Positions 1-55,788 of a stretch of 55,788 bases of DNA are shown here, one piece after another. Location: the NCBI GenBank assembly GCA_016931995.1, contig JAFGDS010000082.1, positions 1 through 55,788 on the forward strand, given 5' to 3'. The notes beneath the pieces are model-generated. The model saw only the letters and a program-made list of their open reading frames with translations. It was not told where the DNA came from and searched no databases. Each line of letters begins with the position of its first letter. Positions within the stretch are counted from its first letter, which is position 1. Both the position numbers and the translations under genes were made by a program. The DNA comes from Pirellulales bacterium. GTDB lineage: Bacteria; Planctomycetota; Planctomycetia; Pirellulales; Thermoguttaceae.

Positions 1-471
1 CCACCGAGAAGCAACGCCTTCTCGCCCAACAACTAACGCCCATAATGCCCAACCATTAGTAGACGGCGTTGGGTGGCACTCAAGCGCGGACCGTGAATCC
101 ACGCAGCCATTTCGCGGCCAGCCCCTCCCCATGGCGTCAGTCATGCCCTCTTATCGAACGTCGTTTGAAGGACTTTGCCTGCCCCGTTTACGCCACAGCC
201 CGACTATTACCAAGCTATTACCTGGCTGATACGTATTGGGGGATGCCTGAAAGCCGAAATCCTCTATACTACTGCGGAAGCAGTGAAAGAGGTCCCGATG
301 GCGATGCGATCCGGATCTCGGGATTGGCGTCGCTAGCCGGGTTTGCGGCCCCCCCTTTTCGGACAGGGCGCGATCCCGCCCGACCAGTCTCCCCACATGA
401 GGATCCCGCGGGATGGGTCTGCGCACGCCCCGCGCAGCCGGCCGCCGAACATTCCAGGAGTCTACCTCAAC
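1..471. other. Left-edge region without a convincing gene
   Basis: Open frames here are short or antisense and lack a plausible ribosome site or recognisable protein. A TATACT word at 265-270 could be a -10 element for the radical SAM gene, but no matching -35 lies at a normal distance. I see no RNA gene or mobile element. Confidence 0.5.
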
Positions 472-2307
472 ATGATTCAGGCCAATCCCGACTTGACGAT
501 CCACCCGAGCGCGCCGCGATCGAGCGAATCGATCCCGCAAATCCCCGTCCATCCCGCGGGCTCCCGTGCTCGCGTGCTCCTTGCCAGCGTCTTTGGCCCC
601 TACGCCCAGGACGACGAGTTCGGCTCGCGGGCGCTTAATCCGATGGAGCTTTATCACAATCAGGTCACGCGGACCCAGGGGCCGTTTTCGCTGCGGATGT
701 TCCATCGCAGTTGGGGATTGATGCTCATCCAGGCGAACATCGAGGCCCCCTGCACCGTGCTCGACTTCCCCACGCGCGACCGCTTCATCGAGGAGTTGAA
801 GACGCGACGTTACGACGTGATCGGCATCACGGGCATCACGCCCAATCTGCTGAAGGTGAGGGAGATGTGCCGCCTCGCGCGCCAGCATCAGCCGCACGCC
901 CGGATCGTCGTCGGCGGGCACGTCGCGAACATTCCGAATCTCGCCCGGCAGGTGGACGCCGACCACGTCGTTAAGGGCGACGGCGTCGCGTGGTTTCGCC
1001 GCTATCTGGGCGAGCCGGCGGACCGGCCGATCCGCCATCCCTTGATCCAATCGGGCCTGGGCACCCGCAGCGCGGGCATGACCGTGCGCGACGAGCCGGG
1101 CGACGTGGCGGCCACCGTTATTCCGTCGGTTGGCTGCCCGCTGGGGTGCAACTTCTGCTCCACCTCCGCCATGTTCGGCGGCAAGGGCCGCTTCATTAAC
1201 TTCTACGAGACCGGCGACGAGCTGTTCCACGTCATGTGCCAGCTTGAGAAGCGGATGCAGGTGCAATCGTTCTTCATGATGGACGAGAACTTCCTGCTCC
1301 ACAAGAAGCGGGCCCTGCGGCTGTTGGATCTGATGCAAGAGCACGACAAGGCGTGGTCGCTCTACGTGTTCAGCTCGGCCAACGTCCTAAAGACCTACTC
1401 GATCGAACAGCTTCTGGGCCTGGGCATCTCCTGGGTGTGGATGGGACTGGAGGGCAAGGACAGCCAATACGCGAAGCTCCACGGCATCGACGCCCACGCG
1501 CTGGTGAAGGAACTCCAGTCGCACGGCATCCGCATCCTGGGCTCGACGATCATCGGGCTGGAGGACCACACGCCCCAGAACATCGGCGACGTGATCGACT
1601 ACGCCGCGTCCTACGACACGGACTTCCACCAGTTCATGCTCTACACGCCCATCCCCGGCACGCCCCTGCACGCGGAATTGACCGCCAAGGGACAGATGAA
1701 GGACCCCGGCGAATTCGATCCGGCCGACGTGCACGGGCAGTTGATCTTCAACTACCGCCATCCGCATATCCGCGACGGGCAAGAGGGCGAATACATGCTC
1801 CAGGCGTTCCAGCGCGATATGACCCTCAACGGACCGAGCACGGTGCGGATTGTCCGCACGACGCTGGCCGGATGGAAGCGCCACAAGAACCACCCCGACC
1901 CGCGCGTCCGCCGCCGCGTCGCGTGGGAAGCCCGGGAATTGGCAACGACCTACTCCGCCCTGGTCGGCGCGGCCCGGCGATACTACCGCCGCGACGCGGT
2001 GCTGGGGCCCAAAATGGCGGCCCTCCTGGCGGAGCTGCACGAGGAATTCGGCTGGAAGTCGCGGGTGTCGTCCTTTTTTGGCGGGCTGTACGTGATCCGG
2101 CGGATCCGCGCGGAGGAGAAGCGCCTGGCCGCCGGCTGGACGTACGAGCCGCCGACGTTCTACGAGCGGAACGCCCCGTGCCGCGACAACCCGGCCGCCG
2201 CGCTGGCCCAATCCGCCGCGCCCCTGTCGCGCGTGGCCGCGGTTCGCTCCGTGACGCCGCCGCTGGTCCCCGCGCAACCGACCGCGGCCGCCGCCCAGCC
2301 GGTCTGA
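472..2307 (+). CDS. B12-binding domain radical SAM protein
   Basis: Predicted cytosolic radical S-adenosylmethionine enzyme of 611 residues with an N-terminal cobalamin-binding-like domain (about residues 20-190, including VIGITGITPNLLKV and IVVGGHVANIPN). A radical SAM core follows, with the 4Fe-4S motif CPLGCNFC (CxxxCxxC) near residue 225. The C-terminal part is helical and ends in an Ala/Pro-rich tail. An upstream in-frame start exists at 343, but ATG 472 has AGGAG 11 bases ahead and begins just before the conserved region, so I prefer it. The B12-binding half lacks an obvious DxHxxG motif, which is common in this superfamily. The substrate cannot be told: no pathway genes adjoin it, and the next gene is convergent. 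The family call is firm; any reaction (methylation, ring contraction or other) would be a guess. Confidence 0.9.
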   Translation: MIQANPDLTIHPSAPRSSESIPQIPVHPAGSRARVLLASVFGPYAQDDEFGSRALNPMELYHNQVTRTQGPFSLRMFHRSWGLMLIQANIEAPCTVLDFPTRDRFIEELKTRRYDVIGITGITPNLLKVREMCRLARQHQPHARIVVGGHVANIPNLARQVDADHVVKGDGVAWFRRYLGEPADRPIRHPLIQSGLGTRSAGMTVRDEPGDVAATVIPSVGCPLGCNFCSTSAMFGGKGRFINFYETGDELFHVMCQLEKRMQVQSFFMMDENFLLHKKRALRLLDLMQEHDKAWSLYVFSSANVLKTYSIEQLLGLGISWVWMGLEGKDSQYAKLHGIDAHALVKELQSHGIRILGSTIIGLEDHTPQNIGDVIDYAASYDTDFHQFMLYTPIPGTPLHAELTAKGQMKDPGEFDPADVHGQLIFNYRHPHIRDGQEGEYMLQAFQRDMTLNGPSTVRIVRTTLAGWKRHKNHPDPRVRRRVAWEARELATTYSALVGAARRYYRRDAVLGPKMAALLAELHEEFGWKSRVSSFFGGLYVIRRIRAEEKRLAAGWTYEPPTFYERNAPCRDNPAAALAQSAAPLSRVAAVRSVTPPLVPAQPTAAAAQPV

Positions 2308-2342
2308 CGCGCTCGGGCGACCGGACACAACCGCGCCGTGGC

Positions 2343-5300
2343 TCATCGCGATTCCCGCTCGATGGCATATCGCCCCGCCCCCGGCGCGCCGACGGTGAGC
2401 GTGAGCCGGCCTTTGTCGGCGGTCGCGTCGACGGGACCGAGGTCGCGGCCCTCGCCGACGGACAGGACACGGACAACCAGCCGGGCCGGGTCGGCCTCGG
2501 GCAGAAGCGCCTTCACGTCGAGGCTCACCCGGAAACGCCGCCCGCGCGGGTACGGATAGAGCACGAGTCGGTCGCCCTCGCGACGAACCATCACCGAGCC
2601 GTCCGTGGCCACCGGCCCAAAGTCGATCCACGTGTCCGGCGGGTTGATCCGCGCCCGAAAATCCGCCTCGACGGTGTCGCGAGACGCCGACGCGGCGACG
2701 ACCTCGGCCTGAATGTCCGCAATCCGGCCGTCCTTCCGCTCGGCGCGGCACTGGGCAATCGCGATCCGGTCGTCGCCCTGCTGGACGCCCGTCAACGGCA
2801 CGCGAGGCGCGTTGGCCTTGTAGAGCCCAACGACCAGCGTCGCGGCGTCGAGCGTCTCGGGCCACGCCAGCGTATACGACCCGTCCACGATCCGGTCGCC
2901 CTTGCGCCATTGGTTCGTCGGCTTCGGCGGCGCGTGGTCCTGCTGGAAGACGATGCGATCCGGCCCGGCGCCGGTCGGGGCCACCCCGTGGACAAAGCAA
3001 TGGTAGTCGCCGTCCAACGTGTCGTCGACGATCCACTCGTAGGTCACCTCGACCTTGCCGCCGCCGAGATGCTTGAACGATTTCAGCTGCGGCTCGATCT
3101 GCTTTCTGGCGCGGACGTACGGCATGGCGATGCTCGTTCGGGCGTCGACGAAGACGTATTCGGGGCACCGGGCGCAATCGGCAATCCGCTCGCCGTGGAG
3201 GGATGTCGAGACTTCCGTGTCCGGCCCCAGAGCCAAAAAGCCCCATTGCGGCAGCGTGCGGCCCTCGACGTGCCACGGTTCGGCCGCCCAATTCACCCAA
3301 AGCGTGAGACCGCTATTGTATTGGACGCGTTGCCGCAACGTGTTGCCCGCGGTCACCGCCGCGCTGGCCGCGACCCATTGGCCGTCGATCTCGTAGCGGA
3401 TGCTCCTCGGCGTGGCCGTGGCGTAAAGCCGCTGGACGGGATGCACGAGGTGATGCTCGCGGACGACCCATTGGACGTTGTCCACCTGGTCCGCGCCGAC
3501 GAAGCCGGCGTGTCCATAGGCCAACTCCTGGGCGCGGTATTTGTCGATCTGCTCCATCGTGCCCGTGTCGCGGCCCCACCGGTGCTCGTAGCCGCGGCGG
3601 AACCAGCGTTCATAATAGCCCATGCCGTGGTTGACCATTTGGGCGTGCAGCTTCAGAAGGTCGAAATCCAGAAGCGGCGCGTGGTCCTCGCCGCCGACAA
3701 CTTGGGCTTCGACGCCGTCGCAGCGTCCGGCCCAATAGACGTGGTTAGCCCCCTCGCCAAACAGCGGCCCGCCGTGCGCGTCGCGCATGAACGCGAACAG
3801 CTCTCCGTCGCACTTCACCTTGCCCAAGAGCATGGCGGCCATCGGCTGGCCGGCCTCGTGGTCCAACTGGTGCCAGGGGGGCACGCACGTATGCACGTCG
3901 AGATACGCGGCGGTCGTGCCGTAGCGGCGGTGGATCTCCGGCGCGTTGCGCTGGGCGAACTGGATCGCGCGGTTGCACTTCAGCCCGAAGCTCTGCACGC
4001 CCGTGCCCGCGTTGTACCACGCCTTCGACGGCGAACCGTCGGCCAGGAGCACGCGGACGGTCGGGTCGTACGAAGGAGCATCGGGATACAGGTCGATGTA
4101 GTTTTCGTGCAGCGACCAGACGTAGCCGCACGCGTTGGCCGCGCGGCCGAAGGCGATCATGCCCTCGTCGCCGCCAAACGCCGGATTGGCCGGCAGATGG
4201 TCGGGTAGCTTCACGTCGTAGCCCCAGCGCTGCCAGACGTGGGAGATGATGGCCAGGTGATCCACGCCGTGGTCCTTCAAGGTCCGCAGGTTCTCGGCGT
4301 CGCCCTGGTAGGTGCCTTGGTGATGGCCCCAGATATCGAGCATGATCCGCGGGCCCAAGAGCTCGCGGTACGGGGAGGGCGGATGCGGCACGTTCGGCAA
4401 GACTTCGCCCAACTCGGGCGACACGGCCACGTAGCCGGTCTCGGCCAGGGCGTTGCGCGCGCCGTCGGTCTTCGGTTCGTAAATGGCCAGCCCTTGCGGA
4501 CATCGCGACGCGTGCGACACCGTCCAATCGAGACACCGGGCCATGAACAGATTCTCTCCGGGCAGATAGACGACGCCGCCGGGCAGATAGGGCACGGCGA
4601 TCCGCCGGCGAAACGGCACCGTGCCCGGCTCGCCAAGCGAGAAGCGGCCGATCGCCGGCTCGTCGCATCGGGCCGACACGACCAGGGCCTTGCCGACGAT
4701 CCGGTACGTCCACGCGACGCGCAGCTCCCCGTCGGTCGCCGGATACGCCCAAAGGACCGCCAGCGACGGCGCGTTGTCGCTGGCGGCGATCCGCACGGGC
4801 TTTCCCCCGCGGGCGACCGGCTCGCGCGGCGCGTCGGCCGAGGCGATCGTGATTCCTCCGCCGCGGGCCGGGGCAAACGGGCGGCCGTCGTCCACCCGGA
4901 CCGTGAAATCATCGAGCGTGCCGCTGGCCGGCCGATACGCGTAGACCACGCGGCAATCGTCGCCTTCGTAGACAAATCGCCACTGGCCGTCGGACGACTC
5001 CAGGCGGTTTTCAGCCGAGAGGATATTGGAGGGCGTCACGCCGTCTTCGTGCGTGTTGCCTAGCGCGGCGGCTCCGCGGTCGGCCACCGCGCGATAGGCC
5101 CGCGACTCCGTCACGCGCCGCGGCACGGCCGACCGGTCCGCCGGCGCGCTACCCACCGTGATCCTCGGATCGCCGAAATGGGAGAAATCGAAGGCCGAAT
5201 TGTTTTTCGGGCCGGGCTCAACCTGGAGCCGCACGACGATCGTCTTGCCGGCGAAGGGCGCGAGATCGAACGTGCGGTCGATCCACTCGGCCCTGGCGTG

Positions 5301-5756
5301 GTGCTGGCGCAGGAGTTCGGTCGTTTGCCCCTCGGCGAGCACGTGGCACGAGAAGGTCACGCCGTCGCTCTTGCCGGGCGCGGCGGCCTCGGGCGACATG
5401 GCAATGCCCAGCGCGAGGCGGATCGGCGCGGTCCGGGGCAGCGCGAGCCGATAATCGACCCAGATCTTGCCCGTCGGCACGCGCCACGGCGAGTGCATGA
5501 ACACGGCGCGGCGTCCGAGCAGGTTGTCCCGCTCCTCGAACGTCGCGCCCGAGGCGGACTCCATGCCTTCGCCGCCCGCGGGCATGGCTACCGGCTCTTG
5601 GCCGTACGATTGCCAGAAGACCTGCCGGGTCCCCACGTCCAATAGCGACGTCTCGCCCGGCGGCAGCGGCGCGGCCAGATCGGCGTCATCGGCCGCGCTG
5701 GGGGGCGTCAAGACGATCAACAGCCCGAGGATCACAAACGGCATGAAGCGATTCAT
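2343..5756 (-). CDS. Large exported glycoside hydrolase-like protein (GH101-like TIM barrel)
   Basis: A 1137-residue protein with a signal peptide (MNRFMPFVILGLLIVLTPPSAA). Residues of about 30-230 look like a jelly-roll sugar-binding domain (FDLAPFAGKTIVVRLQVEPG). The central part (about 470-740) resembles the TIM barrel of endo-alpha-N-acetylgalactosaminidase-type enzymes: MLDIWGHHQGTYQGD, an aspartate in AAYLDVHT near residue 618 placed like a nucleophile, and a glutamate in GEGANHVYW. Beta-rich domains follow to the C-terminus. AGGAG lies 10 bases before ATG. It is the last of three minus-strand exported genes (after 7451-9391 and 5969-7390), suggesting joint use in degrading a complex glycan. 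Identification is by fold-like motifs only; GH101/GH129-like or a DUF5696-like relative are both possible, and the substrate is unknown. Confidence 0.65.
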   Translation of the reverse strand: MNRFMPFVILGLLIVLTPPSAADDADLAAPLPPGETSLLDVGTRQVFWQSYGQEPVAMPAGGEGMESASGATFEERDNLLGRRAVFMHSPWRVPTGKIWVDYRLALPRTAPIRLALGIAMSPEAAAPGKSDGVTFSCHVLAEGQTTELLRQHHARAEWIDRTFDLAPFAGKTIVVRLQVEPGPKNNSAFDFSHFGDPRITVGSAPADRSAVPRRVTESRAYRAVADRGAAALGNTHEDGVTPSNILSAENRLESSDGQWRFVYEGDDCRVVYAYRPASGTLDDFTVRVDDGRPFAPARGGGITIASADAPREPVARGGKPVRIAASDNAPSLAVLWAYPATDGELRVAWTYRIVGKALVVSARCDEPAIGRFSLGEPGTVPFRRRIAVPYLPGGVVYLPGENLFMARCLDWTVSHASRCPQGLAIYEPKTDGARNALAETGYVAVSPELGEVLPNVPHPPSPYRELLGPRIMLDIWGHHQGTYQGDAENLRTLKDHGVDHLAIISHVWQRWGYDVKLPDHLPANPAFGGDEGMIAFGRAANACGYVWSLHENYIDLYPDAPSYDPTVRVLLADGSPSKAWYNAGTGVQSFGLKCNRAIQFAQRNAPEIHRRYGTTAAYLDVHTCVPPWHQLDHEAGQPMAAMLLGKVKCDGELFAFMRDAHGGPLFGEGANHVYWAGRCDGVEAQVVGGEDHAPLLDFDLLKLHAQMVNHGMGYYERWFRRGYEHRWGRDTGTMEQIDKYRAQELAYGHAGFVGADQVDNVQWVVREHHLVHPVQRLYATATPRSIRYEIDGQWVAASAAVTAGNTLRQRVQYNSGLTLWVNWAAEPWHVEGRTLPQWGFLALGPDTEVSTSLHGERIADCARCPEYVFVDARTSIAMPYVRARKQIEPQLKSFKHLGGGKVEVTYEWIVDDTLDGDYHCFVHGVAPTGAGPDRIVFQQDHAPPKPTNQWRKGDRIVDGSYTLAWPETLDAATLVVGLYKANAPRVPLTGVQQGDDRIAIAQCRAERKDGRIADIQAEVVAASASRDTVEADFRARINPPDTWIDFGPVATDGSVMVRREGDRLVLYPYPRGRRFRVSLDVKALLPEADPARLVVRVLSVGEGRDLGPVDATADKGRLTLTVGAPGAGRYAIERESR

Positions 5757-5844
5757 GGGCTGGGGCTCCTGTCTTTACATTCGGCGGCGCCGTCTCCATC
5801 CGCAATCGCGGTGCTCGCACATGCGCATTGTAACGCACTAGTGC

Positions 5845-5950
5845 TTTGTCACAATTGACAATTGGGGTGGCATGCCTACGCCTGCGTGAGCATGTTGACC
5901 GACATTCACGGCATTTCCACGCAAGCGTGGACACGGCGCCCAACCCAATC
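5845..5950. repeat. Intergenic repeat, TCCACGC-AGCG-GGACACGGCGCC family
   Basis: The gap between the two hydrolase genes holds a repeat whose core at 5916-5944 (TCCACGCAAGCGTGGACACG followed by GCGCCCAAC) recurs with few changes at 51335-51362. The first half CCACGCAAGCGTGG is itself nearly palindromic. A related word (CCTACGCCTGCGTGAGCATG) lies just to the left at 5875-5894. It looks like a dispersed palindromic repeat. Confidence 0.6.
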
Positions 5951-5968
5951 CATAATCTTGACAGGGCA

Positions 5969-7390
5969 CTACGGGCGCCTCGTGATCGCGGCGGCCCAGT
6001 TTCCCTTTCCGGGTGGAGCGAGGCGGATCGCGCCCGGGCCGTCGAGAGGCTGAGTGGGACCCCATTCGCCCGAGGCAATGTCGATCCAGTGGATAACCCG
6101 CGGTCCTTCCGCGCCGGAGAGGTCGAGCCGGACCTCCCCGCCATCGGGGAAATAGACGGCATAGGGCCCGCCCGGGGCGGCGGCCACATACGCCTCATTC
6201 GCTTCGCGTTCGGAAAGCAGTCCGTTGGCGGGGCGCACGGACCACAAGGGAATTTTGGACTCGAGCTTCCGTGCCGCGCGGATGGCGGCCACGGCCTTGT
6301 CGTTCAGCCCGAGACCGGAATCCGGTCGGTGAAATCGGACGGAGGCGGCGCCGGCGAGCAGATGGCGCCAGAATCGCTCGATGCCGTCCTGATCGGTATG
6401 GCCGAATTTGTTCCCGTCGGCGCCGTAGGTCTTGGTGGTGTTCATCGGCCGCGGTTTCTTCGACAGGTAATCCCGGACGTGGATGAAGTTGTCCCAATGC
6501 TTCTGGCCCCTGTTCTGATTGTTCTGCGAGACATCGACGAAGTCGTAGAGCTCCGGGTGATCGAACGTCCGCTTGTGGCGTTGGGCGGTCAAATCCCAAT
6601 CGTCCCACATTTCCGTCACGCGGACCCGCTTGTTTTGCGCCGCGGCCCGCCGCTTGATGAATCGCGCCCAGTAACGTCCCCACGCCTCCTCGCCGCTGGT
6701 TTCGTTGTCCATGCAGTACAGGACGTGGTCGAACGGCAGCGTTTCGTCGAGCATCCGGTTGACGAACCGCCGCTGGTAGGCGAGCACGACGCGGTTGTTT
6801 CGCTGTTTCGGCGTCGTGAAGAAGAAGGGCTGCTTGTTGGCGCCGGGGTGATCGGGATACCGGTCGGCAAATCCCGACTGGTCGAACGTGTAATTCACGT
6901 TGTTCTTGGGGTTGTACGGGTGAATCTGCCAGCGGTCGCTGCCGCCCGTGTCGGTGTAGTCGAAGCGGTCCCACACTTCAATCTGCACGAAGACGCGGCG
7001 TTTCGCCGTTTCGCGCAGCATGCGCGCGAAGCGGGTCCAATACTCCTCGTTCCATTGGTCGAGATCGTATTTTCCGTCCTCGCGCTGTCGGAACGGGTAG
7101 ACCTCGAAACCCTTGTCCTTGCGGTCGCTCATTGTGTTGCGGATGACGTTGCCGCCCGCCGCCGCCAGCCGGTCGAGCTGCGCGATCAGCTCCTTCTCGG
7201 GCCATTGAAAGAGATTGTCGTCGTCGCTGCCGCCCAAGAGCAACACGGGCTCGCCCCGATAGCTCCAATACCAGGGATTCTCGGCCCACGGCCGCAGTCC
7301 GGCCGGGGCCGGGTCGGCGGCGGCGGCGGCGGCGGGAGAAACCGTGGCAACCCACAGTCCGAGAATGGCAGGTGGCAGGCAACGCAACAT
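5969..7390 (-). CDS. Exported putative glycoside hydrolase, clan GH-A-like TIM barrel
   Basis: A 473-residue protein with a signal peptide ending in a poly-alanine stretch (about residues 1-27). The body reads as a cellulase-like barrel: [20 protein letters not shown] near the start, [25 protein letters not shown], then [14 protein letters not shown], where NE could be the acid/base pair of clan GH-A, and MWDDWDL. A short C-terminal beta domain ([16 protein letters not shown] ... [13 protein letters not shown]) resembles the collagen-binding-like domain often attached to DUF4038/GH140-type enzymes. GGGAG sits about 9 bases before ATG 7390. It lies 60 bases downstream of the dockerin/PEP-CTERM gene and 212 bases upstream of the large hydrolase, so the three may be cotranscribed. 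Substrate unknown; a plant or algal polysaccharide is an inference from the neighbours. Confidence 0.7.
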
Positions 7391-7450
7391 GGGTCGAGTC
7401 TCCCATTCGCGGCGGTCAGTTCGACTTGAAGGAATCCGTGGGAAAACCCC

Positions 7451-9391
7451 TCAAACGCGGCGACCGCGCCGCCAGACGCCCAGCGCCAGCGCGGCGGCCG
7501 CCAGCAGCACGGCGCCGGCCGGTTCGGGCACGGTGGGGCCGCCGGTGGAGCCTTGCCAATTGGCCGCCAGGATGGCCAGGTCCAGGTCGTCCACCGCCCC
7601 GTCGCGGTTGAAGTCGCCATCGGCCCAACCAACGCTCTCGTCGGACAGCCAGTGCGCGGCCAGCGCCGCCGCGTCCGCCCCGTTCACCTGGCCGTCGCGG
7701 TTGGCGTCGCCGGGCGCGACGGGCAGGGTCAACTCCAACACGAGCAACGCTTCGTCGCCGAAGGGATTCTCCAACGTGGAGATGCCCACCTGTGCGTTCG
7801 TCCCAACGATAAGAAAACCAAGATAGCGACTCTGCCGAAGCAGGGCGTCCAAGACCTCGGGCGCGAGGGAGATGGAATGCGCCCCGTTTTGAATAACGGG
7901 CTGGGACGTACCCGCGAATACGTTTGCTACCATGAGGTCGTCCGGCCAGAAGTCGCCCGTGCCTTCGAACGCGTACACCGAGGGCGTGGGCCATTCGGTG
8001 GCCGAATGCCCGAAGTAGGCCACGTCCAAGACGAGACTCGCCGAGAGGATTTCCACGCTCGGCGAGAGAAGGCCGACGTCGAATTCCAGCAGAGCGCGCC
8101 GGTCAATGTCCGCCGCCGGGATGCGTTGGATGGAGATCGTCTCGGAGCCGTCATTCATGATATAAAGGCCCGAACCCACGGGTATGGCTTCCGCGTCCGC
8201 CCTGGCCGGCACGGTTCGGGTTTCGTGCGGTTGTGGGCGGGGCGGGACGTCCAGTCGGGCGTATTGCAGCGCATCCGCGTCGCCTCGGAATACCATGTGC
8301 AGATGGTCGGCCGAGTCGACGGTCATGGCCAGCTCCTCGAGCCCGTTGCCCGACGAGGCCATCTCGGCGATCGTTTCGGTATGCCAGTGACTACCCAGCA
8401 GCGTGGCGTACTTCATGGCGTCCGTGCCGCCGGCGAAGTCGATGTATCCGATGTGTGGCTGGCCCAGGGAGTCGATCACCAATGCCCCGACCTCGTTTCC
8501 GGTCGGATCCACGCATTCCTCTTGCCAGGTCGCGCCGTCGTAGGTCCCGTAACAGACCTCCCAATCGCTGGTTCCGTACCGCGTGAAGGCGACGTGCAGG
8601 TTGTTGTCCGAGTCGAAGGCCATGCCGCGGCCGGAGAACATCGTCCCGCCGCGGAGCGTCGTCACCTGCCAAGGGCTGCCCTCTGCGTCGCGATGCGCGT
8701 AGCGGAGCAGATCTTCCGATCCACTGTAATCCCGCCAGAGGAAGCACGGCTGGTCGTTGCGGTCCAGGGCCATGGTGATGATTGGCTGGGCCGTGTCGAA
8801 GAACGGGTCGGTGGCGACGATCTCGCCCTGCCACGTGGGGTAACCCCAGAGATCGCCCTGGATCCGGCCGAGGACGAGGCTCGACGCGCCACGATCGATA
8901 TAGGCCACGCGGGCGTCGCCCTGCGAGTCGATATCCAGTTGGGCGTTGCCGGCGCTGATCGTGGCGCCCGGCGCCACGTCGGCCGTCCACCAATACTGGC
9001 TCCCGTCGTATTGCCAGTACGTCGTCATGTGGTAGCTCCCGGGCCGCTGTGTGCTCATCAGACGCGGCTGGCCGGCGAGGTCCACCTCCAGATCGCAGGC
9101 GCCGAAGTGTTCGAGGTCGGTATACGTCCACCCCCAATCGTCGCGGAGCGCGTAGGTGTCCAATACCGGATACTGGGAGTCGTACCAGACGTGAACGTAT
9201 CCGGGATCGCGAACCGCGATGTCGATGTCGAAGCCCACGTTGCCGCTGTTATCGACCGTCTCGATCATCCAGTCGGACGCTCCGGCTCCGCCGACCGCCA
9301 CGAGCACGACGGCCACCGCAACGGCCACTCGCCCTAGCCAGCCCGCGCGAACCTTGTGAACCGATCCTTGCACCATGAACAGAGCAGCCAT
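7451..9391 (-). CDS. Exported dockerin and PEP-CTERM protein
   Basis: A 646-residue exported protein. I place the start at ATG 9391 rather than further upstream because GGGGGAG lies about 8 bases before it and the protein then starts with a basic stretch and a hydrophobic signal segment (VAVAVAVVLVAVGGAGA). Most of the protein is a repeated beta structure with recurring units such as IDSLGQPHIGYID, MALDRNDQPCFLW and VDSADHLHMVF, spaced like blades of a propeller. A DNRLR/TGF-like beta-sandwich (about 440-580) follows. The end has a type I dockerin (GDANRDGQVNGADAAAL and GDFNRDGAVDDLDLAIL, both calcium-loop-like) and a PEP-CTERM sorting tail: VPEP, hydrophobic helix, RRGRR. By family knowledge PEP-CTERM tails direct processing by exosortase. 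No enzyme motif is visible. Confidence 0.85.
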   Translation of the reverse strand: MAALFMVQGSVHKVRAGWLGRVAVAVAVVLVAVGGAGASDWMIETVDNSGNVGFDIDIAVRDPGYVHVWYDSQYPVLDTYALRDDWGWTYTDLEHFGACDLEVDLAGQPRLMSTQRPGSYHMTTYWQYDGSQYWWTADVAPGATISAGNAQLDIDSQGDARVAYIDRGASSLVLGRIQGDLWGYPTWQGEIVATDPFFDTAQPIITMALDRNDQPCFLWRDYSGSEDLLRYAHRDAEGSPWQVTTLRGGTMFSGRGMAFDSDNNLHVAFTRYGTSDWEVCYGTYDGATWQEECVDPTGNEVGALVIDSLGQPHIGYIDFAGGTDAMKYATLLGSHWHTETIAEMASSGNGLEELAMTVDSADHLHMVFRGDADALQYARLDVPPRPQPHETRTVPARADAEAIPVGSGLYIMNDGSETISIQRIPAADIDRRALLEFDVGLLSPSVEILSASLVLDVAYFGHSATEWPTPSVYAFEGTGDFWPDDLMVANVFAGTSQPVIQNGAHSISLAPEVLDALLRQSRYLGFLIVGTNAQVGISTLENPFGDEALLVLELTLPVAPGDANRDGQVNGADAAALAAHWLSDESVGWADGDFNRDGAVDDLDLAILAANWQGSTGGPTVPEPAGAVLLAAAALALGVWRRGRRV

Positions 9392-9869
9392 GTCGGAATT
9401 CTCCCCCAAAAAGGTCTCCATCCGCAGCCCGGTCGTTCGACCACTCCCATCCGATGGCCGCCAGCATACCCTCCGGACCCGGCGGCGGCAACCACCCCCG
9501 GAAGCGTGGGCGCCGGGAATGAAAGCTCTCCTGGCAGCCATCCCGTGCAACGAACCGTGTCCTTGGCTAAAATGAAGATCCGAATCAGGTACTTCAGCAT
9601 CAGGTAATTCAACACCAACGAATTGACGGAACAGGAATTACCACGGAGTGCACGGAGGGGGACTTCGAATCATTCATGCTTGTGGGAGGCGACTCCTGTC
9701 GCCAATTTGGACCCGCTTCGCGGGAGATCGGCGACAGGAGTCGCCTCCTACAGAGCGGGATTCGATCAACTCGACTCCGTGCCACGTCCAACCGCACTCC
9801 GTGCCCTCCGTGTCTCCGTGGTGAATTCAATCGGTGACCGCCCTCCTTCCCTCCAGCCGGAGACCTGCC
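9392..9869. other. Divergent intergenic region with nested inverted repeats
   Basis: No gene is supported. The 478 bases separate the minus-strand hydrolase block from GH127. Next to the minus-strand gene the word ATCAGGTA occurs twice in direct orientation (9584-9591, 9599-9606), an operator-like arrangement. A nested inverted repeat follows: outer arms with CACGGAG words near 9637-9660 and 9797-9826, inner arms at 9681-9752. Confidence 0.6.
9681..9752. repeat. Palindromic repeat, GGAGGCGACTCCTGTCGCC family, copy A
   Basis: Arms at 9681-9703 and 9730-9752 are inverted copies differing at one of 23 positions (TGTGGGAGGCGACTCCTGTC / GACAGGAGTCGCCTCCTACA). They are separated by 26 bases. A second copy with diverged right arm is at 46439-46512. 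It is flanked by shorter CACGGAG inverted repeats. It could fold as a long hairpin in RNA; no transposase is nearby. Confidence 0.85.
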
Positions 9870-12266
9870 ATGCCAACGATCCGCCGAGCCGTCGTGTGTT
9901 GGGTAGTCCCGTGCATCGTGCTTGCCGGTTTGTCCGCGACCGCCGGACTCGTCCGCGGCGAAGAAGACACACCCGCCGCCGCGCCGCGGCATCGAGCGCT
10001 GGCGGCCGTGCCGTTCACCGCGGTGGCCGTCCAGGACGCCTTCTGGGCGCCCAAGCTCCGCACGAACCGCGAGGTCTCGCTGCCGCACAATTTCGAGTGG
10101 TGCGAGAAGACCGGGCGGATCGCCAATTTCGCCAAGGCCGGCAAGCTGGTTGAAGGCAAGTTCGAGGGCATCTACTTCAACGACTCCGACGTCTATAAGG
10201 TGATCGAAGGCGCGTCGTACTCGTTGGCCGATCATCCCGACCCGGCGCTGGAGAAGATGGTGGACGACGTGATTGCCAAGATCGCCGCCGCGCAGCAGCC
10301 CGACGGCTACCTCAACACGTACTACACCCTGGTCGAGCCCGGCAAACAATGGACCAACTGCCGCCAGCGTCACGAGTTGTACTGCGCCGGCCACTTGATC
10401 GAGGCGGCCGTGGCCCATCACCGCGCCACGGGCAAACGGACCCTGCTGGACGTGGCCCTGAAGCTGGCCGCGCACATCGACGGCGTGTTCGGCCCCGGCA
10501 AGAAGATCGACGTGCCCGGCCACGAGGAGATCGAGCTGGCCCTGGTGAAGCTTTACGAGCTTACCGGCGAGGAGCGGTGGCTCCGCCTGGCCAATTTCTT
10601 CCTCGACCTCCGCGGCGACCGCTCCCGCCGGGAGATCTACGGCGAGTACATGCAGGACCACATGCCCATCCGCCAGCAGAGCGAGATCGTCGGGCACGCG
10701 GTGCGGGCGATGTATCTGTACTCCGGCGTGGCCGACGTGGCTTCGTACACGGGCGACGCCGGCTACGTGGCCGCCATGGACCGGCTCTGGAAGGACGTCG
10801 CGCTGCGGAAGATGTATCTCACCGGCGGCATCGGCGCCCGGCACGAGGGCGAGGCTTTCGGCGACGCCTACGAGCTGCCCAACGCCTCGGCTTACGCCGA
10901 GACCTGCGCCGCCGTGGGCATGATCCTTTGGAACCACCGGCTCAACCTGCTGCACGGCGACGCCAAGTACGTGGACGTGCTCGAACGGACGCTCTACAAC
11001 GGTTTTCTCTCCGGCGTGGCGGCCGATGGGAAGACCTTCTTCTACGTCAACCCGCTGGCCAGCGCCGGCAACCACCACCGCCAGCCGTTCTTCGACTGCG
11101 CCTGCTGCCCGCCCAACGTGATCCGCACGCTGCCGTCGCTTTCCGGCTACGTCTACGCCTGCTCCGGCGACCGACTCCGCGTGAACCTTTACGTGGCCAG
11201 CCGGGCGACCGTAACCGTGGCCGGACAGCCGGTCGCGATCACGCAGAAGACCGACTACCCCTGGGACGGCAAGGTCACGCTCCGGGTCGATCCGGCCCAG
11301 GCCGCCGAGTTCGAGATCGGATTGCGGATCCCCGAGTGGTGCGGACGCTCGACGTTCCGCGTCGTCAAGGGCGAGCCCGTGGCCGAGACGACCCACGAGA
11401 AGGGCTATCTGCTCGTGCGGCGGACGTGGAAACCGGGCGACGTCGTCGAACTGGACATGCCCATGGAGATCCGGCGGACCGAAGCCCATCCGTGCGTCGC
11501 GGCCAACGCGGGCCGTGTGGCCCTCGAGCGCGGGCCGATCGTCTACTGCTTTGAAGGCGTGGACAACGACGGCCAGGTGGAGAACATCATCCTGCCGCGG
11601 GATCTCAAGTTCGTGGCCCAGCGGCGCGATGATTTGCTCGGCGGGGTGGTCGTGCTCAAGGGCGCGGACGTCCCGGGGCGGACGATCGCGGCCGTGCCGT
11701 ATTACGCCTGGGACAACCGCGAGCCCGGCCCGATGGCCGTGTGGGTCCGCCAGGACGGCAAGGCCCGGCGGCCCTATCCGGGCGACTTGTACCGCGCCGT
11801 GGACCCGGGCACGCTGAACGACGCGACGCCCTGGACGACGGCCGAGCTGGCCGTGCCCTCGGCGTCGCACTGTTGGGCGAGCGACACGCCCGCGGCCCTG
11901 AACGATCAGGTCGAGCCGAAGAATTCGAGCGACCAGAGCGTCGCGCGGCTGACCTTTTGGGATCACCGCGGGACAAAAGAGTGGGCACAGTACGATTTTG
12001 CCCAGCCGCAGACCGTTTCGTCCGTGGCCGTGTACTGGTTCGACGACGGCCGGTTGGGAAAACACTGCCGCGTGCCCGCGTCGTGGCGCGTGTTGTATCA
12101 CAACGGCGACGCCTGGAAGCCGGTCCAGACCGCCGACGCCTACACCACCGCCCTGGACCGCTACAACCGCGTCACGTTCGCGCCCGTCGAGACCACCGCC
12201 GTCCGCCTGGAGATCCAACTCGCCGCGCCGTGGTCGGGCGGGGTTTTGGAGTGGAAGATCGAGTAG
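9870..12266 (+). CDS. GH127 beta-L-arabinofuranosidase family protein (DUF1680), exported
   Basis: A 798-residue protein with a signal peptide (about 1-30). It belongs to glycoside hydrolase family 127, whose characterised members release beta-L-arabinofuranose using a zinc-bound cysteine. The family residues are visible: Glu344 and Cys346 in AYAETCAAVG and the Cys412-Cys413 pair in DCACCPPN, corresponding to Glu338, Cys340, Cys417 and Cys418 of the Bifidobacterium enzyme HypBA1. The HEGEAFGDAYELPN stretch holds the probable acid/base Glu. Earlier alpha/alpha barrel motifs include EGIYFNDSDVYK and QQPDGYLNTYY. After the GH127 part a discoidin-like (F5/8 type C) beta domain occupies about 665-798. 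GGAG lies 7 bases ahead of ATG 9870. It is divergent from the three exported minus-strand genes, which fits a joint role in glycan use. Confidence 0.93.
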   Translation: MPTIRRAVVCWVVPCIVLAGLSATAGLVRGEEDTPAAAPRHRALAAVPFTAVAVQDAFWAPKLRTNREVSLPHNFEWCEKTGRIANFAKAGKLVEGKFEGIYFNDSDVYKVIEGASYSLADHPDPALEKMVDDVIAKIAAAQQPDGYLNTYYTLVEPGKQWTNCRQRHELYCAGHLIEAAVAHHRATGKRTLLDVALKLAAHIDGVFGPGKKIDVPGHEEIELALVKLYELTGEERWLRLANFFLDLRGDRSRREIYGEYMQDHMPIRQQSEIVGHAVRAMYLYSGVADVASYTGDAGYVAAMDRLWKDVALRKMYLTGGIGARHEGEAFGDAYELPNASAYAETCAAVGMILWNHRLNLLHGDAKYVDVLERTLYNGFLSGVAADGKTFFYVNPLASAGNHHRQPFFDCACCPPNVIRTLPSLSGYVYACSGDRLRVNLYVASRATVTVAGQPVAITQKTDYPWDGKVTLRVDPAQAAEFEIGLRIPEWCGRSTFRVVKGEPVAETTHEKGYLLVRRTWKPGDVVELDMPMEIRRTEAHPCVAANAGRVALERGPIVYCFEGVDNDGQVENIILPRDLKFVAQRRDDLLGGVVVLKGADVPGRTIAAVPYYAWDNREPGPMAVWVRQDGKARRPYPGDLYRAVDPGTLNDATPWTTAELAVPSASHCWASDTPAALNDQVEPKNSSDQSVARLTFWDHRGTKEWAQYDFAQPQTVSSVAVYWFDDGRLGKHCRVPASWRVLYHNGDAWKPVQTADAYTTALDRYNRVTFAPVETTAVRLEIQLAAPWSGGVLEWKIE

Positions 12267-12305
12267 ATAGGAGCGACGTGTGCGCCAATACTTGCCCGTC
12301 TGGCA

Positions 12306-15300
12306 TTACGCAGACGGAGCTTGTACGCCACATGGCATTCGATCAATGGTGTTGTGCGGGGCACAATGGCCTCGTGATGAACGCGACGCGATTCGGCTTC
12401 GCCGTCGCAAACGATTTCCCAGCATGACCATCGTCATGGTGGCCACTCCGCACAGGGTAAGGACGTTCGGCTCGGGAACGACTGCAAAGCCCATCGTTAC
12501 CTCGTCGATCTCCGCGACCGATTGTGTCGCCGTGAACGGATCAAGGCGGAATCCGAGCAGGTAGACTCCGGGTGAAAACGTTTCCGGCAATCCAAATACG
12601 TACTCTTGGATTCCAGCGAGAACAAACCTCTCGTCGATGGAACCAACAAGTTCGTCGTCCCAATAGACAGAAAGTAACCCTTCTGCGCCCGCCTGACTTG
12701 TGAAATCCAGGGTGAAGCTTAGAATGTTAACCGGCTGCTCCGTCTCCACCACTGTGGCAAGCCACGCCGGTGAGGCCGTGGGGAGCGTGATTGCGGTCCC
12801 ATTGAGTTCTACACTGGGAGTCATGGCAATGCTTGGTGTGCCGGCGATGTCGTCGAAGACTAATGGGGCGCTCCAACGACACAGATAGCCCGGGTCCATC
12901 GGTACGTTCGTGTGGTCCAGCACTACGGGATCATTGCCGGGAACGAGTGCGTCGATTTCGCCCCATCCTCCTGCCTCTCGGCTTAAGTGGAATCCGTAAC
13001 CATCATACTTGCCGGCAATGCTGTCACCGCTCGCGTACCATTCAAATGGCCAAATGTGCCGAGCAACGGCGAAGGAATCGCCGTTGGTGTCTTTGAATAC
13101 CCAGCGTTTGGGATCTAGCCACGTGATATCTACGTTATGTGCATTCGCATACTTGCCACCGGTGGTCCATCCAATAACGAATTGAAGCGTGTCGCGATCG
13201 AACGCGGAGTAGTTGTCTGCCCAATCGGCACCGCCTCCATATCTCTTCGCTTCTGAGCCGTCTAAACCATTGAAGGCATCCAGAAACGTCGCGTGCAACC
13301 TCACCCGATTCTCATGGTCAAGCTCTTTGATCTTCTCCAAAGCCGCTTGGACCACGCCCGCGCCGGCGCTGTGGCCAATCAAATGGATCTCGCGCCATCC
13401 TTGTTCAAAGAGCTGTTGGCCAAGCCATGCTCCCTCGCTTTTGGCGTTGTTCAATGCAGTCTGCGCGTCCCAGGGCATTCCGCCGGTTGATGCGCCATCA
13501 CATGAGGCCTGCGCATTTCCTTTTGTCCAGATATATTTCTGAACGTCCCATCCAACGTTGTCGCTCGGGATGCCGGCTCTAAGGCTGTCGATAAACTCAT
13601 CGAGTCCTGTCGGTCCCGTGCCGTCTCGATCCCACCCGTGCGCAAACACGACAAGCTTATCCTTGTCGGGCGGACGTGGAGGTAGGGAACCGCCAGGGCC
13701 ACGTTCGCGTTGCGAGTGAACGCCAGGCTCCGACGGCACGCGACCAAAGGGCATCATCCACACGTTATCCAATCCCGATACCTCATCTCCGCTCAGGCGG
13801 TCGCCGGAGATGTAGACGGCGTTGAGGTTGCCGAGGACGGATTTCATCTCGGCTGCGGACGGCTCGCGGCCGTTGACGTAATCGTTCAGTCGCCAGCCGG
13901 TCGGAGACAGCGGAGCGACGTAGTTGGTCCAAGAGCCGGGCGGGGGCGAGTTCGTGTTGTAGTACAAGGTGGCTCCCTCGCCGACCAGCGCGACTCCGGG
14001 CTCCCAAAGCGGATCGACGGCGTCGCACATCAAGTCATAGGAGAGACGGCCTCCGTAGTAGGCCGTCTTGTCGCCGAGGAAGGAACCCGGGGCGGAGAAG
14101 AAGAACCAGTTGCCGCTTGGCTCCGCCATCGAGACGTGCCCGCCGGGATTCCCGCCCACCGGATTCCAGTCGGGCGTGTAGCTGCCCACCACCGTCGGCG
14201 GATCACCGAGCGGCGGAACGACGTCCACGACCGTCCACGCCTCCTTTCCTGCGTCAAAAGTGCTCGATACGGTCTGCGGCGGGTTGGCGGAAACCCCCGT
14301 GACCGTCAACGTGAATTGCCCCACGAAATCGCTCCGCCCGGCCGCGCCCGTGGTGAAGACGCCCACGCGATCACTGTTGTTTACCGTCGGGTACGACCAT
14401 TTGAAATCGGTCAGCGTCACCGTGGCGGATCCTGCCGAGTAGGTCAACGTGCCTGCGCCTTCCACATTGGCCAGACCATCGAGCGAGTAGGTGACGCCCC
14501 TGTTGGCCGAGAACGGTGGAGCGGGCGGCGCCGACGTGAGGTTCGTTGCAGCCGTAACGGAAATGCCAGGTTCCACGTTCTGGTCGTTAAAGAACAAGTT
14601 CAGACCCACGTGCGAGACGTCAACGTTCGGCTCCCCGTGCAAGGTGAACGTGTAACTCCCGTTGTAAAGGGGCACGGCAATGGCCGCCTGGTCGTCGCTG
14701 GGACCGTTCAGGAAAGGACCACCGATTCCGCCTTGCGATAGCCAGAGATTCCACCACCGATCACCCCCCCTCGTGTTCCATACCTCGCCGCCCGTGATGT
14801 TCCCCGTTTCGTCCGTCCCGAACAGCATTGCGCCGGAGAGCCACAACGGCGTGTCTGTGGCTGGAGCAGATCCTGTCACGCGAATGTAGTCAAAATACGC
14901 CGACCCGGCTTGGCTTCCAATTCGGATATGATCGAATGACCGCTCAAGATTCGGGTCAACGGGAATAGAATGCATCAATCCCCCGCCGAGGCTGCAGAAC
15001 ACATCCTGGACGGATCTCACACCCAAGTCCACGCCGTCAAGCCAGTACTGGAGAGTAACACTGGAGCCCTCTTGCCGTTGGTGGATGCGAACATCATACC
15101 AACGGTTGTTCTCAAAACTCGCCAATGGAAATCCGTCACGCGCCAGCACCTGACCATTCGAAAAAGCTATCAGGTCCGAACTGGGTTTGGTCCATGTGAC
15201 GCCCCCCTGACTCATCCCGATGAAGCCGCGATACGCCGCCAAGCCGCCTTGTCCCGACACGTCAGCACCCATGTATAGGCGCGCATCAACGTAGAAGTCC

Positions 15301-15611
15301 TCCAAACTGCACGGATGATATGCGATAGCGCCCCAGTAGCCGCCCTGATCGCCGTAGAACTTCAGCGTCTTGTTGTTGCCGCCGGCAGGGTCGAGCGCTA
15401 TGTAGTTGCCGGCGTTCCAGGCGTTGGCATCCCGCGTCCATCCAGTTGGCCACGTGCCCAACTCGTAACCCTCGAAGTCTTCCGAGATGAGATCGGTCGG
15501 CACACCGCCGAGCGAGTTGCCGCCCACGAAGCACAAGAGGACAATTGCTGGGCAGAGGACATGCCTTGGCACGAAGACGGCGGAGTTCGCGGAAAGAACG
15601 GTTGATCTCAC
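12306..15611 (-). CDS. Exported alpha/beta-hydrolase (lipase-like) with laminin-B-like domain and PEP-CTERM motif
   Basis: A 1101-residue exported protein. The start is GTG 15611, preceded by AAGGAGG at 7 bases, and gives a signal segment (VLCPAIVLLCFVGG); ATG at 15653 is less likely. Residues of about 40-230 look like a LamG/concanavalin-type beta-sandwich (EDFEGYELGTWPTGW). A beta domain of the PEP-CTERM protein kind follows, then a laminin IV-A/B-like domain (about 420-600, STFDAGKEAWTVVD). An alpha/beta-hydrolase comes next with VVFAHGWDRDG (oxyanion loop) and nucleophile elbow GHSAG (GxSxG), so a lipase or esterase activity is likely. VPEP plus a weak hydrophobic stretch and a basic cluster form a PEP-CTERM motif. 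Unusually, about 26 further polar residues follow the basic cluster. It faces the GH127 gene in convergent orientation. Confidence 0.8.
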   Translation of the reverse strand: MRSTVLSANSAVFVPRHVLCPAIVLLCFVGGNSLGGVPTDLISEDFEGYELGTWPTGWTRDANAWNAGNYIALDPAGGNNKTLKFYGDQGGYWGAIAYHPCSLEDFYVDARLYMGADVSGQGGLAAYRGFIGMSQGGVTWTKPSSDLIAFSNGQVLARDGFPLASFENNRWYDVRIHQRQEGSSVTLQYWLDGVDLGVRSVQDVFCSLGGGLMHSIPVDPNLERSFDHIRIGSQAGSAYFDYIRVTGSAPATDTPLWLSGAMLFGTDETGNITGGEVWNTRGGDRWWNLWLSQGGIGGPFLNGPSDDQAAIAVPLYNGSYTFTLHGEPNVDVSHVGLNLFFNDQNVEPGISVTAATNLTSAPPAPPFSANRGVTYSLDGLANVEGAGTLTYSAGSATVTLTDFKWSYPTVNNSDRVGVFTTGAAGRSDFVGQFTLTVTGVSANPPQTVSSTFDAGKEAWTVVDVVPPLGDPPTVVGSYTPDWNPVGGNPGGHVSMAEPSGNWFFFSAPGSFLGDKTAYYGGRLSYDLMCDAVDPLWEPGVALVGEGATLYYNTNSPPPGSWTNYVAPLSPTGWRLNDYVNGREPSAAEMKSVLGNLNAVYISGDRLSGDEVSGLDNVWMMPFGRVPSEPGVHSQRERGPGGSLPPRPPDKDKLVVFAHGWDRDGTGPTGLDEFIDSLRAGIPSDNVGWDVQKYIWTKGNAQASCDGASTGGMPWDAQTALNNAKSEGAWLGQQLFEQGWREIHLIGHSAGAGVVQAALEKIKELDHENRVRLHATFLDAFNGLDGSEAKRYGGGADWADNYSAFDRDTLQFVIGWTTGGKYANAHNVDITWLDPKRWVFKDTNGDSFAVARHIWPFEWYASGDSIAGKYDGYGFHLSREAGGWGEIDALVPGNDPVVLDHTNVPMDPGYLCRWSAPLVFDDIAGTPSIAMTPSVELNGTAITLPTASPAWLATVVETEQPVNILSFTLDFTSQAGAEGLLSVYWDDELVGSIDERFVLAGIQEYVFGLPETFSPGVYLLGFRLDPFTATQSVAEIDEVTMGFAVVPEPNVLTLCGVATMTMVMLGNRLRRRSRIASRSSRGHCAPHNTIDRMPCGVQAPSA

Positions 15612-15815
15612 GGTTCTGCCTCCTTTTGAAAAGACGTGTGGGACAGCGACCATGCTAATCGCGAGATTGGCGTGCTTCAAGCCCGTCCATGGCGGGGGTT
15701 CTGTGCTTTCTCGTTGTCGCCGCCGGGCGATCGGGTGGAAGCCGAGGAGCACGCAAAGTCCGTCTCCTAACACGCGGGCGGGCGGCACTATAAAATCGAC
15801 GTGTTCAACGCGTGT

Positions 15816-15837
15816 GTGCCACGGGCTTTGCCCGTGC
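15816..15837. repeat. Short inverted repeat, GTGCCACGGGCTTTGCCCGT family
   Basis: The word GTGCCACGGGCTTTGCCCGT plus GC is an imperfect hairpin. It is a variant of the GTGCCACTGGC/GCCAGTGGCAC repeats at 37254-37347 and 48262-48365. Confidence 0.6.
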
Positions 15838-15852
15838 TGACCTCGTGAGACG

Positions 15853-15975
15853 GTAACACTTCAGCCGAATGGTGGCTCCTTGTCATCCTGAGCGCAGCGA
15901 AGGATCTCCACCCCAAAGTAACGTGGATTCTTCGCTGCGCTCAGAATGACGAACTTCAGACGGCTGAAGTGTTAC
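15853..15975. repeat. Nested palindromic repeat containing the GTCATCCTGAGCG element
   Basis: Outer perfect 15-base arms GTAACACTTCAGCCG at 15853-15867 and its complement at 15961-15975 enclose an inner imperfect inverted repeat at 15882-15950 that starts GTCATCCTGAGCGCAGCGAA and ends with TTCGCTGCGCTCAGAATGAC. Related copies or halves of the inner element occur at 31456-31482, 42073-42097, 46362-46433 and 52586-52649. The sequence is known as a dispersed element in many bacterial genomes; its function is not known to me. Confidence 0.85.
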
Positions 15976-16046
15976 GTGAGACGCAGTCCGGCAATCGCTC
16001 GCCCGTGGCGCCTTCACGTTGCCCCGTGGGATGACCCTGACGGCCG

Positions 16047-16979
16047 TTATTGTGGCGCGGGGCGGCCGTTGGCGGGTTGGGCTTGGGCCGGTTGGGTCCC
16101 GAGGGCCTGGAACCGGGCGATTGCCCGACGCCGCAGGGCGTCGTCGGCGCGGCGGCTGGCCATCTGGTAGTAGGCCCTGGCCGCGCCGATCTTGCCGGCG
16201 GCTTCAGCCTCGACGCCGCGCCGGTAATGCTCCTCGGCCTCGCGCTGGCCGGCGGCCTTCTCCTGCTCGAACAGCGTCTTGGCGCGGTCCACGCTCATCG
16301 CCGGCCGACCGGCGGAACTGGCGCGGGCGTCGGCCAGGCGTTTGACCGATTCCGGCGCGGCCGAGCCCGAAGGCGCGCTGGCCCGTGCGGAAAGCGGCGG
16401 CGGGCCGCCGTGTTTCTCTTTCGCGTCATCGTCCCGTTTGGCCGGAAGCGCGCGGCGGCCCGCCAAGACGTTCGCCGCGGGCGTGGGGCTGGGCGGGCTT
16501 GGGAGAGCCGGTCCGACGCCGGGCAAAACGCCCACGCCGCCGATCGCCGGAGCGTAGCCCACCACCGGGACGTAGCCCACCACGAACGGGCGCATCGCGC
16601 CGTAATGGAAATAGCCGGGATAACCGTCCCGCACGGTGAGCGTCGGCGTCTGGGAAATGAGTCCGCGGTAGCTCGTCTGCTCGGCCCAGAATCGGCCGCT
16701 TCCGCCGAACCCCGACCTACCGAAGCGGAAGCCGCCGCCCAGGCCCGCGCCGTTGGCCCGCGGTCCGAAGGGCGAGGCCGCGCCCGGCTGGCCGAAGGAG
16801 AACGACCACCCCCGCCCCCTTGCCCCCCAGGCCACGCCCGTCCGCTCCGAAAACCCCTCGCCGAGGCCCGTGTGCGGCACGGCGACGGTCGTCTGGGGTG
16901 GTTGGGCCCATGCGAGTGGCGCGAAGCAAGAGAGCGTCGCGAAACCAAGAACAGCGAGCCAGCCAACCGATTGGAACAT
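16047..16979 (-). CDS. Exported Gly/Pro-rich protein of unknown function
   Basis: A 310-residue protein that I do not recognise. The signal peptide is clear (MFQSVGWLAVLGFATLSCFAPLAWA, cut after AWA). I choose ATG 16979 because GAGG lies 6 bases ahead, while ATG 16991 directly abuts GGGAGG. The first half is low complexity and rich in Gly, Arg, Phe and Pro (GLGGGFRFGRSGFGGSGRFW). The second half is charged and helical: EQEKAAGQREAEEHYRRGVE followed by AEAAGKIGAARAYYQMA resembles one TPR-like helix pair. A periplasmic or envelope location is likely. It is downstream of, and in the same orientation as, the DUF4105 lipoprotein gene (gap of about 110 bases), so the two may share a transcript. Confidence 0.75.
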   Translation of the reverse strand: MFQSVGWLAVLGFATLSCFAPLAWAQPPQTTVAVPHTGLGEGFSERTGVAWGARGRGWSFSFGQPGAASPFGPRANGAGLGGGFRFGRSGFGGSGRFWAEQTSYRGLISQTPTLTVRDGYPGYFHYGAMRPFVVGYVPVVGYAPAIGGVGVLPGVGPALPSPPSPTPAANVLAGRRALPAKRDDDAKEKHGGPPPLSARASAPSGSAAPESVKRLADARASSAGRPAMSVDRAKTLFEQEKAAGQREAEEHYRRGVEAEAAGKIGAARAYYQMASRRADDALRRRAIARFQALGTQPAQAQPANGRPAPQ

Positions 16980-17091
16980 CAGGAGCCTCATCCTCCCGAA
17001 TCCCCGAATGGCCCCATCCAAACGTGCTCTGACGGAGCATCTTATTCTACGGGTGGTAATCCCAGACGGTCAACCAACCATTGAGCGGGGT

Positions 17092-18033
17092 CTACTGCCG
17101 GATCCTGGCCGAGAAATCGGGCCGATCGTGGTAGAGGTAGGCGAGGTAGTTCACCCGGGCTTGCTCCCGGGCGCGGTCGAAGGTCGAATTCGTGTCCAAG
17201 AGACCCAGGTCGTAGGCCAACTCGTCGGCCTGGCCGGCCACGAGCACGCGGTAATCGAACGGCACGCGGCCCGGGGCAAGCCGGTTGATGTGCCCGACGA
17301 TGTTCGTCGTGCAGTTGTTGGTGAGCGTGTTGTAGAACTCGGGCGCCGCGGCCAATTGGTTCACGCGGCGCATCACGTCGACGAACAGCGCGCGGGCTTG
17401 TTCGGGCGTCGCGCGGGTGTGATACAGGTGCACGTCGTTGTGCCACTGCGTCGTGCGGAGCTGGATCAGGTCGCGCTCGTCAGCCACCACATACATGAGT
17501 TCGTACTGACCGAGGAGCCCCTTGACGGGATCGTAGGTCTCGCCCTTCTCCTTGCGGATCTCGACGCTCACGCCCACGTATTCGTCGCCCTCGAAACCGA
17601 AGCTGAGCATCGTGTGGGCCATGCTGGGCATCTCGGGGAACGGCACGACGAGAAAATCGACCGAACGGATGGCGTCCAGGTCGAACGTCTTGTCGTAGTA
17701 GTCCGCCGTGAACCGATCCTCGCCGTGGTAGCGGAAGTTGCGGATGTTCTTGACGCGGACCGCGCGGCCGTCGATGTCGGCCGTGGCCAGCACGGCCTGA
17801 TCCGGCGACCAGTCGCGGTCGTTCGACGGGACCAACCGCGCGGTAACGGGGTGGAGGCTCGGGTCGGTCAGCGAGGGATCGAGCTGGGGAAAGTTCGCTC
17901 CGTTCCAGCCTGCCAGGCCCTCGATCGGTCCCCGATCCGCGGCGCAGCCGGACAGCGTCGCCAGGACCACGAGCCCCGCGGCGAGCCGGCCAAGACCGTG
18001 CCACCTGGCTTGGAAGCGCGCGACATCCGCCAT
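17092..18033 (-). CDS. DUF4105-family lipoprotein
   Basis: A 313-residue protein with a lipoprotein signal: basic start, hydrophobic LAAGLVVLATLSGC with the lipobox cysteine near residue 31. The body matches the DUF4105 type of membrane-anchored protein: VKNIRNFRYHGEDRF, the middle stretch SFGFEGDEYVGVSVEIRKE, and the conserved cysteine motif NNCTTNIVGHIN near residue 245, which suggests a papain/NlpC-like fold (inference). Start ATG 18033 is chosen because it places the signal at the N-terminus; the ribosome site is weak. Upstream in-frame codons to 18267 give an unlikely Arg/Pro-rich extension. The gene is divergent from the large CotH protein. The activity of DUF4105 proteins is not established, to my knowledge. 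Confidence 0.85.
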   Translation of the reverse strand: MADVARFQARWHGLGRLAAGLVVLATLSGCAADRGPIEGLAGWNGANFPQLDPSLTDPSLHPVTARLVPSNDRDWSPDQAVLATADIDGRAVRVKNIRNFRYHGEDRFTADYYDKTFDLDAIRSVDFLVVPFPEMPSMAHTMLSFGFEGDEYVGVSVEIRKEKGETYDPVKGLLGQYELMYVVADERDLIQLRTTQWHNDVHLYHTRATPEQARALFVDVMRRVNQLAAAPEFYNTLTNNCTTNIVGHINRLAPGRVPFDYRVLVAGQADELAYDLGLLDTNSTFDRAREQARVNYLAYLYHDRPDFSARIRQ

Positions 18034-18343
18034 GGGCAAGACACCCGTTAGGACAACGATCCGATCCGCCGCCGGGGCGAGGGCGGGTAATACCCGAAAC
18101 GGCCCTCGCGGGCAAGGGCGGTCGGACGGGAGCGTCGGCCTTACTGGCCGCGTGTCGCAAATGCTGGTGTGAACGGGATTTTTGCGAATTTGCGCTTGTT
18201 TACCCCTGTCAGTCTGGACACAGTGATAGGCGTTGGGCGTGGAAAGCGGGCGACGGGGAACCTCCATGGAGGGGTGAGATTATGTCCGAAAGGCGTATGG
18301 CCACCGGCGGACTTGGCATGGTGGAAAACGGAGTATTCCGGTT

Positions 18344-18372
18344 TTGCGTTTTTTGCCGCTTGAGGTTATGAT
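18344..18372 (+). promoter_or_regulatory. Sigma70-like promoter for the CotH-domain protein
   Basis: TTGCGT (18344-18349) and TATGAT (18367-18372) are separated by 17 bases. The -10 matches the consensus at five of six positions, the -35 at three. Transcription would begin near 18380, giving a leader of about 40 bases before GTG 18421. Confidence 0.5.
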
Positions 18373-18420
18373 GGAGCAAGGTATCACATAGCATATAAGT
18401 TGGATTCCGAGGAGGGAGCC

Positions 18421-21400
18421 GTGAGCGCTCGACCACGCGGACGGTGGCGAGGGGTGTCTTGGGGGGCGAGACGGTCGGCCGGCCCGGCCCAACGGCGGAG
18501 CCTGCGCCTGGAGCCGCTCGAGCCGCGGCTCGTACTCGACAGCGGCGTGGTTTTTAGCGAGATCATGTACCATCCGGCCGGTGGCAACGAGGAGCTGGAA
18601 TGGGTTGAGCTGCACAATCAACTGGCCGTGGACATGGACATCTCGCGGTGGTCCCTCCGCGGCGGCATCGATTACACGTTTCCGTCGGGAACGATCGTGC
18701 CCGGCGGCGGATACCTCGTCGTCGCCGCCTCGCCGGACGCGCTCGAGGCGGCCACGGGTTACGCCGGCGCGATGGGGCCCTACGCCGGCCGGCTAGCCAA
18801 CAGTGGCGAGGAATTGTCGCTCTATAACAACAGCGACCGGCTGATGAACACGGTCGAGTACCTCGACGAGGCGCCATGGCCGGTGGCCGCCGACGGGTCG
18901 GGCGCGTCGCTGGCCCTGCGCGACCCCGATCTCGCGCCCGAGCTGGCCGAGAACTGGACCTCGAGCGTCCGCGTGGGCGGGACGCCCGGCGAGGCCAATT
19001 TCGTCGACGAGCAGGCGCAAGGCGAAACGATCACGCTCTTGCCGATCGACGCGACGTGGGCGTACAACCAGTCCGGCACTCCCTTGGGCACGGAGTGGCG
19101 CGAGCCGGTTTATCCGGATGGCAGTTGGCCCACCGGACAGGCACTTCTTTATTACGAAGCCTCCGCGCTGCCGGCGCCCAAAAACACGCCGCTTACGCTG
19201 GGTGTTTGGACCTACTACTTCCGCACTGATTTCGATTTCCCCTATGCATTGGAGGACGTGGCCTCCGTTCGCCTGCGCCACATCGTGGACGACGGAGCGG
19301 CCTTCTATCTTAACGGCGAGGCGCTCTCGCCTCGCTTCAACCTGCCGGACGGCGAGCTGGCCTACAACACGCCGGCCAATTCCCCCGGCGTGGACAACGC
19401 CACGTGGAGCAGCTACATCGACGTGTCGAAGTGGCTTTTCGAGCCCGAGGGGAACGTCCTGGCCGTCGAGGTGCACCAGTTCACGCTGGGCAGTTCCGAC
19501 GTCGTTTTCGGGGCGGAGCTCGTGGTCGAACTCGTGCCCGAACCGCCGGTGGACTTCTCGACGCCTTTGGTCTTCAACGAGGTAATCGACACGGCGGCCG
19601 GCACGTTCTGGTTCGAGGTGACCAACGTGGGCACGGAGCCCATCGAGCTTGGCGACTACCACGTCACGTCCTCGACGGGCCACCAGGCCGTCTTGCCCGG
19701 CGGCTCGCTTGCGCCCGGCGCGTTGGCCATCGTGACGCAGACACAACTCGGTTTCCAGCCAGCCGAGGGCGATCGGCTATTCCTAGGCGCCGCGGATGGA
19801 AGCAAGGTGACCGACGCCGTGATTGTCACCGACCGGTTGCAGGGCCGCTTCTCCGACGAGGCGGGAACCTGGCTGGTCCCCAGCGAGGCGACTCCAGCCG
19901 CGACCAATGCATTTGCGCTTCACGACGAGATCGTCATCAACGAAATCATGTACCACCACCGCCCGCTCTGGACGCCCGACTACACCGAGTCGGACGAGCA
20001 GTGGATTGAACTCTACAACCGCAGCGGGCACGCCGTGGACCTGACCGGATGGTCGCTGGGCGGTGGCATCGACTACGAGTTCACGCCTGGCACGACGATC
20101 CCCTCGGGCGGCTATCTGGTGGTCGCCCGCGACGCGGCCGCCCTGGCCGTGAAGTACCCCTCGATCACAATCGTGGGCGACTACTCCGGCGGGCTGTCCG
20201 ACTTTGGCGAGAGGATCGTGCTGGTCGATCCGGCGGGCAATCCCGCCGACGAAGTGCATTACTACGACGACGGCCGCTGGCCGGCCATGGCGGACGGCGG
20301 CGGGTCGAGCCTCGAGCTGCGCAATCCCCTGATCGACAACAATGTCGCGGAGGCGTGGGCGGCCAGCGACGAGTCGGACGATTCCGGCTGGCAGACGTAC
20401 ACGTATCGCGGCACGGCCACGGCCAGTTCCGTCGGGGCCGACGGCCAGTGGCAGGAATTCATCCTTGGGCTCTTGGAAGCCGGCGAGGTCCTTCTGGACG
20501 ACATCAGCGTCATCGAGACGCCCAGCGGAACGCCCATCCAGTTGATCCAGAACGGCTCGTTTGAGTCGGGCACCACCGCCGCCTGGCGTATCATCGGCAA
20601 TCAGCACGGCGAGGTGATTGTTGATCCGGACGATGCCGGCAACCACGTCCTGCGCCTGGTGGCCACCGGGCCCACCGAGCACATGCACAACCACGCCGAG
20701 ACGACGCTGGCTTCGGGACGCACGATCGTCAACGGACGGGAGTACGAGATTTCGTTTCGGGCAAAATGGATCGCGGGCTCGCCGCTTTTGAACACGCGGC
20801 TGTATTTCAATCGCCTCGCCCGCACGACCCTTCTCGCGCAGCCGTCGTTGCACGGGACGCCCGGCGCGGTCAATTCCGTTTACCAGGCGGCGATCGGCCC
20901 GACGTTCCACGATTTCGGCCACGGTCCGGCGGTGCCCGACGCGGGCGAGCCGGTGGTTGTTTCCGTGACCGCGGCCGACCCCGACGCGGTCACCTCGATG
21001 ACGCTCTGGTACTCGGCGGCCGGCGGGGCGTGGACGTCGCTGCCCATGGCCAACGCCGGCGGCGGACGCTACCAGGCGAGCATTCCCGGTCAGGCGGCCG
21101 CGACGGTCGTTCAGTTTTACGTCGAGGGCCGCGACGTTCTGGGCAACCAGGCGACCTACCCGGCCGAAGGACGCGACTCGCGGGCGCTCTATAAGGTCGA
21201 GGATGGCCAGGCGGCCACCAACGGGCTAAACAATTTCCGCATCATCATGACCGCCGCCGACGCCGCCTTCCTGCACGCCAGCACGAACGTGATGAGCAAC
21301 GATTTGCTCGGCGCGACGGTGATCTACAACGAGAGCGAAGTCTTCTACGACGTCGGCGTTCGCCTCCGCAGCAGCGAGCGCGGCCGGAATCAGCCCACCC

Positions 21401-24400
21401 GCGTGGGTTTCAACATCCGCTTCGACGCCGACCATCTCTTCCTCGGCGTTCATCGCACGGTGGGCATCGACCGCTCGGGCGGGCTGGACGTCAACCAGCG
21501 CGAGATGCTCTTCCACCAGATGATCAACCACGCGGGCGACTTCACGAGCACGTACAACGACCTCATCAAGGTCATCGCCCCGCAAAGCCAGCACACCAGC
21601 ACGGCCGAGCTGCTTCTGACCCGCTACGGCGACGAGCTTCTCGATACGCAGTTCGACAACGGCGCCGACGGCGCGATGTACAAATACGATCTGATTTACT
21701 ATCCGCTCACCACGGACACTGGCACGCCCGAGGGGCTCAAGTATCCCGAGCCCGACAACGTCGTGGGCACGTGGATCCGCAATCTGGGTGACGACGAAGA
21801 GCGCTACCGCTGGACGTTCCTCAACGAAATCAACCTCGAACGCGACGACTACAGCCGGTTCATCGAATTCGCCAAGGCGTTCTCGCTGACTGGGACGAGC
21901 TTCCACAACCAGATCGCCGAGTATATCGACGTGGACGAGTGGCTTCGGGCGTTTGCCTTCGCCACGTTGACCGGCTGCGGCGACAACTACGCCGCCGGAA
22001 GCCAGCACAACGCCGTGTTCTACATCCGCCCGGAGGACGGCCGCGTCCTCTATCTGCCCTGGGACATGGACTTCGCGTTCGACGCGACGCGAAGCCTGTA
22101 CGCCAATCCGGATCTCGCGAAGCTCGTGACCGACCCCGTGAAGCAGCGGGCCTTCTGCAGCCACGTGTACGACATCATCGCCACCACGTACAACAACGAC
22201 TACATGTCGTATTGGGCGAACCACTACGGCAGCCTGTTGCCGGGCCAGGATTTTGCCGGGTATCTCTCCTTCATCAACCAGCGGAGCAGCTACGCCCTGT
22301 CCACGGTCACGAGCAAGATCCCCCAGGTGGCGTTCGACGTGACCTCGCCGGCCGGCGGCACGCTCGTGGTCGACGGCGGCGTGGCGACCGTCGAGGGAAC
22401 GGGCTGGATCGACGTCCGGGAAATCCGCGTGGGTGGGACCGCTAGCCCCGCGACGATCGCCTGGACGGGTTTGAATACGTGGAGAGCCCAGTTCTCCGTG
22501 CCACAAGGAACGACCGAGTACCTAATCGAGGCGATCGACTCGTTCGGCGACACAATCGCCTCGGAGACCGTCACGGTGTACAGTCCGACGAGCGGTCAAC
22601 TGCTCCAGGACTTCCTAAGGATCACCGAGCTGCACTATAATCCTCCCGCGCCGACGGCGGCGGAAATCGCGCAGGGCTTCACCGACGGCGAGGATTTCGA
22701 GTTCGTTGAACTCACGAACACCGGTCCCGTGCCGCTCGACGTGACGGGCGTGCGACTCGAAGACGCGATCGACCACGCCATCGCCCGCGCGCCCACTTCG
22801 CCGACGTTCGGCTTCGACCTCGGCCCGGAGGGATTCACCTACCTCGACGATGCCTACGGAACCGTCCTCCCCGACAAGGCCGCCGGCGCCTACAAGCCGA
22901 CCGGCGGATACAACGGCGGCGGGCTGTCCGTGTTGCTGGGACCGGGGGAAAGCCCCTCTTTGGGCGCAAGCTCCGGCGCGTGGACCCACACGGTTACGAT
23001 GCCCGCCGCGGGCACGATGGTTCTCACCATGCGCTACCGCATGATCCTGGGCGGCGGTCTGGAGACCGATGAGTTCGGCGAGGTCTTCTTCACCGTCGAC
23101 GGCGCGCCCAAGGGCACCGACGTAAACGGCAGCCTGCTGCATCGCGCCGGCAACGGCAGCGCGACGCCCTCGGCCGACGACACCGGCTGGCTGCTGACGC
23201 AGTTTCACGTTTCCCTGACCGCGGGCACGCACGTCCTCACGCTCGGCGGCTACAATAACCAGGCGACCACGGCCAACGGATACGTCGAGGTTCGCTTCGA
23301 TCAGATCACGGTGTCGGGCGCCGACGTGCCCGTCCTGCTCGCGCCGGGCGAATCGGCCGTGCTCGCGCGCAACACGGCCGCATTTGCCGCCCGCTACGGC
23401 GCGACCACGCGGATCCTGGGCGTGTATTCCCAGAAGTTCAGCAACAGCGGGGAGAACGTCGTCCTGCTCACGCCCGACGGAGGGACCATCCTCGAATTCG
23501 AATACGGCGACGGCGACGCCTGGCCGCGCCGGGCCAAGGGCCTGGGCAGCTCGCTTCAAGTGATCGACCCGGCTGGCGACTACGACGACCCGGCCAATTG
23601 GCGCGCCAGCGTCCTCTTCGGCGGCACTCCCGGCTCCATCGTGCCGACGCCCGTCCCGTTGATCGTGGTCAACGAGGTGCTGACGCATACCGAGGAGCCG
23701 CTGCTGGACGCCATCGAGTTGTTCAACGCGTCCGGGGAGCCGATCGACGTGGGCGGCTGGTATCTGAGCGATTCGGGCAGCGACCTCTTCAAGTTCCAAA
23801 TCCCCCAGGGCGATCGCCGCGCCGTGATTCCCGCCGGAGGCTACGCGGTGTTCGACGAGCGGGATTTCAACCAAGGCGGCGCCGGCGGCGCCTTCGCGCT
23901 GGACGGCGCGGAGGGGGAGGACGCGTGGCTCGTCGTGGCCGACGGCTTGGGCCTCCGGTTCGTGGACGACGTGGAATTCGGCGCGGCTGCCTCGGGCGTC
24001 TCGCTGGGCCGATGGCCCGACGGACAAGGCGAGCTCGTTCCCATGAGCAGCCGCACGCTGGGCTACGCCAACGCCGGACCCCGCGTCGGGTCCGTCGTCA
24101 TCAGCCAGTTGCAATACAATCCCGGCGCGATTTCCGGCGCCGACGATCTCGAATTCATCGAGCTGTTCAACTCGTCGAACGTGACCGTTGATCTGGGGGC
24201 GTGGCGTCTGGCCGGCGGCGTCGACCTTGACTTTGTCGCGGGAACGACAATCGCCGCGCACGCGACGCTCTTGATTCTGCCGTTCGATCCGGACAATGTG
24301 ACCGATCCCACCAACGCGGCCAAAATCGCGGCCTTCAAAAATCATTATGGCCTGGCCGAAATGCCTCCGGCGGTCGGTCCTTACTCGGGACGCCTGGACA

Positions 24401-25485
24401 ACGGCGGCGAAACCGTCCGGCTCGAGCGGCTCGATGACCCGGCGGGCGAGGACTCGTGGGTGGGCGAGGACCTCGTGCGTTACAACGACGATCCGCCTTG
24501 GCCGGTCGAGGCCGACGGCGGCGGCGCGTCGCTCCATCGCGCGGCCATCGACGCCTGGGGTAGCGACCACGAAAGCTGGACGGCCGTCGCGGCCGCCCCG
24601 GGCCAGGGCACGCTGCCGACGCCGCCGCGCGTGGCGCGCCGATTTCTCTTCTACAACGATTCGGCATGGGACGGCAACAACCCCGCCGCGTCGCCCGACG
24701 ACGACGCGGCCGTCGCCCTCGACAAACAACCCCTTGAGCCGGGCGGCGTGGCCAGCCTGTCGAACTACTCGAGCTACGCCCGGGGAATCAATGGCCTCAT
24801 TATCGACATGGCCGATCTGCCCTCGGGCATCGCGCCTCGGGCGTCGGACTTTGCCTTCCGCGTGGGGAACAACGACGACCCGAGCACGTGGGCGGCGTGT
24901 GCCGCGCCGGTGAGCGTCACGGTGCGGCCGGGCGAGGGCCAGGGCGGCTCGGACCGCGTCACCCTCATCTGGGCCGATGAGGACGCCGTTCGCGGCCAAT
25001 GGCTCGAGGTCCGCGTGCTCGGGGCTCGATTGGGGCTGGCTGCCGATGACGTGTTTTACTGGGGTAGCGCGCCGGGCGAATCGGGCGACAGCCCGTACCA
25101 CGCGATGGTCAACGCAACCGACCTGGTGGGCGCCCGCAACCACCCGCACGCCCAGGCCAATCCAGCCGGCATCGGCGACGCGTACGATTTCAACCGGGAC
25201 CGGCTGGTCGACGCAGCGGACGTGGCCATCGCCCGAAGCGGGGTCACCTCGCCGCTATCGGCCCTGCGTTTGATCCGGCCGGAGGATCAGGCCGCGGCCT
25301 CCGCGGCCGCCGGCGACGCCAACGGCGACGGCTCGGTGGACAAGGAAGACCTGGCGATTCTCGCCGCGCATTGGCTTCTGCGCGAAGGCGCGAGCTGGGC
25401 CAACGGCGACTTCAACGACGACGACGCCGTGGACGATCTGGATCTGGCCATTCTCGCCGCGAATCTGCTTGCGCCGGAGGCGTGA
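18421..25485 (+). CDS. Giant LEPR-XLL surface protein with lamin-tail, CotH-kinase and dockerin domains
   Basis: A 2354-residue exported protein. GTG 18421 follows GAGGAGGG by 4 bases. The N-terminus is basic and carries LRLEPLEPRLVLD, the LEPR-XLL motif of large planctomycete surface proteins. Domains by rough residue: lamin-tail (LTD) 40-190 (VFSEIMYHPAGG); a beta-sandwich 203-373; LTDs 380-500 and 501-640 (VINEIMYHHRP); carbohydrate-binding-like beta domains 650-930; CotH-type protein kinase-like domain about 936-1293 with HNAVFYIRPEDGRVLYLPWD and MDFAF; an Ig-like domain; a further LTD 1398-1740 interrupted by another beta-sandwich; LTDs 1746-1880 and 1890-2060; a conserved planctomycete-type module; then a type I dockerin (GDANGDGSVDKEDLAIL, GDFNDDDAVDDLDLAIL) at the very end. 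There is no PEP-CTERM tail. CotH-family proteins are known as secreted atypical kinases; activity here is inference. Confidence 0.9.
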   Translation: MSARPRGRWRGVSWGARRSAGPAQRRSLRLEPLEPRLVLDSGVVFSEIMYHPAGGNEELEWVELHNQLAVDMDISRWSLRGGIDYTFPSGTIVPGGGYLVVAASPDALEAATGYAGAMGPYAGRLANSGEELSLYNNSDRLMNTVEYLDEAPWPVAADGSGASLALRDPDLAPELAENWTSSVRVGGTPGEANFVDEQAQGETITLLPIDATWAYNQSGTPLGTEWREPVYPDGSWPTGQALLYYEASALPAPKNTPLTLGVWTYYFRTDFDFPYALEDVASVRLRHIVDDGAAFYLNGEALSPRFNLPDGELAYNTPANSPGVDNATWSSYIDVSKWLFEPEGNVLAVEVHQFTLGSSDVVFGAELVVELVPEPPVDFSTPLVFNEVIDTAAGTFWFEVTNVGTEPIELGDYHVTSSTGHQAVLPGGSLAPGALAIVTQTQLGFQPAEGDRLFLGAADGSKVTDAVIVTDRLQGRFSDEAGTWLVPSEATPAATNAFALHDEIVINEIMYHHRPLWTPDYTESDEQWIELYNRSGHAVDLTGWSLGGGIDYEFTPGTTIPSGGYLVVARDAAALAVKYPSITIVGDYSGGLSDFGERIVLVDPAGNPADEVHYYDDGRWPAMADGGGSSLELRNPLIDNNVAEAWAASDESDDSGWQTYTYRGTATASSVGADGQWQEFILGLLEAGEVLLDDISVIETPSGTPIQLIQNGSFESGTTAAWRIIGNQHGEVIVDPDDAGNHVLRLVATGPTEHMHNHAETTLASGRTIVNGREYEISFRAKWIAGSPLLNTRLYFNRLARTTLLAQPSLHGTPGAVNSVYQAAIGPTFHDFGHGPAVPDAGEPVVVSVTAADPDAVTSMTLWYSAAGGAWTSLPMANAGGGRYQASIPGQAAATVVQFYVEGRDVLGNQATYPAEGRDSRALYKVEDGQAATNGLNNFRIIMTAADAAFLHASTNVMSNDLLGATVIYNESEVFYDVGVRLRSSERGRNQPTRVGFNIRFDADHLFLGVHRTVGIDRSGGLDVNQREMLFHQMINHAGDFTSTYNDLIKVIAPQSQHTSTAELLLTRYGDELLDTQFDNGADGAMYKYDLIYYPLTTDTGTPEGLKYPEPDNVVGTWIRNLGDDEERYRWTFLNEINLERDDYSRFIEFAKAFSLTGTSFHNQIAEYIDVDEWLRAFAFATLTGCGDNYAAGSQHNAVFYIRPEDGRVLYLPWDMDFAFDATRSLYANPDLAKLVTDPVKQRAFCSHVYDIIATTYNNDYMSYWANHYGSLLPGQDFAGYLSFINQRSSYALSTVTSKIPQVAFDVTSPAGGTLVVDGGVATVEGTGWIDVREIRVGGTASPATIAWTGLNTWRAQFSVPQGTTEYLIEAIDSFGDTIASETVTVYSPTSGQLLQDFLRITELHYNPPAPTAAEIAQGFTDGEDFEFVELTNTGPVPLDVTGVRLEDAIDHAIARAPTSPTFGFDLGPEGFTYLDDAYGTVLPDKAAGAYKPTGGYNGGGLSVLLGPGESPSLGASSGAWTHTVTMPAAGTMVLTMRYRMILGGGLETDEFGEVFFTVDGAPKGTDVNGSLLHRAGNGSATPSADDTGWLLTQFHVSLTAGTHVLTLGGYNNQATTANGYVEVRFDQITVSGADVPVLLAPGESAVLARNTAAFAARYGATTRILGVYSQKFSNSGENVVLLTPDGGTILEFEYGDGDAWPRRAKGLGSSLQVIDPAGDYDDPANWRASVLFGGTPGSIVPTPVPLIVVNEVLTHTEEPLLDAIELFNASGEPIDVGGWYLSDSGSDLFKFQIPQGDRRAVIPAGGYAVFDERDFNQGGAGGAFALDGAEGEDAWLVVADGLGLRFVDDVEFGAAASGVSLGRWPDGQGELVPMSSRTLGYANAGPRVGSVVISQLQYNPGAISGADDLEFIELFNSSNVTVDLGAWRLAGGVDLDFVAGTTIAAHATLLILPFDPDNVTDPTNAAKIAAFKNHYGLAEMPPAVGPYSGRLDNGGETVRLERLDDPAGEDSWVGEDLVRYNDDPPWPVEADGGGASLHRAAIDAWGSDHESWTAVAAAPGQGTLPTPPRVARRFLFYNDSAWDGNNPAASPDDDAAVALDKQPLEPGGVASLSNYSSYARGINGLIIDMADLPSGIAPRASDFAFRVGNNDDPSTWAACAAPVSVTVRPGEGQGGSDRVTLIWADEDAVRGQWLEVRVLGARLGLAADDVFYWGSAPGESGDSPYHAMVNATDLVGARNHPHAQANPAGIGDAYDFNRDRLVDAADVAIARSGVTSPLSALRLIRPEDQAAASAAAGDANGDGSVDKEDLAILAAHWLLREGASWANGDFNDDDAVDDLDLAILAANLLAPEA

Positions 25486-26576
25486 ATCACGTCTCCCCTC
25501 TCTCGCTCGCGGGCGAGGGGCCGGGGGCGAGGGGAACGCGCTTGCCGAGCGCCACGGCCGGCTCGTCCCGCGGTGCTCCCATCCCCAAGAAGCACGAAAC
25601 CCTGCCGCGGGGTCACGGCCGGCAGGCGGCCCCGCGCAGGGTTGTGCGCTCACTTCGCGACGGCAATACCAACGCCAACAGACGGGACGCGTCCGCCGCT
25701 CGAAAGGTGGCACGTGCCGCAGCACGTTGTTTGAGCCGCAGCCGATTTCTGGTCGATCCCGCGGGTGGCCCGTCTAGCCGTTGCCGGCTTTTTATCATGG
25801 CCTTTTCGCGGATCGCCCGCGGCGCGGCTCGTCGTATCGGCTCACGTTTGCGCGCGGCCGACGCGCCTTTCTGTTTGGTTCGATAGTCCGTGTGCGATGA
25901 GACGACTTTCTTTGAATGGAGGGTGAACGATACTGGCCCAGGAAATGCGGAAAGAGGACCTCCTTTCTTCCTCGAGGGCGGGCGTCGTCGCGCCGGAATC
26001 GACCGATCGCGCGACAGAGCCGGCCGGAGTCACGAAAGAGACGATGGAGAAGCGTCGCGTCCGCCACGGTCCGGGGCGCCTGGCCCCTGTCCAGGCGCCC
26101 CGAAGCCAGGGCCGGATCGCGCCGGCCCCGCGGACGCCCCGAAGCGTCGTCCGCCACGCGCCGCGTTGTGCCGAAAGGTCTTCAAGGAACCGTGCTCGCT
26201 CGCCTTGTTGACCGGCGCTGCCGAGAAGACGCCAGCGCGCCGCCCTCGCGAAACGCGTCGGCCACCACCATCGCCACGAGAACGCGCGTCGCGAGACGCA
26301 GCTATTACTCTTATACCCGATCCTCGAGCAAAGTCAAAGCCGCGGCGGCGAGAAACCGGCGCGATCCGCGCGATCGACGAAGCTAACTTCAACAACGATC
26401 GCGGTCTATCGTCGGGAAAAAAATCCGCGGCGTCCCGGCGCGCGGGCGCCGCGAGAATCCGCGCGATGCGCGGGCGTTGACGGACCGCCAGACCGGCTCC
26501 GGTCCGCAAAGTTTGCGCGGGCAGCCCACACCACCGAGAATTCGGATCGCGGGGCCCCGGTTTCCGACGCGGCGCG
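25486..26576. other. About 1.1 kb without a convincing gene
   Basis: Open frames on both strands are Arg/Pro-rich, low complexity and lack ribosome sites. The region has a GC-rich CCCCTCTCTCGCTCGCGGGC-type stretch just after the dockerin gene, a strong hairpin at 26072-26102, and a near-repeat of GAAGCGTC(GC)GTCCGCCACG at 26049-26068 and 26141-26158. It could hold a decayed gene or a structured RNA; neither can be shown by eye. Confidence 0.5.
26072..26102. other. Strong GC-rich hairpin in the gene-poor stretch
   Basis: GGGGCGCCTGG at 26073-26083 and its exact complement at 26091-26101 enclose a 7-base loop; one more pair closes the base (12 pairs). No T-run follows on either side, so it is not a standard intrinsic terminator. 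Confidence 0.6.
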
Positions 26577-27584
26577 TCAAAAAGCGTTGGCGGGAATCGC
26601 CTGGCCGTCCTCGCGATTGGCCAGATACGTGTGGATCAACGGTTCGAGGTCGTAGGAGACCGAGCGAACCGATCCATCGCAAAAAACGGCATTCCAGCTC
26701 GATGGATGGGCGCTGCCGAAGCCGAAGAGGTTGAACACGCCCGGCGTGTCCTGCAGGGGCGCGTCGGTGATGCGCGAATTGCAGAGGGTATCGCGGTCGT
26801 CGCCGTGGTACATTGATTCGTTGTCGGATTTGTCCGTGCCGGTGTCGTAGTTGTCCGGAGAGAGGTACTTCTCCCCGGCCAGGTAGGTGACGCTCGTGCC
26901 GTCGGCAACGTCGTGCACGGTGACCATGCTCCGCTGGTGGCAGACGCCGTTGTACTCCTCGGCCACCGGGTCCATCCAGGCGTGCCAGAATCCGGTGTCC
27001 ACCTGGAACATGCTGGTCGGACCGCTACTGCCGACGCAGCCGACGCGCGTGCCGGCCGAGGCCGCGTAGTCGTTCCGGGCGGCGCCGGTCACCGCGTCGC
27101 AGTTGTACGCCCAGACGTAGCCGGTGTCCGGGTAGAGCTTTGCCGTGCGGCGCGAGGGGCAATTGAACGTCGCCAGGGGCGTCATCACCATGATGGCCGC
27201 GAGGGCCTTCTGTTGGGCCTGGATGGCGCCAAAGTCCCCGTCGGCCGGCATGTCGTGCAGCGGCTGTTGCTCGACGTACGCCAGGACGTTGTAGATCCAG
27301 CTTCCCGGCTGGGCCAGGCCGCTGCCGCGGTCCGCGTCGCCCACCCAGCGCACGCCCCAACCGCCGCTGGGAAAATGGCCGTGCGTCTCGTGGTGAATCT
27401 GGCAGGCCAGGCCGATCTGTTTCAGGTGGTTGCCGCACTGAACGCGCCGGGCCGCCTCGCGGGCCGCCTGCACCGCCGGCAGCAACAGCGCGATCAACAC
27501 GCCAATGATCGCGATCACCACGAGCAGCTCGACGAGCGTGAATCCGCGCCGTCGCGCCGCCTGATCCCAAACCGAGGTGTTCAT
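26577..27584 (-). CDS. DUF1559 prepilin-like protein
   Basis: A 335-residue protein with a type IV pilin-like N-terminus: basic leader, [20 protein letters not shown] with the processing glycine and conserved Glu, then the long hydrophobic helix. The pattern [20 protein letters not shown] followed by [19 protein letters not shown] is typical of the DUF1559 family, which is greatly expanded in planctomycetes; these have a C-terminal H-x-G-like domain, and here [19 protein letters not shown] is seen. ATG 27584 follows AGGAGG by 10 bases. Such proteins are thought to be exported pseudopilins; their precise role is unknown. It is the most downstream of a same-strand group with two LamG/PEP-CTERM proteins and two GntR regulators. 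Confidence 0.95.
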
Positions 27585-27713
27585 GACTCCGAAACCTCCT
27601 GAACTATTCCAGATCATGAAGTCCGAACCGCCAAACGCCTGGTCGGCGGCAAAGCCGCGATGAATCGCTCCAATCCAAGTTCATCAGGCCAGGCACGGTC
27701 GACGGGCTGTCTG

Positions 27714-29423
27714 CTACTGGCCGCCGCGACGCCGACGAACGCGGGCAACCGCCGCAGCCAACGCCAGGCCGATCAAAACGATCAATACCGACGGCTCGGG
27801 CACGGCCACCCCGGCGCCGGCGGGGCTCCAGTTGGCGGCCAGGATGGCCAGGTCCAGATCGTCGACGTTGCCGTCGTTGTTGAAATCGCCTTCTCCCCAC
27901 GTTGCCCCGCCGGCCTTCAGCCAGTTGGCAGCCAGCCGCGCGGCATCATCTTTGTCCACCACGCCACTGCGGTCCGCGTCGCCGGGGAGTGAGGTCGTGG
28001 CCGTGGCCGCGGCGTAATGCGCGAGGACCTGGGCGTCGGAGAGCGCCACGTTGTAGACGGCCAGCTCGTCCACGAGGCCGTCGAAGAAGTTCGCGTTGTT
28101 CATCTGGCCCACGTCCAGCGGGAGCGTGTTCGAGACGCCGTTGACCATCACCGTCACCGGATCCTCGTCCACCAGGACGCCGTCAACGTAAAGCTGGACG
28201 GAGTTATCGCGATCGGCAACGCCGACCACGTGGTGCCACGCGCCATCGTTGTAGGTCAGGGTGCTTTGAGCATCGTCCGAGGCCGATCCGTAGTCGAGCA
28301 GGAAGCGGAGCGTGCCGTCGGCCTCGAACCGCAGCCAGAACGAGCCGGCGCTCGTGCCCTTGTTGAGGATCGTGGATTTTCCCGTGGCCAAGACGTCTCG
28401 CTTGACCCACGCCTCGACGGCGAAGTCGGTCTCGCCGCCGAAATCCAGATCGGGCGCGTCGGCTATGAGGATGGTGGCCTCGCTGCCGCCGTCAAACCAG
28501 GCGGACGCGCTGAAATCGCCGGCAATGGCTCCGGCCTGGCCGAACGTGACGCCGGGCCCCGCCAGACCGCCGTGCAGGCCCATCGAATCGTTGGCGTCGT
28601 CCAACCGCCACCACGACAGCGGACTGTCGGCGACGACCATGTCGGCGTACGAACCGAACAGGAGGCCGCTGCCGACCTGATATCGGGCTTGGATGTTCGC
28701 GGCGTCGAGCGTGTGACTGTACAGGGCCACCTCGTCCATATAGCCGTTGAAGGGATTCAAGCCCGTCAACTGGCCGATCTCCAACGGCGACTCGGGCGAC
28801 GAAACGCTGTTGACCGCCGGGGGCGCGATGGGCGTCTCGGCGGCCATCTGGCCGTCGATGTACAGCCGGATCGCCGTGTCGCGCTGGGCCACGCCGACCA
28901 CGTGGTGCCACGCGCCGTCGTTGTAGTTCGTCGCGGTGGTGATGACCGAGGTTCCCGGGTTGCCCAGGCTTGAGCCGCCGTAGTCGAGAAAAAACCGGAC
29001 CGCGCCGTTTTGCAGGCGGAGCCAATAGCCGGCGTTCGTGTCGCCTTTGTTGGCGATGGTGCGGGTACCCGTCGCGGTGGTCTGAAACCACGCCTCGACG
29101 GAGAAGTCGCCCTGGTGGCCGAAGTTCAGGTCTGCGGCGTCGTCGATGGTCAGGCGGCCGTCGGTCGTTCCGTTGAACAGGGCGGATGCGCTCGCGTCGC
29201 CGGCGATCGCGCCCGTCTGGCCGAACGAGACGCCCGTGCCGACCACGGAAGTGGTGTGCGCGCCCAGGTAATCCGTGCCGTCGTCCAGCCGCCACCAACC
29301 GACGGGGCCGTCGGTGGTTACGGCATTGCCGTACGGACTGGCCAAGGCCGAGGCGGCAAGCCCCGCCAGGACCGCCAACGCCAGAACCGCAAGCTTGTTT
29401 GCGGGAAAGCTCTTGCCTGTCAT
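27714..29423 (-). CDS. Exported protein with two LamG domains, dockerin and PEP-CTERM tail
   Basis: A 569-residue protein. The signal peptide spans about residues 1-30 (LAVLALAVLAGLAASALA). Two concanavalin/LamG-type domains follow at about 35-255 and 260-475, each containing the paired signatures GWWRLDD or SWWRLDD, a DFSVEAWFQ/DFAVEAWVK strand and YNDGAWHHVVGVA. They are clearly an internal duplication. A type I dockerin (GDADRSGVVDKDDAARL, GDFNNDGNVDDLDLAIL) and a PEP-CTERM tail (VPEP, hydrophobic segment, RVRRRRGG) end the protein. ATG 29423 is preceded by AAGGAG. LamG domains bind glycans or proteins; no catalytic motif is visible. It probably belongs with the LamG protein immediately upstream (29581-30426). 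Confidence 0.9.
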   Translation of the reverse strand: MTGKSFPANKLAVLALAVLAGLAASALASPYGNAVTTDGPVGWWRLDDGTDYLGAHTTSVVGTGVSFGQTGAIAGDASASALFNGTTDGRLTIDDAADLNFGHQGDFSVEAWFQTTATGTRTIANKGDTNAGYWLRLQNGAVRFFLDYGGSSLGNPGTSVITTATNYNDGAWHHVVGVAQRDTAIRLYIDGQMAAETPIAPPAVNSVSSPESPLEIGQLTGLNPFNGYMDEVALYSHTLDAANIQARYQVGSGLLFGSYADMVVADSPLSWWRLDDANDSMGLHGGLAGPGVTFGQAGAIAGDFSASAWFDGGSEATILIADAPDLDFGGETDFAVEAWVKRDVLATGKSTILNKGTSAGSFWLRFEADGTLRFLLDYGSASDDAQSTLTYNDGAWHHVVGVADRDNSVQLYVDGVLVDEDPVTVMVNGVSNTLPLDVGQMNNANFFDGLVDELAVYNVALSDAQVLAHYAAATATTSLPGDADRSGVVDKDDAARLAANWLKAGGATWGEGDFNNDGNVDDLDLAILAANWSPAGAGVAVPEPSVLIVLIGLALAAAVARVRRRRGGQ

Positions 29424-29499
29424 TGTCCTTGCTCCTTGCACCTCGATGCGCCCTGAGAGATTGGAGAGAGTGAGAGACGCGTTCCGTGTTTGCCCCAGT

Positions 29500-29537
29500 T
29501 CATCCCGGGGCCACGACGGCGCGTGGCCCCGGGATGA
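29500..29537. other. Perfect 16-bp stem hairpin between two LamG genes
   Basis: TCATCCCGGGGCCACG at 29500-29515 pairs perfectly with 29522-29537 around a 6-base loop. It lies in the 157-base gap between two same-strand genes. No T-run follows on either strand, so it is more likely an mRNA-stabilising or processing hairpin, or a dispersed repeat, than a terminator. Confidence 0.7.
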
Positions 29538-29580
29538 CGGGTCGTGCCTCGTCCGGGGGCACGATAAAGGAGGATGCGGC

Positions 29581-30426
29581 CTACTTCCCGTTCCGTTGGA
29601 GAATCAACGCCGCGGCGACCGCGCCCAGCAGGAGCGCCAGCGCCCCCGGCTCGGGGATGTACGCCGCGTCGTAATGGGCCATGATCCGCTCGGCGCTCAG
29701 GGCCGATCCGTAGATGGCCACTTCATCGACCATGCCGTTGAGGTACCCAGCGCCAATGTTGCCGATGGTCAGCGGGAGAGCGCTCGTAACGCTCCTCGTG
29801 CCGCTGTAAAGCGACGTATCCGACGCGGCGAGCTGTCCGTCCACGTAAAGATAGATACCCGTGTCGCGATCGGCCACGCCGACGACGTGGTGCCACGCGC
29901 CGTCGTTGTACGTACCGACGCTCGTGGCGGAGTCGTTGGCGCTACCCGTGCCGTAGTCCAGAAGGAACCTCGCTTTGCCCGTCGTCTCGATCCGCAGCCA
30001 GAACCCGGCGTTCGTGTCGCCTTCGTTCACAATGGGACCGGCCGTGCCCGAGACGCCGTACTGGACCCAGGCCTCGACGGTGAAATCCTGGTCCGTGCCG
30101 AACGCGACGACGGCGTTGTCGGGCACGGTGACGACGGCGCTGGTGGTCCCGTTGAAGGATGCCGCCGTGTTGGGATCGACCGCCAGCGCGCCGATCTGGC
30201 CCAACGTCACGCCGGCGCCGACGGTTCCGTCCAGGTCGATGATTTCCTCGGCGGCCACCGCGGAGCCCGCGGCGTCGCCAAGCCGCCACCAGACGAGCGG
30301 ATTGTCGGCGGCCACGGTCTGGGCGTGGAACGATTCGGCCTCGGCCGCCCGCGCCGCGCCAAACACGGCGGCCGCGACGACCAGACCCCAGAACAGCGGA
30401 TGCATTTTCACGAGGTGTTTACTCAT
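29581..30426 (-). CDS. Exported LamG-domain PEP-CTERM protein
   Basis: A 281-residue protein. ATG 30426 is preceded by AAGGAG at 7 bases. Signal peptide at about 1-30 (FWGLVVAAAVFGAARA). One concanavalin/LamG-type domain at about 35-255 (VWWRLGDAAG, DFTVEAWVQYG, YNDGAWHHVVGVADRD, YLYVDGQLAA), closely similar to the two in the downstream gene. The end is a PEP-CTERM tail: IPEPGALALLLGAVAAALIL then QRNGK. It lacks a dockerin. It starts 57 bases after the stop of the GntR gene 30483-31256 in the same direction, so co-expression or control by that regulator is plausible. Confidence 0.9.
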   Translation of the reverse strand: MSKHLVKMHPLFWGLVVAAAVFGAARAAEAESFHAQTVAADNPLVWWRLGDAAGSAVAAEEIIDLDGTVGAGVTLGQIGALAVDPNTAASFNGTTSAVVTVPDNAVVAFGTDQDFTVEAWVQYGVSGTAGPIVNEGDTNAGFWLRIETTGKARFLLDYGTGSANDSATSVGTYNDGAWHHVVGVADRDTGIYLYVDGQLAASDTSLYSGTRSVTSALPLTIGNIGAGYLNGMVDEVAIYGSALSAERIMAHYDAAYIPEPGALALLLGAVAAALILQRNGK

Positions 30427-30482
30427 GTTGGGACTCCTTGGAGAGAAGAAACCACTCGATGTGCGCCAATGCCTCGCTCTGA

Positions 30483-31256
30483 TCAGAGGGATTCTCCGGG
30501 CGATGAGGGGCGTTCCAGCCTCCACCGGTGTGTTGCCGGCTTGTGCGGTCCGTGCGGGGCGCCTTTAACGCCGCTCATGTAGCGTTGGTCGTATGCGGCC
30601 AACGTCCGCTGGTGCCCCACGCGCAGATGCCGCGTCATGATCTCCTTCGCCTCCTTCGCGTTGCCCTCGTCGAGCAGCGCGACAATGCGTTCGTGCTCGG
30701 CGATGGTCCGGGCCATGTCGGTCGAAGGCCCGCCGTCAAGGCGGTGCCAGATCATGGTCGAGAAGATCCCGAGGCTACCGACGATCTCCATGACGACCCG
30801 GTTGCCCGCCGCGCGGAGAATCGCGGCGTGGAACGCGGCGTCGGCCACGCGGAATTCCTCGCCTCGCCGCGCGTCGTCCGTCGTCGAGCTTCCAGGCCGC
30901 ATCCGATCGGCCACGCGTCGCATCGTTTCGAGACAACCGGCCACCTCGGCGAGCGTCTCCCGGGACAACCGTCCACACACCTTCGCCAGCGCGGCGCATT
31001 CGAGCGTCTCGCGAAGCTCGAAGATTTCGTCGATCTCGCGGCGCGAGACCTCGGGCACGAAGACGCCCACTCCATGGCGATACTCGAGCAGACCCTCGCT
31101 TACCAGGCGGTTGAGCGCCTCGCGGACGGGCGTGAAGCTAACGCCGACCTCCTTGGCCACGGCGCGGTTGCTCAGCCTCATGCCAGGGACGAGCTGCCCG
31201 GTGATCAAGCCGGCGTGGATGTGGTGATACGCCTTGTCCGTGAGGCTTTCGTTCAC
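30483..31256 (-). CDS. GntR-family transcriptional regulator with FCD domain
   Basis: A 257-residue DNA-binding protein of the FadR subfamily. The N-terminal winged helix-turn-helix spans about 1-75 (LSNRAVAKEVGVSFTPVREA with LNRLVSEGLLEY). The all-helical FCD ligand-binding domain (about 80-215) has the expected metal-site pattern: Asp and His in VADAAFHAAIL, His in EHERIVALL and His in TRHLRVG. The start is GTG 31256, in line with its paralogue. The C-terminus carries about 35 extra residues. FCD regulators of this type usually respond to organic or sugar acids; the ligand is unknown. A good promoter lies 60-90 bases upstream, and TGYTAT-type words around it suggest self-control. It precedes the LamG PEP-CTERM gene by 57 bases. 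Confidence 0.93.
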   Translation of the reverse strand: MNESLTDKAYHHIHAGLITGQLVPGMRLSNRAVAKEVGVSFTPVREALNRLVSEGLLEYRHGVGVFVPEVSRREIDEIFELRETLECAALAKVCGRLSRETLAEVAGCLETMRRVADRMRPGSSTTDDARRGEEFRVADAAFHAAILRAAGNRVVMEIVGSLGIFSTMIWHRLDGGPSTDMARTIAEHERIVALLDEGNAKEAKEIMTRHLRVGHQRTLAAYDQRYMSGVKGAPHGPHKPATHRWRLERPSSPGESL

Positions 31257-31299
31257 CGATCAGACCTGCCAAGAGGAGAAAACAGCAACGCCACAACAG

Positions 31300-31410
31300 T
31301 GCTATAACAGTTTTCATTCTAGTCCGACGGTCCACCGTGTCAATGGTTTGGGGACGGATTTTGGCCCAAAGAGAAAAACAGCCGATGTTATCAGCGCAAC
31401 GTGCTATCAG
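31300..31410. promoter_or_regulatory. Operator-like words near the GntR promoter
   Basis: TGCTATAACAG (31300-31310) lies at the predicted transcription start. Upstream of the promoter, TGTTATCAG (31386-31394) and TGCTATCAG (31402-31410) are direct repeats spaced 16 bases. The shared pattern TG(C/T)TAT..CAG could be the binding site of one of the adjacent GntR proteins. This is inference from position and similarity. Confidence 0.35.
31316..31343 (-). promoter_or_regulatory. Sigma70-like promoter for GntR gene
   Basis: On the minus strand TTGACA (31343-31338) and TAGAAT (31321-31316) are separated by 16 bases. The -35 is a full consensus match and the -10 matches at five of six positions. Transcription would start near 31308, about 50 bases before GTG 31256. 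Confidence 0.65.
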
Positions 31411-31514
31411 AAAACAAGTTGCGACTTAGCGACGCAACGGGGTGATTGGCAAACGAGATCCTTACGCTCCGCTCAGAATGACGGCGTCGGACAGAAGGAT
31501 CGTTTCGCCGGGCG

Positions 31515-32252
31515 CTACTCCCGGGGCGGCTGCGCGTCCGCGCCGGTCGTCCGCTGGCGACGCCCGCGGTCCATGTAGCCGCGGTCGTAGGCGGCCAGGG
31601 CCTGCTGCCGGCCGTTGAGGAAGTGTTCGGACATCGCGGCCTGGGCCGCCTCGGCGTCCCGCTGCCTCACCGCTTCGAGGATGTCGGCGTGCAGGCGTTG
31701 GTTCCGCTGGACCGCTTCGATCGGCTCGTGGTCGAACCGATGCGGCACCAAGGCCGATCGGGCGCGAAGCGATTCGACCGTTTCCAGGACGAGCCGGTTG
31801 CCGGCCAAACGCAACAGGGCCAGGTGGAATGCCGCGTCGGCCTGTCGCAAGGCCTCGGCCAGTTCCGGATTTCGGTGACCGGATTCCACCGGCTCCAGCC
31901 GTTGCGCAATTCCGCCCATCGCGGTCAGGGCAGTCTCCACTTCTTCCAGCGTCTCGTTCGAGGCCCGCTGGCAAACCTTGACCACGGCCGCGCACTCCAG
32001 TGTCTCGCGGAGCTCGTAGATTTCCTCGATCTGGCGACGGCTCACCGTGGGGACGAACACGCCCAGTCCCCGCTGGTACTCCAGAAGCCCTTCGCTCACC
32101 AGACGGTTAAGGGCCTCGCGGACGGGCGTGAAACTGATGCCGATCTCCTTGGCCAACGCCCGATTGCTCAACCTGCTGCCCGGCGTCATTTGGCCGGAAA
32201 CCAGGCGCCTGTGAATGTGGGCGTACGCCTTTTGGCTGAGGCTCTCGTTCAC
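31515..32252 (-). CDS. GntR-family transcriptional regulator with FCD domain (paralogue)
   Basis: A 245-residue paralogue of the downstream regulator. The DNA-binding part is nearly the same (LSNRALAKEIGISFTPVREA with LNRLVSEGLLEY, then the GVFVPTVSRRQIEEIYELRE linker), while the FCD domain is more diverged (QADAAFHLALLRLAGNRLV). GTG 32252 is chosen because it aligns exactly with the paralogue start (NESLSQKAY versus NESLTDKAY) and has GGAG about 10 bases ahead. The two genes probably arose by tandem duplication and may recognise overlapping operators while sensing different ligands. The gap of 258 bases between them holds the promoter and operator-like words, plus half a GTCATCCTGAGCG-type repeat at 31456-31482. 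Confidence 0.92.
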   Translation of the reverse strand: MNESLSQKAYAHIHRRLVSGQMTPGSRLSNRALAKEIGISFTPVREALNRLVSEGLLEYQRGLGVFVPTVSRRQIEEIYELRETLECAAVVKVCQRASNETLEEVETALTAMGGIAQRLEPVESGHRNPELAEALRQADAAFHLALLRLAGNRLVLETVESLRARSALVPHRFDHEPIEAVQRNQRLHADILEAVRQRDAEAAQAAMSEHFLNGRQQALAAYDRGYMDRGRRQRTTGADAQPPRE

Positions 32253-32631
32253 GGCGTGGTGGCTCCAATTGGGGGGTTTGTTCCGACCGCCGACCGGATT
32301 GGGGGCAGCGTTCTCGTCGGATCGCAACCGCAGGGCGATCATTTCCCTTAAAAGGCTATCTCACAACGCATTGCGGATCAACTCCCCCGTGGAGAGCCGT
32401 ACGCCCGCGTCGGGACTTTCCCAGTTTTCATGCCCAGAGGCCAAAGTTAGGGAACTGTCCCCTTCTGGGCGGCGCGCGGAGGCCGGAGGCGGACCGTGTC
32501 CAGCGCAGGCGTTGCCGTCGAGCGTCCTGGGTCCGCCTTCCCGCATGGTCAGCGGGGGAGGAAGGCGACATAATGGGATTTCTGCCGAGCCTGCTCTTCC
32601 CCTTGGAATCCAACCAGCGAGGAGTCTGATC
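32253..32631. other. Divergent intergenic region
   Basis: Between the second GntR gene (minus) and the TPR gene (plus). No gene is seen. A TTAGGGAACTGTCCCCTT word at 32447-32464 is semi-palindromic (GGGAACTGTCCC) and may be a repeat fragment. No strong promoter could be picked for either direction. Confidence 0.45.
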
Positions 32632-34296
32632 ATGTGGCCTTATGTCCGAGTCGTTTTTTCCGCCGTGCTCGCCGCGGCCTTGATGGAGGGCGCCGCCTGG
32701 GCCGGAAATGATGGCCAGGGGGACCTGGACAAGGCGACCGAGGCCAAGCTCGGCGCCCGGCAACTGAGCGATCTTGGCGAGGTCATCAAGCTCTGCGAAA
32801 GCGCGCTCAATAAGGGGCTGGACGAGGAAAACACGGTATTCGCCAAGAGCCTGCTGGGCTCGACGCTGGTCGAGCGGGCGTCGATCGCCTGCCGCGTCGT
32901 TTTTCGCGACGGTCCGCCGAACGCCCTCTGGCCCGAATTCCGAAAGCTAGCCCTGGACGATCTGAACCGGGCGCTCGCGGTCGTGCCCGAGCAGCCGGAT
33001 GCCCTGGTCTTGTCGGCCCGGCTCAACCTGCTGCCGGGCGGCGACAAGAAGGCGGCGATCGCCGCGTTGGACAACGTGTTGGCGATGAAAACGGAGATGC
33101 CCGACCTGCGGGCGGAGGCCCTGGTGCTGCGGGCCGGGACGTCGGAGGACGCGAAACGGCAGGAGGACATGCTCGACGAGGCGGTGAAGCTCTCGCCCGG
33201 CAGCGCCGACGCGGTGCGCGCCCGGGGGATTTGCCATGCCGACCACCGTCGGCCCGAAAAAGCCGCAGCCGATCTCCAGAAGGCGCTGGAGCTCGCCCCG
33301 GACCATGCGGCGACCTACGAGGTATTGGCCATGGTGCAGGGCGAGTTGAAGCAATACGACCGGGCGATGGTCAGCTTGGACAAGGCCCGGCAACTTCGCC
33401 CCGATTCGGTCACGCCGCTGTCGATCCGCGCGCAACTCCACGCCCAGCAGAAGAACCTGGAGGCGGCCTTGCTCGACCTGAACGAGGCCCACTCGATGCA
33501 GCCGAAGAACGTCATCGTGCTGTTGTTGCGGTCGGCGCTTCACCAGGAGATGGGCAAGCCGCAAGAGGCCCTGGCCGACGTGGACGAGGCCCTGAAGATC
33601 GATCCCGAGTTCGATCGCGCCCGGCGGCTTCGGGCGGCGCTGCTGGCCAACGCCGGGAAGCTGGACGAGGTGATCGGGGAGCTCGAGAGGGTCGTGAAGA
33701 CCGCGCCGGAGGACCTGTCGATCAAGATCCAACTGGCCATGTACTACAACGCCGGGAAGCAGCCGCAAAAGGCCATCGAAATCTACGACGCCGTTTTGAA
33801 GGAGAAGCCCGACTCCATGGACGCCTTGGAGGGCCGGGGTAACGCGATGTTGGGGATTGGCCGACACGCCGAAGCCATCGCCGATTTCGAGAAGGCCGTG
33901 AAAATCAAGCCGGACGAGCCGAGCCTCCTCAACAACTTCGCCTGGGTCCTGGCCACCTCGCCCGACGACGACCTCCGCGACGGCCGCCGCGCGGTCGAGC
34001 TGGCCGCGCGGGCGTGCGAGGCGACCGGCTATAAGGAAGCCCACATCCTCAGCACCCTGGCCGCGGCCCACGCCGAGACCGGCGACTTCGACGCGGCTTT
34101 GAAGTGGGCCGCCAAAGCGGTCGAGCTTGGCAAAGAGCAAAGTCCCCTCGACGTCCAAAAGTCGCTGGCCGACGAGCTCGAAAGCTTCCGCCAGAAGAAG
34201 CCCTGGCGCGAACGGCTCCACGAAGGGCTCGATCCGGGCGGGGAGAAGAAGCCCGAGAACGCCGCCAAGACGGAATCCGCAACACCGGACAAGTGA
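32632..34296 (+). CDS. Exported TPR-repeat protein
   Basis: A 554-residue protein with a signal peptide (VRVVFSAVLAAALMEGAAWA). ATG 32632 is preceded by GGAG at 7 bases. After a non-repeat N-terminal part, a long series of tetratricopeptide repeats runs from about residue 100 to 500: units such as AAADLQKALELAPDHAATYE, YDRAMVSLDKARQLRPDSVT, AIADFEKAVKIKPDEPSLLN. The end is a charged Lys/Glu-rich tail. TPR arrays bind partner proteins, so this is likely a periplasmic scaffold; no enzyme motif is visible. The AlbA_2 gene begins 39 bases after its stop, on the same strand, so it may lead the plus-strand group ending in bioD. Confidence 0.9.
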   Translation: MWPYVRVVFSAVLAAALMEGAAWAGNDGQGDLDKATEAKLGARQLSDLGEVIKLCESALNKGLDEENTVFAKSLLGSTLVERASIACRVVFRDGPPNALWPEFRKLALDDLNRALAVVPEQPDALVLSARLNLLPGGDKKAAIAALDNVLAMKTEMPDLRAEALVLRAGTSEDAKRQEDMLDEAVKLSPGSADAVRARGICHADHRRPEKAAADLQKALELAPDHAATYEVLAMVQGELKQYDRAMVSLDKARQLRPDSVTPLSIRAQLHAQQKNLEAALLDLNEAHSMQPKNVIVLLLRSALHQEMGKPQEALADVDEALKIDPEFDRARRLRAALLANAGKLDEVIGELERVVKTAPEDLSIKIQLAMYYNAGKQPQKAIEIYDAVLKEKPDSMDALEGRGNAMLGIGRHAEAIADFEKAVKIKPDEPSLLNNFAWVLATSPDDDLRDGRRAVELAARACEATGYKEAHILSTLAAAHAETGDFDAALKWAAKAVELGKEQSPLDVQKSLADELESFRQKKPWRERLHEGLDPGGEKKPENAAKTESATPDK

Positions 34297-34335
34297 TTCG
34301 TGGCTGGCGTCAGTGACCTTTTACGAGGACAACGC

Positions 34336-35526
34336 ATGTTGGAAGACAGTGATCTCGAAGTGGCTCTTCGCGAGATCGAATCGGATCGCGTGGAGCGGAA
34401 GGCGTCCTTTAGCGATCGCGACAGGGTCTGCGAGGCGATCTGCGCGATGGCCAATGATCTGGCGGACCGCCGGAAGCCAGGTGTGATCTTCATCGGCGCA
34501 AACGACGATGGAACGTGCGCGGGCCTTCAGGTCACCGACAAGTTGCTTCTCGACCTCGCCGCCATCCGGGGCGACGGCAACATTCTTCCCTTTCCGGTCA
34601 TGTCGGTCTATAAGAGGACGTTGGCAGGCGGGGAGATGGTGGTCATCGAAGTGCGGCCATCGCTGAGTCCACCGGTGCGGTACAAGGGGCGGGTTTACAT
34701 ACGTGTGGGGCCGCGCCGGGCTATCGCGACGCCAGAGGAAGAACGGCGACTCACCGAGAAACGCTTGGCCGCAGATCCGCCGTTCGATCAACGGCCGATC
34801 AAGGGCGTCACTTTGGATGATCTTGACGTTCTCCTTTTCGAGCGGGTGTACCTCCCCTCGGCCATCGCGCCCGACGTGCTCGCGGCTAATCAGCGCGCGA
34901 CGGAACAACAGTTGGCGTCCCTTCGTTTCTTGTCGTCCGAGCGCGTACCCAACGCGGCTGCCATCCTGACGTTTGGCAAGAACCCGCTGGCCTGGATTTC
35001 CGGGGCGTACGTGCAGTTCGCCCGATTCGAGGGGTTGGAGTTGACGGATCCGATTCGTCATCAGAAGGAGCTTTCTGGACCGTTGCCGGAGCTGTTGCGT
35101 CAGTTGGACGAGGTACTCGACGCGAACATCTCGGTGGCGACGGACGTGCAAAGCGGGGCGACGGAAGTCCGACGCCCCGACTACCCCATTGTGGCTCTCC
35201 AACAGTTGACTCGCAACGCCGTGTTGCACCGAAGCTACGAGGCCACCAACGCGCCGGTGCGGGTCTATTGGTTTACAGACAGGATCGAGATCCACAGCCC
35301 CGGAGGGCTTTTTGGCCAGGTCACCCCCGAGAACTTCGGCCAGCCCGGCGTGACCGACTACCGAAACCCTTTGCTCGCCGAGGCCATGAAGGTCCTGGGC
35401 TACGTCCAGAGGTTTGGGATGGGCCTGCAATTGGCGCGCGAGGCGCTCGACAATAATGGAAACCCGACGTTTGAGCATGAACTCAGTCCCAATGCCGTCC
35501 TGGCCAAGGTGCGGAAGCAACGATGA
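34336..35526 (+). CDS. AlbA_2 (Schlafen-type) and HATPase_c_4 domain protein
   Basis: A 396-residue cytosolic protein. ATG 34336 follows GAGGA by 6 bases. Residues of about 14-125 form an AlbA_2 (Schlafen-like) domain, shown by the ESDRVERKASF start, the AICAMANDL helix and FIGANDDGTCAGL. About 292-345 has the C-terminal HATPase_c_4 signature: TRNAVLHRSYEATNAPVRVY and DRIEIHSPGGLFG. Proteins with this layout are usually annotated as ATP-binding or 'RecG-like' transcriptional regulators, though they are not helicases. Some AlbA_2/Schlafen-like proteins occur in mobile or defence loci (family knowledge). Its stop overlaps the ParA-like start by ATGA (35523-35526), so the two are almost certainly translated together. 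Exact function unknown. Confidence 0.88.
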   Translation: MLEDSDLEVALREIESDRVERKASFSDRDRVCEAICAMANDLADRRKPGVIFIGANDDGTCAGLQVTDKLLLDLAAIRGDGNILPFPVMSVYKRTLAGGEMVVIEVRPSLSPPVRYKGRVYIRVGPRRAIATPEEERRLTEKRLAADPPFDQRPIKGVTLDDLDVLLFERVYLPSAIAPDVLAANQRATEQQLASLRFLSSERVPNAAAILTFGKNPLAWISGAYVQFARFEGLELTDPIRHQKELSGPLPELLRQLDEVLDANISVATDVQSGATEVRRPDYPIVALQQLTRNAVLHRSYEATNAPVRVYWFTDRIEIHSPGGLFGQVTPENFGQPGVTDYRNPLLAEAMKVLGYVQRFGMGLQLAREALDNNGNPTFEHELSPNAVLAKVRKQR

Positions 35527-36512
35527 AGACCATCGCATTTTTCAACAACAAGGGAGGCGTCGGCAAGACGTCGCTCGTTTACCACCTCTCGTGGATGTAC
35601 GCCGAGTTGGGCGTCAACGTCGTGGCCGCGGACCTCGATCCCCAGGCCAATCTGACCGCGATGTTCCTCCCGGAAGAGCGTCTCGAGCAACTCTGGCCTG
35701 ACGGCAGCCACCCCGATAGCGTCCTGGGATGCATTGATCCGATTCGTCGTGGGGTGGGCGACGTCAGCGATCCTCACGTTGAATCCATGGGCGAGCGGCT
35801 TGGTTTGGTGGTCGGTGATCTGGGGCTCTCGGCGTTTGAAGACAAGCTGTCGGCGGCTTGGCCACGATGTGTTGACCGGGAAGAGGATGCCTTCCGAGTG
35901 ACGTCATCCTTCCACCGTATCCTCGCTAGCGCGGCCGTGCAACAATCGGCCGATCTGGTGTTGATTGACGTGGGGCCGAACCTTGGCGCCATCAACCGCA
36001 CGGCTCTGATCGCGGCGGACCACGTCGTGGTGCCGTTGGCATCGGATCTCTTCTCCCTGCAGGGCCTTCGGAACCTTGGGCCGACGTTACAGGCATGGCG
36101 CAGCCAGTGGCTTGATCGCCTGCAACGGCGTCCACCTGGCCTGGACTTCGACTTGCCGCGTGGCGACATGGCACCCATTGGCTATGCTATCCTCCAACAC
36201 GCCGTGCGGCTCGACCGGCCGGTCAAAGCCTACGAGCGCTGGATGAAACGGATTCCAGGAACGTATCACACAGAAGTTCTCGGCGAAGCGGATACGGATG
36301 TGTCCGTGGAAGAGGATCCGCATTGCCTGGCCTCGCTGAAGAACTACCGGAGCCTCATGCCGCTCGCGCAGGACGCCTTGAAACCCATGTTCCAACTCAG
36401 GGCGGCCGACGGGGCCCTCGGGGGACACATGTACGCCGTCCAGGGTTGCTACGATGACTTCAAGCATCTCGCCCTGGCCATCGCACGGAAGTCTCATCTG
36501 GACCTGCCATGA
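35523..36512 (+). CDS. ParA-like P-loop ATPase
   Basis: A 329-residue ATPase of the ParA/MinD (AAA_31) family. The deviant Walker A motif KGGVGKTS has the signature Lys10 and Lys15; DLDPQANLT (residues 37-45) and LIDVGPNLGAINRTALIAAD with HVVVPL complete the nucleotide site. It is longer than chromosomal Soj/ParA (about 250-270) by a C-terminal part with no obvious motif. No ParB gene or parS-like sites are near, so plasmid-type segregation is not supported. ATG 35523 overlaps the AlbA_2 gene stop, and its own stop overlaps the bioD start (36509-36512). That double overlap makes an AlbA_2-ParA-BioD cotranslated unit. A role in positioning, regulation or defence is open. Confidence 0.9.
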   Translation: MKTIAFFNNKGGVGKTSLVYHLSWMYAELGVNVVAADLDPQANLTAMFLPEERLEQLWPDGSHPDSVLGCIDPIRRGVGDVSDPHVESMGERLGLVVGDLGLSAFEDKLSAAWPRCVDREEDAFRVTSSFHRILASAAVQQSADLVLIDVGPNLGAINRTALIAADHVVVPLASDLFSLQGLRNLGPTLQAWRSQWLDRLQRRPPGLDFDLPRGDMAPIGYAILQHAVRLDRPVKAYERWMKRIPGTYHTEVLGEADTDVSVEEDPHCLASLKNYRSLMPLAQDALKPMFQLRAADGALGGHMYAVQGCYDDFKHLALAIARKSHLDLP

Positions 36513-37207
36513 CTCTTCGCCTTCCCGGCCTGTTCATTACGGGCACGAATACCGAGGTGGGCAAGACGTACGTGGCGGCCGCGATCGCGCGGCGGTTGCG
36601 CCAGCGGGGGCGCCGTGTGGGCGTGTACAAGCCCGCGGCCAGCGGCTGCCGGCGGGAGGGCGGACGGCTCGTGTCGGACGACGCGGTGGCGTTGTGGGAG
36701 GCGGCCGGCCGGCCGGGCTCGCTCGATTGGGTTTGCCCGCAATGCTTCGAGGCCCCATTGGCCCCGCACCTGGCCGCGCGAGCCGAGGGCAAGCAACTCG
36801 ATCCCGATCGGCTCGTCGAAGGAATCGCCGTCTGGCAGGACGAAGCGGACGTCGTCCTGGTCGAGGGCGCCGGCGGGCTGTTGTCCCCGATGGGCGATTC
36901 ACTCTACGTGGCCGATCTGGCCCGATCGTTCGGGTTCCCCTTGATCGTCGTTGCCCCGAACGCTCTGGGCGTCATCAACCAGACGTTGCAGACGCTCTTC
37001 GTCGCCGAGCGTTATCGCGGCGGGCTGCCCGTGGCGGGTGTCGTATTGAATCATCCCGCGCCGCGGTCCGACGACCCCAGCGTCGCGTCGAACCGCGAGC
37101 AACTCGCGTTGCACTGCCGCGTGCCGATACTGGCCGCGATGGCGTGGCGGTCGGACCGTTTCCAGCCGGAGCCCGACTGGCTTGCCCTGGCGCGCGCGCC
37201 GGCGTAG
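36509..37207 (+). CDS. bioD: Dethiobiotin synthetase
   Basis: A 232-residue enzyme of biotin synthesis that closes the ureido ring of dethiobiotin from 7,8-diaminopelargonate, CO2 and ATP in the cytosol. The P-loop GTNTEVGKT (residues 12-20), the substrate lysine in YKPAASGC, the Asp pair in VSDDAV and EGAGGLLSP are the hallmarks of BioD. Length is normal for the family. The start ATG overlaps the ParA-like stop. No other biotin gene (bioA, bioB, bioF) is in the window, so bioD has been split from its pathway and attached to the AlbA_2-ParA pair. BioD and ParA share the same deviant P-loop superfamily, but the BioD motifs here are specific enough for a confident call. Confidence 0.96.
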   Translation: MTLRLPGLFITGTNTEVGKTYVAAAIARRLRQRGRRVGVYKPAASGCRREGGRLVSDDAVALWEAAGRPGSLDWVCPQCFEAPLAPHLAARAEGKQLDPDRLVEGIAVWQDEADVVLVEGAGGLLSPMGDSLYVADLARSFGFPLIVVAPNALGVINQTLQTLFVAERYRGGLPVAGVVLNHPAPRSDDPSVASNREQLALHCRVPILAAMAWRSDRFQPEPDWLALARAPA

Positions 37208-37253
37208 AGTTCGTTCGCGTCGCGTCTGGCGCGTGGGGTTCCCGACGTGACGC

Positions 37254-37347
37254 GTGCCACTGGCTTTGCCAGTGCGAACATCGCGGCGTCCAACGACACT
37301 GGCGGAGCCAGTGGCACTCAGACACGCTGGCGGAGCCGGTGGCACTC
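37254..37347. repeat. Dispersed GTGCCACTGGC inverted repeats
   Basis: GTGCCACTGGCTTTGCCAGT (from 37254) forms a small hairpin, then a 3' half CACTGGCGGAGCCAGTGGCA ends near 37317, and another half repeat ends near 37344. The same family occurs at 48262-48365 and in variant form at 15816-15837. It lies between bioD and the convergent small gene at 37358. Confidence 0.75.
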
Positions 37348-37357
37348 GGCGCGGCGG

Positions 37358-37648
37358 CTACCGCGAGGTCGGCTTCTTGCGGTTCACGCGGCGTTCGGAA
37401 TCCCGGTAGCGGTAGACGCCCGCCACGGCCGCGTCCAGCTTAACCAGGGTCTCGTCGTGCAATCGCCGCAGCAGGACAAGCGCCTTGGCGGGCATGGTGT
37501 CGTTCAGAAGAAGATCGGGACGAGGAAGCCGGCCGCTTTCTTGGGCTTTCTTCCAGCGGTCGCACAATCGGACGAAGTCCTTCGCGAGGACCGTCAAAGG
37601 CTTGGCGTATCGCGCGCGAACTCGCTCAGACGTGAGATATTGCCCCAT
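37358..37648 (-). CDS. Small basic protein of unknown function
   Basis: A 96-residue basic protein that I do not recognise. ATG 37648 follows GAGG by about 8 bases, which supports the start over an in-frame one at 37681. The sequence is helical: MGQYLTSERVRARYAKPLTV, then FVRLCDRWKKA, ALVLLRRLHDETLVKLD, with an Arg/Lys-rich end. No signal peptide, membrane segment or cysteine-metal motif is seen. It is convergent with bioD, with repeats filling the gap. Confidence 0.55.
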   Translation of the reverse strand: MGQYLTSERVRARYAKPLTVLAKDFVRLCDRWKKAQESGRLPRPDLLLNDTMPAKALVLLRRLHDETLVKLDAAVAGVYRYRDSERRVNRKKPTSR

Positions 37649-38213
37649 ACGAACACCTCTTTTTCGATTGCATCGAGGCATCCAAAATGCTTGCGCATTC
37701 CCGATAACTCTACGTCACGGCCCCCGCGCCTCCCACATTTACCGCGTGGGCGGGGGCGCGTCACGCGGCCTTCGCCACGGAACGGCCACGAGCCCGCCGT
37801 TGGGTATTGTACAGACGGTTGATCGGTTCAGGATGCGGTTTTCAGGGCAACCGCTCCCCCCTGTTCGGACCTTCCCGGCGGGGGGCGACCGATGCAAACG
37901 GTCGAATCCACACTGGCACGTCGGAGTTTGGCCGGTACGGGTCGTAGCGGAAACGCCGCGAGGGCAAGCCGCGACCTATATTTCAGATGGCGGCGGGTTG
38001 GCCGCGCGCCACGAATCCTTATCTCGCGTCTCATCGTTTCTTCTCTCTTCAATAAAACGGCTTGGCCGAGGACGGATCGTTCGGCCCGGTCCACGAGGAC
38101 TCCGGAGTGAGCATGGGCAGCCTCCTACTCCTTCACGCCGTCGTCCTCCGCCTTCTGTCGGTCCGCTCAGGATCCGCGCCGCGTACGAAGAATGCATCTT
38201 TTGAGGTGATCCC
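37649..38213. other. Intergenic region before the IdeS-like surface protein
   Basis: About 560 bases without a convincing gene. The only clear signal is the strong ribosome site GAGGTGAT (38203-38210) just before ATG 38214. No promoter pair stands out. Confidence 0.45.
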
Positions 38214-41200
38214 ATGTGTCGTCGTCTGTTGGAGCAGGGGCAGGTAGGATCCTCCGCCCGTCGTTTGTCTGGTTGGGGTTTTCGCGCGAACGGGTCCACC
38301 GCCGGGCCGTCTCGAAAACCGGCTTCGTTAACCGTGGAACCCCTTGAAACACGCTGGCTGATGTCGGTCTCCCCATTGGGCTTCGAGGGCTTCGAGGAGG
38401 TGAAGCTGCCCGGGCTGGAGGCGGAGGAGTACGACGCGCCGTTGGGCTTCGACGCCGACGTGCCCCTGGCCGAGATGGAAAGCCTCAACATCGGCTTTGA
38501 CGAAGACACATCGGCCTATCTAAAGGACTCGGGCGATGGACCGCTGGGCGACGCCACGCCCACGGGAACAAGCTACATGCTCTGTCAGGCGTGGGGCGGC
38601 AACTGGGTGGACGCCGAGAAGACGCCCTCCGACACCGAGGACGACCTCCACTGCTGGGCCGCCGCCTGCTCGAACGTACTCGCGTGGACCGGCTGGGGCG
38701 TCGTCGGCGGAATGACCAACACGGACCAGATGTTCCAATACTTCCAGGACCATTGGACGGATCAGGGCGGCCTGATGGAGTTCGGATGGGACTGGTGGTT
38801 CGACGGCACGAATGACAGCCAGGGTTGGTCCGGCTGGGCGCAGGTCGACGTGGCCGGCGGCGGCTTCTATCCGACCGAGAACTTCGACAGCTACCTCGTC
38901 AGCCAGAGCAACGACTCCCTGGCGATGTCGGCCATCAACACGTATCTGCACAATGGGTATGGCACCACTATCGGGATCTACGGACCCGGCGGACACGCCA
39001 TCACCGTTTGGGGATACAACTACAACCCCAGCAACTCCTCCGATTATTACGGCATCTGGGTGACCGACTCGGACGACAGCAAGTCGATCGAGAATGCCCC
39101 GGACCGGCTTCGTTACTACGAAGTCGAGTACGTCGGCAACCAGTGGTACCTGCAGGACTACTACGGGAGCAACGACTGGTACATCGGCTTGGTGCAGGGA
39201 TTGGCCCAGAAGGACCCCGGCGATCCCGCCGCGCCGCCGCCGGCGCCTAACGAGATCCGCGGAACCGTCTACAACGACGTCAATCAGGACGGCGACAAGG
39301 ACACCGGCGAGGCGTTTCTGGCCGGCAAGAAGGTCTTCCTCGACGCGAACGAAAACGGGACGTTGGACTCCGAAACCATCAACATTTCGTCGGGCGACGT
39401 GCCCGCCAGCATCCTCGATCTGCACACGGTCACCTCGACGCTCTCCATCAACGACTCGTCGTTCTCCATTTCCGACGTGAACGTGACGTTGAATATTAGC
39501 CACACGTACACGTCGGACCTCGAAGTGTATCTGATCGGCCCCGACGGCACGCGGGTGCAATTGTTCGCCAACGTCGGCGGCTCCGGCAACAACTTCACCA
39601 ATACGACGCTGGACGACCAGGCCGCCACGAGCATCGCCGGCGCCAGCGCGCCGTTTTCCGGCACGTTCCGGCCCGAGGGCCTGCTCTCCGCCTTCAACGG
39701 CAAGTCGGCAAACGGCGTCTGGACCCTCGAAATCACGGATAATTGGACGTACGATCAGGGTACGCTCAATAGCTGGTCCCTGCAGATCTCCACGGGCGAA
39801 GTCCAGACGACAACGTCGGCGAACGGGGCCTACGCTTTCGCCGGCCTCGAGGACGGCGACTACCGCGTCCAGGTCGTCGCGCCGGCCGGCTGGCTCACCA
39901 CCAATCCCGCCAGCGGATATTACGACGTGGCCCTGGCCGGAGGCACGGTCGCCGCGGGCAGGAACTTCGGCGTGAGCGACACCGTGACCGACCTCGGAAC
40001 GGTCGCCTCGCTGCGCATGTCCAACGTCGAGATCGAGGCCGGCACCACCTGGTACAAATGCCGGGCCTCGCACACGGGCTTCCTGACCGTCGAGGCCCTG
40101 TCGGCCACGCCCGGCAACCTCGTCATCCGGCTGCGCGACGCCAACCTCAACACGGTGGCCACGTCCGCGCTCGTGTCGGGTAGCCAGCGATTCAACTACC
40201 GCGCCACCGCGGGCACGGAATACTACGTCGAAGTGACGGCCGTCTCGCCCCAAACGCTCACGGCCTTCCGCGTGACCAACCTCGTCTACCAGAGCGGAAA
40301 GACCGTGAAGGTCTTCGGCACCGCGGGCGACGACCGATTCGTCTTTGCCACGGGTAGCCAACACCTCGTCCAGATTAACGATGTGGCGTATCGCTTCGGC
40401 GCGTCGGCCGTGACCTCGATCTCCTTCACCAGCGGCGGCGGCCAGGACTTCGCCACGGTGACCGGCTCGTCCAAAGCCGAGACGTTCACCCTCCGACCCA
40501 ACGCGCTGACCGTCACCGGCGGTGGCTACACGCTGAACGTCTCGGGCGTGTTCGACGCGAGGGCCATTGGAGCCTCCACGGACAGGGCCATCCTGTACGA
40601 CTCGGCCGGGGACGACGTCTTCGTGGCCCGACCGACGTTCAGCACCCTCACGGGCGACACGTACTCCAACCGGGTCGAACGGTTCGGACGCGTCTATGCA
40701 TTCGCCACCGCCGGCGGCGCCGACACGGCGGAGCTTTACGACTCGGCGGGCAACGACACGCTCGTCGCCAAACCCGTCATCACCTATCTCACCGGCGCCG
40801 GATTCCGCAATGAAGTCCGAAGGTTTGAAACGGTCCGCGCCTACGCCACGGCCGGCGGCGCCGACGTCGCGAAGATGTACGATTCCGCGGGCAACGACAC
40901 CTTCGTTAGCCACCCGAGTGAGAGCTACCTTTCCGGCGCGGGCTTCCACAACGAAGCCCACGGGTTCCGCCGCGTCTACGCCTACTCCAGCCTCGGCGCG
41001 GACACCGCGGAATACCACGACTCGGCCGGCAACGACACGTTTGTCGCGAGCCCCACCGTCAGCTACCTCACCGGCGCCGGGTTCTACAACCGAGCCGAAA
41101 AATTCCGCTACGTGTACGCTTATTCCACCGAAGGCGGCACGGACACGGCGAAGATGTACGGCCGCGCCGGCAACGATCGCTTCAACGGCTACGAGACGTA

Positions 41201-42047
41201 CGCCGAATTCCTCGGCGGCTGCTATCGTCGGGCCGACGGCTTCCGCCATGTCTACGCCTACGGCCAGGGCGGCACGGACACCGCCTATCTCTACGACTCG
41301 GGCGGCGACGACACCTTTGTCGCCACGCCCACCGTCAGCTACATGTACGGCGACAACTTCTACAACTCCGCCGCGGCGTTCCGCTACGTGTACGCCGTGG
41401 CCACCGCGGGCGGCAACGACGTGGCCACCTTGCACGGCTCGTCCTATAGCGACCAATTTTTCGGCTACGAGACGTACGCCTACATGCAGAGCAGCATCTA
41501 CTACTATCGCGCCACCGGCTTCGAGCGGGTCAACGCCCATGCCGTCCGCGGCGGCACCGACAAGGCCTATCTCTACGACTCGGCCGGCGACGACGTGCTC
41601 GACGCACGTCCAACCGTAACTAGCCTGTCGGGCAACGGATTCTTCAACCAGGCCACACGATTCCGCTACGTGTACGCCTACTCGACCGCCGGCGGCGCCG
41701 ATCGGGCCAGCCTGTACGACTCGGCCGGCAACGACTTTTTCTACGGCTACCGGACCAACTCGCGCCTCTACGGCGGCACCTTCTACAATCGCGCGGCCGG
41801 CTTCGAGTTCGTCGACGCGTACTCGACCGTCGGCGGCGTCGACAAGGCGTACCTCTTCGACTCGGTCGGCGACGACCATCTCGAGGCGGGCCCCGGCTTC
41901 ACGCGGCTCGACTACCTGGAAAGCAGCGTGTCCGCGCTCAAGTTCGCGTGGGTGCAAGCCACCTCCAGCGCCGGAGGCAGCGACACGAAGACAGCGGCGG
42001 CAATCGACTTCGTCCTGAAGACGCAAGGCGTCTGGACGAACGTGTAA
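38214..42047 (+). CDS. Surface protein with IdeS/Mac-like cysteine protease, nested P-domain and ten tandem repeats
   Basis: A 1277-residue exported protein. ATG 38214 follows GAGGTGAT. The N-terminus has SLTVEPLETRWLMS, a LEPR-XLL variant. Residues of about 118-335 resemble the streptococcal IgG protease IdeS (peptidase C66/Mac): Cys147 in LHCWAAACSN, His261 in GGHAITVWGYNY, Asp285/Asp287 in IWVTDSDDSK, like IdeS Cys94, His262, Asp284 and Asp286. An SdrD-B-like domain begins at 349 (GTVYNDVNQDGDKDTGEAFL) and resumes at 533-585; between them a proprotein-convertase P-domain (about 390-527, LNISHTYTSDLEVYLIGPDG) is inserted. Then a further beta domain and, from 40581 to 41981, ten repeats of 45-48 residues with YDSAGNDTF cores, related to but not canonical RTX. 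No dockerin or PEP-CTERM is present. The target protein is unknown; IgG is not implied. Confidence 0.88.
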   Translation: MCRRLLEQGQVGSSARRLSGWGFRANGSTAGPSRKPASLTVEPLETRWLMSVSPLGFEGFEEVKLPGLEAEEYDAPLGFDADVPLAEMESLNIGFDEDTSAYLKDSGDGPLGDATPTGTSYMLCQAWGGNWVDAEKTPSDTEDDLHCWAAACSNVLAWTGWGVVGGMTNTDQMFQYFQDHWTDQGGLMEFGWDWWFDGTNDSQGWSGWAQVDVAGGGFYPTENFDSYLVSQSNDSLAMSAINTYLHNGYGTTIGIYGPGGHAITVWGYNYNPSNSSDYYGIWVTDSDDSKSIENAPDRLRYYEVEYVGNQWYLQDYYGSNDWYIGLVQGLAQKDPGDPAAPPPAPNEIRGTVYNDVNQDGDKDTGEAFLAGKKVFLDANENGTLDSETINISSGDVPASILDLHTVTSTLSINDSSFSISDVNVTLNISHTYTSDLEVYLIGPDGTRVQLFANVGGSGNNFTNTTLDDQAATSIAGASAPFSGTFRPEGLLSAFNGKSANGVWTLEITDNWTYDQGTLNSWSLQISTGEVQTTTSANGAYAFAGLEDGDYRVQVVAPAGWLTTNPASGYYDVALAGGTVAAGRNFGVSDTVTDLGTVASLRMSNVEIEAGTTWYKCRASHTGFLTVEALSATPGNLVIRLRDANLNTVATSALVSGSQRFNYRATAGTEYYVEVTAVSPQTLTAFRVTNLVYQSGKTVKVFGTAGDDRFVFATGSQHLVQINDVAYRFGASAVTSISFTSGGGQDFATVTGSSKAETFTLRPNALTVTGGGYTLNVSGVFDARAIGASTDRAILYDSAGDDVFVARPTFSTLTGDTYSNRVERFGRVYAFATAGGADTAELYDSAGNDTLVAKPVITYLTGAGFRNEVRRFETVRAYATAGGADVAKMYDSAGNDTFVSHPSESYLSGAGFHNEAHGFRRVYAYSSLGADTAEYHDSAGNDTFVASPTVSYLTGAGFYNRAEKFRYVYAYSTEGGTDTAKMYGRAGNDRFNGYETYAEFLGGCYRRADGFRHVYAYGQGGTDTAYLYDSGGDDTFVATPTVSYMYGDNFYNSAAAFRYVYAVATAGGNDVATLHGSSYSDQFFGYETYAYMQSSIYYYRATGFERVNAHAVRGGTDKAYLYDSAGDDVLDARPTVTSLSGNGFFNQATRFRYVYAYSTAGGADRASLYDSAGNDFFYGYRTNSRLYGGTFYNRAAGFEFVDAYSTVGGVDKAYLFDSVGDDHLEAGPGFTRLDYLESSVSALKFAWVQATSSAGGSDTKTAAAIDFVLKTQGVWTNV
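40581..41981 (+). repeat. Ten tandem 45-48-residue coding repeats
   Basis: The repeat unit is about D-x-A-x-L-Y-D-S-A-G-N-D-x-F, then a Pro/Ser/Thr stretch, Y-L-x-G-x-x-F-Y-N, and a FRYVYAYSTAGG end. Copies 5, 7 and 9 use a NGYETYAEF or GYRTN variant in the middle, giving partial alternation. The Asp/Asn-rich core hints at calcium binding; inference. Confidence 0.85.
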
Positions 42048-42062
42048 GATCCTGTCGAAGAA

Positions 42063-42097
42063 CCCTCGCTGCGTCATCCCGAGCGCCGCGAGGGATC
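42063..42097. terminator. Candidate hairpin between convergent genes, repeat-derived
   Basis: CCCTCGC (42063-42069) pairs with GCGAGGG (42088-42094) between the surface-protein gene and rpsR, which converge. The right part is a decayed GTCATCCCGAGCG-type repeat. No T-run follows, so terminator function is uncertain. Confidence 0.35.
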
Positions 42098-42111
42098 CCG
42101 TTGGCATTGCC

Positions 42112-42387
42112 TTAGTCGCCGACGTACGACATCAGGGCCATGAATCGCGCTCGCTTCACCGCGCGCGAGATCGCGTGTTGACTGGCGGCGGTGCAGCCAC
42201 TCTTGCGGCGCCCGATGATCTTCCCCTGGCGGTTGGTCAGCTTCTTCAAAAGGTCCACGTCCTTGTAGTCGACGTACATCGGCCGAGGGCGCTGGCCATC
42301 GACGAAAATCGGGTCCTTCTTCTTGCCGCGGACCTTGACCTTCGGCCGGCGTCGGCTGGGGCGTTTCGGGGCAAACTTCTTGGGCAT
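42112..42387 (-). CDS. rpsR: Ribosomal protein bS18
   Basis: A 91-residue small-subunit protein. The core VDYKDVDLLKKLTNRQGKII followed by GRRKSGCTAASQHAISRAVK and RARFMALMSY is characteristic of bS18, which binds 16S rRNA together with bS6 at the platform. The N-terminus is an Arg/Lys-rich extension. The usual companions (rpsF, ssb, rplI) are not adjacent; flanking genes are surface proteins on the other strand. It is a single-gene unit here. Confidence 0.96.
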   Translation of the reverse strand: MPKKFAPKRPSRRRPKVKVRGKKKDPIFVDGQRPRPMYVDYKDVDLLKKLTNRQGKIIGRRKSGCTAASQHAISRAVKRARFMALMSYVGD

Positions 42388-42793
42388 CGGCTAGACACCT
42401 GCAATGCGTGGGGCAGTCGTGCAAACCCATTAGTGTAGCGACCGCCCGGCAAAACGCAAGGGTGGTCGCCGGCATTCGCGGCCGCCGCGCTCCGCCGGGG
42501 TCGCGACGGGGACTTGGCCCATCCGGGTTACCGGGTATCCTGGCCCGAGATGCCACCGACGGGTGGTGGTTGCATGTGCCATCCGGATACTTCTTGCCGG
42601 AAAACCCGGTGGATTTCGCGCCAGACTATTGCGGAACCCAACGCCGTGGATATCATAAGGAATGCGTATCCGGTGGATTGGGGAGACTCCCCAGTCCCGA
42701 TCGGTGGTGGGGAACGGAATCGTTGCCGACCGGCCGAGGGAGGTTTGTCGTTACGGCACCATCGTTTGCCCTTTCACAAGGCGGAGAACAACC
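42388..42793. other. Divergent intergenic region
   Basis: Between rpsR (minus) and the small PEP-CTERM gene (plus). An in-frame upstream extension of the PEP-CTERM gene to 42662 exists but lacks a signal peptide and ribosome site. I see no RNA gene or clear promoter. Confidence 0.4.
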
Positions 42794-43546
42794 ATGGAAC
42801 GTCGATGCCTGTTTGCTGCACTGCTTCTTCTGGCTGCGTGCGTATCCGTTTCGACGGCCGCTCCCATCTCCTACGGCAACCTCAGCGGCACAACGGTCGA
42901 TTTCCTGGGCGTGACCGAGGACTCGGGCACCGACCCGACGCCGTTGTACGGCGCGCCGACGGTGGTGGACGACGCCCTACTCTTCAGCCCGGTGTCCTTC
43001 AACGCCTTTGCCCAGGCCCTCAATCCACCCGTCGACCTGACCGACGGCGTCCTGACGATGACGCTCGTGGCCCAGCCGGGCAATACGATTCCGGGAATCA
43101 GCATCGCGGAGTTCGGCGACTACACCCTGGGCGGCGTTGGCACGACGACGACCCAGGTATCCGCTCAGGCGAGCGTCTTCGCGACGATCCTTGAAGTGAA
43201 CGGCGCGGCCATTGCCCCCCTCACCTTGGTGAAGAACCTCTTCACCCCCGCCACCCTGGGCCAGTTCGATCTGGTCAACGACGCCGGAGTCGCCGTGCCC
43301 TGGGCAGGACAGGTGGCCTTGGATATCCAGGGTTTCCTGGCCGGCAAGGGCATCAACGGCAGCGCCACGAAAGTGCAGCTCTCCATGGATAACTCGCTTC
43401 AGGCGGTGAGCGAAGCGGCCTCCACCGCCTTCATCGCCAAGAAGGGCCTCATTATCGGCATCCCCATCATCCCCGAACCTTCCACGCTCGTCCTCCTGGC
43501 CATGGGGCTGGCCGGGGTGTGTGCCGTGCGGCTCGGGCGACGGTAG
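42794..43546 (+). CDS. Small exported PEP-CTERM protein
   Basis: A 250-residue protein. ATG 42794 is preceded by GGAG at 7 bases and starts a signal peptide (MERRCLFAALLLLAACVSVS then TAAPIS). The body (VDFLGVTEDSGTDPTPLYGA, LTDGVLTMTLVAQPG) is of the beta-rich type often found in PEP-CTERM proteins of unknown role. The end is IPEPSTLVLLAMGLAGVCAV then RLGRR, a canonical PEP-CTERM sorting signal. A strong hairpin follows about 30 bases after the stop. Confidence 0.9.
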   Translation: MERRCLFAALLLLAACVSVSTAAPISYGNLSGTTVDFLGVTEDSGTDPTPLYGAPTVVDDALLFSPVSFNAFAQALNPPVDLTDGVLTMTLVAQPGNTIPGISIAEFGDYTLGGVGTTTTQVSAQASVFATILEVNGAAIAPLTLVKNLFTPATLGQFDLVNDAGVAVPWAGQVALDIQGFLAGKGINGSATKVQLSMDNSLQAVSEAASTAFIAKKGLIIGIPIIPEPSTLVLLAMGLAGVCAVRLGRR

Positions 43547-43570
43547 GGGGCAACGCTCTGGCCACCGCAA

Positions 43571-43620
43571 AAAAGACCGCGGGCCGGGTGAACGCAGCCG
43601 TTCATCCGGCCCGCTTGGTT
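43571..43620. terminator. Bidirectional intrinsic terminator
   Basis: A 16-pair stem (43579-43594 with 43599-43614, one G-T pair) has a 4-base loop. AAAAAA precedes it on the left, serving clpB on the minus strand as a U-run; TTGGTTT follows on the right for the plus-strand PEP-CTERM gene. It sits between the two converging genes. Confidence 0.85.
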
Positions 43621-43683
43621 TCTTGTATTGCGAAGCCGCAAGCGATCCTTCGGGCGAGCGGCAACTGTGGGCTGTGGGACATG

Positions 43684-46320
43684 TCAGTCCGCAAGCCGGG
43701 CAAACGTGAAGTCGGCGCCGTGGAAATCGACCCGCATGCGCGTCCCCTCGATCGCCTCGCGTTTGAGCAATTCGACCGCCAGCGGGTTCTGGATCTCCTG
43801 CTGGATCACGCGTCTCAGCGGCCGGGCGCCAAAGGTCGGGTCGTAACCCCGCCGGGCGATCTCGTCGATGGCCGCCTCCGTGACCTCCAATTCGACGTGT
43901 TTGGCCGCGAGCTGCCCCTGAAGCCGCTTGACTTGTAGCCGCACGATCTGGTGGATTTGCTTCGAGTCCAGCGGGTGGAAGATGATGGTCTCGTCGATCC
44001 GGTTGAGGAACTCCGGCAGGAATCGCGTCTGGAGCGCCTCCTGAACGCCCTGGCGCATTTCCTCCTCGCTTCCACCCTCCCGGGCGATTTCCTGGATCAA
44101 CTGGCTCCCGATGTTCGAGGTCATCGCAACGATCGTGTTCGTGAAGTCCACCGTGTGCCCGTGGTTATCGCTCAGCCGGCCGTCGTCGAGCACCTGGAGC
44201 AGGATGTTGAACACGTCGCGATGGGCCTTTTCGATCTCATCGAGCAGGATCACGGCGTAGGGCCGGCGTCGCACGGCCTCGGTCAGCCGGCCGCCTTCTT
44301 CGTAGCCGACGTAGCCCGGCGGGGCGCCGATCAGACGGCTCACCGTGTGTCGCTCCATGAATTCGCTCATGTCCAGCCGCACGATGGCCGTCTCGTCGTC
44401 GAACATCACTTCGGCCAGCGCCTTGCACAGCTCGGTCTTGCCCACCCCGGTGGGACCGAGGAAGAGAAACGACCCGATGGGCCGGTTCGGATCCTGCAAG
44501 CCGGAGCGGCTCCGGCGGACCGCGCCCGCCACGGCCGCCACGGCCTCGTCCTGGCCGACCAGCCGCTGGTGGATTCGCTCTTCCATCACGAGCAGTTTCG
44601 CTCGCTCGGTCTCCATCATCCGCGTGATGGGAATACCCGTCCACGCGCTGACGACTTCCGCGATTTCCTCGGGCCCAACCTCCTGGCGCAGCAGGCGGCG
44701 CCGCCCGTGGGTTTCGGCCGCGGCCGCCTCCGCCGCGTCGAGCTGCTCGGTCAGCCGCCGCCGCTCCTGATCGAGCTCGTAAAGCCGCTGGTAGTCGGCC
44801 TCGACCACGGGCTGGGCAGTGGACTGCTTCTCCTTGATCGACGCGGCAAGCTGGTTGCACTGCAACTCGACCTCGGCCAGCCGGCTGCGGATCTGGTGGA
44901 CGTCGACCAGCCCCAGCTTCTCCGCCTCCCACTGCTCGCGCAGATCGGCCAACTTCTTCTTTTGCTCGTCCATTTCGACCTGGATTTCGGCCAGCCGTTG
45001 CCGGGCGTGCTCCTCGGTCTCTTCCGAAAGTTGCCGCGCGGCCAACTCCAACTGGACCAGTCGCCGCTGCACCTGGTCGATCTCCGTCGGCACGCTCTCC
45101 AATTCCATGGCCAGCCGGCTGGTGGCTTCGTCCATCAGGTCGATGGCTTTGTCGGGCAGGAACCGGTCGGCAATGTAACGGTGGGCAAGTTGGGCCGCCT
45201 CGACCAGGGCCGAGTCCTTGATCTTGATCCCCTTGTGATGCGCTTCGTAGCGCGGCTTCAAACCCCGCAAAATCGCGATTGTGTCCTCGACCGACGGCTC
45301 GCCCACGTACACCGGCTGGAACCGCCGCTCCAGCGCCGCGTCCTTCTCGATGTGCTTGCGATATTCATCGAGCGTCGTGGCGCCGATGCAACGCAAGTCA
45401 CCCCGGGCCAGGGCCGGCTTGAGCAGATTGGCCGCGTCGCTGCCCCCTTCGGCCGCGCCCGCGCCGATCACGGTGTGCAATTCGTCGATGAACAAGATGA
45501 TCGCGCCGCCGGCGTCCTCGATTTCGCGCAACACGGCCTTGAGCCGCTCCTCGAATTCGCCGCGGTACTTCGTTCCGGCGATGAGCGCCCCAAGGTCCAG
45601 AGCCACGACGCGGCGGTTCTTGAGGCTCTCGGGCACGTCGCCCTCGACGATCCGCAGGGCAAGCCCCTCGGCGATGGCCGTCTTGCCCACGCCGGGTTCG
45701 CCGATCAGCACGGGATTGTTCTTCGTCCGGCGCGAAAGGACCTGGATCACGCGGCGGATCTCTTGGTCGCGGCCGATCACGGGATCGAGCTTTCCCCGCT
45801 GCGCCCGCTCGACCAGGTCGATCCCGTAACGGTCGAGCGCCTGGAACTTGGCCTCGGGATTCTGATCGGTTACGCGGGCGCTTCCGCGGACGCTGCGCAG
45901 GGCTTCCAGGACGTCGTTGCCCGTCACGGCGTTGAGCTTCAAGAGGTTCTTGGCCTTCGACTCCGCCTTGGTCAGGGCCAGAAGCAGGTGCTCGGTCGAG
46001 ACGAACTCGTCGCGCATGTCGGCCGCTTGGGCCGCCGCGGCGTCGAGCACGCCGCGCAGGGCCGAGCCCGCGCCCGGCGGCGACCCACCCGACGTCCTTG
46101 GTAAATGGCCCAGCTCCGATCGGACGACCTGCTCCAACTGAGCCCGATTCACGCCGATCTTATCGAGCACCGGCCCGACGACCCCGTCCTTCTCGGCCAG
46201 AAGCGCGGCCAAGAGATGCACCGGGTCGATCTCGGGGTTCCCCCGTTGGGCGGCCAGCTCCTGCGCCGCCGCGAGGGCCTCTTGCGCCTTGAGCGTCAGT
46301 TTGTCCAGTCGAAATGGCAT
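43684..46320 (-). CDS. clpB: ATP-dependent disaggregase ClpB
   Basis: An 878-residue Hsp100 chaperone that, with DnaK, threads aggregated proteins through its hexamer. The Clp_N domain occupies about 1-145 ([20 protein letters not shown]). Two AAA+ domains carry Walker A motifs GEPGVGKT (about 205) and GPTGVGKT (about 608). A long coiled-coil M-domain lies between them (about 410-525), which distinguishes ClpB from ClpA/C. Sensor and pore motifs such as [10 protein letters not shown] and GYVGYEEGG are present. ATG 46320 follows AGGA by 7 bases. It lies 228 bases downstream of coaB on the same strand, the gap being filled by two palindromic repeats. No CIRCE-like sequence is seen. Confidence 0.97.
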
Positions 46321-46361
46321 CCGTTTGTCCTCGCTCCTCAAAAGTGTTGCACGGCGGACCT

Positions 46362-46433
46362 GTCATCCCGAGCGCAGCGAAGGATCTCGTCAGCCTGCCA
46401 GGAACCCAGATGCTTCGCTTCGCTCGGCATGAC
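46362..46433. repeat. GTCATCC(C/T)GAGCG palindromic repeat
   Basis: Imperfect inverted repeat starting GTCATCCCGAGCGCAGCGAA and ending with TTCGCTCGGCATGAC, the same family as 15882-15950 and 52586-52649. It abuts the next repeat. Confidence 0.8.
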
Positions 46434-46438
46434 GCGAC

Positions 46439-46512
46439 TGTGGGAGGCGACTCCTGTCGCCGATCATCCCTACAAATTGGGCCTCCATCGGCGACGGGAG
46501 TTGCCTCTTACA
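46439..46512. repeat. Palindromic repeat, GGAGGCGACTCCTGTCGCC family, copy B
   Basis: Left arm 46439-46461 is identical to that of copy A (9681-9703); right arm 46490-46512 has three changes. It lies beside a GTCATCC-type repeat in the coaB-clpB gap. Confidence 0.85.
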
Positions 46513-46548
46513 AACCCTCGTTCAGTTCATCCACTCGCGTGTGAAGCA

Positions 46549-47196
46549 TTACCGTTCCTCTGGCCTTGGCGATTGGATCAGCCTCCGCTCGATCACGGCG
46601 AACACTTCCCGGGCAACGTCTTCCTTGCGGCCGGAGGAGGCGGCCAGCACGCTGCCGGCGCGGTCCAGGACTTCCACCTGGGTGTCGGCGGCGCACAATG
46701 CGGCTGGGCCGTTGAGCACGACGAGGTCTCCGTTTTTCCGCTCCAGCTTCTGCATCGCGCGGAGCCGCTCGTCCTGGGTTTCCAGGGCGAAGGCCACGAT
46801 CCACTGCGAGGTCTTGATCGCGGCGAGCGCGGCCACCACGTCGGGCGTCTCAACGAGATCGAGCACGAGCAGGGCGCCGGTTTTCGAGATCTTGTGCGCC
46901 GCCGTCTTGATCGGGCGGTAGTCGCACGGGGCGGCCACGGCCACGAGTCCGTCGCAGCCGGGGAAAACCCGCAGGCAGGCCTCGAGCATGTCTTCGGTCG
47001 AGACGACCTGGATCACCTCGGCCCCGGGGGGATAGGCGATCTCGACCGGCCCGGTGACGACGACCGCCTCGTGCCCCGCCGCCAGCGCCGCGGCGGCCAG
47101 GGCGCAACCCATCCGGCCGCTGGAAGCATTACTCAGGAACCGGACCGGATCCAAATACTGCCGCGTGGGACCGGACGTAATCAGGATGCGCGCCAT
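46549..47196 (-). CDS. coaB: Phosphopantothenate-cysteine ligase (CoaB), stand-alone
   Basis: A 215-residue enzyme of coenzyme A synthesis that joins 4'-phosphopantothenate to cysteine. The N-terminal signature ILITSGPTRQYLDPVRFLSN followed by ASSGRMGCALA is typical of CoaB, as are VTGPVEI and VAAPCDYRP. In most bacteria CoaB is fused behind CoaC; here it is separate, with coaC (47418-47954) upstream on the same strand and a 221-base gap between. It may be cotranscribed with coaC. Length fits the isolated ligase domain. Confidence 0.92.
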   Translation of the reverse strand: MARILITSGPTRQYLDPVRFLSNASSGRMGCALAAAALAAGHEAVVVTGPVEIAYPPGAEVIQVVSTEDMLEACLRVFPGCDGLVAVAAPCDYRPIKTAAHKISKTGALLVLDLVETPDVVAALAAIKTSQWIVAFALETQDERLRAMQKLERKNGDLVVLNGPAALCAADTQVEVLDRAGSVLAASSGRKEDVAREVFAVIERRLIQSPRPEER

Positions 47197-47279
47197 GGCG
47201 GGAATCCGTATCCGTGGAACGAGGCTGTTGCCTCAGCGTGTCACTGCAAAGCAACCCAAAGCCTGGCTGAAACGGAAGA

Positions 47280-47369
47280 GGAACCGCGGATGAACGCGGA
47301 TAAACGCAAATGGTTGCGATAGAACGCCCCGTGTAGGGTCCTCTTCATCCGCGTTCATCCGCGGTTTCC
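47280..47369. repeat. Palindromic CCGCGGATGAACGCGGAT repeat between coaC and coaB
   Basis: Left arm GGAACCGCGGATGAACGCGG (from 47280) and right arm TCATCCGCGTTCATCCGCGG (to about 47369) are near-perfect inverted copies about 40 bases apart. It is a dispersed bacterial palindrome; it may affect mRNA between coaC and coaB. Confidence 0.8.
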
Positions 47370-47417
47370 TTCATTTCCACAACCTGAGGCAGCCAAGCAG
47401 CGGTTGGCGACACGGCT

Positions 47418-47954
47418 CTAATCCTTCTCAAGCAGCTCGGCGAGGACGTCGAAGATGCGTTCGGGCGAGACCATGCGGCCCGGGCCGCGGGCGCCGCAAC
47501 TGAGATAGCCGTCCTCGGGATCCAGCAGCACGACGCCGTCGTCGCGAAGCTGTTGGCAGTTCCGCTGAACGGCCGGTTTCTCCCACATCCGCGCGTTCAT
47601 CGCCGGAGCGAACACCATCGGCCCGCTGAAGGACAGGTAGACCGTGCTCAATAGGTCGTCGGCCAGTCCGCAGGCGGCCTTGGCGAGGAAATTGGCGGTT
47701 GCCGGGGCGACGCACAGGACGTCGGCCTCTTGGGCCAGCTCGATGTGCGGATGGGGGCGGGGCCCGAACACCTCAAGCCCGACCGGCCGGCCGGTCAGGG
47801 CCTCGAACGTTTTGGGTCCGACGAGTTGCGTGGCTGCGTGGGTCATCACGACGGAGACGCCGGCCCCGGCCTGCACGAGCCGGCTGACCAGGGCGGCCGT
47901 CTTGTACGCGGCGATCCCGCCCGTCACGCCCACAAGCACCTCGCGACCGTTCAT
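47418..47954 (-). CDS. coaC: Phosphopantothenoylcysteine decarboxylase (CoaC), stand-alone
   Basis: A 178-residue flavoprotein that decarboxylates phosphopantothenoylcysteine. Hallmarks: [18 protein letters not shown] at the start, the active-site histidine in [20 protein letters not shown] with [15 protein letters not shown] (PxMNxxMW), and the C-terminal [13 protein letters not shown] with its redox-active Cys lid. ATG 47954 overlaps the rpoZ stop by ATGA (47951-47954), giving translational coupling. coaB follows 221 bases later across a palindrome. Confidence 0.95.
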
Positions 47955-48214
47955 AGCTTGCTGAAGTCCAACTCAGGCGGACCGCCGGCGCCGTACTTGC
48001 TCTCCGTCGTGCGGAGATTCGACTCCATGTCCAGGTAGATCTTGTCCTGCAAAATCTCCTGGATGACGATCTGCATCTTGTCGTCGGTCTTGGCGTCCAC
48101 CAGCGGGCGGCTGCCGGCGTTCAGGGCGACGAGCCGCTTCTGGATCAGCGTCGACAGGCGGAACCGTCCGCCCACCTTCTTGACGATGTGTTCTTCTCGA
48201 AGTTCGTCTAGCAT
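47951..48214 (-). CDS. rpoZ: RNA polymerase omega subunit
   Basis: An 87-residue protein matching the omega family: [20 protein letters not shown] then [20 protein letters not shown] and ILQDKIYLD. Omega binds the beta-prime subunit and helps assembly of RNA polymerase. It lies between gmk and coaC, the same neighbourhood as in many other bacteria, and overlaps coaC by ATGA. Confidence 0.92.
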
Positions 48215-48261
48215 CTTCGCGGTACTCCCTCGTTGTTTCTTCGTTCAAGCCCTGTCGTCAC

Positions 48262-48365
48262 GTGTGCCACTGGCTCTACCAGTGCGTGAACCACATGTGT
48301 GCCACTGACTTTGCCAGTGCGTGAGCCGCGGTGTGTCCCGCGCACTGGCAGAGCCAGTGGCACTC
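48262..48365. repeat. Dispersed GTGCCACTGGC repeat cluster
   Basis: Three related hairpin arms: GTGTGCCACTGGCTCTACCA from 48262, GTGTGCCACTGACTTTGCCA from 48297, and the inverted form CACTGGCAGAGCCAGTGGCA ending near 48362. It fills the gap between gmk and rpoZ. Confidence 0.8.
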
Positions 48366-48413
48366 ATAATCGACTGCTATAATTACCTGACCAAGGGACG
48401 CCGCGAGAGTCCT

Positions 48414-49007
48414 TCAAGAAGATTCCCGCGCGAGTCCGGCCAATATTGCACTCATTTCCTCGACCACCCGGTCCACGTCGTCGTTGACGATCCGGTGCTG
48501 GTACCAACCAGCCGCCTCCAGTTCGTTTCGGGCCTGGGCGAGCCGGGTCCGAATGGCTTCCTCGCTTTCCGTTTCGCGCCCGCGAAGGCGCCGTTCGAGC
48601 TCCTCGGCGGAGCCGGCGTCGACGAAAAAAGTGATGGCGTCCGGATACTGCCGCAGCACGGCCGCGGCGCCCTGCACGTCGATTTCCAAGAGCGCCGACT
48701 TCCCCGCGGCCAGTCGCGGCTCCACCTCGCCGCGAAGGGTGCCGTACCAATCCTCGCCGCCGAAAACCTGGAAACATTCGACAAACGCGTCTTCCCGCCG
48801 ACGCCGCGCAAATTCCGCGTCCGACAGAAAGTGGTAGTCCACGCCGTCCGTTTCACCCGGCCGGGGCCGGCGCGTCGTCGCCGACACGCTGCGCGCCAGC
48901 GGCACGGGCGACCGCGCGAGTAGCCGCCGCACGACCGTGCTCTTCCCGGCGCCCGAAGGCCCGGAAACCACGATCACCCTCCCGCGACCTCGACCGGCCA
49001 TTGTCAC
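48414..49007 (-). CDS. gmk: Guanylate kinase
   Basis: A 197-residue cytosolic enzyme converting GMP and ATP to GDP and ADP. P-loop GPSGAGKST at about 16-24; the GMP-binding region SATTRRPRPGETDGVDYHFL; and LLEIDVQGA are typical. The start is either GTG 49007, overlapping the yicC stop by four bases, or ATG 49001; both give essentially the same protein. It follows yicC directly, a conserved pair. Confidence 0.96.
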   Translation of the reverse strand: MTMAGRGRGRVIVVSGPSGAGKSTVVRRLLARSPVPLARSVSATTRRPRPGETDGVDYHFLSDAEFARRRREDAFVECFQVFGGEDWYGTLRGEVEPRLAAGKSALLEIDVQGAAAVLRQYPDAITFFVDAGSAEELERRLRGRETESEEAIRTRLAQARNELEAAGWYQHRIVNDDVDRVVEEMSAILAGLARESS

Positions 49008-49888
49008 TCAACGTTCTGGATCATCTCGCGGATGCGTTCCAGGACGGACTTGATCTCGATCACCTCGCGGGCGATCTGGACGTCGTTCGCCTTGGACCCG
49101 ATCGTATTCGTTTCGCGGAGCATCTCCTGCGTCAGGAAGTCAAGCTTCCGGCCCGAGCTTTCCGGCAGCGAGAGCGACGCCTCGAATTGCTCGCAGTGGC
49201 TTCGCAGGCGGACTATCTCCTCGGAGACGTCGCACCGTTCGGCGAACAAACCCACTTCGCGGATCAGGTCGCCGGGGGCAAGCGTCACCTGGAATTCGGC
49301 CACGATCCGCTCGATCCGTTCCTTGAGCCGGGCGCGGTAGCTTTCGCCCACCTGCGGGGCCTGCGCGGCGATCCGCCCGACGCACTCCAACGCCGCGCGG
49401 CAATTCGCCCGCAGATCGGCCTCCATGGCCCGGCCCTCTTCCGCCCGCATCCGCGCGAGGTTCTCGATGGCCGTTTCGAGCGTCTCGCGCACGAGCGGCC
49501 AATCGGCCTCGGCGTCGGCCACGTTGTTGATGTCCTCGTCCACCACGCCGGGCAACAGGAGCAGATTCGCCACGGGGATCTCGCCCGAGATGCCCGACAG
49601 ACCCTGCCACCGGCTCAGGCTCTGGCGGTACCGATCCAGGACGGCCGTGTTCAGTTCGTAACTCTCGGCGGAGCGGGCGCGGTGGATGCGGATCGTGGCT
49701 TGAACGGTACCGCGGCGAATGCCGCCTCGCAGGGCGGCCTCGACCAAGGGTTCCAGCATTCCGTAGCCTTCGCCACAGCGGATCGAGATCTTCACGTAGC
49801 GGCTGTTGATGGAGCGCAGCTCGACCGCGACGGTCAGGCCGTCTCGCTGGCAGTGCGCCTCGCCGAAGCCGGTCATACTCAACAGCAC
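49004..49888 (-). CDS. yicC: YicC/YloC family endoribonuclease
   Basis: A 294-residue protein. GTG 49888 gives MLLSMTGFGEA, matching the usual M-x-x-S-M-T-G-F-G start better than the internal ATG 49876; GGGGAG is about 10 bases ahead. Other family stretches include VELRSINSRYVKISIR and the C-terminal FLTQEMLRETNTIGSKANDV. By family knowledge YicC-type proteins are endoribonucleases. It overlaps gmk by four bases. Confidence 0.95.
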   Translation of the reverse strand: MLLSMTGFGEAHCQRDGLTVAVELRSINSRYVKISIRCGEGYGMLEPLVEAALRGGIRRGTVQATIRIHRARSAESYELNTAVLDRYRQSLSRWQGLSGISGEIPVANLLLLPGVVDEDINNVADAEADWPLVRETLETAIENLARMRAEEGRAMEADLRANCRAALECVGRIAAQAPQVGESYRARLKERIERIVAEFQVTLAPGDLIREVGLFAERCDVSEEIVRLRSHCEQFEASLSLPESSGRKLDFLTQEMLRETNTIGSKANDVQIAREVIEIKSVLERIREMIQNVE

Positions 49889-49942
49889 GGCCCGATTACT
49901 CCCCGAAAAGGCCCAGGAACTCCGACAATGGCTCGACCGCTC

Positions 49943-50275
49943 TTACGAATCGCCCTTGGCCGGGGCCGTGTCGCCGGCGGGTCCTTCGGTCGCGGCGCCG
50001 TCGGGATTGGCGGGGGCTTGTTGCCCCGGCGCATCGGCCATCCGCCCCCCCGGGCTCATCACCTTCACCGCGACGATCAAAAGCAGGATCCAGACCACGG
50101 CCAGCCCGACGGTGATTTTGGTGAACAGGTCGCCGGCTTTCGTGCCGAAGGCGCTCTGCCCGCCCATGCCGCCCAAGGCGCCGGCCAACCCGCCGCCCTT
50201 GCCCCGCTGCACCAGGATCACCAGGATCAGCAGGACCGCCAACAGGAACATCAACACCATGAACAGGATTTGCAT
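49943..50275 (-). CDS. secG: Protein translocase subunit SecG
   Basis: A 110-residue membrane protein with two transmembrane segments (about 3-22 and 55-73) around the motif [24 protein letters not shown], typical of SecG. The C-terminus is Ala/Pro/Gly-rich. It assists SecYEG protein export. It lies between tpiA and yicC; tpiA-secG pairing is common. Confidence 0.95.
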
Positions 50276-50336
50276 GAGCTATTCTCTCACGAGTTCGGCG
50301 CGGGCCGAGGGCCGGCGCGTCTTGACGTGCGCGTTT

Positions 50337-51095
50337 CTAGCCAACCGCGTGGACCACGATCCCCATGAAGGCATCGACCTTGAGACTCGCCCCGCCAACC
50401 AGAGCGCCGTCGATGTTCGGCTGCGAGAGCAGATCGGCGGCGTTATCCGGCTTCACGCTCCCCCCGTATTGGATCCGGACCGATTCGGCCACGGGGGCAG
50501 TATAGCACTCGGCCATGATCCTGCGAAGATCGGCGTGGACCTCCTCGGCCTGCTCGGGCGTGGCCGTCTTGCCCGTGCCAATGGCCCAGACCGGCTCGTA
50601 GGCGATGACGATCTTCTGGAACTCGGCCGCGCCGAGCCCGGCCAACGAGCCGGAAAATTGCGTCCGGATCACGTCGAGCGTCTTGCCGGCCTCGCGCTCG
50701 GGCAAGGTCTCGCCGAGGCAGACGATCGGCGTCAAGCCGGCGGCCAGGGCCGCGAGCACCTTTTTGTTCACGTCCGCGTCGGTCTCGCCCAGGATATGAC
50801 GCCGCTCGCTGTGCCCCAGAATGACGTACCGGCAACCCAGGTCCAGGAGCATCGCCGCGCTCAACTCGCCCGTGAAGGCCCCATTGGGCTCGTGGTACAT
50901 GTTCTGCGCGCCCAGACCGACCGGTCCATTGGCCAAGACCGTGGCCACGGCGTCCAGGTAGCAGCTCGGCGGGCACACGGCCACATCCACACCCGACAGC
51001 CCGGCTGCCTGCCGAGACACCCCCTCGGCCAACGCCACGGCCGACCGCCGGTCCTGCGTCATCTTCCAATTGCCGGCAATGAACGGACGCCGCAT
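50337..51095 (-). CDS. tpiA: Triosephosphate isomerase
   Basis: A 252-residue glycolytic enzyme interconverting glyceraldehyde 3-phosphate and dihydroxyacetone phosphate. FIAGNWKM (Asn and Lys of the active site), the catalytic His in VILGHSERR, the catalytic Glu in IAYEPVWAIGTGKTATPEQA and IQYGGSVKPDNA are all present. ATG 51095 follows AAGGAG by 7 bases, preferable to TTG 51101. It is the first gene of the secG-yicC-gmk-rpoZ-coaC-coaB run. Confidence 0.98.
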   Translation of the reverse strand: MRRPFIAGNWKMTQDRRSAVALAEGVSRQAAGLSGVDVAVCPPSCYLDAVATVLANGPVGLGAQNMYHEPNGAFTGELSAAMLLDLGCRYVILGHSERRHILGETDADVNKKVLAALAAGLTPIVCLGETLPEREAGKTLDVIRTQFSGSLAGLGAAEFQKIVIAYEPVWAIGTGKTATPEQAEEVHADLRRIMAECYTAPVAESVRIQYGGSVKPDNAADLLSQPNIDGALVGGASLKVDAFMGIVVHAVG

Positions 51096-51169
51096 CGACA
51101 ATCTCCTTGCTCCGGGCCCAGCCCGACGGCCAGCTCGGCTATTCTCGCTGCCTGGAAATCAAACTTATC

Positions 51170-51198
51170 ATTATGGCGGCTATGGCGGGTTGACGCAA
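51170..51198 (-). promoter_or_regulatory. Possible sigma70-like promoter for the tpiA operon
   Basis: On the minus strand TTGCGT (51198-51193) and CATAAT (51175-51170) are 17 bases apart; the -10 matches at five of six positions, the -35 at three. It lies about 75 bases before tpiA. Confidence 0.4.
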
Positions 51199-51334
51199 GG
51201 TCCCATGGGCCAGCGGTCTCTGGGCAGATTGACCCTGGGAATCGCTCTATGTGCCGCCCAGCGGCACAAGTACCCCCCATCATGGGTGTCATATCTACAC
51301 TCGCGTGGACGTGACACCCCATCTGATTCGCCTA

Positions 51335-51362
51335 TCCACGCGAGCGAGGACACGGCGCCAAC
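51335..51362. repeat. Second copy of TCCACGC-AGCG-GGACACGGCGCC repeat
   Basis: TCCACGCGAGCGAGGACACG plus GCGCCAAC resembles 5916-5944. A related ACTCGCGTGGACGTGACAC word lies at about 51298-51316. It sits between tpiA and pheA. Confidence 0.6.
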
Positions 51363-51382
51363 TATCGAGGCGGGCGGCGACA

Positions 51383-52507
51383 CTAGTCGGCCGGGGCCAC
51401 CGAAAACGACCCGAGGATTTCGAGCCGTAGCGTCTTCTGACGCAACGCGGCGGTCGCCCGGCGGACGCGGGGGTCGGTCTCGTGGCCCTCCATCTCGACA
51501 AAGAAGAGGTACGCGCGGTCCGGGCCGGGGATGGGGAACGACTCGATCCAGGTCAAATTCACCCGGTTGCGGCGGACGATCCCCAACGCGTCGGCCAACG
51601 CGCCCGGCCGGTCTTCCAGGTGGAACATCATGGCCGTCTTGTCCTTGCCCGTTCGCGGCGCCGACTCGTGGCCGATGATCGAGAATCGCGTTGTGTTGGC
51701 GGGATTGTCCTCGATCCGCTCGGCCAGGACCTCCAGGCCGAAGTGCACGCCGGCCTGAACGCTGGCGATGGCCGCCGTGCCAGGTTTTTTCGCCGCCATC
51801 TCGGCGGCCGTCGACGTGCTGGTGACCTCGACCCCCTGCGCGTCGGGCAGGTGCTTGGCCAGCCAATTGCGGCACTGCGACAGCGCCTGCGGCTTGCTGC
51901 AGACCTCGTGGATCTCGTCGCGGCGACACCGGGCCAACAAGGCGTGACGAATCGGCAGTTCCACTTCGCCGCAGATCCGCATGGGCAGCCGGGTAAACAT
52001 GTCCAGCGTGTCGGAAACGCGGCCGTCGGTCGAGTTTTCGATCGGCACCAGGCCGAAATCCGCATGGCCCGCGTGAACCTCCTCGAACACCGCGGCGATC
52101 GTGCCGACCGGCAGGAATTCGACCTCCTGGCCGAATCGCCGCATCGCGGCCAAGTGGCTATAACTGAAATACGGCCCCAAATGGGCGATCCGCAACCGCC
52201 GCACGAGCGCCCGGCAGCCGCTTAGGATCTCCCGAAACACGGCCCGGACGGTGCCGCGGGGCATGGGCCCGACAGAGCGCGACTCGACCCAATCGAGCCA
52301 CGGTTCATCGTCGTCGGGCAGCAGTGGCTTGTCATCGGCCGGTGGTCGAGCCTGGCCGACCTGCCGGGCCAACTCCGCACGGCGGTGCAGGGCCTTGACA
52401 ATCTCCTCGTCCACCCGTTTCAGCTCGGCGCGGGCCGCCCGGGAATCGGCCGGTCGCTGGGGCCCGGTCTTCTTCGCCACCATCTTCGACACGCGTTTTT
52501 TGGCCAT
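51383..52507 (-). CDS. pheA: Bifunctional chorismate mutase/prephenate dehydratase-like P-protein
   Basis: A 374-residue protein. The prephenate dehydratase domain (about 104-280) has GPYFSYSHLAA, LVPIENSTDGRVSDT and the catalytic TRF motif at 273-275 (ANTTRF). An ACT regulatory domain follows (about 290-365) with EDRPGAL and IESFP, as used for phenylalanine feedback. The N-terminal 20-100 resembles an AroQ chorismate mutase (RAELKRVDEEIVKALHRRAE LA) but key later residues are hard to place, so mutase activity is less sure. ATG 52507 is preceded by GGGGAAG. The stretch before residue 20 is very Lys/Arg-rich. Confidence 0.92.
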   Translation of the reverse strand: MAKKRVSKMVAKKTGPQRPADSRAARAELKRVDEEIVKALHRRAELARQVGQARPPADDKPLLPDDDEPWLDWVESRSVGPMPRGTVRAVFREILSGCRALVRRLRIAHLGPYFSYSHLAAMRRFGQEVEFLPVGTIAAVFEEVHAGHADFGLVPIENSTDGRVSDTLDMFTRLPMRICGEVELPIRHALLARCRRDEIHEVCSKPQALSQCRNWLAKHLPDAQGVEVTSTSTAAEMAAKKPGTAAIASVQAGVHFGLEVLAERIEDNPANTTRFSIIGHESAPRTGKDKTAMMFHLEDRPGALADALGIVRRNRVNLTWIESFPIPGPDRAYLFFVEMEGHETDPRVRRATAALRQKTLRLEILGSFSVAPAD

Positions 52508-53020
52508 ATGGCTTCCCCTTCGCGGGGCCCTGCACTGCGAACGATTCAACTCTTGGTGGCACCCAACTTGTGCCCCCGGACGTTCGTCATCCTGAGCGAA
52601 GCGAAGGATCTGGGCCAGCGAGGAGATTCTTCGCTTCGCTCGGAATGACAGAGCATCGCTCAGGAGGACGGGAGTCGGCCCTCCCCAATTCAGACTACTC
52701 TCTTGTATCCATGCCCAGGGCGGGTGTCAACCGATCGGGCAGGGACCGCACCCCCTCGGGTTGTCTGTTTGGAAGGTGTCAAAATGGCAGTCCCTCAGCG
52801 GATGGCCATGCACCAAGCCGACCGAACCACGATGGCGGCTACGTCGCAACTCCTTTTTGGTGTATACTTTACGAGCACCGCCCGGCCGGCGGGCCGAACG
52901 GCACGCGCTTTGCAACCCCCGTCCGGGCGAGTTTCTCTACATGTCAAGAGCCGACCGAGCCGGCCACCTGGCGGCGGATCGGCCCGGCGATATCGGCTTA
53001 CGCGGAGAAAGGAGCATCCC
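52508..53020. other. Intergenic region upstream of dnaK
   Basis: Contains a GTCATCC-type repeat (52586-52649) and no convincing gene; the in-frame upstream extension of dnaK to 52703 is not conserved-looking. TATACT at 52863-52868 is a possible -10, but no good -35 is seen. No CIRCE palindrome (TTAGCACTC/GAGTGCTAA) was found. Confidence 0.5.
52586..52649. repeat. GTCATCCTGAGCG palindromic repeat
   Basis: Starts GTCATCCTGAGCGAAGCGAA and ends with TTCGCTTCGCTCGGAATGAC; imperfect inverted repeat of the family seen at 15882-15950 and 46362-46433. Confidence 0.85.
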
Positions 53021-54958
53021 ATGGCTCAAGGCGAAAAGATCATCGGAATCGACCTCGGAACGACGAACTCCGTCGTGGCGGTGATGGAGGGCAAGGACGC
53101 GAAGGTCATTGCCAACGCGGAAGGCAACCGACTCACGCCGAGCGTCGTGGCCTTTACCGACAAGGGCGAAACGCTCGTGGGCGAGCCCGCCCGACGCCAG
53201 GCCGTGACCAACCCGAAACGGACCGTCTACTCGGTGAAGCGTTTCATGGGCCGGCGGCACAGCGAAGTGAGCGCCGAGGAGAAGATGGTCCCCTACGAGG
53301 TGACCGGCGCGGCCGAGGACTACGTCAAGATCAAGGTCGATAATCAAGAGCACACGCCGCCGGAGATCTCCGCCAAAATTCTCCGCAAGCTCAAGGAGTC
53401 GGCCGAGGCCTACTTGGGCCACAAGGTGAACAAGGCCGTCATCACCGTGCCGGCCTACTTTAACGACGCCCAGCGCCAGGCCACGAAGGACGCCGGCCAG
53501 ATCGCCGGCCTTGAAGTGGCCCGAATCATCAACGAGCCGACCGCCGCGTCGCTGGCCTACGGGCTGGACCGCAAGGACGTGAAGAAGATCATAGTCTTCG
53601 ACCTGGGCGGCGGAACGTTCGACGTCTCGCTATTAGACGTCGGACGCGGCGTGTTCCGCGTCATCAGCACCAGCGGCGACACCCACTTGGGCGGCGACGA
53701 CTTCGACGAAGTGTTGATCCACTACGTCGCGGATGAGTTCAAGCGCGAGCAGGGCATCGACCTGCGCAAGGACACCATGGCGCTTCAGCGGCTCGAAGAA
53801 GCCTGCGAAAAGGCCAAACGCGAGCTCAGCTCCGCCCAGCAGACCGACATCAACCTCCCGTTCATCACGGCCGACGCCAACGGCCCGAAGCACCTTCAAA
53901 TGTCGCTCACCCGGGCGAAGTTCGAGCAACTGGTCGACCACCTGATCGAGCGCTGCCGCGGGCCGGTCAATTCGGTGATCGAGGACGCCAAGCGGAAGAA
54001 CTCCGATTTCAAAATGTCGGAAATTGACGAGGTCGTGCTGGTGGGCGGTTCGACGCGGATCCCGAAGGTGCAAGAGCTCGTGCGAACCATATTCGGCAAG
54101 GAGCCCAACAAGAGCGTCAACCCGGACGAAGTGGTCGCCGTGGGCGCGGCCATTCAGGGCGGCGTGTTGATGGGCGACGTGCAGGACATGGTGCTCGTGG
54201 ACGTGACGCCGCTTTCGCTGGGCATCGAAACGCTCGGCGGCATCATGACCCGGCTGGTCGAACGCAATACCAACATCCCGGTCGATCGAAAGAACGTTTT
54301 CAGCACGGCCGACGACAACCAAACGGCCGTGACGATCAAGGTCTATCAGGGCGAGCGGGAAATGGCCTCCGACAACCGGCTGTTGGGCCAGTTCAACCTG
54401 GACGGCCTTCCCCCGGCGCCCCGCGGCGTGCCTCAGATCGAAGTCCGCTTCGACATCGACGCCAACGGCATCCTGCACGTCTCGGCCAAGGACCTGGGCA
54501 CGAACAAAGAGCAGCACGTTCGGATCGAGCAGTCGGCCGGACTGTCCGAATCCGAAATCAACGCCATGCGCAAGCAGGCCGAGGAGCACGCCGGCGAAGA
54601 TAAGAAGCGCCGCGAGTTGGCCGAGCTGCGCAACCAGGCCGATTCCATGTGTTTCCAGCTTGAGAAGCTTCTCAAGGAGCACGACGCCAAGCTCTCCGGC
54701 GCCGACAAGGACGCCGTGAACAAGGCCATCGAGCGCACCCGCGAGGCGGCCAAGGGCGACGACACCGAGCGGATGAAGTCGGCGATTCACGAGCTCGAGC
54801 AGGCGTCGCATGCCCTAAGCAAGTCGCTGTACGCCTCGGCCGGCGCCCAGCCTGACGCAGGCCCAACGGGCCCCGGCTCGGCCGGCTCCGCCGACGCCCC
54901 GGCCGGCGAATCCCGCGACGACGACACGATCGACGCGGAGTTTGAGGTGAAAGAGTAA
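53021..54958 (+). CDS. dnaK: Molecular chaperone DnaK (Hsp70)
   Basis: A 645-residue ATP-driven chaperone. The ATPase domain (about 1-385) shows [46 protein letters not shown] and [13 protein letters not shown]. The substrate-binding domain has [14 protein letters not shown] and the TNIPVDRKN stretch, then the helical lid, a Gly/Ala/Pro linker and the conserved end [15 protein letters not shown] 53021 follows AAAGGAG by 7 bases. Neither grpE nor dnaJ adjoins it. It would work with ClpB encoded at 43684. Confidence 0.99.
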
Positions 54959-55339
54959 GGGCCTGTAAAACGAATGGCACGTGAACTTCTGCAAGTGCCT
55001 TATGAGTCATGGTTTGTAGTTGCGCCGATGTTCGCGGAGGTGCTTGTAGGGTTTGGGACGCCGCTTTCGCAGCCGTGGCTCGAAACGATCGGGCCGATCG
55101 CCGACGTTGTGTGTGGCCACGGCCGTCAGTAATGCCGTACACCACGCTTCGCTGGAAACCCTCGATAGCGGAATGGGCAGGAACTGGTCGAGCGTTTGCA
55201 GCGCCTTAGATTACCACGACGTTCGAGGCCTTCCTTGTCCAAACGTCTCACGAATTGGATCAAGGAGGGCCTCTCATGTTTTATCACGGAAGCCGATCTT
55301 GTACCCAGAGCTTTCAGTCGGTCCGGACATCAGCGGTGA
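54959..55339. other. Region downstream of dnaK without a convincing gene
   Basis: GGCAC...GTGCC at about 54978-55001 could form a weak hairpin after dnaK. Short open frames here resemble no family I know, and none has a ribosome site. It may include decayed parts of the transposase found next. Confidence 0.4.
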
Positions 55340-55513
55340 ACGACCGACTTTCGCCTCGGCCAACGGCTGGGCAAGGAAGAGCACGTCGTCGCGTGGCGCC
55401 GTCCGGCACGTCCGGAATGGATGGACGAAGAAACTTACGCGACCATTCCCGAGACGCTCAACCTGCGAGAACTGAAGGTCCGCGTGGCGATCCGCCAGTC
55501 CATCTCCGGACCA
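55340..55513 (+). pseudogene. IS4-type transposase remnant
   Basis: A short frame just after an in-frame TGA reads TTDFRLGQRLGKEEHVVAW then RRPARPEWMDEETYATIPET and LNLRELKVRVA. This matches the C-terminal-middle part of IS4-family transposases (D-F-R-x-G-x-R-L-G ... P-x-W-M-D ... L-x-x-R-E-L-x-V). The DDE catalytic domain and the rest of the gene are missing, and the downstream reading frame is not transposase-like. A dead fragment beside a tRNA gene. Confidence 0.7.
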
Positions 55514-55577
55514 GCCACCGGCGCATCCCTCTCCTCGCAACCCCTGTCCCCCGCTATATTAAAGGTCAATGACAGTG

Positions 55578-55614
55578 CCATTCGTGGCGGCCACCTTTTT
55601 AACCCCACGAATGG
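55578..55614 (+). promoter_or_regulatory. Possible antiterminator hairpin
   Basis: CCATTCGTGG (55578-55587) pairs perfectly with CCACGAATGG (55605-55614). The right arm overlaps the CCCCAC arm (55603-55608) of the terminator immediately after, so the two folds exclude each other. A TATATT word at 55555-55560 could be the -10 for a short transcript. Confidence 0.45.
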
Positions 55615-55639
55615 GGTGTTTGTGGGTGGGGCTTTTTTT
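55603..55639 (+). terminator. Intrinsic terminator upstream of tRNA-Thr
   Basis: CCCCAC (55603-55608) pairs with GTGGGG (55626-55631), followed by CTTTTTTT (55632-55639). A smaller internal hairpin CCCCA/TGGGG (55603-55607 with 55612-55616) is an alternative. Confidence 0.6.
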
Positions 55640-55650
55640 GTCTATCCCCC

Positions 55651-55678
55651 TTGCACGGCCTTGCGTGTTGGTTATATT
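55651..55678 (+). promoter_or_regulatory. Promoter for tRNA-Thr
   Basis: TTGCAC (55651-55656) and TATATT (55673-55678) are separated by 16 bases; -35 matches at four of six and -10 at five of six. It lies 27 bases before the mature tRNA 5' end. Confidence 0.65.
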
Positions 55679-55704
55679 AAGTGATTCGCGTGCGGGCCTG
55701 GCCG

Positions 55705-55777
55705 GCTAGCGTAGCTCAATTGGCAGAGCAGCTGATTTGTAATCAGCAGGTTGTGGGTTCAAGTCCCTCCGCTAGCT
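55705..55777 (+). tRNA. tRNA-Thr (UGU)
   Basis: A 73-base cloverleaf: acceptor GCTAGCG/CGCTAGC, D-arm GCTC/GAGC, anticodon stem GCTGA/TCAGC around TTTGTAA (anticodon TGT, threonine), T-arm GTGGG-TTCAAGT-CCCTC, discriminator T. The T-stem has one T-T mismatch. CCA is not encoded. Confidence 0.97.
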
Positions 55778-55788
55778 CGTAACGGAAA

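What the first reader, a model, noticed from the sequence alone, without database searches (positions are those of the whole stretch)
34336..37207. AlbA_2/HATPase - ParA-like ATPase - BioD coupled by two ATGA overlaps
Seen: the AlbA_2 stop overlaps the ParA-like start (35523-35526) and the ParA-like stop overlaps the bioD start (36509-36512), so all three should be cotranslated. No ParB or other biotin gene is present. Known: AlbA_2/Schlafen-like proteins and ParA-type ATPases each occur in regulatory, mobile and defence loci. Inference: the two-gene AlbA_2-ParA pair is a functional module that has been captured into a bioD operon, or the biotin gene has become part of it. Could be a new regulatory or anti-phage system.
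Basis: partly seen in the sequence, partly recalled or inferred. Interest (0 to 1): 0.65.

Follow-up and report, generated by a model that had tools for sequence, protein, structure and literature searches.

The report
ParA-like switch paired with swappable toxins
Two tightly joined bacterial genes, a likely RNA-cutting enzyme and a ParA-like ATPase, are found together across distant bacteria, and distant relatives of the ATPase are joined to other toxin-type enzymes instead, so this looks like an undescribed family of growth-arrest or defence switches that merely landed beside a biotin gene here.

Summary
In detail: both ATGA overlaps exist. The AlbA_2-ParA pair is a conserved two-gene module. 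In 80 contigs from many phyla found with the ParA alone, AlbA_2 lies directly upstream in 79, with the same 4-base overlap in 72 of 79. bioD is beside none of the 80, so that link is private to this window. Patchy spread and a tree that mixes phyla suggest horizontal transfer; base composition supports this only weakly. An Hma (BREX-related) helicase gene or fragment is directly upstream in 12 of 76 loci. The strongest lead is effector swapping: of 32 more distant relatives of the ATPase, none has AlbA_2, 24 have a SIR2, RelA/SpoT-like or HEPN gene beside them and 2 an unnamed type; partner types follow ATPase clades; 0 of 12 generic ParA loci have any of these. I read the pair as the Schlafen-type branch of a ParA-like-ATPase/effector family, most likely an inducible growth-arrest (anti-phage) module. 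Pairing, overlap and partner swapping are shown; RNA cleavage, DNA binding, trigger and phage protection are inferred. Ten searches of open-access papers found no description.

The parts
34336..35526 (+). Gene A: AlbA_2 (Schlafen-type) + HATPase_c_4 protein, 396 aa; predicted effector
   Evidence: Pfam PF04326 residues 15-127, PF13749 residues 306-383; homologue directly upstream of B in 79 of 80 loci; AlphaFold pLDDT 91.9, pTM 0.74; 3lmm Z 23.2, rSAMD9 tRNase domain Z 9.7 over residues 1-147
34378..34716 (+). AlbA_2 / Schlafen-like domain of gene A (residues 15-127); E15 and E20 in 72 of 72, D57 in 64 of 72
35251..35484 (+). HATPase_c_4 (Bergerat-type ATP-binding) domain of gene A (residues 306-383; N294 lies just before it); N294, G323, G327, G361, G363 in 72 of 72
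35523..35526 (+). ATGA stop/start overlap A-B; same -4 junction in 72 of 79 homologous loci
35523..36512 (+). Gene B: ParA-like (SIMIBI) ATPase, 329 aa; predicted sensor/switch
   Evidence: Pfam AAA_31 1.4e-27; AlphaFold pLDDT 92.1, pTM 0.92; 3pg5 Z 28, Soj Z about 26
35550..35570 (+). Deviant Walker A motif KGGVGKT of gene B (residues 10-16)
   Evidence: K10 in 75 of 78 and K15 in 73 of 78; D39 and D149 in 78 of 78
36509..37207 (+). bioD (dethiobiotin synthase), 232 aa; neighbour, not part of the module
   Evidence: TIGR00347 over cut-off; beside the pair in 0 of 80 other loci

Best explanation
The pair is a horizontally spread two-gene immune or growth-arrest module. Gene A is the effector: a Schlafen-type (AlbA_2) domain joined to a Bergerat-fold ATP-binding domain, most likely a tRNA/RNA endonuclease. 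Gene B is a ParA-like ATPase, translationally coupled to A by a fixed 4-base overlap; most likely it binds DNA or the nucleoid in its ATP state, senses an infection-caused change and switches A on, stopping translation and growth before the phage matures. B belongs to a larger ATPase family whose clades are each joined to a different partner (SIR2, RelA/SpoT-like, HEPN, AlbA_2). bioD is only the gene in front of which this copy landed. Shown here: pairing, fixed overlap, absence of bioD elsewhere, Hma genes next to a minority, partner swapping by clade. Suggested: horizontal transfer. Inferred: co-translation, RNase activity, DNA binding, trigger, phage protection.
For: A directly upstream of B in 79 of 80 loci, the 80th contig beginning just before B; -4 overlap in 72 of 79. 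Profile surveys not tied to exact peptides: Planctomycetota, 294 genomes with the window's own, family-level B (E < 1e-100) in 12, all 12 with A (Fisher p 2.6e-18); 13 of 14 B copies next to A; 20 of 20 fetched Pseudomonadota copies, of 24 rows at E up to 1e-77; 23 of 25 copies in two further samples, 3 of them already held. A and B distances correlate (Mantel r 0.81 over 71 loci, 0 of 2000 permutations). HmaA or a fragment directly upstream in 12 of 76, HmaB the nearest downstream gene in 4 of 68. Distant B relatives: 0 of 17 with A, 15 of 17 with a SIR2, RelA, HEPN or unnamed partner; second sample 0 of 15 with A and 11 of 15 with such a partner. Partner type follows the ATPase tree: 6 changes, least possible 5, shuffled mean 26.7. 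Control: 0 of 12 generic ParA loci. A residues 1-147 match the rSAMD9 tRNase domain (Z 9.7, rmsd 3.5, 136 residues).
Against: No experiment. Neither A nor B matches a PADLOC (2023) model as a system. Many neighbours are housekeeping genes (gyrA upstream in 7 of 76), so the defence-island signal is moderate and has no computed background. Composition: A and B have lower GC3 (0.76, 0.74) than nine hand-picked flanking genes (0.84-0.87), but their codon-usage distance (0.28) equals that of bioD (0.29) and two GntR genes (0.27-0.28), so it does not mark them as foreign. In A the usual AlbA_2 lysine is T in 49 of 72 and D57 is missing in 8 of 72; B lacks K10 or K15 in 6 of 78. B without A occurs (L239, L261), and A without B was found in up to 4 of 16 planctomycete genomes (one cut by a contig end, one partial, one weak match, G274 clear). 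A lies upstream of B, the other partners downstream. Six of 32 distant relatives have no recognised partner. A pure addiction module would look similar.
Confidence: 0.6

Rival explanations
1. Selfish addiction (toxin-antitoxin-like) module: B restrains A, loss of the pair stalls or kills the cell, and phage defence is at most a side effect.
For: Two coupled genes; the partners of related ATPases are classic toxin types (HEPN, RelA/SpoT-like, SIR2); decay is frequent (A and/or B broken in at least 6 of 20 fetched Pseudomonadota copies; assembly errors not excluded).
Against: No family-level match among 72,556 plasmid records (best 33-34%) or among the 20 of 24 phage records listed (24-33%), although 2 viral contigs carry the pair; B is a large conserved ATPase, unlike small antitoxins; Hma neighbours in 12 of 76. 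A without B is seen clearly in only one planctomycete genome (G274, L241), so this argument is weak.
Confidence: 0.2
2. Accessory (backup) effector of Hma / BREX-related restriction systems, stand-alone copies being relics.
For: HmaA or fragment directly upstream in 12 of 76, HmaB nearest downstream in 4 of 68 and within the flank in 6 loci by clustering; PMC12839542 reports Schlafen RNases fused to a minimal histidine kinase beside BREX/BR loci in at least 1017 taxa (section 35, first part read).
Against: 64 of 76 upstream neighbours do not match HmaA; the window's neighbours are a TPR gene (by eye) and bioD; the -4 junction is kept in 72 of 79 loci, most of them without a recognised Hma gene.
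Confidence: 0.12
3. Regulatory or housekeeping pair functionally tied to bioD.
For: 4-base overlap of B and bioD in the window.
Against: bioD beside the pair in 0 of 80 loci and in 0 of 5 relatives with the pair; no bio gene among 10 genes upstream of bioD in relatives.
Confidence: 0.02
4. DNA partition or positioning system with an unusual partner rather than an effector switch.
For: B has the ParA/Soj fold (Z about 26 to Soj) and a deviant Walker A motif.
Against: Partners are AlbA_2, SIR2, RelA-like and HEPN proteins; 8 of 12 generic ParA loci instead have a 333-354-aa neighbour (ParB-sized, not identified) and 0 of 12 have an effector type.
Confidence: 0.06

Closest known systems
parA-shi growth-arrest locus of ICEclc (PMC6812849; abstract and passages seen)
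   Same: ParA-like ATPase and a toxin-like partner in overlapping genes on mobile DNA; mutations in the ParA ATPase motif abolish growth arrest; the two proteins interact
   Different: Partner Shi is a 258-bp HicA-like gene followed by parB, and the arrest serves ICE transfer; the partner here is AlbA_2-HATPase. Kinship of the two ParA groups was not tested
Schlafen-family RNases beside BREX / BREX-related (Hma) loci (PMC12839542; abstract, sections 29, 30 and first part of 35 read)
   Same: Schlafen domain fused to a histidine-kinase-type ATP-binding domain, beside Hma/BR genes in some loci
   Different: The main text has no whole-word mention of ParA, SIMIBI, MinD or Soj (supplements not seen); here the ParA partner is near-obligate, most copies are not beside a recognised Hma gene, and Pfam shows no wHTH in A
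C. diphtheriae DIP2311 (3lmm) and DIP2308 (3pg5), deposited as uncharacterised proteins
   Same: Nearest solved structures of A (Z 23.2) and B (Z 28.0); their locus numbers are three apart: possibly a distant version of the same set
   Different: DIP2311 is longer (583 aa); 21% and 28% identity in the structure alignments; gene neighbourhood not seen
Animal SAMD9 and Schlafen tRNases
   Same: Fold of the AlbA_2 domain (rSAMD9 tRNase Z 9.7; SLFN11 Foldseek E 9e-4)
   Different: No shared architecture beyond the domain; activity of the bacterial protein untested
AlbA_2 protein + TrlF ATPase pairs on plasmids
   Same: AlbA_2/HATPase-type protein (28-30% identity over 92% of A in the 40 of 69 records listed) next to a large ATPase in most of them
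   Different: Partner is annotated TrlF, not ParA-like; not studied further

Membership tests
Schlafen/AlbA_2 RNase family | SLFN_AlbA_2 domain over the curated cut-off | tested here: met
   PF04326 58.7 bits, cut-off 25.3
Schlafen/AlbA_2 RNase family | Two catalytic glutamates five residues apart (spacing as in SLFN11 E209/E214, recalled) | tested here: met
   E15 and E20 in 72 of 72
Schlafen/AlbA_2 RNase family | Third acidic residue about 38 residues on (recalled) | tested here: inconclusive
   D57 in 64 of 72, D58 in 38 of 72
Schlafen/AlbA_2 RNase family | tRNA/RNA cleavage | not testable with these tools
   only structural likeness to the rSAMD9 tRNase domain
ParA/MinD (SIMIBI) ATPases | Deviant Walker A KGGxGKT and fold | tested here: met
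   K10 75 of 78, K15 73 of 78; Soj Z about 26; P-loop residues 12-14 have pLDDT below 50
ParA partition system | ParB gene and parS sites beside parA | tested here: inconclusive
   no ParB among the 25 Pfam families shown (of 67 and 66) for 76 upstream and 68 downstream neighbours; parS not searched
Hma / Type-1 BREX-related system | HmaA helicase, HmaB methylase and HmaC ATPase in one operon | tested here: not met
   in the window the nearest upstream frame is a 693-aa TPR protein (by eye; not scanned) and the downstream gene is bioD; Hma genes are present beside a subset of other loci
parA-shi | HicA-like Shi partner | tested here: not met
   partner is AlbA_2-HATPase
biotin operon | other bio genes adjacent | tested here: not met
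   bioA is on contig C17; genes next to bioD in the window are B and, by eye, no bio gene
ParA-like ATPase/effector family described here | Full-length B-type ATPase with an adjacent effector-type gene, partner type following the ATPase clade | tested here: met
   control

The most novel reading that the evidence does not exclude
B-type ParA-like ATPases are a previously unrecognised class of bacterial immune switch: nucleoid-bound ATPases that monitor host or invading DNA and release or activate one of several interchangeable suicide effectors (Schlafen tRNase, SIR2 NADase, RelA-type nucleotide synthetase, HEPN RNase, perhaps a nucleotide cyclase). The window pair is the Schlafen branch.
Probability: 0.4. 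Interest if true: 0.88.

Novelty: new variant of a known kind. Interest (0 to 1): 0.72.

Why it matters
ParA/MinD ATPases are known for positioning DNA, septa and other cargo. A branch of them joined, clade by clade, to at least four kinds of toxin-type enzyme would add a sensor class to bacterial immunity, give a partner to some of the Schlafen-type genes reported beside BREX-related operons, and suggest a function for two solved but uncharacterised structures (3lmm, 3pg5). It makes a direct prediction: unrelated effectors should be controlled by the same kind of ATPase and may respond to the same kind of trigger.

Tried and rejected
bioD as a component: rejected. Known PADLOC system: A gives only partial likeness to Argonaute-associated SIR2-PNTD models over residues 138-382, B a weak P-loop match; DefenseFinder was not available. 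Plasmid or phage origin: 3 plasmid records at 33-34% (E limit 1e-40); 24 phage records under 60%, the 20 listed at 24-33%; of 15 viral-contig hits 2 are family-level, both with A. Codon usage as a mark of foreign origin: no difference. Of 23 long frames listed in the window, several others also have GC3 of 0.57-0.75; some are probably false frames, so the GC3 comparison rests on nine genes that I picked.

Literature: ten full-text searches showed no description of AlbA_2-ParA pairs or of a ParA-like ATPase family with SIR2/RelA/HEPN partners. The library is open-access PubMed Central only, and several searches were swamped by unrelated matches to 'para' or 'alba', so this is weak evidence of absence. 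PMC7159879 (passages) mentions MinD/ParA-like domains, predicted inactive, in other conflict systems; B's motifs are mostly intact, so it is not taken as the same. PMC2701414, PMC13275509 and PMC12851939 (passages only) gave nothing on the pair. VIA-align lists were not used to claim that any fold is absent.

Biases: the 80 loci are the best of 156 and came from exact peptide patterns in B, one of them MKTIAFFN, so the invariance of B's N-terminus is inflated. The surveys do not have this bias but scored only 5-7 candidates per genome. The border between 'distant relative' and 'generic ParA' was my choice, at E about 1e-22 (G543 fetched as distant before its neighbours were seen; G609 and weaker rows used as controls, with two weaker rows); two of the 12 controls (L297, L300) look like near copies. 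Rows dropped: 8 A and 3 B that are broken or cut were left out of alignments A3/A4; of 24 family-level rows, three contig-edge fragments and the Lautropia copy already held were not fetched; L205 (broken main-family copy) was set aside; L200, L251 and L269 are not in the tree, whose 22 AlbA_2 rows are my selection; L253 duplicates L199; L264, L283, L290 duplicate L081, L052, L059; L242 is the same contig as L002; H3 looks like H2 and was not fetched. The Hma label count on the tree (9 changes) used labels set by hand, L054 and L060 by position and size only, so I give it no weight. Trees are the quick method without bootstrap.
Full report
1. Observation. The three genes and both ATGA overlaps are present as described. 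Gene A (34336-35526) has an N-terminal SLFN_AlbA_2 and a C-terminal HATPase_c_4 domain; gene B (35523-36512) is an AAA_31/ParA-like ATPase; the third gene is bioD.

2. The pair is a module. A scan of one-genome-per-species contigs with B alone found 156 relatives, of which the best 80 were kept, from some 18 phylum-level groups by record title, 56-73% identical. In 79 of 80 an A homologue lies directly upstream on the same strand; the last contig (L012) begins just before B. The junction is the same 4-base overlap in 72 of 79 and a 1-base overlap in 2; in the other five (L002, L039, L057, L062, L081) the A frame is broken. Profile searches that do not depend on exact peptides agree. In 294 Planctomycetota genomes, the window's own included, family-level B (E < 1e-100) occurs in 12 genomes (14 copies) and A (E < 1e-50) in 16, including all 12 (Fisher p 2.6e-18). 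Thirteen of the 14 copies are next to A, counting one split over two contigs (L236/L240, where L240 holds A and the start of B); L239 has none. Of the four A-only genomes one match is cut by a contig end (G343), one is partial (G228), one weak (G129) and one clear (G274; no B in the 13 kb taken, L241). All 20 Pseudomonadota copies that I fetched, of 24 rows at E up to 1e-77, have A or its remains next to B; at least six have damaged genes. In two further samples 23 of 25 family-level copies have A, one has none (L261), one is cut off (L289); three of the 25 were already held. A and B have evolved together (Mantel r 0.81 over 71 loci, 0 of 2000 permutations as high).

3. It probably moves. The distribution is patchy: B is in 6 of 60 genomes of the window's order, its own included. 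The tree of B mixes phyla: 27 label changes where 17 is the least possible; shuffles average 37 and none of 200 is as low, so there is also vertical signal, and paralogy or misbinned contigs are not excluded. In the window A and B have GC3 0.76 and 0.74 and nine hand-picked flanking genes 0.84-0.87, but codon-usage distance does not set A and B (0.28) apart from bioD (0.29) or two GntR genes (0.27-0.28). Composition is therefore weak support only.

4. bioD is a bystander. It is beside the pair in 0 of 80 loci and in 0 of the 5 other genomes of the order with the pair; one of these (G027) has both, on different contigs. None of 29 bioD loci of relatives shows A or B within up to 1.5 kb. Of 10 genes upstream of bioD scanned in relatives, 3 are aroE, 1 a GGDEF protein, 1 a DEAD-box helicase and 5 had no match at E 1e-30; none is a bio gene. 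bioA of this genome is on another contig. Elsewhere the pair lies, for instance, directly behind gyrA (7 of 76 upstream neighbours; gaps of 5-7 bases).

5. Defence neighbourhood. Of 76 upstream neighbours 12 match HmaA at E 1e-10, some as fragments of 138-278 aa, and of 68 downstream neighbours 4 match HmaB. In L051, L053 and L064 the pair lies directly between helicase and methylase, in L008 and L016 with one more gene between. A few downstream neighbours match other PADLOC models, such as AriA, PbeA and mad2 (2 each) and SoFic, AbiLi, MTase_I (1 each). Hma is a candidate three-gene defence system (PMC8565338, passages). PMC12839542 describes Type-1 BREX-related systems of helicase, DUF1156 methylase and DUF499 ATPase, which I take to be the same, and reports Schlafen RNases fused to a minimal histidine kinase beside BREX and BR loci; its main text does not mention ParA. 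Many other neighbours are housekeeping genes and no background rate was computed.

6. Anatomy. A: E15 and E20 are kept in 72 of 72, D57 in 64; N294, G323, G327, G361 and G363 in 72; residue 22, which is K in many AlbA_2 proteins (recalled), is T in 49. The model (pLDDT 91.9, pTM 0.74) matches 3lmm (Z 23.2, 357 residues, rmsd 14.0, i.e. domains shifted), the rSAMD9 tRNase domain over residues 1-147 (Z 9.7, rmsd 3.5, 136 residues) and histidine-kinase ATP-binding domains over about 223-396 (Z 9-10). B: K10, K15, D39 and D149 are kept in 75, 73, 78 and 78 of 78. The model (pLDDT 92.1; residues 12-14 in the P-loop below 50) matches 3pg5 (Z 28.0, 274 residues, rmsd 2.6) and Soj (Z about 26). The best solved relatives, 3lmm = DIP2311 and 3pg5 = DIP2308 of C. 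diphtheriae, are three locus numbers apart, a hint that a distant form of the set exists in actinobacteria; I did not see that neighbourhood.

7. Partner swapping. Below the family level the searches found full-length B relatives (E about 1e-34 to 1e-78 on the predicted protein). I fetched 15 such loci and two Vibrio plasmid loci (L205 set aside). None of the 17 has A. Instead a small gene follows B, overlapping or within 13 bases in most cases: SIR2 in 5, RelA/SpoT-like in 4, HEPN in 5, an unnamed 244-aa protein in 1, nothing recognisable in 2. Eight of these were named by Pfam, one by its record's annotation, the others by similarity to them. A second sample with a profile of these relatives (369 and 296 genomes) gave 15 more distinct loci, none with A within 1.5 kb: HEPN 4, SIR2 3, RelA 3, unnamed type 1, unassigned 4 (named by models built here). 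Together 24 of 32 have a SIR2, RelA-like or HEPN partner, 2 the unnamed type, 6 none recognised (Pfam on five of the six: nothing clear for the next gene of L268, L273 and L274, a weak peptidase-like part fused in L269, an opposite-strand D12 methylase beside L191). In a tree of 51 ATPases (29 distant rows, 22 chosen AlbA_2 rows) the AlbA_2, SIR2, HEPN and unnamed-partner groups are each one side of a branch (SH-aLRT 97-99), RelA two; 6 label changes against a minimum of 5 and 26.7 in shuffles (quick method, two long rows). Controls: 0 of 12 generic ParA-like loci (about 3 kb each side) and 0 of 29 bioD loci have any of the five partner types; 0 of 80 main-family loci have a SIR2, RelA, HEPN or unnamed-type gene.

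8. Interpretation. A constant ATPase with exchangeable enzymes of this sort is the usual pattern of inducible suicide or growth-arrest systems (general knowledge). The nearest worked example is ICEclc parA-shi, where ParA co-localises with the nucleoid and, with a HicA-like partner, arrests growth, and mutations in the ParA ATPase motif abolish the arrest (PMC6812849, abstract and passages). By analogy B is probably the DNA-associated ATP switch and A the effector. RNase activity, DNA binding, activation by phage and protection are inferred. An addiction role is the main rival.

9. Novelty. Neither protein matches a PADLOC 2023 system model, and ten searches of open-access papers showed no description. 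I rate it a new variant of a known kind (effector-swapping immune or growth-arrest systems), with a fair chance that the sensor class itself is new.

Noticed in passing
L135:6001-7856: Vibrio ponticus plasmid pVPon1: distant B relative (33%) followed with a 4-base overlap by a SIR2 gene.
   Followed up: yes
L256:719-3089, L257:896-3182, L275:888-3221, L192:5417-7674: In four of the RelA/SpoT-like loci a further gene of 183-201 aa lies directly upstream of the ATPase (two of the four scanned, no Pfam match), so this version may have three genes.
   Followed up: partly
L199:7045-7779 and L271:2457-3200: Partner protein of about 245 aa without a clear Pfam match; by eye the LDVLGFS...FSDSI...LRGGI pattern of L199 resembles nucleotide cyclases of Pycsar type (recalled).
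   Followed up: no
L269:316-2520: 734-aa frame: B-type ATPase with a C-terminal part weakly like RickCE/Ulp1 peptidases (E 0.016).
   Followed up: no
plasmid hits H24-H63: AlbA_2/HATPase proteins 28-30% identical to A lie next to TrlF family ATPases in most of the 40 of 69 plasmid records listed: another partner swap, this time of the ATPase.
   Followed up: no
window:34747-35481: This part of gene A (residues 138-382) resembles PADLOC models of Argonaute-associated SIR2-PNTD1-PNTD2 proteins (8.9e-19), suggesting a shared module.
   Followed up: no
L207:3759-6004: A is split between model positions about 124 and 138 by roughly 1 kb holding a 331-aa frame, on a 2.7-Mb contig.
   Followed up: no
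L052 and L059 (one contig): A Chlorobiaceae genome carries two copies of the pair about 18 kb apart.
   Followed up: no
L241:5875-7080: A without a B match in the 13 kb taken around it, on a 4.1-Mb contig; alignment covers model positions 2-359.
   Followed up: partly
window:42112-42387: Minus-strand 91-aa frame that looks like ribosomal protein bS18 (by eye).
   Followed up: no
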